Source: Plicaturopsis crispa FD-325 SS-3 | Taxonomy: Eukaryota > Basidiomycota > Agaricomycetes > Amylocorticiales > Amylocorticiaceae | NCBI GenBank assembly: GCA_000827205.1 | Contig: KN832554.1 | Coordinates: forward strand, 1,486,345-1,550,344 | Direction: 5' to 3' | Length of the DNA stretch: 64,000 bases | Shown: positions 1 through 64,000 of the stretch, in pieces | Layout of the letters: each line of letters begins with the position of its first letter | How positions within the stretch are numbered: position 1 is the first letter of the stretch | The notes under the pieces: model-generated | What the model saw: only the letters and a program-made list of their open reading frames with translations | What the model was told of the DNA's origin: nothing | The model's database searches: none | Made by a program: the position numbers and the translations under genes

Positions 1-1346
1 GCGGACATGGGGAGCACATATTCGCCGTCTATGCTCGAGCGGGGCGACGAAGGAGTCGACCAAGAAAACTGTGCGTGTTTGGGGTGCATATGCAGAAACT
101 GAAGACATCGCGAGGCGAGGATGAAGAGCATGGACGGCGGCGCGGGTGCAGAGGTGTTGACTGGTGCCGGCGACCGCGTACGAGGCAGGGCGGTGTCTCG
201 TGGGGACTCTTTGCTCAGGTCAATCTCGAAGGGGGGCGGTGTCGGTGTCGGTGTTGGCTGATCGCTAACCGAACATGCGCGTCGTCTGTTCCCGCAGGTT
301 GAAATGCTGAGCGGCGGGCGTACACCGGTAGACCCAGCGCGACTGCGACTTGGCATGGGAGGGCTTAGAGTCGCAGTTTGTGCCATAGAAACAGACATTG
401 ACACGACGACAGGGAAATATTACTTAGAGGGAAAGAAGGAAAAGTAAAGGAAAGGTAGAAGAGATTGAAAAGTTGGTGTTCAAAAATCTGAATCAGAGCG
501 GATGACTGTTTGCAAATTTCTGTTCCATCTCTTCCGCCGCCTCCGTCGGTTCCCTCGCCTTCTTCTCTTCTCCTCCTGCGCTGTTCATCATTTCTCTCTG
601 TTCCCACCGAGTCGCTACCGCAGCTCTCACAGGTCTACCTCCGCATTGCCACACATAGCTTCCCCGCAGCCACGTCTACAGGATGCAATATATGGCGCAG
701 TTCAAGCAGCTTTGGATCTGACCAATGCAGCCAGAGGGGCTTTGAAATACAGATGCTTCGTAAGCGTGCTAGTGTGGCACATCGATTGCCGGTAAGTATC
801 GTCTGCTCTTGTGCCGAGGCTCGGACGTCGGACGTCGCTCGGGCATCCAACGGGCATTGACTCGGAGAATGAATGGAGAACAGCTGCCAGAGCACAGTGC
901 TCGTTTGGGGAGACATGTCCTCTTCAAAGATGACGCTTGGGCGGCACACTTCGGCGTATGTGGGTACGCGGAGCCCTCGGTGCAGAGACCTGGGTCAGAG
1001 GACCACTGACTCGATCCCATGGAAAGGACTTTCGAGCTGAAGGTGATCTGAAGGAGCAAGTAATAGCTATCGATGTGACCATGACCGGGGTCTCGACATC
1101 CCAGAAATAACTCATCGATGCATTATCTGTGAAGACATCGCTCGACGGACCGTGCATGCTGCAACCCAGAAAGTCGCCGTAGCTCCAGACCCTGACAAAA
1201 CATGCTCGGAACATAAGCACCTGCGTTTCAATGCATACGACGGAAATACAATCGGGAGTGCATAATCATGGATAGAGTGCGCGTAGCTGGTGGTGGTGCA
1301 TACATCCCTCGTCTCGTCACTAGCCCTGCTTTTAATGGTCGGGGAT
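1..1346. other. Unresolved left edge; possible 3' end of a plus-strand gene, then no clear gene
   Basis: Bases 1-90 and about 150-230 read on the plus strand with coding-like composition (for example GAGDRVRGRAVSRGDSLL near 160-225). A donor-like GTCAATC near 227 and an acceptor (TTCCCGCAG) ending at 297 could join to a stop at 308-310, so this may be the last part of a gene entering from the left. I could not find a consistent exon chain, so no CDS is called. From about 310 to 1346 I see only short, low-quality frames on both strands. A pyrimidine-rich tract lies at about 520-620. The right end of this stretch is the 3' flank of RPL36. Confidence 0.2.
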
Positions 1347-1855
1347 TTAGTGCGTAGTCCGCCTGCTCTCCTGGATGATCGTGCCAAGCTCTTCGAGCTT
1401 GCGTTTCGAGCGGAGGAGTGTGCCGAGCTAAACAATGTCAAAAATTTAGCTACGATAATCCAACACTCTGCGGAAGGCATGCAGCGGGTGCGCACCCTCT
1501 TCTTTGTGAGCTTCCGCGCCTTCTTGTCCTGCACAACACGAGCCCGCGAGTTAGCACGGCCGACACCTTCCAGCGAGTCGCAGCAAACGCACCTTCGAAT
1601 TCCTGAGCAGTTCCATAACGCGGCGCTCGTACGGGCTGAAGCCCGCGACCTCCCGAATCACCGACCGGACGAACTTCGTGCGGGTGCTCTGCACGCCTTT
1701 GCGGTGCGAGGGGCGCTCAGCCCGGGGGATGGCCGTCGTGGGGTGGCCCTTGTTCAAGCCGTAGCGCAAGTCTAAAATCACGAACGAGAGGCGTTAGCAA
1801 GACGGTCTACGCAAGGTCAAAGGTTTGTGCAGCGGGACGCACTTGTGCGAGTCAT
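1347..1855 (-). CDS. RPL36: 60S ribosomal protein L36 (eL36)
   Basis: Structural protein of the large cytosolic ribosomal subunit. Four exons join into about 100 residues. The first coding exon is only 13 nt (MTRT plus one base). The second carries [20 protein letters not shown] and continues through [20 protein letters not shown] and [11 protein letters not shown]. The third encodes [11 protein letters not shown]. The last encodes [15 protein letters not shown] and ends QESRRTTH before a TAA. The TKFVRSxxREVxGxxPYERR block and the KKARKxxKKRLG block are diagnostic of eL36, and the length matches the family. The start was chosen because ACA A joins AC TTG in frame at a canonical intron. The next gene upstream on this strand is the casein kinase 2 subunit, about 440 bp away. 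Identity is near certain; exon edges are good to a few bases. Confidence 0.93.
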
Positions 1856-2297
1856 TTTGTGTGTCTTGAGGAGGATATCGGCGTCGATTTTGGCGGTGGC
1901 GGCTGCACTCGACGGTTTGCAGAGTGTGCTGCCCGATTTGGTAACTACTGTACAGGACCTCACAAAATGTTCCCACGCCTATCCACCCGGTCCTCATGCT
2001 TCCTCACCATTTTCGAACCCAGGTGAAGCTGTAAAATGATACCCTTTCGCCTTGCGCTCGTCTTCAGGGTAATGGAGACGGAGGACACGTAGCGACTAGA
2101 GAAAAAAATGGAATATATGATGTGGTATGCGCATTCGTACACTGAGTGTAAGTAAGTGTGGACCTGTCAGTCCATGACTGCATTATCTAGTAACACAGGG
2201 CCTGAGACCATGTATCTACACGGATCAATAATGAAAGAGTTGAAGAAGCCAAGAAGAGAAAACACACTTGCCCCCATGCCAAAGCATCCGCAGAGAT
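1856..2297. other. Intergenic: RPL36 upstream region and casein kinase 2 beta 3' flank
   Basis: About 440 bp between two minus-strand genes. It should hold the RPL36 promoter and the 3' UTR of the kinase subunit gene. No convincing frame, RNA gene or repeat is visible, and I could not identify a specific promoter motif. Confidence 0.4.
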
Positions 2298-3953
2298 TCA
2301 AACGTGTGCGGTCCGCACCCACGCCTCGGTCGCCGATGCATGTGCCCACTGCCGCACGGCTTTTACTTTCCCGGCGGTGTATGAGGGTGACGGGGTAGCA
2401 ATGCGCGGGGCGGCGGGCGGGGTTGAGGAGAATGTAGGCGTGCGTGGGGCGGCGGATGATGTGGGTGATGTACGCGCGCTGGTGGTGCGGGTGCTCGGGG
2501 TGGGCGGAGGTTGGGGCGCGGCGCGTCGGTGGCCCTGGGGCGCCGCGTTTGGTGCATCGTCGTCGTCTTGCTCTTCTTCCTCCTCGTCGTCTTCGTCGTC
2601 TACGGCATCCTGTGCATCGTGGCACCGTTAGCGCCTCACCATAAGCAAAACGGATCATGTCTCCTTACGGGATCAAAGTCTTCCATTTGCCGATCTACCT
2701 CGCCCTCGCCATCCTCTTCTTCATAGTCGTCCCCTTCGTCGATCCATCGGCCCCGCCAGTCCACTAGGTCCAGCTCCTCGGCGGTCTCTGGACGCTTCCG
2801 CAGCCATTGCATCCGTGGTCCGCTCTTCGCGCGTTCGTTGACTTTGAATCCATATATCCGCGGCTGATATACTTGTCCAGCGGCACGCTTTTGTCCGCCG
2901 TAAGGGTTTGGGTTGACAAAAGGCGCAGATACTGCAGCAGAGCCAGAGGAGTTCGATCGGGGGGACACAGAGGAGTGGGCGGAGGAGTGCGAGGGCCTGT
3001 AGAAAGGCGCAGCGGCGAGTTCACGGTAACCTTGGAAGAAAAGATGCGGGAAGGTAGTCCCGAAATATGCGGCTAGAACACACGGGATTTTAGTAACGGT
3101 TTGTCCTGCGATCGTGGGGTAGGGGCGTACCATCGATGGACTGAAATCGGGAGCTCGGTGGCGTGTATATGTCATTGCAATTTGGGCAGAACAGTTTGAC
3201 GTTCTCCAGTGAAGGTAAGTCTGTCCGCCCGCAGGGGACGACGTTCGTGCCTGTGCACAGGACGCGAGGACACGAGCCAAATACCCCATTCTCGTATTTA
3301 TCGACCTGTATGACTCGGTCAACCTATCCGCCACACTCGACGCATGACCTAAACTAAATCGTACCATTGCCTGGAGGCCCGCGCGCGTAAGGATATACCG
3401 CGAGTGCACGAGCCCGTAGAGGATCTCCGCAGACTGCTCGACGATTGAGACGTCTGGGATCTTAGAGGCGTCCTCCTCTAGATCTTGGTCAGTTGTGACA
3501 CCTCGATACCACGCGCGCGCTCGGACCTCAGAAGAGCGCACTTACCTGGATCGACGTCCAGCACCATCTCGAGCGCCTCCTTCCAGAACGGCACATAGGG
3601 CGAGAGCCCAGTCAGATTGAAGTCATCCTCGATGAAGTCCTCAGACACTTCGCAGAAGTATTCGTGACCCGGCAGAGAACAGAACCATGCTATCCAGGTG
3701 AGCGTCGACGTAGGCGTTGAAGACGCTGCAGATTGTGAAGAGAGAGCATGTTAGCCCATGAAGAATGATATCGACGCGAAGATTCGACGCGAATGGACGT
3801 CGAGCGGTGGAGAAGAGAAATATCCTTACTGTATCCCTCCTCCGCCTCTTCCATGACCTCGTCTGCGCCCTCGCCAGTTTGGCTATCAACTTCCTCGTCT
3901 TCCATCTCCACCTGGTCGGGTTCCATGGCAGCGTTTTGGGGCTGGCGAGACAT
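2298..3953 (-). CDS. CKB1: Casein kinase 2 regulatory (beta) subunit
   Basis: Regulatory subunit that dimerises through a zinc-binding fold and docks two CK2 catalytic subunits. Six exons. The acidic N-terminus (MSRQPQNAAMEPDQVEMEDE) leads into TSTLTWIAWFCSLPGHEYFC, then EDFIEDDFNLTGLSPYV, then EQSAEILYGLVHSRYIL. The zinc-ribbon half-sites are CPRVLC and CPNC in the exon ending SSRFQSIDG. After that come AYFGTTFPHLFF and YQPRIYGFKVNE. These follow the CK2-beta family in order. The exon ending MEDFDP could stop a few codons later, but it carries a strong GTAAGG donor. Joining to the acceptor near 2635 keeps the frame and adds an Asp/Glu run and a Ser/Thr/Pro-rich tail ending at a TGA at 2298-2300. 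I favour this longer form. The core call is firm; the last exon is inferred. Confidence 0.9.
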
Positions 3954-4186
3954 ATAACAAGCAGGAAGGAGGAGGCAGATGTAGTTGACCGTGAGCCTCG
4001 AGGACCGATGCAAGACCGATGGCAGATGTCTTTTCAAACCCCGCGTTTACCATGAAATCGGCACCAATTTGTTTCGTTCCGTCAAAGAATCGAAAGAACT
4101 CGCGCATAGAAAATCATCTCGGAGTCTGCGGTCTATGCTGCACGACGACTATATGTACATTGCAATGGTACACGCAAATGGGATTT

Positions 4187-5425
4187 TCAAGCAAATTTGC
4201 AAGTTATCTGCTCTTTCACACCTCCCGCCCAGTACGAAGAACCAAGGATAACAAGCAACAGTAGCTGACCTGTCAACCAGCTGGTCACCGCATAAAACCA
4301 CGCCTTCTTCTCCCGTAAAGTTCCTACTTCCGCTGCGAAAGTGCTCACGGTCGTCAGGCATCCGCAATATCCATCCGCGAGACCCTGCAGCAAGCCGCAT
4401 GCATTCGGCGAAGGTGGGTTGCTGGTGCTCTGGAGGACATGAAAGGCGCCAATGAGCGCGGTTCCGAACATGTTGGCGGTATATGTGCCAAGGGGCAGTG
4501 TTTTAAGGAGTGGGTTCAGCTTGATGGATAGGACATATCGCGTGAGCGTCCCTGGGAATGAGAATAGGAGCGCAGCGGTCACTTCGTGGCGGTATTTGTG
4601 GGAGAGGCGAAAGTATACGGGTATTGTTGCCGCGTACATGAGGATGGCGACGACGGTGAGGCCATAGCGCACTGCTTTCACTGGTGGTCTCAATGAGGGA
4701 AGATAAGGCCTTAACTGTGAAGATAGTTGCGCCCCGAACGATAGGGAAGCAAGGGCGATGACGAGAGTGAATACGGTCTTGGCAAGTCCGTCGATAGCCT
4801 GTGGGCTTGTCAAATTCAATCCACTAACTCAAGAAAGCAGAGCGTACGTCACGTAGACCTCCTCGATGTGCGCGCTCCGCGTTTATCCACGAATTGAATA
4901 TATCAAGTTGCCAGCTCGAGAATGTCGTCAAAGAACCGCAAAATCCTGGCCCGGTATGAGCATTGTAGCATGAATTTAGCAACAACTTTCATTACCTGTG
5001 GTCCATGCTGTATACAAAGGGCCATAGCTAACCATATTCATGAGCTATGATAGCTGGAAACATTGTTTTTAGACGCACAAATTCCCTATAGGCTCTTTCA
5101 ATCCCAGTCCAGCACCCATAATAAAACATCCCAACGCTTGGACGTAGACAAGCGGAAAGATTGCCTCTCCGTCGTACGACGTCAGCGCTAAAAGCCCCAA
5201 CCTAGCTAGAACTCCAAATATGGACGCCGGCATGAGTAGCGCGACGACGGGCAACGAGAACGGATGGTATATTTTCGAGGCGGGCAGACCCTCCTCTGCA
5301 CTTGGCGGTCGGTCAATTGAGGCAAGTGACTCGGCGTTGTCTACAGAGTCATGACGCGCAAGTGCAGAGCCGACATCCTCGTTAAGGGAGCGTCGTCGAC
5401 GATAGCCGGGCGCTGCTGGGTCCAT
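4187..5425 (-). CDS. FEX1: Fluoride export protein, fused two-domain CrcB/Fluc (FEX)
   Basis: Plasma-membrane fluoride channel/exporter. In eukaryotes two CrcB-type four-helix domains are fused in one chain. The N-terminal cytoplasmic segment is Arg/Ser-rich (MDPAAPGYRRRRSLNEDVG). Domain 1 has PASIFGVLARLGLLAL and the pore motif GFCGSLTTFSSW, whose first residue falls at an exon join. Domain 2 starts near 4819 with several hydrophobic helices and carries NMFGTALIGAFH and the second motif GYCGCLTTVSTF. At least four exons are needed: two short exons between 5075 and 4820 supply the end of domain 1. Upstream of the chosen ATG the frame stays open for more than 40 codons with Ser/Thr/Asp-rich coding-like content but no ATG, so the true start could lie in an unseen 5' exon. 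Family identity is clear from the paired motifs. Confidence 0.9.
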
Positions 5426-6137
5426 CGAGGTAGTGCGAGGAAGTCCTAGTGATTCATCTTCATGTTTGGAATCATTGGGGGTCGAATGGGCCTTTTCAAC
5501 GTCGGACCCCGTCGAGGAGGTATGGGCGATATCTTTCGATGCCAGGATGGTGGTTGCGTCTGAACGTAGAGGCGAGTCCAGCGTTCAAGCTGACTTGGTC
5601 CAACAATGGTCCAAAGTCAAGGGATGGACTCAGATGCCGCGGCCCGCTCGAGGAGAATTACTACAGCTGCCTAATCAGGCTGTGGCGAGCTCGGATGCGA
5701 CCTCAACCTAAACATTGAACATGTCATAGTCAACGGCACGCCAGCATTAATATTGTGATTTAGATTGCGATTGAGGTGCAAGATCTCCTCATCAGTAGCT
5801 TATACGCCGCTGTAGTGAATAATTACATTGTCTCCTTTATAGCCTCATTGGCAATTGCGCAAGCATCACCCCGACTGTTCCATATCCAATAAACGTCCAG
5901 AGGTGCGACCAGGGTGTCCGGTCGCTACTACGGTCAGATCCAGTCGGTCAGGCTTGGTCTTGACGGTGTTTCCTATCAATTGATCGACAGCGCTCATATC
6001 GATGTTTTCTGAGAGGGTTTCGTGGTGGCGCGGCGAATTGGAACGCGACCAAAACGTGCATTCGGTGACACTTGCTGAAGCTGAAGGTTGGTATGTTCAA
6101 CGTGCATGCAGTGCACTGATCGTGATCGAGCAACTGC
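5426..6137. other. Intergenic between FEX and MED17
   Basis: About 710 bp between two minus-strand genes. The part next to FEX (about 5425-5570) may be coding on the minus strand as an N-terminal extension of FEX. The rest shows no supported gene, tRNA or repeat; it is AT-richer around 5730-5850. Confidence 0.35.
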
Positions 6138-8366
6138 TTAGGACAGCGCTTCCTCTATTATTCGATGAACCCATGCAAGCAAAGATACATCCTGGTCTGC
6201 GGAATAAGTCTTCGTCAAAGTGGCTCGACCCGATAAACGGTCCATTCGGAAAGCAGAGCATTGGATGCTTGAATTCTCGCCATACGAGATGCGGAAATTT
6301 CTATGCGACGGATCAGCGGTAGACCACCCAGGAAGACAAGTAACATACATCACACAGCCTTCCCATCTGCCCACACTGCGGCAGCTCAGCAGATCCACGA
6401 ACCACGTCCCATTTACCGGATCGCACAACTCGGTGCCGACCTCGCATATCCTGTTGAGCAGGCAGACCTCAATCTCGTCGGAGAGTAGTTGAGTCAGCTG
6501 CGGGATCGAGGATATCATTAGTGTCGCCTGAGGTAGATGGGCCGTCAAGGAAGACGGTGACATAAGCGTGAACCGTAGGGTATGTCTAGATGAATTGTTT
6601 AGATAGTGAGCATAGATGAAAAGTGAGAAAGCGCTTGCCTAGAGTCTATTCGTAACAGCGCCTCCCCACCCACCCGTTTCGCACCATCATCAAACATCCC
6701 CACAAGCCGCAATCCACTCTCTCCGACTGCGGTGAATCTCCGAGTGACCGGAACGCCAGCTACTTGCAGAGCACTGACTACTTTGTCGATCTCGGCCTTC
6801 ACGCGTGCGGCGAACACCTGGTATTGTAGCATGTCGATGATAGGCTGCAGCAGTAAAGGAGGCGAGGGAATGGCAGCCATAGGTCCTGCGACACGTTTGG
6901 AGCTCGTGGCGGTCAACCGCCGAGTTTTCTGGTAGGCATGGGCTTGCAGAAGGAGGGCGTGCAGGGCGGAGTATATCAGGTCGCATCTGATGGTTCCGGA
7001 GTCCGTAGACGCTGACGTGTCGATTGACTCATCGTCGACCTGCAATGGAAGGGTATGAGCAATTCATCGGCTTACCGCCTGGTTTGATCACTGACCAGTT
7101 CGAACAGTAGCTCTGTGTCCTGCGCTGCCTCTATCACGATTAATCTCTCGGAGACTCGAGCAGACGCTGTCGGCAAGTTGCTGGCTTCTTTGATAAGTAC
7201 AGAAAATATCTCTTGTTCAACAATTTCATGCTGAGCAGCGCGAAGGGCCTCGTGAAGAGAACTACCGTCGAAGGTTGGTAGGGAATTGTGTGATTTGTGC
7301 GCTTTCCCATTGGTGTCCTTGCTGCTTATTGAAACACGCAATCGGGTACCTTGTCGGTGAGGGAATACAAGCGCGTTGGAGGCTGTCTCATGCGTCGACA
7401 TATGTCCTATGGCTCGACGTCGAAAAAGAGGCGGCGCTATTTCTTACGGTCAAATTGAGTTCGGGGACACAAAACATGGATCGCATACATTCTTCGAGGC
7501 CGAACGAAACCAGGAAGTCCTTGGACGTCTTGTCAGCTCCTTTCCCAGTCGCAGAGCCGAGCGGTAGAGGTGCCGGAATGAGCCCCCAGTTCGCTCTACG
7601 GATCTTCAATGCGTCGGTCCAATACTTCTCTCCGCGTACTCGGCCTCGTTCCATGCCGTCTGCGGCCGATTTGAAGATGTTGGCTGCCTTTCTCAGTAGT
7701 TCGTCTTTTCCGCCGACGACAAGCTGTGCATCGAAAGCTTGTACAGACGGGAGGGGCGGAGGCTTGGAAACGATTGTTGCGGTTATAGCCGAGGAAGGTA
7801 TATTAGGGTTTGGAGGTGGATCGTTCGGTGAAGCGGATGACAGGAGTACTGCTAAGAGATCCCTTGCGTGTTGCATTTCCCCCTCGCATATCCTGTGGCG
7901 AGTCAGTCTTTGTGCTCGTGCATGGAAATGTAAACGCGCTTGCCGCATATGTGGGAAGAGCTCCACGCGCATCTTGTACAACTCTTCTGGAGTCATGGGA
8001 TGCGCTGAGGATTCTTCCGAGTCTTGGAAGGAATCGGGTTCAGCACCAGACTCATCATCGTCGTCCTCTGGCGCTGGTTGCTGCAATGCACCGTCCTCCA
8101 AGACGCGACCACCATTCTTCTCGAAAAAGTCGAACCCGCGTTCTACGAATATACGCGCGAGTTTATCGCCAAGGCCTTTCGTGGGGTCATCCTTGCTAGA
8201 CACAAATTCAAATCCGGTTCGACAGAGCATGAAAACAGGCGTACGGTTCGTAGATATGCTCGCCTTCAGGTGTGATATCGAGGAGGACTGGGATATGCTC
8301 TCCGTTGTCGTCTTTATATGGCCTTTCGAGAGACAGTTTGATTTTCTTCCAAGGCGGCTCCTCCAT
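6138..8366 (-). CDS. MED17: Mediator complex subunit 17 (Srb4 family)
   Basis: Scaffold subunit of the Mediator head module, which links activators to RNA polymerase II in the nucleus. The ATG at 8366 gives MEEPPWKKIKLSLERPYKDD, then an intron after IYEP. The next exon (DDPTKGLGDKLARIFVERG) contains an acidic stretch, MTPEELYKMRVELFPHM and EMQHARDLLAVLLSS. The strongest family match is GEKYWTDALKIRRANWGLIP followed by GSATGKGADKTSKDFLVSFG. A later exon gives APPLFRRRAIGHMSTHE and LRAAQHEIVEQEIFSVLIKE. The final exons include LLLQPIIDMLQYQVFAARVK and a C-terminus ending IIEEALS. A 48-nt in-frame segment near 6340 may be intron or retained coding. Assignment rests on the remembered Med17 core motifs, not on a search. 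The gene is divergent from the zinc-cluster regulator across about 245 bp. Confidence 0.85.
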
Positions 8367-8611
8367 TTCACCGCGTCTAAACCAAGAGACGAAGCAAAAG
8401 ACTGTACTTTGTACTGAAGAAAGTCAAGGCAAGACTAAGGAGGACTGAAACTCGAGGAGCGGCACCAGCGATCTTGGCGGGCGTGCCTGTCTGTTTACAC
8501 AAATTATTTATAGTAGCCGGATCGAGTCACCGGCGGGGTGGCTGCACTCTTTGCCTCCTGTCTCTTTCCACTACATTGTCTGCTCGCACTTTGTGCTGGA
8601 GCTCCCACAAA

Positions 8612-11600
8612 ATGGTCAAGTCCGGGAACCATATGTCCAGCGAAAGCGGGCCATCGTCCTTGAAGAGGAGAAAGACCGAGGACGACGACTCGGAACTTAC
8701 AGCGTCAGGGTCGAAGAGGGCCAGAACTCGGGTCAGGTATGGATTTACAGGCGCCATTCTGCTTGCTACCACTGATTACTTTCCCTTAACAGCTTTTCGT
8801 GTGGTGAATGCCATCGACGCAAACAAAAGGTAGGATTTTCTGGAAAGTACAACCGAGGCAACGCTCATAAAGTACTCTACAGTGCGACCGACAAGTCCCA
8901 TGCTCTCACGTACGTCCGTGAGCTCCGCACATTGTTATACTCAACTGAAACTACGTTTTTGTACCAGTGCGTGGCACGCAAGGTTCCAGAATTATGCAAA
9001 GCATACACTCCTGGAAAGCAAGACCAAGATATCGGTGTACGACTCGCTAGATTGGAACATATAATAGAGTTGGCGCTTCCTCAGTTCCTACCCCCCGGAA
9101 CTCCCCGTTCCTCGTCATTCGACCCCCATATATCCGGAGACCGCCATCGGTCCATGTCCGTAGGCGTAGACGACGATGCTAGGTCACAACCAGACGAGCA
9201 AGACCCCAGCGGTGGAACCTTTCAGAGCGGAAAGTGGTATGGAAATTCAGCGTCGGGAAGTGTCGCCCCCGCCTCCGTTCTCGAACAGGTGTGCCAATCG
9301 CAAAAAAACCGAGATTTGAACATCTGTAGAGCTTTAATATATGTTTTTCAGCTACAACATGTCGTCATCCCTGGGTCCGGTCAAGACGGTCACTTTCACG
9401 ACCAGGGACGTACTTTCGCTGGGGATATGAAGTATGATCTGAACGGAAATACTGCTTCGCCACACGACGGAGACCACATGGGGACGTCGAAGATGGCGAA
9501 CTCCCTCATCGACTCTGTCCGACAGGACTCAGAATCGACAGCAGCAGACAACTTGAAGAGTCTCGTCCAGGACTGTGGTGTTTCACCACACAAGATATCG
9601 GAACTGCTACAGGAGCTCCCCCCTCAACGGTTTTCGGGTGTCCTGATAGATTATTACTTCAACGCAATGTGGGTACAGCTGCACATCTGGGAGCCTGCTG
9701 CTGGATGAAACGTTGGTTTGATCGAACTTAGAAATTGGACACGCTATCCGCTGTCCGAGCGTGACTTCCGCGCGGCCTATGGCTCTATTTGCGCCAACGG
9801 GGTCAGTGCCAACCCCAGCGACGCTCGTTTTCTTCCGCTTTTGTTCGTCGTTCTCGCAATCGCTGTTAGATTGGCACCGGAGAACATAGCTGGAGATGCA
9901 AGGCAAAGGCGCCTTACTTCCCTCCGCTATTATTGGTCTTGTAAGTTTACGGGCACTGTACATTGCCTGCAGATTTGCTCACATCTATCATCAGCTCGAA
10001 GGTCTCTTCTTATTGCTGCTGCCATTCAACCGGACTCACTAGATGTTGTTCTCACTCGCTTACTGGTTAGTGCTGCAGCTTCTTTCATCGTGACTCTCGT
10101 TGAACGTGTACAGAGTGCCCGTTTCCTGACTTTTGATCGTCGCATCACCGAATGCTGGAGCCAACTTGGCGCCGCTGTGCGTACAGCACAGGTAAGTACA
10201 TTCTATCCGTTTTTGGGGGCTTGACTAAGGATTCATAGGCTCTTGGTTTACACCGAGATGGCGCTCCTATGGGAATGGATCCTGTCCAAGTCGAGTATCG
10301 CAGACGGATATGGTGCGTTGTGAATTGGAATATGTCATGTATCGCTATTAATATCGTACCCGACAGGTCGTATCTCTATCACGCCGATCGATCGTATGCG
10401 TTGGTCTTAGGTACGTTTTGAGCAGCTCCTGTTGAGCTGGGTTAGTCGACTCACACACCTGCATGGTAGGGAGACCAAATGCAATACAGGACGACTACAC
10501 CTCCACGCTACCTCCTCTTAACCTCGAAGAGGAGCCGGAGCTCGCACAAATTCACAATCCGCCTCCACTGTCATCTCCGACTCCCATGACATTCGTGATC
10601 TTGAGGCATACCCTGGCTACCATTATAGGACGGATGGTGCACCATTTTCAACAAACGCGCACACCCAGCCACTATTCAGACGTCCTCGCCCTAGATGATG
10701 ACATTCTGCGCTTCGTCAGCAAGATGCCTTCACATTTCGCTTTCGAGCCCGACACCTCTCTAGACGAGAGCCATCGGTTCCTCGTAGTACACCGATTCCT
10801 GCTCATAACGGAGATTCTGTTCATCAGAATCAGTTTGCATAGGCCCTATATACTGCGCCGTCTTAGTTCGGATCGCTTCGCTCGGTCCAGAGCGGCATGT
10901 TTCGAATCCGCGATGAAAGACTTCGAGGTCCGACAGGCTTTCCGCCAGGCAGTACCCAGGGAGACTCGGGACGCTCTCAGCAACGCATACAGAGAGTTCC
11001 AGACTGCCATGATCAGCGGCATCTACCTGGTCCTCGATCCCAAAGGCAAGGACGCGGACGCCATGCATAACATCTTGGACGGGTTTTTGAAGGACCACGA
11101 GGGTGTTCGCGAGATGGACGAGACGACGCGGAGAGAGCTCAAGACCATAGAATTCCTCAAAAACAGGGCCGAGGATGTGCGGAAAACACATGACACGCCG
11201 TCACCCAATATTGACCACGCCCTGGTCGGCAATGGGCCACCCGTAGATGCTCAGCTTCTGCTAGGTTTACAGCAGTCTACCCGAATGTCCAATGGGCACG
11301 GACCACTGCGGACATCCTTTCCCTCTCTGACGCTAGGCAAGTCGGCGTCTGGGAGTGGCACATCACCCCATTCCTCACCTTCCTTACCGTATGGCACTAC
11401 TTCCCATATCGCTCTCTCCCCTTCCGTTCAACGCCTACAGCACAGTGGGCTGGGGGAGTCATTCTCACAATCGCCTTCAGGATCTGGGAGTCCCACTGCA
11501 GATGACGAGTCCGCTGCCCAGTCCTTGTTAGACCACTGGTGCAATACCGTCAGCAGTGGCCCTTTAGACGGCACCTCAACGAGTGCCGGCTCCTCTTGGG

Positions 11601-11758
11601 GCAATCCAATAGCCGGTAGCGACTTCTCGGGGTGGGGTGCGAGTGCCTCGGGGACGCTACTGCCAGGCGACCCTCACCTTTTGAACGGCATAGATGGTTC
11701 GGATTGGAATTATTGGGAGACGTTAGTGAACCAAATAAAAGGAGGGCCTGTCATTTAG
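8612..11758 (+). CDS. Zn2Cys6 fungal transcription factor with MHR domain
   Basis: Nuclear DNA-binding regulator; target genes unknown. After a basic Ser-rich start (MVKSGNHMSSESGPSSLKRR), three short exons assemble the zinc cluster CGECHRRKQKC-DRQVPCSHC-VARKVPELC (spacing C-x2-C-x6-C-x5-C-x2-C-x8-C). It is followed by a linker and a coiled segment VRLARLEHIIELALPQF. The middle region matches the fungal-specific regulatory (MHR) domain: FSGVLIDYYFNAM, FLPLLFVVLAIAVRLAPE, TAQALGLHRDGAPMGMDPVQ and YRRRIWSYLYHADRSYAL, followed by LGRPNAIQDDY. The C-terminal third is Ser/Gly/Pro-rich and likely disordered, ending in a Trp/Gly-rich tail before TAG at 11756. About seven introns interrupt the first two thirds, while the last exon from about 10470 is long and uninterrupted. 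No neighbour suggests a specific pathway. Confidence 0.9.
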
Positions 11759-13132
11759 ATTTCGATCGCCCTCGTGTTTACTACATAGAGCTTCCTTGTT
11801 GTATACTTGCTCTGTATTTTTTTTTCGTATATGCGCTCTCTATATATTTGCTGTACAGCCAAGGGGCGTCGAAAACTCTAATTTGCGGAAACAACTACCC
11901 CCCTATGGTGGCTTAGCGACTTCCCGGGGTCCCAGTTTTACTCGATTCCGCACTTTTCTCCTCACTTTTCTCTAACTCACCCAAAACGCACTCAAATCGC
12001 TTGTTGGAGGTGTCCATGGCCATCCCTGAGGCCATGGTACCTCAAATATGTATACACAATCTGGACTTGGCTACGACATCTTGTGCAATAACACTTTGAT
12101 GTCTTTTGGTGCGCACGGACCCGCGACCGCTTAGATAATGGACGTGTACGCGAGTCTACAGACTCAATGCTCGCCGGTGAGTACCTTGCACGACGTGCAT
12201 ACCTCTCGGTATGTTCCTTCAAGCTCTTATGCTTTCTGACATGATGTACATCGACCTCTCAGACAATATTCAGCAGCTTTTCCAACTCGACGCGTGCAAA
12301 AATGGACGCGTGAGCGACCGTGCTTGCCTGCACACATGCATGGGCACCGCCGCGCGCGCGGAAACGGACACAGACGCTCGAAACGCGTGAACGAGAGAGA
12401 GAGAACAAGACATCAAACGCGAAGAATGATGGGCAGTATGCTCGTCGATCGACGCCGTCTGTTTCTCCTAACTTAGGTGCGACACAGACGTGTCGGTGCA
12501 TGCAGCTGGGCGGGGAGGCGAGCCCCAGACTCTAGATACCAGTGAGCACTGAGCCATCTTCTCAATACTGCTTACTCGTTAATCGGCGCCGCATGGATAG
12601 GACACCGGCAATTTGTGTGCGCCATTCTCGCGCACGCCATCCTCGACGCCTTGCCGTCGTCGCCCTTCGCACTGCCATATCTGCGTACTCCGTCATCGTG
12701 CGCATCAGCCATGCCCCCAATCATAGTGTCGATGCTAATGCAATTGTCGATGCTAATGCAATTATCTTCATTCCGCTGTGGAAAGCGCAAACTTACGCCC
12801 GGTGCCGTTGAAGCTCAGAGGGTCGCCTCGAATTGTTAACCATGTACTATGAGTAATACTACAGGCTCCTTTCTACTGCCCTATACTATCTCAAAATGCT
12901 TGTTTTGTATCTCTATGTACTTAGCTATGGACACCCCAGGATTTGCCCAGTAGCCGCATTACCTTTGCGCGGCTTGTCTTGGGTTCAGCCACCGATTGGT
13001 CGTAGGCGAGTTCTCGGGGTCCTGGCCTTGCACTTTTCGGTAGTTGGTTTTCTGCTTTAGAGTTTCCGACGCCCCTTGTGTACAGCGGAGGTTTTGTATA
13101 GCACATCGTTTTATCATTGCAGTCGAGTTCTG
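11759..13132. other. Gene-poor gap between convergent genes
   Basis: About 1.37 kb lying between the 3' ends of the zinc-cluster gene and the Kre9-like gene. Only short frames without splice logic or recognisable motifs occur. AT-rich sequence at about 11800-11900 probably belongs to the 3' UTR of the regulator. A perfect 18-bp tandem duplication lies at 12728-12763. I saw no tRNA and no transposon end. Confidence 0.4.
12728..12763. repeat. Two perfect tandem copies of an 18-bp unit
   Basis: The unit GTCGATGCTAATGCAATT occurs twice back to back, with no further copies on either side. It sits in non-coding sequence and is most simply a replication-slippage duplication. Confidence 0.9.
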
Positions 13133-14319
13133 TTACATGAAAAGCACGGGCACGAGGAAAGCTAGCCAGGTATACGTTCCAAGTTCTCTTTGAGCGTGTG
13201 TCCCATCGTTCGCTTTGATCATTCCCGAGTTCTGGGTGTGCGCAGAAGGGAACGCCGCGGTTGTTGGCTGCGCTTGCTGGGGCATGCCCACTGTAGGCTC
13301 TGGTTTCGCGGCAGCGCTTCCCTGGGCGGGCGAGCTCGGAGATGCCGCGCTCTTGCTTTTCTTCATCCCGGTCGCGGTGGGAGCAGCCATTGGCGTCGCC
13401 GAGCCCGTTTCATTGGTGTCGGCGTCAGTGGCTTTAGCATCCGACCGCGAGCCGCTGGACGACCCTTTCCGATCGCCTTTCGTTTTCGAGTCGTCGGGGG
13501 AGTCATCCAGCTTCGAAGTCGCGTCCGAGTCAGCGTCGGGGTCGTCTTCCGACGATTCCTTCGCTTCCTTGGCTGCTGCCTTCTTAGCCGCTTTCCGAGA
13601 GCGACCCGAGCTTTCCGGTATTGTATCGGGCTTTGACGATGGGTCTGGGTCTACACCAGTCGCCGTGCTAGAAGCGACTTCTGAACTAGTGCTATCTGTG
13701 GTATTTGCCGCGGTTTGGCCCGCTCCCCAGGGAGGTGCATCACCGTTGGGCTGGGCTGCGTTGGCTGGGGGAGTGGTTTCTCCAGAGGGAGACGCGATCT
13801 ATAAACGTGCATGAGATTATGACAACGAGAGGTCTATTCATGACGGCGGAAATCTTACCGTGAAGCGGCTCGTCCACTTCGAGTTGGCCTGGTCGTCATC
13901 GTTGGTGAACTGTGTGCGTAAACTGATTCAGCACGTTTGTCGCAATGCATAGACTCAATCAATCGTGAATACCTCGTAGAAGTAGATGCTCGAGTAGGGA
14001 TCAACAGCAGGGCAAGTCCAGTTGAAGGGCGTGAGGCTGGCATCGGTTCCGTCAAGAGCGGAAGTCACTGGTGCAACGAGCGTCATTGCGCTGTTCGATC
14101 CCGACATGAGCTCTGTTCGATATCTTTAGCAACCGTCAAGATACTTGAGAGAGATATCGTACTGATTGACACGTTTTTCCACGCGCCTGTGGTATCGGGA
14201 GCCCACTTGATTGTGCAGTTCGATCCTGCATTGAATACGTCGCTAGGGCCTGGAGAAGAAGGAGAGAGATCTGCGACGACCAAAGACGAGAGCATGAGTA
14301 TGGACAGAATTGAAGACAT
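13133..14319 (-). CDS. Kre9/Knh1-type Ser-Thr-rich GPI-anchored cell-surface protein
   Basis: Secreted protein predicted to end up on the membrane or cell wall by a GPI anchor. The chosen ATG gives a signal peptide, MSSILSILMLSSLVVADL, directly followed by the domain start SPSSPGPSDVFNAGSNCTIK, W, then WKNVSIKLMSGSNSAMTLV and SALDGTDASLTPFNWTCPAV. This is the pattern of the yeast cell-wall synthesis Kre9/Knh1 N-terminal domain (Ser-Thr-rich GPI-anchored membrane family). The next exons give YEFTNDDDQANSKWTSRFT. A long Ser/Ala/Lys/Asp-rich region follows, and the C-terminus is hydrophobic (GTYTWLAFLVPVLFM) as expected for GPI attachment. Three introns; the acceptor before KLMSGSN was chosen because it alone keeps the family motif in frame. 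In yeast the domain links to beta-1,6-glucan assembly; that role here is inferred. Confidence 0.85.
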
Positions 14320-14968
14320 CGATGATGAATGGGCTGAGATAGAGGGTTTGAGAGAGAGAGGTTTTTTTGAGAGAAGAAAAAAAAAGTCGATTATGCGGTA
14401 CCAGACCGAAAAAGAAAAAAGGATATGGAATGAGAAGAGGGGGAATATACAAGTCGAACTACTACCGATGCAAGATAAATGCATTTTATAGCCCTCTAGG
14501 GCGGGGAAGCGAGACATTTGCGAGACTTACGGTCAGTCTCAGATAGCGGAAGTCAGGTCAGGTCTTCAATGGACCCGAATTCAAGGTCAAATGTCTGTGG
14601 ATTTGACACAGCGTGTCAGTCTATGAGCCTATAATAAATATCACAGGAAGTAAGCATATATACTGCTGTCAAATCATGACAATAAATACCGGCTTCATCG
14701 CGTGCGCACTGTCAGAGACAACGATGCAGTCGCTCAGTCGATCCTACTTAAGTACTTTCGTTCTGAACCGCGTCGGTGGCGCGGCGCCTGCCGAGAGATA
14801 AATCTCGATCACCTGTGCCGCGGTCGTCCTGTGGTGCGTTCACGGTTCGTGTCAACGCTCGAGTTGCTCTCGCAACCCATTTCCTGCCTGTCGGTGCAGC
14901 TCTGTTCTACATTTGTGCTCTTCTGGGGCTGCTGTACACCGTGAAACTCGCCCAGTCTCAACCAATCT
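14320..14968. other. Divergent intergenic region (Kre9-like / VPS24)
   Basis: About 650 bp between two divergent starts, presumably carrying both promoters. A purine-rich stretch on the plus strand (GAGAGAGA and an A-run at about 14350-14420) lies in the 5' leader of the GPI-protein gene. No coding frame is supported. Confidence 0.4.
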
Positions 14969-15823
14969 ATGCAATCCATCAATCGTTTCCTTTACGGTCC
15001 AACGCCGGACGAGAAGATACGTGCATGGCAGGCCAAACTTCGTGCTGAGAGTAGGCAACTTGACCGGGAGATGAGGCAGGTTGGAAAGCTGTGTTACCAC
15101 CTTTGCCGTCGTCGCTAACATCCTACTAGTTAGACATGGCGACAAACAAGGCGCGCCAGAGTGTCAAGCAACTCGCCGCGAAGGGTGACGTCAAGTCAGC
15201 CCGAATATTGGCCCGCGAGGTTGTGAGGAGCAATAAGCAGAAGGACAGGCTCTCAGTGAGCAAGGCACGCCTAGGGTCTATAGGCACCCAACTGTCGCAA
15301 CAGATGGGTGCGTCTTCGTTGAAATACCAGGTTTTCGGCTGTTCTGACATGCGCTTGGACGTAGCGATGGTGAAAGTGACAGGATCGCTGCAGAAGTCGA
15401 CGGAGATCATGAAGCTCTCCAACTCCTTGATAAAGCTGCCACAAATAAGCCAGACAATGCGCGAGATGAGTATGGAAATGACGAAGGTGCGTGAAGTGTG
15501 TATCACGACCCAGTGCCCAATATTGACATGTAAACAGGCTGGAATAATGGAAGAAATGATGGAAGATACCCTAGAGATGGATGAGGATGAGGAGCTTGAG
15601 GAAGAAGCCGACGCTGAGGTGGATAAGATTCTGTTCAACCTGACAGATGGCAAGCTAGGTCAAGCAGGATCTGTGGGCACAGAACTTCCGGTAAGCAACT
15701 CGACATGCCTGTATGTATCGGGCCTGACCAAACATCCAGACACCGGAGAGCAATCTGGAGGAAGAGGAGACAGAGAGAACGATGGAGCAATACAGGCAGC
15801 AGCTGAACGGGTTGCTCTCATAG
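14969..15823 (+). CDS. VPS24: ESCRT-III subunit Vps24/CHMP3
   Basis: Component of the ESCRT-III polymer that remodels endosomal membranes during multivesicular body sorting. Five exons. The start exon gives MQSINRFLYGPTPDEKIRAW and ends REMRQ. Exon 2 gives LDMATNKARQSVKQLAAKGD and LAREVVRSNKQKDRL. Exon 3 begins within MAMVKVTGSLQKSTEIMK and has LPQISQTMREMSMEMTK. Exon 4 has AGIMEEMMEDTLEMDEDEEL and DAEVDKILFNLTDGKLG. The last exon is acidic (ESNLEEEETERTMEQYR) and ends QQLNGLLS, resembling a C-terminal MIT-interacting helix. GSLQKSTEIMK with AGIMEEMxEDT separates it from other Snf7-family members and points to Vps24/CHMP3. Length of about 215 residues fits the family. Confidence 0.92.
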
Positions 15824-16087
15824 AAAGCTTCCTTGGACTGACCTTTCGCATTTATTCACGCGGTTTCGTTGTATTTATATTCTGCTACTTCGAGTGTACT
15901 TATGATCATTCTTGGGCTGTGCTTTCTGCGACGGTGCGCAAAGGAAATGTAAGAATTGACATGAGGATGAACATGAAATTCGGGCCTTGACGGGTCTACC
16001 ATGTGGTCTTTCCGTCTGCTCCGATCATCATCATTTCTGTGTCGGAATCTCGTTTTTTGAAGCTTTCACTCTCTCCCTGTATTCGCC

Positions 16088-18471
<2,384 letters not shown>

Positions 18472-21400
18472 ATGACCGACGAAACTACCACTTCGCAAAA
18501 TCAGCCCAAGAAGGACGACAAGGCCAATCCCCCTGGCAATCGCGCTCCTCCTAAGAGGAACAGCAAATCCAGCCCAAGACCTGCTAATGGCAGTAACAAC
18601 TCGAACCAGGGAACTTCGCGTCCCACGTCCAGGACCGGCAACAAGAAGTCTGTGTCTCTGAACGCGGGCGCTGGAGAATCCGGTTCGGATACCTCCAAGA
18701 AGGCGCCTGACAACAAGAAGCCAGACCAGCGCAACAAGAGTCAGGGAGGGGGTGGAAAGCCAGGACCTCACCGCAAAGGTCAACCCTCTCAGAGCGGACG
18801 CCAAAATTCCAATAACAATAAGGATCAAGCTCCGTCCAAAACCTCGCCGACCCCGGCCTCTGGTTCAGACTCCAACGACGCTCTCACTTCCCTGCAGAGC
18901 CTCATTGCTGACCTCAAGACCACCTCACCCGCTAACCAGGGTAACTCTAACAATTCATTGGGCAACTCCATCCACGCACCCCAGGCCTCCAACCTGCCCC
19001 CCAATGCGCCTGTCTTCCAGCCCGGCGCTGCAGCGTACCCGGGGGCTAACCCTGCTCACCGCAAAGCAGCGTCTCTCGGCGCGACGGCACTCTCCGGCAA
19101 CTTCAATTCATTCGCTCCGCACCTTGGAGCGATGGCGGAGGCGGAGGAGCCAGGCAGCGCGTCCTTCGAGGAAGGAGAAATCCCCGAGAACTACTATCCT
19201 CAGCCCGGCCACCAGCCGCGCTCTCAGTCCCAGAGCTTCATGGCTCCGCGTTTCGCGGCCTTAGCCGCTCAGCAAGAACAGGGCCAAGACCACGTGGGTC
19301 CGACTGGCAGACCTCAGCTTGCGCCAGGCTTCATGTTTGGCGCAACTGGAGGAAGAAGGCGTACGTCCTCTGCTGCGGGCCCCATGGGCCCTCCCATCAA
19401 TGAGGAGGACGTCGGATTCCAATTCCCTCAGCAGCAGCAGCAGCAGCACTTCCAGCCTGATGCTCCGCCTCATGAGCGTCAAGGACACAGGAAAACCGAG
19501 AGTGCTGAAATCACCGGCATCATGGCCGAGCAGGTACCGCCCTCGTAGCTCCGCATGCATCCGCATGCATCGTACAATTTGACTCACATTAATTTGAATA
19601 GATCGCCCTTCAGAGCCAAATCGAGGCTTTGCAGCAACAGCAACAGCAGCTCTACCAGCAGCAACTTGCGTCAAACCAAGTATTGTCTCTGCAGACTCCT
19701 GGCCTTGCGCCGAACCGTGGTGCAGCGCACAGACGCGTACAGAGCACTGTTCCCATGAGCCTTGGCGGCGGCAACGGGTTCGGTCAGCAGAATGCCATGG
19801 GTCAATTCGGAAGCTTGAACGGCTTAAACCTCGGACTCGACGGTCAAACTCAGGGTGTCCCCAGAGGGCATGGCCGCAGGCACAGCGTGAACGTTGTGAA
19901 CAAATCTGGTGGTCAGGCCGGTGGATCTATCAGCTATGGTAACCCATATGCCGGCCAAGAGGGCTTCGACGACGGATTCCAAGCTCCTCCCGGCTTTGGC
20001 GGTCACTCTCGCCAGGCCTCCCGTGCCGATTCGAGCTGGCGCATCAGTGAGTTTCTCTAGTGTTCAAATTCTTGTCATCGCTAACTTTTGATTAGATGGA
20101 GGTGTCGGTGGTGTTCAAGGGAACACCGCTTTCGCTGCAGATCTTGCTCAGGCGCAGGCTCAGCTTCAGAGCCTCCAGCAATTCCGCGCCGCCGCAGGTG
20201 GCCATCACCAGAAGATGCCGTCGTTCAGCTTCCCGAACATGCTGCCGAACATGATGGCTGCCAATATGATGGGCCTCGGTCTTGGAGGGATCAACCTCCT
20301 CCAGCAACAGCAGCAGCAATTCCAGTCCCAGCTTCAGCAGCAGACCAACCAGCCGCAGCGCAAATCCTTGTTCGCTCCTTACCTCCCGCAGGCATCTCTG
20401 CCCCCGCTTCTCGCAGCGGGCAAGCTCGTTGTCGGCATCCTTCGTGTCAACAAGCGCAACCGCTCCGACGCTTATGTTGCCACTGAAGTCCTCGACGCCG
20501 ACATCTACATCTGTGGTTCCAAAGATCGTAACCGTGCGCTGGAAGGTGACATTGTTGCCGTTGAACTGCTCGACGTGGATGAGGTCTGGGGTACGAAGAA
20601 GGAGAAGGAAGAGAAGAAGAGGAAAAAGGAAGAGAACGCCGCCTACGACCTCAAGTCCACGGGAGGTCGCAAGGATGACAAAAAGAAAGACGATGTCGAA
20701 GTTGAGGGTCAGGGTCTCATGCTCTTCGAGGACGAAGAGTAAGTCAGACCATCAAGCCTTCGATTGTCTTCTTACTGATTCGCTCGTTAGGGTCACCGAT
20801 GAAATCAAGCCTCAATTCGCCGGCCACGTCGTGGCCGTTGTAGAGCGTATGCCCGGCCAGCTCTTCTCGGGCACTCTGGGCCTCTTGAGGCCGTCTTCTG
20901 CTGCGACCAAGGAAAAGCAGGAGGCCGAGCGCCGCGAGCGTGAAGGTGACCGCGGGGATGAGCCAAGGCGCGCTCCTATGGAGCGTCCCAAGATCGTCTG
21001 GTTCAAGCCTACCGACAAACGTGTCCCTCTCATTGCTATCCCTACTGAACAGGCCCCTCCCGACTTCGTTCAAAACTCGGATGCCTACGTCGACAAGCTC
21101 TTCGTGGCTTGCATCAAGCGCCATGTTAGTCCTGCGATACTGTATCATGAGTTCTTCTGCTGACATCCAACCTCGATATAGCCTATTAGCTCTCTTCATC
21201 CTTTCGGAACACTCGTAGAGGAGCTTGGACCCATCGGTGATATTGAAGTCGAGACGAGTGCATTGCTCAAGGACTGCAACTTCCCCACCGAGGACTTCAC
21301 AGACAATGTCATGAAGTGCCTGCCTCCTACTCCTTGGACGTACGTAACCACCTCATTTCTGTTGTGCTATCTTCTGATTTTGCCTCTTCATTCTTCCAGG

Positions 21401-23473
21401 ATTCCTGAGCGCGAGTTCGAGATTCGCAAGGACCTACGCGGCGAGCGTGTCTTTACTATCGACCCCGATACCGCCAAAGACCTGGACGATGCACTGTCCG
21501 TCAAGCTCAACGATGACGGCACCTACGATATCGGTGTGCATATTGCAGATGTGTCGTATTTCGTCAAGCCCAACACTGCATTGGACCGTGATGCGCGTAA
21601 ACGTGCTACCAGTGTCTACCTTGTTCAGCGTGCTGTCCCCATGCTGCCTCCGGCGCTTAGCGAACAGCTTTGTAGTCTCGTTCCCGGACAGGATCGGTTG
21701 ACGTTCTCTGTCATATTCACGATGTCGAAGGACGCGAAGATCTTGAAGAAATGGTTCGGCAAGACCATCATCAAGTAAGTTCGCTCGTTGAGCTCGTAAA
21801 CACATACTCATTGCCTCTGCGCTCAGATCTGCGGCCAAGCTTTCATACAAAGATGCACAGAACGTCATCGACGGAAAGATCTTGGGAAGCGTACCCGTTG
21901 CTCCCGAGCACGACGCTGCAGGCATTGAGCACGATGTCAAAGTCCTTGAGAGTCTTGCCAAGCAATTGAGGGCAGCCCGATTCCAGAATGGATGCCTCAG
22001 CCTCGAGTCCCTCCGCCTTTCCTTCAAACTGGAAGACAATGGCATGCCATCTGACTGCTGGCAATACGAGCGGACAGATGCTAATGATCTGATCGAAGAG
22101 GTAAGGTATTATCCTACTGCCTGATGACGACGTCTAATAGTTCGTGGCGAAGTTCATGCTTGCGAGCAATATCGCAGTTGCTCAGCAGATTGCTCTCAAT
22201 CTTCCCGAACAGGCCCTACTTCGTCGTCACGATTACCCGATGGAGCGTCGCCTTGTAAGCCCTCTCCGCTGACGCGGTATGTGACTTGACTGACACACTT
22301 GTAGAACGCATTCGCCGAGCGCGCTGCGCGCCTAGGATATAAGATGGACACTGCGTCCGCGGGCTCTTTGATGAAATCTTTCGAAGCCGTCGACGACCCC
22401 ACTGCTCGCAGGCTTTTGGAATTGCTGTCCTTCAAGGCCACCCATCGCGCTAAATATTTCTGCGCTGGTATGCTCGACATCGCCAAATATGGCCATTTCG
22501 CGCTGAACGTGCCTCTGTACACGCACTTCACTTCACCTATTCGTCGCTATGCGGACGTCCTTGTTCACCGTCAGTTGGAATCCGTTTTGCAGACTGGTGG
22601 TGACCCTAAGTTCACGATGGACCGTGATGCTGTCGCCAAGGTGGCGCAGCAGTGCAACATGTAAGCCTTCGTACCCTACATGATAGCTACACGCTCTCAT
22701 CTTCTGCCACGCTTACAGCAAGAGGGATTCCGCACACCTTGCTCAGGAGCAGTCTACTCACTTGTTCCTCTGCGTGTTGATCGCGGACCTTACGCAGAGA
22801 TACGGTCCCGTCATTCGTCAAGCCAAGGTTGTCGGAGTTCTCGACGCCGCGTTTGATGTCCTCGTACCCGAATTCGGGATCGAAAAGAGGGTCCATGTTG
22901 ACCAGATGCCCATCGATGTATGTATTCAATCGTTGCTTTCCCATTACAGTGGACTGACATCAGCGAATAGAACCACGTATATGACGAGCACACGCACACC
23001 CTCCAGATCTACTGGTCTAACCGTGACGTGATCAGTTGGCTCGCCGAGAACAGCGACGACGAGCACCTGAAGAAGGTCAAGCAGAACGCCGAGCAGCACG
23101 CTTTGAAGATGGAAGTTGCCTCGCGCTCAGTGCATGACGAGAAGGCCCTGTTCGACGAGGATGACGCTGATGAGGACGAGATCGTGCTGGGTCGCTCAGA
23201 CCGTGTTGAGGCTGAGAAGGAAACCTCGAAACAGCGCCTTCTGTCCATTGCCAAGGTCCAGCCAGAGTTCGAAGGCCTGCGCCGCACCGCTGCCGGTCAC
23301 AAGATTCAGGATATCAGAGAGCTTATGACCGTACCGGTACGTCCATCACGCCGCACCCTTGTGTTTTCTGGCACTCACGCATTATATAGGTCATCGTCAC
23401 CGCAGACCTCACCAAGAGCCCGCCTGTCATCAAGGTCTACAGTGTCAACCCTTACGCCGAGCAGAAGAAGTGA
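18472..23473 (+). CDS. SSD1: Ssd1/Dis3L2-like RNB-domain RNA-binding protein
   Basis: Cytoplasmic RNA-binding protein of the RNase II/Dis3L2 family. Yeast Ssd1 represses translation of cell-wall mRNAs. About 12 exons and roughly 1,470 residues. Residues 1 to about 600 are disordered, Ser/Asn/Gln-rich with polyQ-like runs. Two cold-shock-like domains follow, starting near [20 protein letters not shown] and [20 protein letters not shown], with a Lys/Glu-rich insertion. The RNB domain opens [20 protein letters not shown] and has the active-site string [15 protein letters not shown], in which all four Asp of the RNase II catalytic site are present. It continues with [18 protein letters not shown] and [20 protein letters not shown]. 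The C-terminal S1-like part ends [19 protein letters not shown]. Five Hx[KR]xx[S/T] NDR-kinase sites occur in the N-terminal region. Family call is firm; whether it is an active nuclease is inference. Confidence 0.93.
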
Positions 23474-24099
23474 GGCCCTCGCTCTGCGCTCACGTTCCTC
23501 CGATGTTGTACGATATTCCCGAGCCGTTGAACACATGTCTTCCCTCCTACCCCTCGATCTCTTCCACCACTGACTCAGCCACGCATGGCTTCAAACCATT
23601 CCCTCCACACTTCCCTGTTCAACACTGCTACGTTTTCACCGTTACATGTTGCGCACGATGCTATTGGGTATGCTTTTGCAAGCTTTGTTTGTCGTATGAT
23701 TGTCGTTGTATAACTGTTGACGAGAAAATCTATTATATATGCCTTCCACCTCACTCAGATGCACTGGATATGATTGAACCACTCCAATGCACGCAGTGCG
23801 GGCTCTCGTGGTGGCAAGGGCTTGTCAACTATAACATTTACGATCACACGTAAGATGGTCAATCAGTCCTGGGACATCGCTGGAATTCGGTGAGAGGAAA
23901 GGAACGAACGAAAGATACAAGGGACGTGGAGTAGAGGACGGGAAGTATGCTAAGGAGCAGGATACAGTTTGTACGAGGAAACGGGCTACAGAATAGATGC
24001 AGGTCGTGATTGATCAGACAAGGATCGGTCATGATAGAAAGAAATAGATAGGTAAGATATCTACAAGAAAAGGAAGGAAGACGGCCTTAAGCAATGCGA
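23474..24099. other. Convergent intergenic region (SSD1-like / BTB gene)
   Basis: About 625 bp between two 3' ends. The SSD1 side is T-rich, while the right half is purine-rich on the plus strand (GAAAGGAACGAACGAAAG near 23897), as expected for the 3' UTR of the minus-strand gene. No supported coding frame. Confidence 0.4.
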
Positions 24100-25658
24100 T
24101 CATAACCATCCTGGCGGAGGACTAGCAGGGAGAGGACTGCCTTTGATGCCAACGCGTGACGGTGACATGGCCGGCGACATGATCCCAACCTCGTCCGCAA
24201 CGATGCTCCTTGTGCTAGCTGCGGCAGCCGCATCTCCCCGGCCCACATAATCTCCCTGCCCAGCACGGCTGTCGCGGTCGCGAAATGTATGCGCGCTGCG
24301 GATCGAGCCATTGAGACTGGCGCTGCTGCCGCCACGCGAGTGCACGCGCACGGATTGCCGCGCACGGATCTCGTCGGTGCATAGCTTGTAGAGCTCCTCG
24401 AGGTCGAGATACCGCGCTTCGTCGCGTAGCTCGAGGAGGGCTTCGAGGCGCGAGGATGACGAAGACGTCAGCTGGACAGCGCGCGGAAGGACGGCTGGAG
24501 CCTCAGGCGTTGATAGCGGGGAGCGTAGGTACGTTAGAATATGTGCGTATCTAGATTATATCGGTCAGATTGACGCCTTCAACGCAGATACATGGTTACT
24601 CACGGAGCACTTGGTCTGTCGAGGAATATATGTACATTGGTGGGGGACATGGGCAGAAGGCCAGACGACGTCAGATGGTTGCGGAATATCGAGTTGAACG
24701 AGCTGTCGGGGACGAAGGAGGAGTCATTCGAAGCTACCGAGGCGTCAGACTCCCGTCGCGGGAACATCAGCGTATTGAGGTACGTGGAAAGGTACGACGG
24801 ACGCGACGTAAGGGTGCTCATCGTCGTACGAAGTGTCGCTGTGCACGTTTCGAGGGTCACAATAACCTTGGACGGGTCAGTCGCACCATTCGGAATTGCC
24901 GACATGAGGATGGGCTCGAACGGAGGCTGCACTGGTGAGGACGGGATGTTGTTCGGGAGGAGCGGCACGGGAGGGTAGTAATCGGAATTGCGAGGTGATC
25001 CCCGCTTCAACGACGGACGGCGAGGGACAGGAGCAGGTGCCAAAGTCGGCGCATCCAACGGGAGTGGTGGAGGCGCACGTGTTGGGCGAGGCGGGCTTGT
25101 CGACTCCCGCAATGCAAGGTTCGGCGTGCTCTGTGACGCCCTACGAAGCTGCGTCGATGTTGGGAGCGGCAAAGGCGGGAGCGGCGGGCTGTCAGGGGGC
25201 GACGGTAGCTCTCGTAGACTTTGGCTCTCCTCCGGGTACTCCTCAATCACATCAGCGCGACTCCCAACTTCCTCCTGAATTGTCCTGTCCTCCACATGCG
25301 TCGCGAGAGCCTCCTGGGGCGTCCGGACGATTGTTGCACCAGAGCCCAAGGTGCCACTGCGTAGCGGGCTCACGATGTCCATGTAATTGTTCATCTTCGG
25401 CTCCGATATTCGTATCGGTTTCGACACGGTGTAAGTCGTAGACTTCCCGGAGGACGAAGATGCGCGATTGAGCCAAGTCATGGGATTCGTCTTGGATAGC
25501 GATGGAGCGCGACCGCGGGGAGGGGATGTGGGTGGTGATACAGGCGTTTTGTGGGTTGTAGGATAGAGCTCCTGCTCTTCCGCAAGGTGGTTATAATACC
25601 GAGAACTTGAAGGGGGAGGTGGCGAGACCGGCTGCGCACGGTGAGTAGAAACAATCAT
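24100..25658 (-). CDS. BTB/POZ-like (T1-type) domain protein with Pro/Ser-rich N-terminus
   Basis: Likely protein-interaction adaptor; precise role unknown. Two exons give about 500 residues. The first half is low-complexity and Pro/Ser-rich (PPPPSSSRYYNHLAEEQELY; LPSPPDSPPLPPLPLPTS). A BTB-like fold follows: KVIVTLETCTATLRTTMSTL, RPSYLSTYLNTLMF, then a Ser/Asp-rich insertion, VHIFLDRPSAPYAHILTYLR and RLEALLELRDEARYLDLEEL followed by YKLCTDEI. The pattern of beta strand, hydrophobic helix, FLDR and a YLDLxELxxLC helix pair is typical of the KCTD/T1 class of BTB domains. The C-terminal 90 residues are Ser/Arg/Gly-rich and disordered. The single intron (near 24545-24600) falls inside the BTB domain after DRPSAP and keeps frame exactly. 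Divergent from the Rpr2-like gene with about 270 bp between starts. Confidence 0.75.
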
Positions 25659-25926
25659 GGCGGGCGTGGTGGTGGTGGTAAGAGAGGTAAAAGCGAATGG
25701 GAAGGAATGAAAGGGCTCTGAGGGCGGTTTAAGAGACAAAAGTGTGCCATTGAGACGTAATCTGCAAATTTTAGCCAAGGACAATTGGAGAAGGGAAAAC
25801 AATGGGCCTCGAAAGCAGAACAAAAGACAAACGCCAACACAACTCCTGCCTAATCGGGCGTGGGAAAGCACCCCAGAAGCGCTATCGTGCTGAAATTCTT
25901 TGCCGGTCCCGAAACTATCGTCCTCG

Positions 25927-26556
25927 ATGTCCGCGACGGCGACCGCCAAGTTTCAGCTCAACATACCTGCTACTCTCCTCTCGGCGTCTCCGGGACTGTC
26001 TGCTCTCCACGCAAGTCGCTTTCGGAGCATCAACACCACGGATGCGGCCCTACTGGATCAGACGCATTGCGCGTCATGCGGAGTGTTCGACGCGGGGAGC
26101 ACCTCGTCGGTCAGGACTGCACGACCAAAAAAGCGCAGGCGCCAAAGTACTTCGAGGGAAATGTTGAAGACATGCGGAGTTTGTGGATACGAGACGCGTA
26201 TGCCGCTAGAGACAGGCAACGCTGCCTTATTTCCGCGAACGAAAAAGACGAGGCATGCCGCTACGGCTACCGCATCTCTTTCTGTCCCGCGCTCTGTTGT
26301 TCCTTCTGTAGCTGCGGCTACGCCAGCCACCACAATGGCCCCCACTCCGTCCCAGCCCTCATTTCCGTCCCCGGACCGTCGTTCTTCATCGGTCAACCCA
26401 GCGGATCCTGGTCCTCGTAGTGGGACGCGTCCGAAGAAGAAATCTGGTCTGCAGAATATGCTAGCGCGCAATCGAGAGAAAGCAGCTGCGGAGCAGAAGG
26501 GAAGCAAGGAGGGCGCCCCAAGCAGTGGGCTTGCTGCATTCTTGAGCGGACTGTAG
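25927..26556 (+). CDS. RNase P/MRP subunit of the Rpr2/Rpp21/Snm1 family
   Basis: Small nuclear protein predicted to bind the RNA of RNase P or RNase MRP. A single exon of 209 codons starting at the first ATG (MSATATAKFQLNIPATLLSA). The N-terminal helix region LSALHASRFRSINTTDAAL is followed by two zinc half-sites, CASCGVF and CGVCGYET, about 40 residues apart. A basic segment between them reads ARPKKRRRQSTSREMLKT. This is the layout of the Rpr2/Rpp21/Snm1 zinc-ribbon family. The rest is Ala/Thr/Ser/Pro-rich with a basic tail (GTRPKKKSGLQNMLARNREK). Which of the three family members it represents (RNase P Rpr2/Rpp21 or MRP-specific Snm1) cannot be told from the motif alone. Confidence 0.75.
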   Translation: MSATATAKFQLNIPATLLSASPGLSALHASRFRSINTTDAALLDQTHCASCGVFDAGSTSSVRTARPKKRRRQSTSREMLKTCGVCGYETRMPLETGNAALFPRTKKTRHAATATASLSVPRSVVPSVAAATPATTMAPTPSQPSFPSPDRRSSSVNPADPGPRSGTRPKKKSGLQNMLARNREKAAAEQKGSKEGAPSSGLAAFLSGL

Positions 26557-26708
26557 TGAGGTAGCCTACGCAAATGTGCACACACTATATATTGGTGCAT
26601 GCAGGTATCACAATACGATGGGATATACCAACATTCATGAAGGGATCCCCCCTCTCAAAAGTCCAAATAGCAGCATTATCTATCCGTCTATGAAGAGTCC
26701 GTGTATAT

Positions 26709-28016
26709 TCAAACCTTCCCAGCCTCTAAACTGCCGCTGGGTGTACCCCCTAGCTGTCGCAGCAAGATGTCTTTCTCCACGGGTGCTGCAGGTGGTGGCA
26801 AAGCGTTGGGTATAAACCGCCCAGGCCAGAAGGGGACGTAGATCGCGATGGAGAGGAAGAGTGGGAGCGTGTCAAGCCCGTAGAAAAAGGCTTCGACCGT
26901 GGCGAGATGCCCGCTAAACCCTTGCGATAGCTCGAGCGTACGGTACACGGAACGAATCTGCACATTAAGCGTTGCTTTTAGCATTTGTTACACACTGGAT
27001 GCAAGGGTTTGTTTCTCACCAGAATGCCAACGCAGCTGACGAGTAGTGCCCCGGCGAGCGAGCGCCAGTCGCGATACCACGGTTTGCCCTGGTCCATGGT
27101 CCACGCTGCGGGGCTGCGCGTCCGTACGCGATACAGAAACACGAGATAGACGCATGTAAACACGAAGAAAGAGGCTAGCTGCAACGCAATGCCTGCAAGA
27201 AAGATCTACGCCCGTGCGCAGACGATTAGCTTCTTGCGCGTATTAGACGTGAGTGAATGAAGCGTACATGCGAGCCAAGCTTGACCGATTTGACGTCATT
27301 TGCCGAGGAGGATATACCGCCACCGGCGCCTTGTACAAGGAATGTCGTGATGTCTGACGAGACGAAGACGATCGTTATGCGGCGGGGCGATATCATCAAG
27401 TAATCGTCGCATGATACGTGCCGAGCCAAACGGCCCAGGAGGACGTAGTCTGCAGCGATGAAAGCGCACGGCTGCGAGAATCCATGCGGTGAGCACTTGG
27501 ATCCTCTTATGGTGAATGCCGTGCATACCGAAAGCACGACGAACATGTATTCGACGATGTATAGGCCCCTTGATTCAGGCATCATATTCAGACCAAACCG
27601 AGTACCAAGGCCTAACGCGAAGCCTGCGACATGCAAGTGTCAGTTCCGCTAAAACCCCTAGATAACTTCGCAACATACAATATTCGCCGACGATCATCGA
27701 AGACATCCACCTCCCGCCCTGTCTCCATGCCATGAATGTCTGCGTCAACGCGACTAGCATGACCAGGCCTAAATGTCGCATTTAAGGGCAGTCAGATGCG
27801 TAATCTCCCAAACAAAAAAGCAAACACACCGAATGCGACGCCTGTGAGCGCATTAGATGCGATGTACTTGAGGGGATTACACGGGTCATTTTTTGGGTCT
27901 GCGAAAGGGTCGGAAGGGCACGCTCGCGGCGCGGATGATAACGAGGCGGCTGTGCACGATGCCAATCCGAGAAGCAGAACCGAAAAGTTCAGAAACGATC
28001 GTGAACGCGAAGCCAT
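26709..28016 (-). CDS. RTA1-like multi-pass membrane protein (sphingoid base/lipid exporter family)
   Basis: Fungal-specific seven-helix membrane protein. Yeast relatives include Rsb1 (sphingoid long-chain base export) and Rta1. Starts MASRSRSFLNFSVLLLGLAS, a signal-like helix, then a Cys-containing lumenal segment PRACPSDPFADPKNDPCNPL. Helices follow: ASNALTGVAFGLVMLVALTQ, FALGLGTRFGLNMMPESRG with LYIVEYMFVVLSPCAFIAAD, ITIVFVSSDITTFLVQGAGG, IALQLASFFVFTCVYLVFLY and ALLVSCVGILIRSVYRTLE. FVSSDITTFLVQGAGGG, the RSVYRTLELSQG block and a late helix ending IYVPFWPGRFIPN are RTA1-family signatures. About five introns. The C-terminus is short and soluble (VEKDILLRQLGGTPSGSLEA). The transported substrate is not shown by sequence. 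TSC10, which makes the sphingoid base backbone, lies about 5 kb to the right. Confidence 0.88.
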
Positions 28017-28541
28017 GTCGCGACGACAGAAAACTTGATGGGAGCAACTGGGAGGAAAGGGGGGCGTATGTAGCGTATGTAGCCCAACTGCACTTTTTCC
28101 AAGTGCTTGTTATATACAGCATTTTCTGCGATCACGATGCTGCCGATCCGTATCCGCAGGGACCTCCTTGGACGATCCCTCCTCCGACGGATGCCTCCGC
28201 CTCCGTCGGATTGAACCGCCTCAAAAGTCTGCAACGACGAAATAAAATCGATGGAAATGCAGGCAGGAGAGCAGGAGAGGTAGGGCCAGGTACCCGTCGG
28301 GTACTTAACTAGCTCGGACTCGGGGCCGGGAGAACCTACTGTATTCCTGTGCCAAAACGATTTGGTAGCAGCGGGACGTCAAAATTTGCGCAGTATCGAG
28401 CAGCAGACTCAGAAATTGCTCACGAATGTTGGTCAAAACTTGAATATCGTCGCAATACATACAGCTCATGATAAGTATGTAGCGAAACCATCCAGCCTGA
28501 GATGGCCAGGGACCGCAAACACAACATCCACTATGCCGCAC
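28017..28541. other. Intergenic, RTA1-like upstream region
   Basis: About 525 bp between two minus-strand genes. A GC-rich block at 28130-28215 has partly self-complementary runs (CCTCCGACGGATGCCTCCGC then CTCCGTCGG), which could form a hairpin. Bases 28466-28500 may be the last coding exon of the small gene on the right (see that entry). Otherwise nothing is recognised. Confidence 0.35.
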
Positions 28542-28982
28542 TCACTTCTTTGGTACCCATAGATCGTACAGTTCTCTATCTGCAGGATCGAAGCATGTAA
28601 CAAGGGCAGGATCTGCGCGAATGACGATCCTGTGCGTCGTAGGTGTGCCTAGATTGACTGCTGTAGCGCGGAACAGAGATTGTGGGGTACCGTCGGGTCC
28701 AACGCTTTCTCTGCGAAAGGACGCCGTAGAATCTGTTAGAGTCGGAGAACTCTGCTGCGGAGCCTATGAGGTATGCGTTGTAGATAAATGAGTTAGCGTG
28801 GACGTTGCGCCAAGAAACGTCTATGAATTTACCCCTCCAGATGTATTCAACGGGGACGGGTTGACACTCCTGTTGCGCAAGCTCGAGGGCGTTCCATTGG
28901 CTGATTGTAACGGTTATTTTCTTGGCGCGACCGACCCGAGTGCAGGAAGTGAAGACTTGCCAGGAGCTGGAGACGCAGACAT
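28542..28982 (-). CDS. Small conserved-looking protein of unknown function, about 104 residues
   Basis: Not recognised. Three exons join cleanly. Exon 1 is MSASPAPG plus two bases. An intron of about 57 nt separates it from NQWNALELAQQECQPVPVEY-IWR. A second intron of about 70 nt leads to APQQSSPTLTDSTASFRRES, then VGPDGTPQSLFRATAVNLG, TPTTHRIVIRADPALVTCFD and PADRELYDLWVPKK. No signal peptide, membrane segment or zinc motif is visible; the protein is hydrophilic with a compact-looking C-terminal half. The stop overlaps a strong GTGAGT donor. If that donor is used, the tail becomes PKKLDGFATYLS ending at about 28466. The start lies only 121 bp from the VID27 start on the other strand, suggesting a shared promoter. 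That the frames join exactly at two canonical introns is the main evidence for a real gene. Confidence 0.6.
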
Positions 28983-29103
28983 TGTATCTGGAGAACAACT
29001 GGAGAAAGACAAGGGCGCGCGCCGATGCGTCGAGCGTGACACAACGCGTCAACAGGAGATCGTGACCTTTGTCACTTGCGTCTCTTGGCTTTCACCACCA
29101 ACT
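28983..29103. promoter_or_regulatory. Very short bidirectional promoter between the small gene and VID27
   Basis: Only 121 bp separate the two divergent ATG codons, so core promoter elements must be shared or lie within transcribed sequence. The stretch contains TCACTTGCGTCTCTTGGC but no clear TATA box. The inference rests on spacing alone. Confidence 0.45.
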
Positions 29104-31866
29104 ATGAACATCTTCAGGAGCTGTCAGTTTCTCTCTCTCTCTGCTGCATTTTCCTACTGACGGACGTGTTCCTCGGCAGTGATTGGAAAGGTCTGGCGTA
29201 AGTGCCCACAGACACCCAGCAGACATCGCCACTGACATGCCGTTACAGAGGACCCTAACGCTGCGGAAGTGGTCAAGATATCAACCGGACAGCTTTATCT
29301 AGTCCGTCCGGGAAATATCCGCACTTCTAGGGAATGCATGTATGTGTTCGCGTGCGGCGCCTGTCTATCTCCGTCTTACGCGCGTTTTGCAGATACAATG
29401 ATGCAATGGCCACTGTCCGGCGCGTGCCTTCTTTGGAGCACAATTTCCAGTTGGTTATCACTCGAGTGTACGAGGAAGGGGACCAAGAATTACTAGAAGA
29501 CGAGGAAGAAAGTGCGTGTCTACCACTCTCTTAACTCCGGTAGTGTTAACCGTGCAGCCGCAGCCGATGAGGAGCGCGTATTCCTAATTAGCGAAGAGCT
29601 TGAATTCCGCTCGGGAGAGACGGATGGCGAACCACACTTCATATGGCGCGATTTGGAGGGCGACATTGACGAGTTCTACGAGTTCGTGGCGACCGGTACC
29701 AATGAACCCACACGCGCGTTTTTCGAGACGTGCATGTACCGCGCCATGTATGAGCGCAAATACAGGAAGGGTGCGGATGCGGCGCCCGACTCGGATCTCG
29801 AGGAATTCATCTGGCGGTAAGTCGCGTGCACCCACTCCCCTCAAAATCTCTCTGACGGCTAGTAGACCGCCTACCAGGAAGGGCAAAGGCAAAGCGAAGA
29901 CAGAGGATACCCTTTCCTCTGCGATGGACTCACTCAGTGTCGCCGAGCCCAAACACACAGCACCCGCGGAGCCCGAAGAGCCGTCGGCAGATGAAATCAC
30001 TGCCGAGGAGGCAGAGCTATATATCTGGGACGGCGACAACGAGGAGTTTGCGCACCAGGACGATGTGATCGCGAAAATAATCCGCCCCTCAGCCGACGCA
30101 TTCGAGTATTGGATCATCGCGTCGACGGCGCAAGGCCAGGTCCTCGCGCACAAGATTAACCCAGACATGAACCAAAAGTGGGCGCTGAAGATGCAGTCAC
30201 TCACGTGGAATTACCACAGCGACAACAACACGTATAGCAGCTGGTTGTTCCGTTTTCCCACCAAGGACGCGTACGAGTCGTTCCAGGCGGCCTTTACTCA
30301 GGCGTTGTGGGAGGGGCTGCACCAGGCCCCTTGGGCTAAGGCAAAGGTACGCAAGTATGATTTGACAGTGATATATCGTTTAACCCTGTGGTATCTAGAG
30401 CGACGAACAGGCCTACATGAAGAGTTCATTCAACGAGGACATCGAGATGCGAGATGCCGAATCAGACGAAGAGGACGAGGAAGAGGATGTAATCAACGCG
30501 CTTGATCCTGAAAGTGGTGGGTCCCTAGTATTATTCACGGTATCCCCTGCTTATATACGCCAATTCAGAGCGGAGCGACTCTGAAGGCGAAGAAGAGTTT
30601 GACGAAGAAGAGGGCGATCTTGTGCCCCCGCTAGCCAAGGGAGAACGCAATAGCCAGCTCACGGTCGGGTACAAGGGCGATCGGTCATACGTGGTTCGCG
30701 GTAATAACATCGGCGTCTTCAATCACTCGGCGGACAACGAAGTCAAGTATTATGCTACTATCAGCAAGCTTGCTACACCGAAAGGCAAAGAGTTCCGGCC
30801 AAAGCAGGTATGTAGAACGTATTCCTAAAACCAACAGTCTAGCTGACGCAATACTAGGTTATGCTGCACGACCAAGACACCAAGATGATCATGATGAACC
30901 CGACAGACCCAAATTCGCTATATAGCATGGACATAGAGCGCGGCAAAGTCGTCGAGGAGTGGAAAGTCAATGACAACATCAGCGTCGACAATATGGCGCC
31001 GGACAACAAGTTCGCGCAGACCACGCGCGAGCAGACTATCGTCGGCACTTCGCACAACGCGATATTCCGTATCGACCCGCGCATATCCGGCAGCAAGATG
31101 GTCGACAGCCAGTACAAACAGTACGCGGGCAAGAATGCGTTCTCGGGCGTCACTACCACCGCAGCCGGGAAGCTGGCCGTCGCGAGCGCAAAGGGCGATA
31201 TCCGGCTGTTTGACTCGATTGGCAAGAACGCGAAAACGGCGTTGCCACCGCTGGGAGACCCGATTCTCGGTATCGACGTTACTGCAGACGGGCGGTGGAT
31301 TGTGGCTACCACAAAGACGTACCTGCTGCTCATCGACACGCTGATTGGAGAGGGGCGGTACGCGGGCGCGTTGGGCTTCGACCGGAGCTTCCCTGCGACT
31401 GCGAAACCGATGCCCCGGAGACTCCAGCTGCGCGGCGAGCATGTTGCGTACATGAACCACGATATCAACTTCACCCCCGCGAGGTTCAACCAGGGCGAGG
31501 GCCAAACAGAGAATGCGATCATCACGTCGACAGGCCAGTTCGTCATTGCTTGGGACTTCGCGAAAGTCAAACGAGGGCAGCTCGACAAGTACGAAATCAA
31601 GAAATATGAGGATATGGTCGTACAGGATAACTTCAAGTTTGGTGACGACAAAGAGATCGTATGTTTTTTCCCTCTACCTAGCTTCCCGTGGCCGCTCGTT
31701 TGGAAGGACGCTAATCTCGTGCTTGCCTTCGCAGATCGTGGCGTTGCAGAACAACGTCCTCGCCGTTAACAAGAAGAACCTGAAGAAGCCGACGCGCAGC
31801 TCCCTTGCACCGCATAGTGGGATCATACGGAGCAGCAAATCTGATATCGTCAATGCCCCATTCTAG
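29104..31866 (+). CDS. VID27: VID27 family protein (vacuolar import and degradation 27)
   Basis: Cytoplasmic protein of the Vid27 family, which in yeast is linked to vacuole import and degradation of fructose-1,6-bisphosphatase. The biochemical role is unknown. Starts MNIFRSLIGKVWQDPN across a short first exon. The N-terminal PH-like region has AAEVVKISTGQLYLVRPGNI and ATVRRVPSLEHNFQLVITRV. The middle has HFIWRDLEGDIDEFYEFVAT and WNYHSDNNTYSSWLFRFPTK, then an acidic run DAESDEEDEEEDVI. The C-terminal WD-like beta-propeller has SYVVRGNNIGVFNHSADNEV, MLHDQDTKMIMMNPTDPNSL, LGIDVTADGRWIVATTKTYL and IITSTGQFVIAWDFAKVKRG. It ends SDIVNAPF. About eight introns, the last near 31660-31735. Length (about 800 residues) matches the family. 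Confidence 0.92.
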
Positions 31867-32293
31867 ACTGCACTACCCATGCAATGCCCGGTGGACTACT
31901 CCATCCTACGATTAACCCTCTCTTTTCCTATTCCCTTCTTTACAGGCATCCAGTTACGCGGTTCATTATGAAACTGTATTGGTTGAGATACGATACCTTG
32001 CTACTTACCCCCTTCCTGTGTGTACTAAGTATTCCGAGTGCAATAAAGTTGAAGATTGTACTTATCATTATCTACGCGTACATGCAATGAATGTCCATTG
32101 GAAGTGTATGAATGCCCTATGCTGCGTCTATCGATCTACATTTTGAGTATGGCGACGTTCGTTCTAGTGCATCGATTAAGATGCCAAGTCCTATCCTCGG
32201 GATCCCGATAAACTGACAGACCGCCCGGAGGAGTACCGGTACTGCCCATCTGCGTTCTTTCCCTCTCACGACTGTCAAACCCGGGGCTGAAGA
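31867..32293. other. Convergent intergenic region (VID27 / DUF7704 gene)
   Basis: About 430 bp between two 3' ends; T-rich with TTCCTATTCCCTTCTTTAC near 31926 and AATAAAGTTG at 32041, a possible polyadenylation signal for VID27. No coding frame supported. Confidence 0.45.
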
Positions 32294-32860
32294 TTATTTT
32301 TCAGCCGGAGTCTGACCGTCCCGACTGTGCACGTATCGCCCAATGCCGATGTGCCAAGCTATCCGCGGAACCATGATGGACAGCCCCAGCCCCACCGTCA
32401 GCCAGAGCATTACGCCCCAACTGTGCAGGTCCCAGCGCTGCTCGCCAAGTGCCCAGAGCGTCACGTAGAGGTGCAGGCCGTCGCCGATCAGGAGCGGCGT
32501 AAGCAGCGCAGTGGCGATCTTCTCCTGCAGCGCGGGCTGCGCGTGCAGATGCGTGCGCAGGGCGGAGAGGACGAAGTAGTTTAGGAGGCCGAGGAGAGCG
32601 CAGACGTGGGCGAGCTGGAGCATGGTCACGGTTGTGGCGAGCGGTAAGGGCCCCGTGGGCGGACCGTCAGAGGGCCATGGCGCCTGCTGGTCGTGAATCT
32701 GTGAGGAAAATCGTCAGTGCGATGCAACAAATACGCACACGGGGCTACTTACTGCCTTGGGGTCAAGCAACGCGCCGACGAGTCCGCCGATCGTTAGGAG
32801 CGGTTCGTACCACGCAAAAAGCGCGTAATAAACATTGGGGATGGCGGATTGAGGTTGCAT
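32294..32860 (-). CDS. DUF7704-type fungal membrane protein
   Basis: Small integral membrane protein of unknown function. Two exons, about 170 residues. Exon 1 gives MQPQSAIPNVYYALFAWYEP and LLTIGGLVGALLDPKA. An intron of about 50 nt follows. Exon 2 gives HDQQAPWPSDGPPTGPLPL, then a helix TMLQLAHVCALLGLLNYFVL. The next helix is IATALLTPLLIGDGLHLYVT and the last is WGVMLWLTVGLGLSIMVPRI. The pattern of FxxYEPxLxxxGxxxAxxxPxxF near the N-terminus and LLIGDxxHLY before the third helix is that of fungal proteins annotated as DUF7704. Four hydrophobic segments are visible. The soluble tail is short and charged (YVHSRDGQTPAEK). The start was picked as the ATG nearest the YYALFAWYEP block; an upstream ATG is out of frame. 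Confidence 0.75.
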
Positions 32861-33468
32861 AAGGGTGCATGTAGTGAAAGTGCTAGTTTGGCCTAAAGAG
32901 ATCCTTGGCAGTCCTTCGTGAAGGTAAGGTCCAAAAAGCGTTGTAAACTTGGGAGAGTACACTCTATAAATCAGATACAAAAGTAGCTTTTAATGGTCCT
33001 TTTGGTGGCGTTAATCGGCATAGCGATCAGATGGACGTGTACACAGCGCGAAAATAATTCCGGGTCGAGATGAGACTGACAGTAACTGAGTAAGGGGGGA
33101 GGAAAGTACTTTCGCTTCCGTCGGGACCAAGACATGAGTATGCCGGCCCTGAACTCAACGCCTGATATTTCGAATTTTTCTGTTCTTGCGGTTCTCCATC
33201 TTACATCCAGGTCATCTTACAACCAAGGCTGGCAAACCAGAATACTCTACGTTGCACTCCCTAATGGCGACGACCGAGACCGTCAAACGTGGAGGATATA
33301 ATGCTTGCCTTGTGGCCATGGCGCAAGCTGTGATCATTATACGAGGACGAGCTTCGCTTCTTCCTGACATTCCTTCATCAATACGTTCCGTTCCGTACTA
33401 TATAACTGCAATAAAAATAACATGTGGTCGACTTATGAATGAACCCTATACACCGAAGACGCAAGGTA
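32861..33468. other. Intergenic, DUF7704 gene upstream region and TSC10 3' flank
   Basis: About 600 bp between two minus-strand genes. A plus-strand frame crosses 33186-33575 but overlaps the TSC10 3' end and shows no family features, so I read this stretch as non-coding. Confidence 0.35.
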
Positions 33469-34745
33469 TCATAGCACACCACGGGCGGCTAGGTATTCCT
33501 CGTGCTCTCGTCGATGCGCGACTATGGACGCGTCCACCCCGCGCCGCCATATCGGGAGACCGATCCATCCAATGAGGCCATACACCACATCCAAAAAAAC
33601 ATTGTTATGCGGCGTTGCACCAAGCGTCGACGAGCGGAAAAGGTTCCCAATGAAGTCCCCGCTAATGTGGAAGTTCCCATTGCGAACACCTAAGGCGACC
33701 TGAGCATCAGCCATAAATTTGGCGCGAGCAGTCGCTACGTACCGCGCAGAAGATTTTGAGCTGCTTGCTCTGGCTTTTGACCCCCGTCCTCTTCTTCGAT
33801 CTTGAGTGTGATTTTTGGTTTTGTTTTGTTCTCCTCGACGTATCCGGGGCTGAAAATAGTTCCTGGGAAATAAATGTGGACGTCGATCCCATAGAGCAAC
33901 AACTCCGAGCGGAGGGTTTCCGCAAGGCCTGGTGTTGGAAAACTGAATACATGTCACTGATCCCCTTGAAAGATGACGTACCTCTAAGAGCATGCTTGGC
34001 AGGGGAGTACGTCGAGTAACCAACTAACGACATATATCCAAGGACAGAAGAAACGAAAATGATCTTTCCCTTAGACCGTTCACGAACCATTCGCTGTGTC
34101 GCAGCCTTGACGAGGTGACGCGTGCTTCAGTATCCTCTGAAGACGATGAGATCGTGGCCGGGACATACCAATGCAGAGTACGCTTGTACCCAGTATCCAT
34201 CCGACATTCCCTGCTGCATCGAACGCGCGGTCTCTTCTACGAAGAAGCCTGGTGTCGATTTCCCTGCACACAAAAAGACGGCATCAGGCGAACGACCACC
34301 GTGCGCCTCACACGCCGCGTCCAGAGCGGCCTTCGACGAGTCCTCTTCGGCCAGGGAGAACGAATGCGCGCGTAGGATCTGGTTGGGCGTCTGCCGGACT
34401 GCCTGGTATATTGATGAGCGAAAATTTCAAGCATAGTGGACGCGTAAGTAGTTGCGCACCTCGAGCTCCTCAAGTGCTTTCTGCAAGCGCTCTTCATTAC
34501 GCGCAACAATAGACACGTCGGCACCACCCTTGGTCAGCTGAATCGCCAGGGCAAGACCGAGGCCTGCAGAACCGCCCGTAACATAACAATGCTGCGTGTT
34601 AAGCGCGTTAGGTAGTGCGGCGCGCTGGAAGGGAAGGGGACGCAACTAGATTGCGTGGGCTCCATTTCTTGCGCGTAAACATGGCCCAAGATCCTATTAG
34701 TACTGCGAGAGAGGCGACGCCAACAGAGAGAAATGTCGCCAGCAT
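33469..34745 (-). CDS. TSC10: 3-ketodihydrosphingosine reductase (short-chain dehydrogenase)
   Basis: ER-membrane SDR enzyme that reduces 3-ketosphinganine to sphinganine with NADPH, the second step of sphingolipid synthesis. Starts with a membrane anchor, MLATFLSVGVASLAVLIGSW, then FTRKKWSPRN. A 55-nt intron brings L next to HCYVTGGSAGLGLALAIQL, the nucleotide-binding TGGxxGLG motif. Next come GADVSIVARNEERLQKALEE and, in a later exon, SPDAVFLCAGKSTPGFFVEE. The catalytic region is GKIIFVSSVLGYMSLVGYST followed by YSPAKHALRGLAE, with the YxxxK pair. Then ELLLYGIDVHIYFPGTIFSP and GYVEENKTKPKIT. The C-terminus has a hydrophobic segment NNVFLDVVYGLIGWIGLPIW and ends EYLAARGVL. This order, with anchors at both ends, is that of KDSR/Tsc10. 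About five introns. Confidence 0.9.
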
Positions 34746-35184
34746 AATATGTGCTCGACGAGCAATCACGAATCGAAAGTGGCGGCCGCTGTAGCAGGTA
34801 AATATTTCCACGTGGTGTCATATACTTCCGCTGAACGCGTCGAGGAGTCGCGCAGTGTTCTGCCTTCGTTCTGCCCACGACATTCCGCAGCTCCCTCGAT
34901 TTTGACACACAGACGAAGAGAAGACTGGCACTGGAAGATGTTCAAACCTTCAAAGCGGACTCTCCCCAGGCTTTCAGGTTCGATGATTCGAAACATGAGC
35001 GGCGCGAAACGAATGCAGTCCGAAGACCCCGGCGAATCGAGGTTACTCCCATTGCTACCCAGTTTCGGCAACATGCAGTGCCCTGCGTGTTCTCCTCGGT
35101 GCTGATTCCTCGTGTTTGACCTTTTAGACCACATAAACCCTCTCGAAACGCGCTTGAAGCCTCTGCGCTCGCTAGGTGCATACG
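34746..35184. other. Divergent intergenic region (TSC10 / NLR gene)
   Basis: About 440 bp between divergent ATGs, presumably holding both promoters. No supported frame or repeat. Confidence 0.35.
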
Positions 35185-38100
35185 ATGCCGCCACCGAGTC
35201 CGACAGCAGTCCCTTGGCACGACTGGAAGCTCGATTCGACCTTCGTGCAGTCCTTGAGTGCGTATGAAAGCGGTCATCCCGAAACCACCTTTGATAAGGT
35301 GATCGGGGCCATCCTCACTGCTGCCGACTATGGCAAGAGCTTTGAGAGCTACATTGTGAGTCCTCGTCGTGATGTCCATACTTGCATTTCAGTTGCTAAG
35401 CGCAGAAAAGCCGAATAGTCCATTTCCCGCACAGACGGTTGTGACCGCGATCATCAGTATTCTTACGGTGGGGAAGGTATGCCAATGTATTCTGACTGGA
35501 ACGTATCCGTATATTCTTATGAGGGCCACGCAGGAAATCAAATCTGCACGGGGTAACGCGGTAGCGCTCGCCAAAGAGATAGCAGAGTGGATCGAGAACA
35601 TCATCAAGACATTCCAAAATCATGGACCTGGCGTGTTTACGACCGAGGTATGGGACCATCTTCAAAAAAAACGGTTCGCATTCTGCATGAGTTGAAACTA
35701 TATGATTGTGACGCTGATTATATTTCCAGGGACCTCGTCATTGAAATCTTTGACTGGGCGCACACGAGAATGGTTGGCCCATAAACCTCATTCCGCGGCT
35801 TTTACTTCGCCTGACTTGTGCACACATAGACTGAACGAGGTCTCAAAAGAATCACCCACGGGCTGAAAGTCAAGGACGAGATCCAGGAGTTTAAACAAAA
35901 GTTTGCCAAGGCCCGGGACGATTTTATGGTGAGGGCTCTTGAGCCGAATCCCTTGAACTAGAAATGACAAATCCCTTGTAGGAAGTCTCTGTGGTGACAT
36001 TAACGCAGGCAGCAGAAGCCCAGCTCGACCTAGTTGGTGAAGTAAAGGCTATGCTCGAAAAACGCGAGGAGAAGGATATGGCTAAGGAAAGCCGCGACCA
36101 ACTTCGCGGCATGCTTAGTCGCCGCGTTGATTCACCTGCCTACCGTCCCGACCGACTGTGCCTTGAGGACACCCGTGTCGATATTTTTGACGACCTCGCA
36201 CGATGGTACCTTGACTTAGCACCCGAATCCCCCAGGCTGTACTGGATCACCGGAATCCCTGGATGTGGAAAAAGCAGCATCGTTTCCTCGTTCACCCAAG
36301 CGCTTTCGGATACTGGAAAAGTATGGGCGGAATATCGCTTTGACAGACAAGTCGCGGCGACCACCAGCGCAGACGTACTGTTCCCCTCCCTCGCCTCTCA
36401 GTTTGCCGACCCGAGACATCCGCCGTCGATCGCGGAAGCCATTCTCAAGTCCTTCCAGAACCAGCCCTCGCTAGCGAATGGATTGAGTCCCGCTCAGGCT
36501 GAGAAACTATTCACGCAGCCACTTCAGTCAATCGCTGCCTTGGACAGCACCTCTCCCGTCATTCTCGTCATAGATGCCCTCGACGAATGCGCCGTGGCTC
36601 GTCGTAAGGACCTGGCGCGCCTTTTATCGAAGGCAATTGGTCAACTCCCTGTCAACGTCAAGATTGTTATCTCCAGCCGACCGGAGGACGACATTGTCCT
36701 CGCATTCCGGCCTCTCCTGAGCCAGGGTCGTGCAAAGATGCTAAATCTTGACACGGAAAGTGCATCGTCGATCCACGATGTTCGCGTTTTTGTTGAGCAT
36801 CGGTTCAAGGAAATCAGAGACGAATACAACGAATGGAGAGACGAATCCGAGGCGCTGGATCCTGAGTGGCCGGGCTCACAACGTATAGATGAACTGTGTG
36901 CAAGAGCGTCAGGTTTGTTCGTGTGGGCAAAGACCGCCCTCGGTACGTCAGACCGCTTTATCTCTACCCGGTTCATATGCTCATCCATTCACAGCATTTG
37001 TTGCGGATGAACTCGAGATACACGGAGAGCAACGTATTGCACATGTGTTCGATATTCTTCTCACAGAATCCATGGGCGATATCGATCAGCTTTATCTTAC
37101 GGTTCTCCAGCAAGCATACAATAATCCGAGGTTTCTTGCCTCCGACTTTGAGGTGTTCCGCAAATTCATGGGAGCGGTAGTGCTGCTCGTAGAACCCCTT
37201 CCCCGCGGTGAGCTCAAAAAGTTTCTTGACCTTCGCGTCACACAGGGTACAAGGGAAGAGATCCCGGATTTCGTCCCCCTCTTCGCTCGGCTACGATCTA
37301 TCCTTGCCCCTGCAGTCACAACCATCACCGATGACACCAAACCAAACCTCCATAAGAGCTTTGTCGACTTCATAACCGATGCTAGCCGCTGCACGGACGC
37401 GAGGTTTTGTATCGACGCCGGAATCACCCATGAACACCTCAGCCTATGCTCCCTCCGTATTCTCAATACATTGCGGCGTAATCCCTGCAGCCTCGAGGAC
37501 GTGACTAAATACAACTCTGAATTTCCGGACCTTCAGGATCGTATCAGAGTGGCCATTCCTCCGCACATGCGATATGCGTGTGTTTCTTGGTCTATTCATC
37601 TTGCCGACAGGTACGACGGCCCACTAGTCGACGCCGTGGTGCAAGCTTTCCAGGTCTATTTATCGCGTCACCTTCTGAACTGGCTAGAGGTCATGAGCCT
37701 GCTACGGGTAGGCGGTCCAGGTTCCACCATTGTCGCTGAGATATTGTACCGTGCCTCAAGGTGGGCTAAGGTCAGTCTCAAAAGCGTGCCTTCCCATTTT
37801 TTCGAGCTGTACTGTTTGCTTAAAAACACTGTGTAGATTCATCCCATTCTGAAGAGCGATGACACTGCACAAGCGCTGCTATTCGACGCTATGCGCTTCG
37901 CTTACCACTTTCACAACGATCTGTCCTCGGCTGCCTCCCAACTCTATATCACGATGCTGCCTTGGTGCCCGACCAATTCACATATCTACGCCCAGTACAT
38001 GCCATATAACGACCCATGTGCCCGGCTTGTATCTGGCTCCCCATCATCGTGGTCTTCGGTCGAGCGTTGCATCTTCACTATCAGTGCGACGGCCATCACG

Positions 38101-39672
38101 TATTCTCCCGATGGCGCGTATCTTCTCATGGGCAACAACGATTGGGGGGAGCTCCAGCTGAGGCATGTAGTGTCGGGATGGACCCATACTGGGTGCTACT
38201 CATTTGGGCGGCACCGTGAGCCGCTGAAAGCTGTATCATTCTCTAGAGACGGCCGCAAGATCCTCACGCGCTCGCAAGGCCTGGTCTATATCTGGGAAAG
38301 CTCATCGTATACCTCGGTTTTCCAGCTGGCGAGCTATTCAGATCCCGACATACGGGATGCACGCCTGTCGTCCGACGGTCTCCGGGCATATATAGCACTC
38401 CGTGGACGGATCATCACGTTGGATTCGGCTGACGGTCGCGAGGTTGGTTCCTCTCAATACCCAGATGGTGGTATCTCGTCGGCAGTCTCTATCCATCCCG
38501 ACGAGCGTCATATTATACTCGGTACGTCTGACGGCGCAATCGAGTTCTACGATACAAAGGATGCTCGCCTGGAGTGGACGAGCAAACCTGAGGGCAAAGG
38601 TCGAATAGACCGGCTTTTGTTCTCCCCAGACGGATCGTTGTTTGCTGCCACACAAGGTGACTATTCAAGTTTGCATATATTCCACACTGCAACTGGCCAG
38701 CTGCGGACCTGTGTCGTCCGAGAGGAATCGTTTTTTCGTGGTCTTTCTTGGTCGCCCGACAACAGCCGTATAGCATTGGGAATGATCCTTGCCCGACCAG
38801 TTGACGCAAAGGTCCGTTCCAGCTGTGGCCTATGGGATCTCAGCTCCGAGCAGGAGCCTGTGGTGGACCCCGCGTGTACAGCAGCGCTGAGACAGTGGCC
38901 CCCTGACAATGAGGTCACGTCTTCAGCAATTTCGACGACCACGTTCTCCCCAGACGGCGAACAAATCCTTGCGGTAACGGACGATGGCTACATACAGTTC
39001 TGGGACTGCAGCATACTTCGAGGCGGTCTTGAGCTTCGTCATTTCGAGACCGCGAGAGACCGCGCCATGGAGACTCTGGCGAGGAACACCGTGTATAAGG
39101 ACTTCGCGGAACCAGTCTCTTTCTCCGACGACGATGAATGGGTGGTTGGTGTCCTCGGAAAGGCAAACGCAGTGAATGCGATCCCCTTCCTGCCGGTGAA
39201 GCCCCCAGAGATACTCTCGCAGAGCGTCCTGGTATACGAGGCGCGGACAGGCAGCCAGATTTTGCGATGCGAAATTCTTCCCCCGCAACCCAACTCTGTT
39301 GTCCATTTCACTCCCTCGAAGGAGCATTTTGTCTTGGTTGATTTCGACATTGGTCTCGGGCGTACATGGCATATCGGGACGGCCTCAGAAGTGTTCGACC
39401 GCGCTTCCGACGTCCAAGATCTGATAGACAAGCACCGTAGTGGTCAGGCTCCCTGCCAGCCCAGAAATCGTCGTCAGTTCTCGTGGGATATCGCCTACTC
39501 ATGGGTCTGCAGTGACGACGGGAGGAGACGTTTTCTGAAGGCCGACCACAGGAACAGGATCGACTATGATGATTTTGTGTGGAACAGGCGGGGAGATATG
39601 TGTGCTGGGATTAATCCTGCCACCGAACACATGCTCATAGTCGATTGTAGCAAGATACCGTCCGCGGAATAA
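35185..39672 (+). CDS. NACHT-WD40 STAND protein (fungal NLR-like)
   Basis: Signal-transduction NTPase with numerous domains, the architecture of fungal NLR-like receptors used in non-self recognition or programmed cell death. About 1,360 residues, seven introns. The N-terminal 250 residues (MPPPSPTAVPWHDWKLDSTF, FDKVIGAILTAADYGKSFES, GNAVALAKEIAEWIENIIKT) are helical and spread over five small exons; I cannot assign them to a named domain. The NACHT core has Walker A YWITGIPGCGKSSIVSSF, Walker B VILVIDALDEC and sensor-like VKIVISSRPEDD, then the helical part SQRIDELCARASGLFVWAKT. From about 38090, degenerate WD repeats read ITYSPDGAYLLMG, VSFSRDGRKILTR, VSIHPDERHIILGTSDG, LLFSPDGSLFAAT, LSWSPDNSRIALGM and TTFSPDGEQILAVTDDGYIQ. 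The repeats are divergent, unlike the near-identical ones of fast-evolving NLRs. The gene looks intact. Confidence 0.88.
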
Positions 39673-39902
39673 AATGCAACATGCTCGATGGACACTTGTC
39701 TGGAAATATCGGTGCCGGAAGCTCTGTTAAATGCATCGCAAGCTTGGTATGCTTACCTAGGACTCTGCTCGAATGTAAAAGCGCATTCCTAATCGTCACA
39801 CACATATCATGAGGCATGGAAAGCATAGGCATAAACCTAGATGGGTCCTTTTGATGTGATCCCGATCGACATGAAAGTGAATAGACCATGCAAAAAGTAC
39901 AT

Positions 39903-40992
39903 CTACTCGTCGTCCTCGTCGTCCTCCTCCGCAGCCTTGCCCGCGTGGAAAGCCGCAATCTTCTTCTCGATGTTGGCTTTGCGCTCGGCGTGCGTGAGCT
40001 TGGGCGTGCGGAACTTCAAGCTCTCCGCTTTCCAGTCTGTCGACTTCTCCGTGGGCTTGAAGGTGGGGTCCTCACGGATCGCAGCGTATGCGTTGGTATA
40101 GATCTCCTCCATGTCCTCCGAGCCGATGCCATCAGCGAGGTAAGAAGCGAACTGCTTCTTGAACCTGGCGATGCATCATCAGTATTTGGCAAAATTGGAG
40201 AGACGTAATCCGTACCGCTCGTCATCTTCCTCCTCCAAGCTCTCCATGTACTCTGCGACGTGACCGCCGTAGATGTACTTCTTCAACACCTCGGCATCGA
40301 GCTCCTTGCTTTCTGGGTCGTAACCGGGGAAGCGCTTATCGGAGTGAGGAATGAAGATTCCACCGTCACTGGCACCTTTCAGGGCACCAAATACACGGGA
40401 GCCAGTCGATGTGCGCTTCAAGCCGACATCGAGGTAGGCCTTGAAGGGCCGGGGAGCATCTTCTTCGTCAAGCGCCTCCGTCAACGTAAGAGTACCATCA
40501 GGCTCAGCAACACCCTCATACTTGTCTGCAAGTCCGAGCTTCGTCAACGCGCGACGAGCAACAAGGAGACCGGTAGCATATGCTGTATGGGAGACGCAGT
40601 TTAGGCATAGTTCACATGGAGGTGTGCTTCATCTAAACGTACCTGCTGCCCAGTTGGTGAGACCATGGTTGATGCCGTATCTCGGTAATTCGCGCGATCG
40701 TGCGGCAGTGAGGACGAAGTCTCCCTGCAGGCGGGCGTAGATGATCTGGCAAATGACCTCCTTGTTCGTGAAGCGGACGACCAGGCGGTATTTGGGGGCG
40801 TTGTACTTGTTCTTCGCTTGGGTGATGAGCCGCTTGCGGGCGTAGTCTATGCGTTGCACGTTTAGCTAGCGTCCTGAGGCGAATGCAAAGGGTCTCTCTC
40901 TCACAGTCGGTCTTTCCTTCTCTCCGGCGACGGTATTTCACCTGGAAACGCGAGAAGTAGGCGTCGGATTTGACCTTTTTGACGAACGGCAT
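39903..40992 (-). CDS. RPL5: 60S ribosomal protein L5 (uL18)
   Basis: Binds 5S rRNA and forms the 5S RNP of the large subunit. Starts [20 protein letters not shown] and [10 protein letters not shown]. After an intron come [40 protein letters not shown] and [18 protein letters not shown]. The next exons give [60 protein letters not shown] and [20 protein letters not shown]. The last exon gives [20 protein letters not shown] and [20 protein letters not shown], and ends in an acidic tail EEDDEDDE. Four exons, about 300 residues, as usual for the family. The inner ATG (MPFVKK) was preferred over the one three codons upstream because fungal RPL5 proteins begin MPFVK. Convergent with the NLR gene and divergent from the RBM42-like gene. 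Confidence 0.95.
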
Positions 40993-41349
40993 CTGAGGCA
41001 ATGGTCAATCAGTACAAGCAAGACATAGACACATCCGGTGCTGCCAGTGTCCATCCATCCCATTGCTGGTTGAATCCAACGGAAACGACGGCATAGACAG
41101 ATGCCATGGACACCGTACGGGCATTCCGTATGTTATAATAGAGAAACATACCTTGAGGGGGGGGCTTGAGGACGGAGGGTACGGTGAGCTCTAGCTGTTG
41201 ACCGACGCTGGGCGAATATTATTTCGGCAGCATTTCGGCTGTTCCCGAATTCCGACACAAGTCGCCGCCACCCTCCGCACCGCGTCTTGACCACGAACCA
41301 CGACTTGGTGTTTTACCCAGCTTTCTTTTCAAACCCTTACGCGCTCGCA
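40993..41349. other. Divergent intergenic region (RPL5 / RBM42-like)
   Basis: About 360 bp between divergent ATGs. A G-run lies near 41157-41164 and a pyrimidine-rich segment near 41260-41340 precedes the plus-strand start. Likely both promoters; no gene seen. Confidence 0.35.
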
Positions 41350-42179
41350 ATGGATCCCTATTCGTCGCAGAACTACTATGGCCAGTATAGCGGTCAACAA
41401 CAACAAGGGTCGTCTTACGATATCAACCCGTATCACCAGCCTTATCAGGGGCCTACGTACCCTATCCCAGGAGCATCTACTTCGACGCATAGCGCCCCCG
41501 TTCCCTCCAACGCCTACGAGTACGATGTCGGCATTCTCGCGCAGCAGAGTGTGTACGTTCCGGGAGCCATGATCGATAAGCGTGGCGGAGCAGGCGGGAA
41601 GGTTGCCAAAGGTGGCAAGAGGACGACCGTCCTGCGCAAAGGTGCAGGGAAGGTCTGGGAGGATCAAACGCTACTCGAATGGAACCCTGGTATGTGTCCC
41701 TCCCTCTTCGTTGTGTGGCAATTCTAACTCTGCTCATAGCTTGGTTCCGTCTCTTCGTCGGCGATCTGAGCAACGATGTTTCTGATGATGTATTGTCTAA
41801 TGCTTTCAACAAGTACACCTCATTCCAGAAGGCTAGAGTCATTCGCGACAGGCTCAGTCAAAAGGTACGCTATCGCATTTTTATACGTGCTTGTGAGATG
41901 ACCAGTACTCAACGATTGTCTCAGGCAAAATACGGGTTTGTTGCGTTCTCCGACCCCGAGGACTTTTTGAAAGCATGGAAGGAAATGGATGGTACGTTAG
42001 AAGTTCTTGTTTACTACCCTATACGTTATCTTATTATCTCCCTAGGAAAATACGTGGGCAATCGCCCCGTTAAGCTGAAGAAAGCCGACGATAGCGCCAT
42101 TCGCCCAGTGGAAATCGGGCACCGTAAAGCTAAGAAGCTTGAGGCCGACTTGAAGAAAAACAGGCACAGGCCCTACTAA
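41350..42179 (+). CDS. RBM42-like RNA-binding protein with one RRM
   Basis: Nuclear RNA-binding protein related to human RBM42, whose family is tied to pre-mRNA splicing and hnRNP complexes. Four exons. The N-terminus is Tyr/Gln/Ser-rich and disordered (MDPYSSQNYYGQYSGQQQQG), then a Gly/Lys-rich stretch. The hallmark segment KVWEDQTLLEWNP leads straight into the RRM: AWFRLFVGDLSNDVSDDVLS, NAFNKYTSFQKARVIRDRLS, KAKYGFVAFSDPEDFLKAWK and EMDGKYVGNRPVKLKKAD. RNP2 (LFVGDL) and RNP1 (KYGFVAFS) are both present. KVWEDxTLLEW plus GKYVGxRPxKLxK at the end of the RRM is specific to RBM42 relatives. The basic tail HRKAKKLEADLKKNRHRPY ends the protein. Confidence 0.88.
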
Positions 42180-42685
42180 GTTACATGCTGCGCAGGTTCA
42201 CCTCACTCTTAGCGGGGACAGTTGAGCAACAGAACAGTGTATGTTATACCATTCCTCATTATGCAACGGGTTTTCTCACCTACCACTTTGCGAGACGTCT
42301 TTTTGAATACAAATATGTTTACTCTTGGTCAGTGTGCCCTTTCATCCAGTATCTTTGCGTACATGCTAGCCAACGGCATCTACAGCAAACGTTACCGGGT
42401 GATCTATCCTACATGTATGTTGTTGTCCCCTTTCCGCGCGTACTTGTGCGTACTACCCATCAAATAGCAAAGTAAATCTTATCCTTCCGGTTTGACATCG
42501 TCAGCGTTTCATCTTTACCACTCGAGCCGCCAGGTATGTATGCCCTCGCCCTCGTATTTTGTTGTGAGACGATGTCAAGACTGTGTCGTAAATATCGGCG
42601 ATCGGCGACCGGAAGTTCTGCGGCTGTGAACACTGTCCTTTACTGCGTACATACCTTGCAATCCTTCTGACTTGACACTTTCAAC
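42180..42685. other. Intergenic, verprolin upstream region
   Basis: About 505 bp between two plus-strand genes, AT-rich in the first half (3' UTR of the RBM42-like gene). The right half should contain the verprolin promoter. No supported gene. Confidence 0.35.
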
Positions 42686-44135
42686 ATGGCGTCCAGCGCG
42701 CTCCTAGAGCAGATCCAGGCCGGGAAGAAACTGAAGAAGGCAACTACAATTGATAAAAGTGCGCCAGCTATCGAAAAGCCCAAGGGAGGCGGAGGTGGAG
42801 GAGGCATGGGAGCGAGACCTGGCGGCGGCGGAGGCGCAGCATCCAATGGTTCGGCCATGGCACCTGGGGCAGGAGGAGCTCCTCAGCTTGGAGGTCTGTT
42901 CGCGGGCGGAATGCCCAAGCTGAAGCCTGCTGGACAGAATAATCTGGGTATGTTTTGTGCGACATTGATACTGGCATTCTACACCGAGTTCACCTTTGTT
43001 TGCCAGCTAAAGCACCGGCGCTCGGGAAACCGCCCTCAATTCCAAAGCGCGATGCGCCGTCTACCCCAGCTGCCCCTCCGCCGCCTAGTAGGTCTGCACC
43101 GCCAAAACCTACCGCTCCTGCTCCCCCTGCGCCTCCGAGCAGACCTGTGCCGAGGCAGACGCCTTCACCTGCACCTCCCAGCAGACCTCCTCCTGCGCCA
43201 GCACCTCCAGCCCCGCCAGGTCGGCTGGTGCCATCACCCGCTCCTCCAAGTCGGGCCACGCCGTCACCTACGCCTCCCAGTCGTCCCGTGCCATCACCTG
43301 CACCACCCGCTCCTCCAGCTCGAGCAGCCCCGAGTTTGCCATCGAGGGCGACACCAGCCCCGCCTGCTCCCCCTCGGAGGCCGCCACCTGCCGTTGAGCA
43401 GCAAAAGCCCCCCTCACCGCCTGCGCGCTCCGCGCCCCCCATTCCAGCTCGGAGCACATCCCCACCGGCTCGGCCTACCTCTTCTGCCATGTCGCGACCC
43501 GTGCCTGCGATCCCACCACGAAACAGCACTCTATCGCATGGTTCTTCACCTGGTCGGAAAGTTCCCCCACCTCCAACGACTCCGGGAAGAGCTCCTCCGC
43601 CCCCGCCCGCCCGACCAGCGAGTACTGCTGGGTCTGTAAGAGCGGTGCCGGCCCCGCCGCCTCGGAAAAGCCAGAATGGACCGCCACCGCCTCCCGCGCG
43701 TGTGCGTGCCCTTTCGGAGGCTGAGCCCCCAGCTGCACCCCCTCCACCACCGGGTCCCTCGCCAGCACGTCATCAGAGTTTGGCTCCGCCCCCACCACCA
43801 GGGCCGTCTCCCGCACGGAGTAGAACGCTGTCGGCTGTTAATCCTGGCTCTGCCCCGGTCCTGCCTTCGAGCAGAAGGACACCATCCATTGGCAATATCA
43901 ATGGTCTTGCGGATGCTACACCACCCGCACCGCGTCGTAAGAGTAAGTCCTGAGCATGATAAGAAACTTAAGGCACTAACTCATGTGCACTGTAGTACCC
44001 AGTCCTCCTCCCAATGCAGGGACGCGTACATTCCCTGTTACAGATTTCCCACCACCACGTAGCTTCAAGCCAGGAATGAAACAATATAGCAGCGGCCGTT
44101 CACGCGGATCTGACTTTGACCTAGGAACGCTGTAA
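42686..44135 (+). CDS. VRP1: Verprolin / WIP-family actin regulator
   Basis: Cytoplasmic scaffold that binds monomeric actin and the WASP homologue Las17 in actin patches and endocytosis. Three exons, about 440 residues. The first exon holds a WH2 motif right at the start: MASSALLEQIQAGKKLKKAT, where LLxQIxxGxxLKK is the actin-binding signature. A Gly-rich run follows (PKGGGGGGGMGARPGGGGG). The central exon is mostly proline with Ala/Ser/Arg (runs like PPAPPSRPVPRQTPSPAPPS), giving many SH3 and profilin-type ligands. The last exon carries RTFPVTDFPPPRSFKPGMK, which resembles the WASP WH1-binding segment of WIP, and ends GRSRGSDFDLGTL. The opposite strand of the central exon gives a long Gly/Ala frame that is only a shadow of the proline codons. 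Confidence 0.9.
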
Positions 44136-44267
44136 TACCTTACGAATCGACTCTAATAAACGTCCAGCCTTGCTCCAGCCCAACTTGTCTGCGTGATTAG
44201 GAAATTGTAGAGATGTAAATGTAGACACCGAGCAAACACCGGCCGCCACAAAGTCGGGCAAACAAGC

Positions 44268-44343
44268 GACGTGTCACTTGAACGCGAGCATTTATAAGGC
44301 TGGGAAGGTATCTCTCTCGCTTTAACCACCACCACCCAGCGCT
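44268..44343 (+). promoter_or_regulatory. PDI core promoter: TATA box and possible UPR element
   Basis: TTTATAAGG at 44291-44299 is a good TATA box about 45-50 bp before the PDI start codon. Upstream, GACGTGTCAC at 44268-44277 contains ACGTGTC, which matches the yeast Hac1 UPRE-2 core. PDI genes are classic targets of the unfolded protein response, which supports the reading, but a short motif match can arise by chance. Confidence 0.45.
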
Positions 44344-46119
44344 ATGCGTTTCTCCACTTTCGCTTCGTCGGCGTCGGCGCTCGCCCTTGCCACTCTCGTT
44401 GCAGCAGACGCCGCCTCGGACGTCCTCAGCTTGACTGCGTCGACATTCGATTCGTCGGTCAAGTCGGAGCCTCTCATTCTCGTGGAGTTCTTCGCTCCTT
44501 GGTCAGTACATTCGTTTGCTGTAGCGCCCAAACAGTGACTGACCCAGGCTACAGGTGTGGTCACTGCAAAGCGCTTGCCCCCAATTACGAAGAGGCCGCA
44601 ACCGTTCTGAAGGACCGCAAGATCAAGCTTGCCAAGGTCGACTGCGTGGAGGAGGCAGACCTGTGCCAGGCGCACGGTGTGCAGGGATACCCGTGAGTCG
44701 TGGTGGTCGTATAGTTTTCGTAGGTACGGTCGCTTACCGTCCTCCCCAGTACTTTGAAGGTGTTCCGTGATGGCGAGTCCGCAGATTACACTGGCCCCCG
44801 GAAGGCGGACGGCATCATAAGTTACATGATCAAGTATGTGATACCCTCGACTTGATCGTCATGGGGCATGTAGCTTACGGATTTGCAGACAATCTCTTCC
44901 CGCTGTCTCTGAGGTAACTCTAGACAACCTCACCGAATTCTCCACAGCGGACAAGATCGTTGCCCTCGCCTTCGTCGCCTCGCCCACTGATGCCCCTGCA
45001 CCCGAATTCAGCGCAACAGCCGAGAAACACCGCGACGACTTCCTCTTCGGCTTGACCTCGGACCCCGCAGCGATCACCGCCGCAGGTGTCACGCCCCCTG
45101 CCATCGTCCTCTACCGCGCCTTCGACGAGCCTCGCATCGAGTACCCTTACCCCGTGCCCGCTGCCACCGTCTCTGACATCGAAGACTGGATCCGCGAGCT
45201 CTCCGTTCCCCTCCTCGACGAGGTCAGCGGCGAGAACTACGCCACCTACGCGCAGAGCGAGAAGCCGCTCGCGTACCTCTTCCTCGACCCTGCCGACGAA
45301 AACAAGCAGCAGCACATCGACGCGCTGAAGCCGGTCGCGTCGCTCTACAAGAACAAGGTCAACTTTGTGTGGATCGACGCCGTCAAGTTTGGCGGCCACG
45401 CTACCGCACTGAACCTGCAGGAGCCCAAGTGGCCAAGCTTTGTCATCCAGGACTTGAAGCAGCAGCTCAAGTACCCCTTCGACCAGAGCCTTGAAGTCAC
45501 CCCTGAGGCAATTAAGGACATGGTCGGGCTCTTCGTTGAGGGCAAGCTTGAGCCTCAGCTCAAGAGCCAGCCGATCCCTGCGAGCCAGGACGAGAGCGTT
45601 TTTACTCTCGTTGGCAAGCAGTTCGAGGAGGTCGTGTTCGATGACTCCAAGGACGTCTTCGTCGAATTCTACGCTTCCTGGTATGTGCATACGAGCAAAC
45701 AATATTTTCTGAGCATTCACTGACGCGTACTTTGTTAGGTGCGGCCACTGCAAGCGCTTGAAGCCCATCTGGGATTCTCTCGGTGACAAGTTCGTCGATG
45801 TCAAGGACCGCCTTCTCATGTAAGCGCAACTTTCCCCATTGATTCTAAGCTCAAGCTGACCATGAATCTCAGCGCCAAAATGGAGGCACAAGAGAATGAT
45901 CTCCCTGCCTCAGTCCCCTTCCGCGTCAGCGGCTTCCCCACGATCAAATTCAAGCCCGCGGGCGGCCGCGAGTTCCTCGACTACGACGGCGACAGGTCAT
46001 TGGAGAGCCTCGTCGCGTTCGTGGAGGAGCACGCTAAAAACTCGCTCGAGCCGAAGCCCAAGTCCGCCCCCTCGAACGAAAGCACTTCGGAGCACGAGGA
46101 GATTCACGATGAGCTCTAG
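44344..46119 (+). CDS. PDI1: Protein disulfide isomerase (ER, HDEL)
   Basis: ER-lumen oxidoreductase forming and shuffling disulfide bonds. Signal peptide [20 protein letters not shown], then domain a with [20 protein letters not shown] and [20 protein letters not shown]. The b and b' domains run through the long exon from about 44890 (for example [20 protein letters not shown]). Domain a' has [18 protein letters not shown] and [19 protein letters not shown]. The C-terminus is acidic and ends IHDEL, i.e. the HDEL retention signal. Length of about 500 residues and the a-b-b'-a' order are standard. About five introns. Notably, the Trp codon of both WCGHC active sites is split by an intron at the same place (TG|G). 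Promoter elements are listed separately. Confidence 0.96.
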
Positions 46120-46843
46120 GCATAATATGATGCATTGACGTTGGGTTAAGTTACTTGCGTGTACTTGTCTATTAGGTATCATCCCATATACATTTCTTAT
46201 CAAGAACTGGCTAAGCGGAAGTGGCGGCGGCGGCGCCTTTCGTATTTTGACCGTGCACTGTGCACTCCCAATGAGTTGCCCTCAAATGTTGACACTGTGT
46301 ATTTGACTTCCAACTATCAATAACCCTGAGAGGCTACAGCCACTAATTAACTGCAAGTTCCCCTTGTGTAAGCTTCTCGGTATTCATCGTATTTGACTAG
46401 CCAGATAGTATGCGCATGCAAGCAAGATTGATATTAATTGAGGATCGTACACCTCCTACTCAACTCCTAAGATCCTACTCCTTACATTACTGGACAGCTA
46501 ATTACTACATACCACACTGGTATCGTACCGCGGAACACTGCGTCCGAGTTGGCATCGTAGAAGTATTGGAAGGTCGCAAGCTATTAGACACCGGTGCACC
46601 GAAAAGAGGTCCAATGAAGACCCGAGTCAAATGGACATACAAGCGGCAATGATTGTCTCCCCGTCATCCTGTGTTTGTCCTGTGTCGTGCACAGGCCGCT
46701 CCGCTAGCAGGTAGCCGTCTCGGAGGTAGCTCAAGCAGTCTCTGCCGGGGCTCGAGAAGGGGGACGGATGCCCGAGGGGATCGATAAAACCTGGCATAGA
46801 ACGCCGGCGTACAGTCGGGAGTCCGGTCGGACAAGGGGATAAC
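46120..46843. other. Convergent intergenic region (PDI / rhodopsin-like gene)
   Basis: About 720 bp between two 3' ends. An open frame of 80 codons at 46410-46652 (plus) has no domain features or splice support and I do not call it a gene. No repeat or RNA gene recognised. Confidence 0.4.
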
Positions 46844-48157
46844 TCAAACTTTGGATTTTGTGGTCGTCTGATCCAAAGGGGCGTCTTGCTCCCCGCTCAG
46901 ATCGCTCTTTTTCGACTGGTCGCTCGTTTTCGAGGTGGCTGTGACGCGTCCTGAGGACGGGTCAGAGAGGGATGTGCGCGTGAGCTCGAGGTCGATCGTG
47001 TGGATGCGCCCCGCCGTGGGACTCGAGCCATAGGTGGTGAAGTTGTTGACAACGATACTTGAAAGCGGCTGTCGGTGTGACGGTGTTGATTCGAGGTCGT
47101 CTCCGTGTCGGACGGCGCGGTAGATATACGTGACAAGGACCAGCAGATTGCACACAATCAGGCTGACAGACGCCTGCGGATTTAACGGCGATGAGCAAAT
47201 GCCAGCACAGGAAAGGACCGGAAGTGTATTACCTCTATATGTGCAGTCATGCCTTGCAGGATACCGCCATAGCTGAGCACGAAGGCCGCATGCGCAACGC
47301 TCGCTACCATGGTGAAGAAGCTCATCGAAAAGAGCAAGAGGATGAGGATGCGCTGGTTCCTTGGAAGCCTGACATTCCAAAGTAGGCGTAGAGGTATAGC
47401 GACGAGGATGGAGTCCGATACAAAGTCGGCTAAGATAGTGATTAGATATAGTGCACTAGGGACGACGGATTGTACATACTGCACAGTTCCGTAATGCCAA
47501 CCGCTCGTGGAAGAGGGCATTGCAAGTATTGCGACTGGTGCCATTCGGTGGACCGGGTACATATCACCACCTTTTGGACGACGAGAACGGTCCACATAGC
47601 GATGAAAAGGCCTGCTAAGCCTGCCGTGGTACGGCGAAGCTTGAAAGTGAAAGGAATGACTTTGACGATGGAAGCTAGGATGCTTATTCGTGCCGCCCTA
47701 CGAAAAGGAACGGAGGTTAAGAAAGAAAGAGACGGTCAAAAAGGCTAAATAGACGGCATACCATAAGCAGCTCGTGAACATGAGTGTAGCGAACCAGAAT
47801 GCGATGATTCGAGACTGTTGGGACTGGTGTAGCGGTCCCAGCTCTGTGTACCATGCCGTGAGCATATCAACTGAATGTCCATTGAAAGTGAGGAGAGCAT
47901 ACCTGGAGAATCAGACGATATCCATATCGTGACGAGCAAGATGAAATTGAACGCAAGGGACAGAGCTGCCCAGGCATCGTCCCACCACAGCTGGTGTGTC
48001 CGTCGCCGGCATAGCAAGCGGGCAGACGTCAGGATAATAGCCAAGCCCTGGAAAATTGTGATGACAACTGTGCAAGTTGACGGTAAGTCAAGTGCAGAAT
48101 ACTATGGAAACAGTCACGCGTACTTCTCTCTGTCGTCACCGACGGTTGGGTGATCAT
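46844..48157 (-). CDS. Fungal rhodopsin-domain (seven-helix) integral membrane protein
   Basis: Plasma-membrane or endomembrane protein of the fungal rhodopsin-like/integral membrane family; ligand unknown. About six exons. The first is short (MITQPSVTTER) and joins IVITIFQGLAIILTSARLLC followed by RRRTHQLWWDDAWAALSLAF, where the R-rich loop followed by WWDDAWA is the family hallmark. Further helices: FNFILLVTIWISSD, IIAFWFATLMFTSCLWYAV, AGLAGLFIAMWTVLVVQKVV, ALYLITILADFVSDSILVAI, ILILLLFSMSFFTMVASVAH and VSLIVCNLLVLVTYIYRAV. The segment DFVSDSILVAIPLRLLW matches the conserved D-x-x-x-D...P-x-x-x-L-W pattern of these proteins. The C-terminal tail is Ser/Thr/Lys-rich and cytoplasmic (SKKSDLSGEQDAPLDQTTTK). 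I see no retinal-binding Lys and would not call it a light sensor. Confidence 0.75.
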
Positions 48158-49337
48158 TCTGGTGCGCACTGAGCGTTGTTCGACACGGGACAGAACAAAG
48201 GAGCTCGGTAGCGTGCAGCGCAGCGCCACAAGGGTTGTTGGGAACCAGACAAACGAGGGCGAAGGGCCTCCCGCGATTGCCCATCTAATATACCCTCAGA
48301 TACGTCTTCATCGGAACCTGACAAGAGACAGACGCGGAGAGAATGAGTTCCATGTTCAGGGATGGCAAAAACCGAAGAAGTCTTGCCTATTTGCAGTGCT
48401 CGCTCCAGCTGCTGCTCAATGTACGGCAACTTTCGGTATGGGTTCGAGCCTGTCTCGAGCATCATATAGTTAGATCTTGTTGGAGAAGGTTCTGCATGCG
48501 ACGAGCGGCTATGATGCCGGGTCCAGTTGAAGGCTGTTGAAGTGGGTCATCGCTCATCATCAAAGACTTGCGATGCTTTCGCACGAAAGAGCGCGAGAGG
48601 ATGTTGTAGGATACAGCAACTTCGAAGATGATCATGATCAGGGCAAGATCAATTATCATGGTGTTGTACTCTTCCGGGCCCGCTTGTCATCGCGGTGTGA
48701 ATCCCGTTGAAACATCCTGCAAAACGTATCTTTGGCCGCGAGGGAAGAAACCTAGAATAAACGAATGCGTCTGTCAGAGATTGTGATCCTCTCAGCTCGA
48801 GTCAAGATTGTCACTTGAGCGCCGTTGAGCGCCGACTCGGAGTTGACTTATTTATTTATGGCACTTCTGCTAACCAGGATCCTGCCGGGAAGACATGAAC
48901 TGTGCCAGTTGCCCGAGGCCCTGGACAAAGAATTGAAGAACACACCTTAGTAATCGGAAGTGCAGGGCATCCGAAAGCTTGTAGAGGTATGCGAGAGTGT
49001 TAAGTCCCGGCATGCGATGGCGGTGATCGCGACCAATGAGATGTCGTCGCTAGTGGAGGCGGTTTGTTGAGGGCAAAACAAATCGGGGTCATGATGAAGG
49101 GAGAGAGAGGATGGCTGCGGATGGATAAGGTTGGACGAAAGGTAGACATTGGAGTGGAAATATCTGAAGTCCACCTCGGAAGTTGATGATTACTTTGACG
49201 GCACTGAGTGAGATGAAGATGGGCAGCGACTCTGGCGAGCCTGACATATTAGGCAACACTTCACATACAACATGTAAGCCTGATACCCAGGAGATCCACG
49301 AATACAACAAAGCGGAAGATAAAGCGATGGGTAAAAT
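48158..49337. other. Long region between rhodopsin-like gene and TCTP, no firm gene
   Basis: About 1.2 kb. It must hold the promoter of the rhodopsin-like gene and the TCTP 3' flank. Several minus-strand frames occur. The only one with a sensible start and a hydrophobic segment is at 48462-48659 (listed separately). A frame just left of it (48154-48465) has partly coding-like content (PYRKLPYIEQQLERALQIGK) but no splice join that I could find. Confidence 0.3.
48462..48659 (-). CDS. Possible small single-pass membrane protein
   Basis: A 65-codon frame, not recognised. Begins MIIDLALIMIIFEVAVSYNI, a hydrophobic helix directly at the start, followed by a basic segment (RSFVRKHRKSLMMSDDP) and a hydrophilic tail (GPGIIAARRMQNLLQQDLTI). 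A single membrane anchor with a basic flank is a plausible small-protein layout. There is no family match and the composition could arise by chance. Confidence 0.25.
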   Translation of the reverse strand: MIIDLALIMIIFEVAVSYNILSRSFVRKHRKSLMMSDDPLQQPSTGPGIIAARRMQNLLQQDLTI

Positions 49338-50136
49338 CTAGAGTTTGACCTCCTTGAGGCCATCTTTCCAGAACGTGAAGTAAGCTGCGAGGATTCTATA
49401 ATCAGGATGGCAGTTCGGTGAAGAGGGCACGGGCAGACTCACGAGTGATACCGTCCTCCCGGTAGTTGAGCAGCGCAACCATGCCGTCGGGGTTCATAGA
49501 CTCGCCAGTGTACTACATGCCAGGATATGTGAGATTTCGCTGAAACTGGATAGAGAGATGTCTGTCTCACGAATTCGAAGTCTTTGAAGTTCGAGACGAC
49601 CTTTTTCGCAAAGCCTTGGGCGCCCTTCTCAAACGCCTCTACCCGCTCAGGATTTGTCTCCGATAATTTTGCCTTCACGGACTTCATGTAGCCCTGCAAG
49701 ATCAGAGCGTCAGCGCTCGCCGCACATACATGTTAAATGAGGTAGCTGACCTTGAGGTAGGTAAGGAAGGATTTTTTGTCGAAAGATGTGGATGCAAGAC
49801 GGAAGGAGTGCACGACGTTGTTGACCTGGACTGCACCGTCCTCGACAGCCTCATCCTGCTCCTCGGCGGAAGGGTTAGCACCTACCGACGGATATTAGTG
49901 CGAGATCGTCGTTCAAGCAGTACGTGCTACGCACCGATATCGACATCGGCGCCCGCTTTGACAGTGACCAGCTGGCAGTCAACCTCGTACACAATGTCGT
50001 CTACCAATTTACTGTCGAAAAACGCGCGAAAATCAAGATTAGCTGTGGCTGAAATGAGATGCTGGCTTGAGACTCACACAGGGTAGGCATCGGAGAACAT
50101 CTCGTCCCCGGTAAGAACATCCTCGTACAACAACAT
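49338..50136 (-). CDS. TMA19: Translationally controlled tumour protein (TCTP) homologue
   Basis: Small abundant cytosolic protein associated with ribosomes and stress; yeast Tma19. Starts [20 protein letters not shown]. The next exon gives [20 protein letters not shown] and [20 protein letters not shown], where IGANPSAE is the TCTP-1 signature. Then [20 protein letters not shown] and [21 protein letters not shown] later exon gives [19 protein letters not shown], with [20 protein letters not shown] (TCTP-2 region). It ends [13 protein letters not shown]. Five or six exons, about 170 residues, exactly the family size. Divergent from UTP15 with about 240 bp between starts. Confidence 0.95.
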
Positions 50137-50375
50137 TCTGAGTAGAGATTTTGAAGGAAATGTACAGCGACGGCGTGAGGGGAATGAGGGAGAAGCGAAA
50201 AGTTGTTACAGCCTTCGAGTTATTGGTCGAAATCGATTGGATCTTATCACCGGATCAAGCAAAAAAGTTGCATCCGGATTCCGATCGTATAGTTCCGTTC
50301 GTGCAGTAAAATATAGCAAAGTCTGCAGCTGCAGCGCGTCCATATCCTATCTGTACATTTCTGCTTTCGACGGGC

Positions 50376-52193
50376 ATGGACTACCAGCCGGTTATTGTAC
50401 AGAAACACGCGAGGCCGTCGTCGACAAAGCACAATCCGGAATCCCGCTACTGGAGACAATTTAAACATCCTGTATTCGTCAAGGAATATGCTCCAGTTAC
50501 ATCCATCCATTTCTCTCCTTCAAAACCTCATCGGTATGCTGTAACAGCGGCTACTCGAGTCCAGATATATGCCCCACGGACGCAGAAAATCACCAAGACC
50601 ATCTCGAGGTTTAAGGATGTCGCACGGAGCGGGTGTATCCGAGGAGACGGCAAGCTTGTCCTTGCAGGAGATGATACAGGTCTCATACAGGTGAGCACGC
50701 AGCACTATCATGCTTATGGAGGAACATGACTGAAGACATCGTCAGGTGTTCGACATAAACTCACGAGCCATTTTGCGTACACTGGATTCGCACAAACAGC
50801 CTGTCCATGTCACAAAATTCTCGCCTCTCGAAGCTACGCAGGTCCTATCATGCTCTGATGATACCACAGTCAAACTATGGGACGTACCATCTCAAACCGC
50901 TATCACGACCTTTACCTCGCATACGGACTACGTCCGCTCGGGACAGGTGTCGACCACAAACCCAAACTTGATTTTAACCGGCTCGTATGATTCGACGGTA
51001 CAGCTACTGGATGCACGGACGGGGCAATGCGAGATGGTCATGGGTGGAAGTGGGGGTGAGGGTGCTAGTGCAAACACGACACCCGTCGAACAGGTTCTCA
51101 TGTTTCCTTCTGGGACCGTCGCATTATCTACCGCGGGACCCATCCTCCGGGTATGGGACATAGTCGCCGGGGGCCGTTGCACTCGCGCACTTTCCAACCA
51201 CCAGAAGACGGTGACATCCTTAGCCTTTGACTCCAGCGCAGGTCGACTCCTCACGGGCAGTCTCGACCAAATGGTCAAAGTCTACGATGTCGGCTCATAT
51301 AAAGTAGTGCATACTATGCGATACCCTGCACCTATACTTTGTCTGGCTGTCTCGGTATGTTGGCCCAGCCTTTCTTGCCTTTCTCTCTGACCTACTTGAT
51401 TTTTTTAGCCGGACGAAACACATATAGCCGCAGGAATGTCGGACGGGACGCTTTCTGTGCGGCGACGACAACCTAAAGCGTCGGAGGGGGCTGCCTCTGA
51501 TATGCCATTTTCCGCCGCCGCACTGAAGTCTGGTGCATTCGAGTCTTTCCTCGGTGGTTCTCTACCTGCCATAGGTCAAGGCCACGTCAAGAACAAAACA
51601 AAGTCAAAGCCCTTGGGTGATGCAAACGAATTTCGCGTTGAGAGTAGGCGAAAGAAGAGGCTGCGCGAGTATGACCGACTCTTGAAAAACTTCAAATACT
51701 CGGCAGCTTTGGACTCCGTCATGCGCAAGGTCAGTTACGATTGTTCTGATAGTATGCACCCCCTTCTCATGCCTGTATTTTTATCATAACAGCAAGTCCC
51801 CCCGACGACCACATTCTCGTTAATTCAAGAATTGATACACCGGGATGGTCTTCGAAGTGCACTGGCAGGGCGCGACGATGTTCTGCTGGAGCCGATTCTT
51901 CGCCTACTGGTCAAGCACGTCACAGATCCCCGGTTCGGCGAGATGGTATGCGACGTTGCCGGCGTAGTCATCGGTCAGTCTGAATCCCCTTCCGCTCAAC
52001 GCGCATGCCGTACTGACAAGCTGTTCCAGAAATGTACAGCCCGGTATTAGGCCAATCCCCGCTTATCGACGCGCTGTTCCTCAGATTACGGAAAAAAGTC
52101 GCTGCAGAGATTCGCTTCCAGAAGGAGCTGGTCAAGGCGAAGGGCGCACTGGACATGGTGTTTTCATCGGCAGCACTGGCTGCCTCGTCATAG
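50376..52193 (+). CDS. UTP15: U3 snoRNP / t-UTP component Utp15
   Basis: Nucleolar WD40 protein of the small-subunit processome, needed for 18S pre-rRNA processing. Starts MDYQPVIVQKHARPSSTKHN and ESRYWRQFKHPVFVKEYAPV, the typical Utp15 N-terminus (YWRxFK). WD repeats: VTSIHFSPSKPHRYAVTAAT, VFDINSRAILRTLDSHKQPV, VLSCSDDTTVKLWDVPSQTA, LILTGSYDSTVQLLDARTGQ, AGPILRVWDIVAGGRCTRAL and RLLTGSLDQMVKVYDVGSYK. The C-terminal Utp15 domain has RRKKRLREYDRLLKNFKYSA, ALDSVMRKQ, LIHRDGLRSALAGRDDVLLE and LRLRKKVAAEIRFQKEL. Five exons, about 535 residues. Its stop lies only 65 bp from the convergent stop of CTNNBL1. Confidence 0.94.
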
Positions 52194-52258
52194 CACGCAT
52201 TGCATTACGATTAATGTTAATATATATAATAGCGCACATCCTTACATCGATATCCACG

Positions 52259-54658
52259 TTAACATCCCTCCAAAAAGGAGATCAGGCCCTGCAGGATTTC
52301 TTTTTGCGAGGGCGCCCTCTCCGAGTCTGGCACTGCTGGATCGGAAGCCGCCGCAGCGTCATTTTCGTCGACGTTGTCGTGGTATATCCGGAGCGTTCGT
52401 ACGATGTCCAGCAAAGACTTGCTTTTACGATCAAGCATTTGCTGTAAGTGTGCCCGGATCTGTGTTGCCAAATGGTTAGCACGTCGCTCAAAAGTACCTG
52501 CGAAGTATGACTTACGCCATCGTCTTCCATGGCTATCCATGCAAGGATGTAGTCGACATTTTGGAGTGTGAACAGCCCACTGTCTAGCCGTCTCAGATAC
52601 CAGGCATCTTGATCATCGGGAGTAACTTCCTCTCCGCTGGCCAATATATCCTAGACTGTTGTCAGCCCTACGAGGAGAATACCGGTGGATCTCACAACTT
52701 ACCTGCTTTTCAGTCTCAATTTCAGCATCGACTGCTTTCAGACGGTGCTCGGCACTATCCCGTATTTCTAGTAACTTATCCGCCTTCTCGTAATTGCCCT
52801 CCACGAACTTGGTCAACAGCCGAACCCGTGCAGTGGATTCTGACGCGAGGTTGGAGAACAGGGAAGATATGACGCCGAGCACATGCGAGGTATCCTCTGA
52901 TGCCGGGGGCGCGCCGTTCGATTTTTGTTTCTTGGAAGACTAAGAGCAGGAGGTGAGAGGCACATTCTTGTGAACAGAGTACGCTTTGCTCACCTTGTTC
53001 ATTAATGCGGAAAACAGTGTCTTGAGACCGAGTGCTTCGACGAAAGCCTCACAAGTCGAGGTTCCCGCAGGTCCGGAGGACGCATAGTCCAGCGTCTTGA
53101 TAGAACGGGAGCGAGATTGTAACTTTTCCCTAGGACGTGAGGAGTTAGACCGTCGGATACACTTATTATAGCCAACACTCACTTCATCATCAAAACCATG
53201 AGGTCGACACCTTCGCTTTGCAGGAACAAGGCTTTGATCTGAGGTTCGCTAAGGGCCGAACATAAGGTGTCGAAAACATTTTCCATGAACTCCGTTTCGT
53301 CAGCATCAACAGGATCCCGTCGGCGGTATTGCTATGGAAGAACAGCTCAGGAAATTTGACTAGATGAAGGAGAACACACGCACCGAGAGTACTTTGAGAA
53401 TGATCTCTACCCCATCCTTTGCACCGAGCTCCAAACGATTTTCGCGGTCATCCTGTAATAGAATGGAGAGTAGCTCTGCGGCGTAGCCCCGGTTCTCTTC
53501 GTGGGTTTTGGATTGTATTCGTTTTAGCAGCCATGGAAGGATGTTCGTCTTGGACACCAGTTGTCTGGCCAACTTCGGATTGAATCCGAGTACATTTTCA
53601 AATACACCTAGAAAGACGTTAGCTTGTACGGATATGCGACTACCTGAACGACACACACCTAGTATGTGGAATACACCCTGCCGGTCGGACTCTTCGGACT
53701 CGTTTAGGCGCGCTAGATTGTCAACCAACAGTTCCAGAATGGAGTTATCGAGGAGGCCCTCTATCAACAACTTCAATGCTGATTCGGCACTTTGTTCTTC
53801 GTCTTCGTCATCGGCTTCGTTGCCCACGTCTTCATCCGTGAGTTCGTGGACCACCTCCACGACGTCGATCACGATGTCCGCGTTTTCGTGACTGAGTAGC
53901 CCGATGAGTAGGGCGATCGTCCCCGAGCGTACGAGTTCTGGATATGCAAGGATGGGTGCCTGCGCCAACGGTAATAACGACTTCAAAGCCCCGTCTAGGT
54001 CTGCTTCCGAGTCAATAAATCTGAGAAACGCGTCAGCACTACGACACCAACCATGTCGTGTTTGCGCACTTTGATGGATCGTCAGGGTATTTCGACCTCT
54101 GGTCCTGGTTTTTATTCACGGCGCGCTCAAACCGCAGGAGCAGTCGTCGGATACTTGTTATGGATAGTTCACCAGGCTACACGCTAGATTCAGCATGTCG
54201 TTAGATTGACTACACCGCGGCAAACACTACTCACGTCGTCTTGGACACCCTCGTCGCCGGCCTTGTCGAAGATATTGAGGATGTCTTTTTGTTCAGAGGT
54301 GAGGCCGCCACCAAAGAACCTGCCCTCATCGTCCTCCTCCGCGAAATAGTCCGCATCGCCGCCCGGCGCGAATGCTTGGTCCACGTCCATTCCGTCTTCG
54401 TCGACATCTTCAACGGTGACCGCACGCGCCTTGCCTTTTCCGTTAGACGCTCCCTGTGTAGAGGCCTGCTCCGGGCCAAAATCAACCACTGCGGGGGTGT
54501 CCATCTTCATCTTTTTGAGCATGTCCGGGGAAGGGTTGTCTGGCATCTTCCGCTTGTTCGCGCCAGGAGGAAGTTTTGGGACCTGTTTCGTTGTGAGCAG
54601 GTGACATTGGTCTAGGAAGAGCGCATATTATGACCTTGAATAGTTTGTCGATATCCAT
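52259..54658 (-). CDS. CTNNBL1: Beta-catenin-like protein 1 (CTNNBL1), armadillo repeat
   Basis: Nuclear armadillo protein; the human homologue associates with the Prp19 splicing complex. Start MDIDKLFKVPKLPPGANKRK, with a Lys/Pro-rich basic segment, then an acidic region (VEDVDEDGMDVDQAF) and GLTSEQKDILNIFDKAGDEG. The helical repeats read ESLLPLAQAPILAYPELVRS, GTIALLIGLLSHENADIVID, VVEVVHELTDEDVGNEADDE, LLDNSILELLVDNLARLNES, LARQLVSKTNILPWLLKRIQ, ENRGYAAELLSILLQDDREN and QIKALFLQSEGVDLMVLMMK. The C-terminal part gives YLRRLDSGLFTLQNVDYILA and WIAMEDDGIRAHLQQMLDR, ending ILQGLISFLEGC. LFTLQNVDYILAWI and ENRGYAAELLSILLQ are family hallmarks. About eight introns. Confidence 0.93.
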
Positions 54659-55041
54659 GGCTGTTTACAAGGCAAAGAATGAGATGAAAGGCAAGACGCT
54701 GAACTTGGATGACCGACTTGTAGATTCAGATTGAAAGTGCTGTGGGTAAGTTATGACGGCGCGACTCAGGCAACTTCCAAGACGTCCCCGAGTTCGACAA
54801 CGGACAATATTATATCGTATATCGGCTGGTTCCCTACACAAGGGCTGGCACTGAAGGAATGTAGTAGTATGTACGGGTGCATATGGGGACTTAGACAACT
54901 ACGTCGAGGCCCGAGTAAATACATTACAGACTATTTACGGTAGGACCATCGACACGGACAATAACACGGAATTAACACCAAAGCCTACAATGCGTCCCCC
55001 AACGCTCACCAGAATGTAAAACTAAACACCAGAATGACCCG
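54659..55041. other. Intergenic, CTNNBL1 upstream region
   Basis: About 380 bp between the CTNNBL1 start and the stop of the next minus-strand gene. No supported gene or repeat. Confidence 0.35.
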
Positions 55042-57527
55042 TTACGCCATGTCCGACGTCGAAGCGCTGCGCCGTCGCTGCTGCCTCTCCATCTCGCCGT
55101 CGTACGCCGCCAGGGGCGTCAGAAACGCTCGCTCCGCGGACCCATACGTACGAGGAGGGGGCCGCGGCCCACGTATGACACCCAAGCCACCTACTCTGGA
55201 AGACCTCTCCTCGGGAGTGCGAGCGCTCAGAGGCATCCGTGGCGATACCGGATCCGACGAGGGGGACGGGACACCCGCAGGGGGCATTGGGAATATAAAT
55301 GCAGGGCGGAGACGAGGGTTAGAGGGCAGGCCGTGTCGTGACGCGTCTCCGTAGCCCACAGATCTCATGGACGTTCCCCCAAACGTCCGTTTCGACGCTG
55401 ACCGGCTCACGCCTTTGAAGGTCTCCCTTTGAGGTGATCCTTCGTATACAGTCGACAGGTCGTCTGAGTCGCCTCGCGGCTTCGCGACAGCCCAAGAAAG
55501 GTGCCGTTGGGAACCCCCCGAGGTGGCAGTGAGAAGGGAGTCCCGAGGCGAGTGCGACGTCGGGGACGCGTTGGTAGTTGGGCTAATGATCCCCGCCGGA
55601 GTCGAATAGCGTTTCATGGCGTCTTGCTTGTAGCTGTGTCTTATAATATCCGAGCCGTAAACGACGGACGACCTGGCGGATTTCATGCCGGGAACGGAGG
55701 ACCGACGATTTGCGGGCTCCGCAGGAGGGGTGGTCACAATGGCGATAGCAGGACGACGGGGCATCAATCCGGACCTGGGAGTTGAGGAGTCATCTGCAGT
55801 GGACGGTCCCTCCGATTGAAATCGCTCCGCAAATTGGGCTTGGTCGGCCAAAATCTGCCGAGAGGGTCTTGAGCCATGCTCGGGCTGGAAGCTCGCGGAA
55901 GTCCCCTCTGCATTTATTGGTCTCTGTCGAGGGCCGGAAGGGGGAGGACCCAAGACTCCGCTTATCGTTCGAGATGTGGCTCTAGGATATTTCCCGGCGA
56001 CCTGCACGATAGCCTGCTCTATGCTTTTCGCAGTTGTGGAATCGAAAGACCTGCTACTGCGCGCTGTCTGTGGGGGCCCCAAAAATCCGTCTGTCGCTAC
56101 GTGGATGGAATTGTCGCTGAGGGAGCTGCTCGAGTAGGGATGGTTCGGAATGAATGGCTGGTTTGCTGTGACAACCGAGCGAGCAACCGAGCGAGCGGAT
56201 TGCATGCGTGACACGAGGGAACGACCATCAGACGGTGTCGCGGAGATTGTAGGAGGTATCGAGGTTATGTGCAACTCCACAGGTGCGGGCACACGGTAAT
56301 TGAAAGCAGCTGAAACGTCCATGAAGCACGGTCAGTTGAGTTACCGGAGCAGTGGGTATATTTTGACTGACCGAGGACAGCGATTGAGCCAATGCTGAAT
56401 GGAATGAACTCCCCGGGTATACTGATGAAGGTGGCAGACGGGACAATTGTCAGGAGTTCAAGGAGCATGAGTGCTAGGGCTCTCAGAATCCTATTGTCCT
56501 TGAGGCCTAGGACCTGATGTTCGAGTTGAAGGAATGGTGGGGATATAAATGACCTGAGGCGGAATATAGAGTATGTCGAGAGAGCCAGGTATATCAGTGA
56601 GGCGACCAAGGAAGTCGGCAGAAAACTGCGAAAATAGGGTTACAACAAACGGTCCTAACGATAGTTGGGGGAGGACCCACTGTTTCCTGTAACAAAGTGA
56701 CACCCCAAGCTGTTGAACGACTCTGTAAAAACAGGGAATAAGTCCTGAGAAATGATGCGTCTTGATTATGCGTACTTTGTTGTGCCGATGCTAATCGCGT
56801 TCGTTGCAAATACCATGACTATCGTACAGTGGGTGAAAGATTAATGATGAGCATTAGAAAAAGGGCATACGCAGATGCGTCTTACCTAGACCGATCCCGA
56901 GTAAAATCCAAAATACCAGACTTTCGCTTCGCGCAACACCAAGACTCCTTAGCTCACAGCTGAGTACCAGAAGGCCGACAAGCGGCGCAACCTGACTCGC
57001 CATGCCACCCCACGCGATGAAAAACGCTGTAGGCACCGTTAGAAGACATTTCAACACGTGCAGCGAGGTACTCACCGCACGCTGGTCCACTAGTGGGGCT
57101 GAAGGTGAGTAGTGAAGCAAAGTACGCGATGCTTGCAAACGCGAAACACAGGGACATGGTGAACACCAGAGTGCTATGATCTGTGGCCGGTGACGCGACT
57201 TTCGAGCTCGTTGTCCATGTGCTCTTCTCGGAAAAGGACTCCTCGGGCGACGTGGAGGAGATTCGCGACCAGACCAACCCACTAATCCGTTGCAGGAATC
57301 CGCGTATGAAGGAGGAATAGAAAATACAATTGAGGCTGCTGATGAAAACCCATCCAAGGAAAAATGCTGCAATTTGACGGCTGGCGGACGCGCACCATGT
57401 TAGCACTTGACATATTCCGCAATAACATACGTACTCACTGGTCGGGGTGTGCCAGGAATTCGCTCACGCTAGGATCTTCCAATCCCTTGAAAGCGAACAC
57501 GGTAGGAGCTACATCGTTGTCGGACAT
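55042..57527 (-). CDS. Multi-pass membrane protein with a 350-residue disordered tail, unknown family
   Basis: Not assigned to a named family. The N-terminus is short and soluble (MSDNDVAPTVFAFKGLEDP), then helices RQIAAFFLGWVFISSLNCIF, STLVFTMSLCFAFASIAYFA, ACAFFIAWGGMASQVAPLVG with LLVLSCELRSLG, ESLVFWILLGIGLG, a helix near VMVFATNAISIGT, VASLIYLALSTYSIFRLRSF and RILRALALMLLELLTIVPSA. Seven or so helices with a cytoplasmic tail suggest a receptor-like topology. The tail, encoded mainly by one exon at 55042-56310, is Ser/Arg/Pro-rich with many possible phosphosites (RSLVSRMQSARSVARSVVTA; AMKRYSTPAGIISPTTNASP) and ends RRRSASTSDMA. About seven introns; exon joins in the 56600-56900 part are approximate. 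The first ATG was chosen because it leads through a clean intron into the first helix. Confidence 0.65.
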
Positions 57528-58360
57528 GCCCACCTTCCAGAGGCGGCGGGTCGTGAAGATGCAAGCCAAGAAATAGAAAGAAAAAGTAGCCCAGGGGATC
57601 CCAGCTCCGGAGGGGTATTACTGCGAGAACGTAAGAATGAACGAGGGCTGCCTCCTTCCCGTCATCCAGAACGAGGGCAGGATAAGAAAGGCGGAGGCGG
57701 TGACCACTGATGTTTCAAAATTTCACCTTTCTGTGTCACCGTCTGAATCGCGACAAAACATGAGTTGCGCGGGCCCGGGTAGGTCGGTTTGTTAATTGAT
57801 CAGATACCCATACGGACACAGTACACTGCCATATCATACTTAGCAACGATGTATTGGCGGCGAATAGCGGACATCAATATTGAATCGTGGTACCAGCTTT
57901 GCGCTGCCAAGACTCGGAGTCGTATGTGGCACAGAAATATCAACACGCCGTCGATAGCATCCCCGACATTGAGCTGCCAGTGTCTCGCCGTCGCACCAGG
58001 ATTCAAATCAAAGGGCAACTTACCTCGATTTGCATGCACGCATGAACCAGGTGCGTCTGTGGAGTCAGGCTGCAATATCGATTTGTGCACGCTTGTCGAC
58101 AAGTGGTTGTTGATGGGTGCCTGTCAATTGTACAAATCTGTCCAGTGCCCTGAGCTTGCCCTGAGCGCTGAGCAGCGAGCTAAGTTGAAGTACCAACCGA
58201 TGATGCCATTGCGAGGTGCCCGCAATCAAGTTATAAACGCTCAGCGCAACCTCCGAGCTCCGAGCTCAGTCCACGACATCCAGTATTTTCATTAAATCCT
58301 ACATCAAAAAGCCCAAAAGAAACTATGTTATGCGTACTGCAAAAGATGAGCGAGCGTGAA
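57528..58360. other. Intergenic between two minus-strand genes
   Basis: About 830 bp. It contains a plus-strand frame (57789-58295, 168 codons) without recognisable domain or hydrophobic pattern, which I do not call. A run of GAGCTCCGAGCTC-like sequence lies near 58254-58267. It should hold the promoter of the membrane-protein gene. Confidence 0.35.
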
Positions 58361-61300
58361 TCAAGCGAAAGGAAATTTCGATCGGTCTAACTTAGAAATC
58401 GAAGGAACCGGCGGCACGTTTGGAAGAGGAAGTACAGGGAGCCTAGACGACGGTCGATCTTGGTCGTGTATCACTGCGCAGTTGGAAGAGGGAAAGTTGC
58501 TCAGTAAGCCGTGTATATGGTTGATAGGGAAACACACTTACCAGAGGAAGGTATGCTTGAGAAATCTCGAACCCTTTGCAGCACAAGGCTATCTCGTTTC
58601 TGCGGTACGCGTCGCGGAGCACCGACGGATTTCGAGCGATCGTGGGTGGGCGTTGCTTTCTCAGCCATCGCGTGACGGGACATGGGCACCGATTTGGCTC
58701 GGCTCAGCGCTGACGTGGAGGGTGCGAGATCCTCAGGTGTCGTGGAAAGCCTACGGACATACCCAGCTGGCTTGGTAGAAGAAAGCGGCGGAGGGGGCGG
58801 CATAGACTTCCGCGATTGCGCGGGACTCGATGGGAGGCCATGTGAGGGGAGCGCTTTGTCAACAGGAGTGTCTGTTACGTTGGCTGCAGCAGACATGCGA
58901 GAAAGAGGCCGGGGACCAACGGGTAAAGGTCTAGCATTGGCAATTGATCCTGACCTTGGTCGCGCTCGAGGACCTAGTGGCGCGGGGTCTCTAGCGAACG
59001 AAACTCTATGCGACACTGCATCGGACGGCTCCGAGACGTGGGCAGTATCATCGGGCGTATTCCTACTCCGTAGTTGCGTTGACGGTCTTGTCGGCGGTGT
59101 CCCACTAGGAGTGAAGACATTCCCATCCGGAAATACCAACATATGCAAGTCTATATGTGTCTTCGCTGGTTTGCGGGGCAGACGCATGGGTGAGTTGGAA
59201 GGGTTTACTCTGGACGGAGGTGTTTGTGCCGATCCAGTGCTCGGCTTGGGACGTGACGAAATTATAGGACCTATAATACTGGGCCAGAGCTCGAACGACG
59301 GATATACAGCAGGGTCTGGCAAAAGGTCAGTGATGCTATTAGACGTAGTAGAGTCGTCATGTAAGATACTCACAGAGATCAAACGCCGGGTACACGGCAG
59401 GAAGCTTCATGATGATCGGTCTATTTCTCTCATGCACTTCAATCATCTCGGAATGGTAGATGTCGAAAACCGGATAGACAGCTGGATCTGTGACGTTACA
59501 AATAGGTCGTTAGACATAACGTAGAGCAAGTGGAAGTAGTACTCACAAAGGTCAAACAGCGGATATCTGGGCTGCAATCTGACGGCAATGTCGTCTAAAT
59601 TGTGGCGAGTTTTAGAAGCTTGTTGAGATGCCTCTGTGGACGACGCCACCGCCGGATAGATATTTAAGTGAGGGTAGACACTGGGGTCTGCAGTTCACGA
59701 GACAGTATCATTAGACGGTTGAGTACCGGCGAAATACAGCAAACAAACTCACACAGGTCAAATGTGGGGTAAGTAACACTCAGCCGAATCTGGAGCGTTT
59801 TACGTTCAGCGACGACGTTGTACGGAGCTTGCGGGTAGATGGCATCTAGATTCTTGGGATAGACCGCAGGGTCTAATGAATATGCATCAGACACCTATTC
59901 ACAGTGTATATATTCACGCAAGGACTCACAAAGATCGAAATAGGGATAGCCTGGCTGAGCAAGCTTGACGACTATCGAATCCTGGGAAGGTCTCGACTCA
60001 ACAGCTTTCCGCGATGGAATCTGCGGATATATAGTCTCGAGATTCTTGGGATAGACCGCAGGATCTGATGAACATGGATTAGGTACCTCTTCATATTACA
60101 TATATGCACGCAAGAACTCACACAGATCGAAATAGGGATAGCCCGGTTGAGGAAGCTTGACGACTATCGAATCCTGGGAAGTTCTCGACTCAACAGCTTT
60201 CGATGGAACCTGTGGATATATAGTATCGAGATTCTTGGGATATCCAGCGGGATCTGCGAAGGGGTCAGAAACAGTGACGCTAGCCCAACGATTGACTTAC
60301 AGAGGTCGAAGAAAGGGTAATTCGAAGAAAGCTTGACCACAACAGTAGCTGGAGTCCTCGAGCGAACCAATGAAACCGACGGATAGATTGCCGAAAGATT
60401 GTACGGATAGACTGCTGGGTCTGGGAACAACAATCAGGCTCATCAATAAGGACAACAAAACAGGTGAGCGCTCACAAAGATCGAAGACAGGATACACGTT
60501 TTGGAGCCGTGTGATAACTACCAAGGGCCTTGCAAGGCCCTTGGACGATGCCACCTTTTTCGGTGTACGCTGAGCGGGCATTTGAACGGGAGGATCTGCG
60601 AAGGCCGCTGTTTAGCACCGGAGACAGAACTAAGGACAACGAATTGACATACAAAATACGCTGGTCGTTGACGTGGCCACCTTGGCAGACATACTACTAG
60701 GTGCAGGGTAGATGTCGAAGTGCGGATAGACAGCCGGGTCTATTGACAGCTAGTCAGTAAGTTTTTGAGCACATGATCCGCATAAGCTTACAGATATTGA
60801 ACGCAGGGTAGGATGCGGGGAGGGAGACGGACACCTCATCACTCGTGGATGCATCAGCGCGTACACTGGGGTAAATGCACTTCAGGCTATCCGGGTACGA
60901 CGCGGGATCTTGATATGTTCCGTCAGCCACCGCAGGGGTTCAGAAGCAATCGAGGCACTCACAAAGGTCAAAAGTAGGATACTTGGGTTCGAGCTTAACG
61001 ACGACAGGTGTCAGGCCATCAGGGGAGCTCGTTTCCCAGTGCATAGGTACGGCAGGATACAGATCGAAATGAGGATAGCCCGCGACTGTGCTGGAAGATG
61101 AGCGGGAGTGTTGCCCAGACCGGTCCTCTACCTTGGCGTAAGGCCACACATGCCCCCAAGGGCGCCCTTTCCAGGCATCATAGTAGGGGAAGACGAGACT
61201 CCTGGGTGCACGAGTCTCACGTGGAGCAATGCTGTCGCGATCGAAAGCGCGCTGGCCCGCATCCGGCGTCTGCACATAGAATGGGGTGGTAGGGCTTGGC

Positions 61301-63080
61301 GGGAATGATAGCGGAGCACCCCAGGATGTCGCCGTGGAAGGAGTAGCGGGACGACTCCACTGACCACGAAGACCAAGGTCCACTGACGGTGCGCGGGATA
61401 CTTCGAAAGGCGATGCAGGCCAGGATGCAGGACCCCAGCTGGTGGCTGTCGAGGGCGTAGCCGGTCTGCTGAACGCGTTCCGGTGCCCAATGTCAATCGA
61501 AGGGGGCCGGTAATCACTGTATGCAGGTGACGCAGGCCAGGAAGGCGCACCCCAGCTAGTTGCAGTCGTGGGTGTCACCGGTGCATCGTCCACCATGCGC
61601 ATACCCAAGTCGATGGAGGGAGGTCGGGAGACGTCCGACATCGGGGAGTGAAGATCGTAATCAAATGGCCCAAAAGATGTGCACGTAGTAGGCGTCATAC
61701 CCACAGACCCCTGGTTACGCTGGCCGAGGTGGACAGACAAAACACGGTCTGAGGACATTGGAGAGTACATCTCATCGTAGAAGGGGCCGGCGGATGAGAT
61801 TGACCACTGATAGTCCTCGAGACGTATCTCGATTTCGACATCCTCTATGGCCATGTCATCATCAAGTGTCACGGTGTTAGGCATGTTAGCTGGTTCAAGA
61901 CTCGTCTGCCCTGTGGCAGCCATGGGAGTGGGCGCAACCGAAGAGCTAGCCCGCCAAGTATTAACTCGGCGTTGCAAGTCCTGCCTGGCTGTTTGGGGCT
62001 CGTCCTCCTGGTTGATAGGCCCTAACGTTTGGATCGTCTGCCGAGCATCGACGTGGTCGCCTATTTGAGACAGAGCAGACATAGACTCATAGCGGTCTAC
62101 AAGCGACAATTTCCTCGGGACGCGTCGTAACGTCGTGGAAAGGGTAGCTGGCGCACTGATATTGTGTTCGAGCTCGAATCCGCTTTGGTCTTCAGTGACA
62201 AGTGTTGTCCGGCTGTCGCCTCTCGTGTGAGAGACTGAAGGGGGCTGAGAGGCCACAGACTGTGGGACGTCTACCGGAGCCCTTTGAGCTCCTGTGATCC
62301 AAGAGTCGTACCACCGAGCTTTACGCATATCGATGTCGAATTCGATACGACCACTGATTGGAATTTGAGTCTGAGCGGACGGGGATCTGGCATCGAATAA
62401 ATGGCTCCATAGAAATTGCCATGTCTCATCGGAAACGCGAGGTGTCATGGTCATTCCACCCTCTGTGACGTGGAGGTAGACGCATATGCCTGACGTGCTA
62501 GGGAAATTGAACTCCCTGGCAATAGCAGAAAGTTGGCCGTACATCTTGGATTAAAGCTTTATTAAGCCTGTTATTTTTGCCAAGAGCACAATAAACTTAC
62601 AGTTGGAAAGAGCGGCATCAATATTCCATGAGATAGCCTATGACTAGGGCCAGACGACAATGTGTGACCGAACTGTGCATGTCCCTGCGACACTGAAGTC
62701 GGGGGAATGACGACGACGAACGACTTCGAGCTCCTAGAGCGTTCTCGTGGCTCCCGAAGACCAGAGCTACGGTAGGCGAGCGTTGACACCTTCCGAAAGC
62801 GCGCACCCGGAGAATCGGTATCTGAAGCTGGAGCTGGCTGCATTGGGGTCAAGCGTGGCAACGGAGGGTGCATCATGGGCGCTTCGGGGGCCGAATATTG
62901 CACAAATCCGTTGTCGAATTCCATTGGCAGAGCCGCCTGTACCAAACCGGAGCCCGAAGCCATGTTTGCTTGGCTTGCAAACTCGGAGTCGGTGTCAGGA
63001 GGTGTCAGGGGATGGATAGGCCGAGCACCGACGTCGAAAGGTGAGGGTTTGTGGAAAGGCGAAGCAGTAAGGCGAGACAT
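58361..63080 (-). CDS. Unrecognised protein with a C-terminal array of exon-encoded YPxFDLYPAVYP repeats
   Basis: No named family. My reading has 13 exons, 4,035 nt in total, 1,344 residues. Exon 1 (63080-62601) is Pro/Ser-rich: MSRLTASPFHKPSPFDVGAR. Exon 2 (62544-60963) opens with a folded-looking block, MYGQLSAIAREFNFPSTSGI, CVYLHVTEGGMTMTPRVSDE, TWQFLWSHLFD and ISGRIEFDIDMRKARWYDSW. It then has a disordered part with four or five TPxTATSWG...PASP repeats, and ends with the first YP unit (YPHFDLYPAV...YPTFDL). Nine short exons (117, 87, 120, 120, 132, 135, 120, 141, 114 nt) follow, each a variant of PAVYP-x2-L-x2-IYP...VVKL...YPxFDL. Every join splits a Tyr codon as T|AY. The last two exons give PAVYPSFELWPSI, a Ser/Pro/Arg-rich tail and SISKLDRSKFPFA. 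The total is an exact multiple of three, which supports the model. Function unknown; a repeat-based scaffold is only a guess. Confidence 0.75.
59374..60908 (-). repeat. Array of nine phase-1 symmetric repeat exons
   Basis: Exons read at 60908-60792, 60739-60653, 60595-60476, 60420-60301, 60253-60122, 60064-59930, 59872-59753, 59687-59547 and 59487-59374. Each is a multiple of 3 nt, begins AC or AT (last two bases of a Tyr codon) and ends in a single T before GTGAGT, GTAAG or GTATG. Most end with a YPxFDL segment and start PAVYP or PAGYP. Introns are about 47-65 nt. The two exons at 60253-60122 and 60064-59930 and their downstream introns are nearly alike, marking a recent duplication of a 189-bp unit. 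Confidence 0.85.
61300..61760 (-). repeat. In-gene protein repeat, TPxTATSWG...PASP unit
   Basis: Within exon 2 of the gene above, four to five copies of a unit of about 40 residues occur: a RPPSIDLGMR-type segment, then TPTTATSWGAPSWPASP. The members read VGMTPTTCTSFG, APVTPTTATSWGAPSWPASP, RPATPSTATSWGPASWPASP and RPATPSTATSWGAPLSFPPS. The nucleotide sequence is also repetitive. Likely disordered linker that grew by tandem duplication. Confidence 0.8.
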
Positions 63081-63644
63081 TATACCAGATATGACACCAA
63101 GAAAAGAAAGTCGAAGTAGTCAGGCGCAAGAGTGAACGTGTGCCCGAGCTGTCTAGCAGCTAGTTAAGTATCGTGGCAGTCTACCGTGCCGGTGAGTGGG
63201 TCCTGGAACAAAACAGAGAGGGTGTGAGCATAGACAGACCATGACAGGCATATATATACGATACAGGAGGGGAATGATTGGATCACAAATGCGCTCGCAG
63301 GCCCTGTTTGATGCTAAGGGGGAGGACTCACAGGGCGTCGCTGCGGATACAAGCCCGTCCAGACGAGATAAAAGGCCTGCTTTCGATAGAGAGTGCCGAC
63401 TTCAAGCCAGCAGAAAACAAGAAAAAAGCTGGAGCTGTCGGTGGTCGCTGGCCAAGAAGAACTCTGCGGCGGACGCGACGAGGGTAACCACAGAAACTAC
63501 AGGGGCTGATTTCACCGCATTTGGAATGTATCAGGTTCCGTCTCTCGAGACTCAAGCAAGATCGCGCCGCCGATAATTGACGCGTTTCGCCACGGACCGT
63601 GCACTGCTAGAAAACGTATTCGCCACCTAGATATCGCCCAAATC
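63081..63644. other. Divergent intergenic region (repeat-exon gene / CSN4)
   Basis: About 560 bp between divergent ATGs. A TATATATACGATACA segment near 63251 could be a TATA element. A plus-strand frame at 63196-63576 shows no protein features. Presumably both promoters. Confidence 0.35.
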
Positions 63645-64000
63645 ATGGAGGCAAGGCTCTCACAGATATCAGAACTCAGCCAGAAGGACAAGGCGCCTGC
63701 ATTTCTGTCGCTTCTGTCTGAGGTTTTGTCGAGGCAAGACCAAGCAACGATAGCGCAAGACCTACACCTGCTCGTGGACACAGTAGTCAATCAGGAAAGC
63801 GTGGGTCTCGTCGTGGGCAGACAAGTACTATCTGAACTCGTCAAATATCTCGGAGAAGGGTCCATTCAAGACTCGGATTTACGGAAACGCGTCGTAGAGG
63901 ACACACTCGCCACTGCGCAGCCACGGATTGTTAGCTATGAAGAACAGGTCAGATCTCATCAACTCACCGCCAACTACCTTAGCTGACTTTTGATGTCTAG
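63645..64000 (+). CDS. CSN4: COP9 signalosome subunit 4 (partial, first exon only)
   Basis: PCI-domain subunit of the COP9 signalosome, which removes NEDD8 from cullin ubiquitin ligases. Only exon 1 lies in the window: MEARLSQISELSQKDKAPAF, LSLLSEVLSRQDQATIAQDL, HLLVDTVVNQESVGLVVGRQ, VLSELVKYLGEGSIQDSD and VVEDTLATAQPRIVSYEEQ. VNQESVGLVVGRQVL and QPRIVSYEEQ match the N-terminal region of Csn4 (human VNENVSLVISRQLL and QPRVISFEEQ). The exon ends in phase 0 at 63947. The following intron starts GTCAGATC and reaches an acceptor TCTAG exactly at the window end. The gene continues to the right. Confidence 0.88.

Follow-up and report, generated by a model that had tools for sequence, protein, structure and literature searches.

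What kind of protein is encoded by a fungal gene whose middle part consists of nine short exons with similar ends, and how did this part arise? The question is raised by a locus on contig KN832554.1 of Plicaturopsis crispa FD-325 SS-3, in the window analysed here (a stretch of 64,000 nucleotides), for which a sequence-only reading had proposed a 13-exon model closing at exactly 4,035 nt. Rebuilding of the minus strand gave the same result: 13 exons separated by 12 GT-AG introns (47-68 nt), with a coding sequence (CDS) of 4,035 nt that encodes a protein of 1,344 aa and contains one stop only, at its end. The start and stop were those of that reading and three acceptors (exons 2, 3 and 5) were picked by eye, so that the agreement checks the arithmetic and the splice sites and is no blind prediction. 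The features of the locus are as follows (positions in the window):

58361..63080, minus strand: whole coding region, 13 exons, 1,344 aa (GT-AG introns, CDS 4,035 nt, single terminal stop)
62601..63080, minus strand: exon 1, 480 nt, N-tail, then the beginning of a segment that is possibly folded (gene model, codon frame)
60963..62544, minus strand: exon 2, 1,582 nt, possible folded segment, SID repeat array and first YP block (gene model, codon frame)
61300..61746, minus strand: intron-free second repeat array, 4 copies (sequence; DNA repeat D6)
59278..61077, minus strand: YP array, aa 650-1062, ten blocks, interrupted by introns 2-11 (motif positions)
60792..60908, minus strand: exon 3, 117 nt, phase 1-1 (gene model)
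60653..60739, minus strand: exon 4, 87 nt, first part of the interrupted unit (gene model)
60476..60595, minus strand: exon 5, 120 nt, second part of the interrupted unit, starts YPPVQMPA (gene model)
60301..60420, minus strand: exon 6, 120 nt (gene model)
60122..60253, minus strand: exon 7, 132 nt (gene model, exon comparison)
60065..60121, minus strand: intron 7, 77% identical to intron 8 (intron comparison)
59930..60064, minus strand: exon 8, 135 nt, 91% identical to exon 7 (exon comparison)
59873..59929, minus strand: intron 8 (intron comparison)
59753..59872, minus strand: exon 9, 120 nt (gene model)
59547..59687, minus strand: exon 10, 141 nt (gene model)
59374..59487, minus strand: exon 11, 114 nt (gene model)
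58542..59315, minus strand: exon 12, 774 nt, last half block, then a Ser/Pro/Arg-rich tail with PPPPP (gene model; codon score weak)
58361..58473, minus strand: exon 13, 113 nt, includes the stop codon (gene model; codon score weak)

GT donors and AG acceptors were present at all 12 introns, an AAG acceptor being required at introns 1 and 2. An automatic splice search that accepted CAG and TAG acceptors only returned models of 16-17 exons with a fragmented 5' part and was dropped for the hand-checked model. The nine consecutive short exons described before, all multiples of three, were recovered as exons 3-11 (117, 87, 120, 120, 132, 135, 120, 141 and 114 nt; 9/9), each beginning in phase 1, and the phase symmetry claimed for their ends was found at introns 2-11, where a Tyr codon is split between T and AY directly before Pro (10/10). 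The frame is kept when any one array exon (3-11) is skipped and lost when any one of the 12 introns is retained; no intron combines a length divisible by three with the absence of in-frame stops. By codon usage, the annotated frame ranked top of six for exon 1 and for 8 of the 9 array exons, and not for exons 12 and 13. The locus is very probably a real protein-coding fungal gene.

Two details of the earlier description needed correction. Adjacent exons had been said to join into FDLYPAVYP, which is the case at five of the ten array junctions (exons 5/6, 7/8, 8/9, 10/11 and 11/12), but the other five read FDLYPASYP, FNIYPAVYP, SVFYPPVQM, FDLYPAGYP and FDLYPSVYP. The false Cys expected from reading into an unspliced donor does appear at all ten array donors, but the exact GTGAGT to which it was ascribed is present at only six (introns 2 and 7-11). 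If the model is right, the gene holds a repeat that is missing from Pfam and could easily be cut or split by gene finders, because the array donors read as a false Cys and then run into an intron stop or a frameshift.

All 37 YP dipeptides of the protein fall in the array (aa 650-1062), grouped into ten blocks. The first and second YP are six residues apart in every block (10/10) and the second and third four residues apart in all full blocks (9/9); the internal spacing is fixed at 6-4-6/8, and the linkers between blocks vary in length. Exon and block are out of register, each exon comprising the rear half of a block, then a variable linker, then the front half of the block that follows, and exons 4 and 5 jointly hold one unit that is partly decayed and interrupted by ~25 extra residues. 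A strand-like segment ([VIL]x[VIM][KRS]L) is found ahead of 8 of the 10 blocks. The pattern YPX1-3[LI] is matched by 21 of the 37 YP and YPX1-3[LIV] by 33; among 2000 shuffles in which YP was kept, these counts were reached once and never, respectively, a significance that is overstated because the units are copies.

Similarity was found between units of the array. Exons 7 and 8 are identical at 120 of 132 nt (91%, z 22.2 against 60 shuffles) and the introns that follow them at 44 of 57 nt (77%, z 9.5), which indicates that exon and intron were copied together. Among exons 3-11, 15 of the 36 pairs scored above z 4, exon 5 being in none of these. Other intron pairs above z 3 (of 66) were 4/6 (z 4.8) and 1/3 (z 3.3), the meaning of which is uncertain. 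As judged from these alignments, the array units are homologous and the 7/8 pair represents an exon copied along with its intron. For this pair dN was 0.050 and dS 0.304 (leaving aside the single codon of exon 8 that has no counterpart), from which it follows, at the level of sequence comparison, that the two exons diverged under purifying selection. Over 13 codons of seven units, a set picked for conservation and excluding exons 4 and 5, dN ranged from 0.03 to 0.35, and in 18 of 21 pairs dS was not computable, which was taken to mean saturation. The array may generally have grown by such duplication of exon plus intron, and the position of the intron within the Tyr codon would keep each copy frame-neutral. 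Proteins are known to arise by tandem duplication of phase-symmetric exons; the present gene shares with them symmetric units that are homologous and bounded by introns of the same phase, with the intron copied too in one pair, and differs in that its unit matches no Pfam family and that exons and blocks are offset against each other. Among fungal repeat arrays it clearly illustrates the copying of an exon together with its intron.

As to function, the reading that we favour, and to which we give about even chances, is that the product is a multivalent docking scaffold, with an array built by exon duplication. The protein would be cytosolic or nuclear and would display some ten copies of a ~30-residue docking block (the strand-like [VIL]x[VIM][KRS]L, a spacer of three to four residues, YPxFDLYPAV and the second YP half), connected by linkers that differ in length, and several copies of one partner could be bound and clustered by these blocks. 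This reading draws on the gene and phase structure, the joint copying of exon and intron, the purifying selection, the constant YP spacing next to variable linkers, the lack of a membrane stretch in the hydropathy scan and the YPX1-3[LIV] counts. The most concrete candidate for the partner is a V domain of the Bro1/ALIX/Rim20 type, because YPxFDL corresponds to YPX3L and YPxNL to YPX2L. Like the YPXnL ligands of Bro1-family V domains (PacC-PalA, Rim101-Rim20, Rfu1-Bro1 and viral late domains), the array has YP followed by L, I or V after 1-3 residues. This candidate is nevertheless a rather unlikely one. The short form YPX[LI], which is the one described for PalA, is represented by only 2 of the 37 YP (YPQI at 892 and YPHL at 969; 15 of 37 with V allowed), and YPX2[LI] is no commoner than chance (5 observed, mean 4.56 in shuffles with YP kept). 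A fuller version, in which dozens of YPXnL-type ligands are presented to a V domain of the Bro1/Rim20 family so that ESCRT-linked signalling is assembled at high valency, with a block number adjustable by exon skipping since exons 3-11 can each be skipped in frame and any intron retention is frame-breaking, we regard as a long shot. If the partner were a Bro1/Rim20-type protein, the array would, to our knowledge, be the highest-valency ligand of that kind. Testable questions are whether repeat number is varied by exon skipping and which domain reads the YP blocks.

According to excerpts of the papers concerned, Aspergillus PalA binds PacC via two YPxL(I) motifs (PMC4832277) and a conserved FYX2L motif of Bro1 proteins binds YPXnL (PMC5145805). 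Compared with the two YPXnL-type motifs of PacC described there (PMC4832277), the present protein has 37 YP as putative ligands, set in ten longer conserved blocks. LYPAL is given, in the part of the source consulted, as a putative late domain of MLV Gag (PMC8402826), from which LYPAV of the array is one residue off.

The docking scaffold has to be weighed against the fact that the conserved block exceeds what a YPXnL ligand needs, as the strand-like segment before 8 of the 10 blocks suggests a larger module, and that FoldIndex is positive in the array (0.186, the highest of six regions), which does not argue for disorder. Both points fit a folded repeat domain, for instance a beta-rich solenoid or stack in which the blocks pack together and the YP residues form a structural ladder, a possibility that we take seriously while holding it to be doubtful. 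The fixed internal spacing favours it, as does the near two-residue alternation of YPxFDLYPAV; the best moment at 160, 170 or 180 degrees was larger than the 100-degree moment in 7 of the 10 blocks, in a test biased toward alternation by trying three angles against one. The variable linkers, the insertion of ~25 residues in one unit, the scarcity of Gly (5 of 413 residues), the abundance of Pro (59) and the absence of a relative of the units among PDB sequences argue against it. In addition, AlphaFold2, given the unit of exon 8 in an alignment with six others (those of exons 4 and 5 excluded), predicted no strand (pLDDT 69.0, pTM 0.18), a model that covers a single exon unit and that agrees, weakly, with a peptide-like block. 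This predicted model and that of the exon 2 part of the N-terminal segment (81 aa, single sequence; mean pLDDT 53.1) were judged too poor for a fold search.

Sorting signals offer a different use for the same tyrosines. YPAV, YPSV and YPQV, which would then be YxxPhi-type sorting motifs, could serve the mu subunits of AP adaptors, many per molecule, in a membrane-traffic adaptor, and the 31 Yxx[LIVMF] motifs of the array were reached in none of 2000 YP-kept shuffles. YxxPhi signals are usually located in the tails of membrane cargo, whereas no membrane stretch and no strongly hydrophobic N-terminus was seen in a 19-residue hydropathy scan of the whole protein, and the remainder of the block is conserved too; such an adaptor appears improbable. 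The high content of Tyr and Pro (42 Y and 59 P of 413) would also suit a secreted structural or adhesive repeat protein of the cell wall or surface. The highest 19-residue hydropathy mean, however, is 1.0 (at residue 1036, in the array; hydropathy only), the five [KR]R sites of the protein all lie outside the array and the array has one Cys, so that this explanation is hardly credible. Finally, part of the gene might not be expressed as drawn, being two genes or a pseudogene, as the AAG acceptors at introns 1 and 2, the decayed exon 4/5 junction and the weak codon scores in exons 12-13 could suggest. The array exons are all open, exons 7/8 are under purifying selection, GT/AG was found at 12/12 introns and the model closes exactly, which makes a wrong or decayed model quite improbable.

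The earlier statement that the repeat belongs to no named domain was borne out, and 'unknown' is used here as meaning absent from Pfam, PDB sequences and the open papers searched. With E values up to 10 allowed, Pfam-A contained no family matching the whole protein of 1,344 aa; one of the nine units matched DUF7077 at E 0.16, short of the gathering score. Among PDB sequences the units had no relative better than E 0.76 and exon 2 had none. Pattern matches were found for exon 2 (2 in viral contigs), for a spliced stretch of 99 aa (61 among prokaryote genomes, 4 among viral contigs) and for part of exon 1 (123 aa; 25 in viral contigs), and none was confirmed. A DNA pattern of acceptor plus PAVYP gave 68 viral stretches with one match apiece, taken as chance since none of their 408 reading frames contained YPxF[DN][LI], FDLYP or FDLC[EK]. 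These viral and prokaryote collections are not fungal, so the lack of relatives there carries little weight. In the open literature YPAVYP and longer forms were not found; papers with six related strings did not, by title, concern such a repeat (PMC7015227, which contains one, deals by its title with antigens of a fungus). Nothing was found on basidiomycete exon duplication or YP repeats, and further searches yielded no title or abstract start on this gene among the matches listed. Should orthologues prove common and simply carry the label hypothetical, the result would be a useful annotation and a lead, and no surprise.

The closest fungal comparison is with AGL and SP7, tandem-repeat proteins of arbuscular mycorrhizal fungi that are secreted or at the surface. 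Excerpts of the reports (PMC8786786, PMC11333574) state that it is difficult to find AGL genes of full length in annotated genomes, that binding of SP7 to its partner in yeast two-hybrid requires at least three repeats, and that AGL has one or two introns near the signal sequence and SP7 a conserved one before the first repeat. The present gene shares tandem repeats with them, as far as those excerpts go, and differs in having an intron at each repeat junction and, by hydropathy, neither an N-terminal signal nor a GPI or membrane stretch. The protein also contains a second array, with copies at aa 430, 470, 509 and 547 that are built on S[IV][DH][LI]GxR and TPxTATSWG.

We confirmed the earlier sequence-only observation on the minus strand at 58361-63080, and the gene is very probably real. 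Its kind is known: it encodes a repeat protein whose symmetric exons arose by duplication. Its parts within the predicted 1,344-aa protein are:

58361-63080, minus strand, 13-exon gene
59278-61077, minus strand, YP array (aa 650-1062), carrying introns 2-11
61300-61746, minus strand, second repeat array, with four copies inside exon 2 (aa 430, 470, 509 and 547)

The gene model was rebuilt from the raw sequence with the start and stop proposed in the sequence-only reading. The hand-checked model, in which AAG acceptors were accepted at introns 1 and 2, has 13 exons separated by 12 introns (47-68 nt, all GT-AG). Its CDS measures exactly 4,035 nt, the sole stop lies at 58361, and exon number and CDS length agree with that reading. 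An automatic splice search limited to CAG/TAG acceptors fragmented exons 1 and 2 and its model was replaced; it gave the same borders for exons 4 and 6-12 and differing acceptors for exons 3 and 5. The phase-symmetric mini-exons noted earlier were recovered as well: all nine of exons 3-11 have a length that is a multiple of three, and all ten array introns (2-11) split a Tyr codon after its first base, with Pro next. Skipping any one of exons 3-12 would keep the frame, and harmless retention is impossible for any intron, since those of 3n length (introns 2, 4, 7 and 8) contain stops and those that are open (introns 5, 6, 9 and 10) shift the frame. By codon usage the annotated frame ranked top of six for exons 1, 2 and eight of the nine array exons (in exon 6 the frame scores were nearly tied) and was not top for exons 12 and 13, which makes the 3' end the weakest part of the model. 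A 280-aa open frame (58682-59524, plus strand) lies antisense to exon 11 and much of exon 12, where it scores -0.03 versus -0.11 bits per codon for the annotated sense frame; it is probably a shadow frame.

The protein has 37 YP dipeptides, every one of them within aa 650-1062. One, at 756, stands alone; the others make up ten blocks, each in effect a doubled YPxFD[LI]YPAV. The step from the first to the second YP is 6 residues in all ten blocks and that from the second to the third is 4 residues in the nine full blocks (the first block has two YP only); five blocks have a final step of 8 residues, two have one of 6, and the last two carry YH or WP in place of the final YP. In five blocks the second half is longer by two inserted residues (e.g. 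YPKNLDTIYPQV), and for eight of the ten blocks the stretch ahead of the block contains a strand-like segment, [VIL]x[VIM][KRS]L. Linkers between blocks differ in length. Exons and blocks are out of register: within an exon, the end of a block is followed by a linker and then by the opening part of another block. The motif FDLYPAVYP, claimed earlier for the segment joins, is exact at five of the ten junctions and takes variant forms at the other five. At the exon 4/5 junction (SVFYPPVQM) the motif has decayed and the intron site is intact, so that exons 4 and 5 (60476-60739, minus strand) retain a fossil-like unit boundary.

Of 132 aligned bases, exons 7 and 8 share 120 (z 22.2); the introns that follow them, 7 and 8, share 44 of 57 (z 9.5; 60 shuffles for each pair). 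A repeat finder reported a 180-base repeat here with 192-base spacing and 86% identity. Exon and intron were evidently copied together in this pair, and we infer the same for the remaining array units. Among exons 3-11, 15 of 36 pairs exceeded z 4, none involving exon 5; three of 66 intron pairs exceeded z 3 (7/8, 4/6 and 1/3), of which only 7/8 is beyond doubt. Between exons 7 and 8, 12 codons differ and dN is 0.050 against a dS of 0.304 (one unpaired codon excluded), and a dS of this size makes an assembly artefact unlikely. Across seven units (exons 4 and 5 excluded), dN was 0.03-0.35 over 13 codons picked for conservation, which biases toward low dN, and dS was not computable in 18 of 21 pairs, which we read as saturation. 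Both results are what protein-level selection looks like.

The repeat has no catalogued name in Pfam, PDB sequences or the viral and prokaryote collections, in line with the earlier statement that no named domain fits it. The whole protein matched no Pfam family at E up to 10, the lone match among the nine units was one unit to DUF7077 (E 0.16), and a unit profile gave four matches to PDB sequences, the best only at E 0.76. Exon 2 had no match in PDB sequences, no relatives were found in viral contigs and prokaryote genomes, and among the matches listed from open literature none had the motif strings in a relevant context. A species-restricted repeat is not claimed; other fungi probably carry orthologues under no name.

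The strict spacing of the conserved blocks, the variable linkers and the lack of a membrane stretch across the protein (top 19-residue hydropathy mean 1.0) lead us to read it as most likely a multivalent docking scaffold, in which the array would present its YP blocks to a partner. The main rival is that the array is a folded repeat domain. In its favour, hydrophobic residues alternate in seven of the ten blocks (by a lenient test) and the FoldIndex of the array is positive and the highest of six regions; against it, linker length varies and Gly is low. AlphaFold2 of a single exon unit gave a pTM of 0.18, which does not discriminate between the two readings.

For a docking scaffold, motif shape would suggest the V domain of a Bro1-family protein (PalA, Rim20, ALIX) as candidate partner. 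Such domains are described as binding YPXnL (PMC5145805), and Aspergillus PalA as binding PacC via two YPxL(I) motifs (PMC4832277). YPX1-3[LI] was found at 21 of the 37 YP, reached in 1 of 2000 shuffles, and YPX1-3 followed by L, I or V at 33, reached in none; the shuffles kept YP intact and permuted all else, and unit copying inflates the contrast. YPX3[LI] occurred 15 times against a shuffle mean of 4.52 (0 of 2000 reaching it), and YPX2[LI], with 5 against 4.56, was not enriched. Against a Bro1-type partner count the rarity of YPX[LI] (only two of 37) and the length of the conserved region, which exceeds that of YPXnL ligands.

The exon-2 array (consensus S[IV][DH][LI]GxR and TPxTATSWG, copies spaced 38-40 aa) is intron-free, whereas the YP array is interrupted by introns. 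By eye, aa 153-243, split by intron 1, looks like a compact segment; single-sequence AlphaFold2 of its exon-2 part was uninformative (mean pLDDT 53.1).

Six of ten neighbouring proteins scanned had a Pfam match, including CTNNBL, VID27 and the NACHT/NPHP3_N protein listed below. Together with the short introns, these matches fit a fungus, probably a basidiomycete. Two of the neighbouring loci are:

63645-63947, plus strand, first exon of the divergently transcribed neighbour, matching COP9 signalosome subunit 4 (5 PDB sequences, best E 7.1e-05)
35991-39672, plus strand, NACHT/NPHP3_N ATPase ORF with a WD40-repeat ORF after it (Pfam)

The two ORFs of the latter are perhaps one fungal NLR-like gene.
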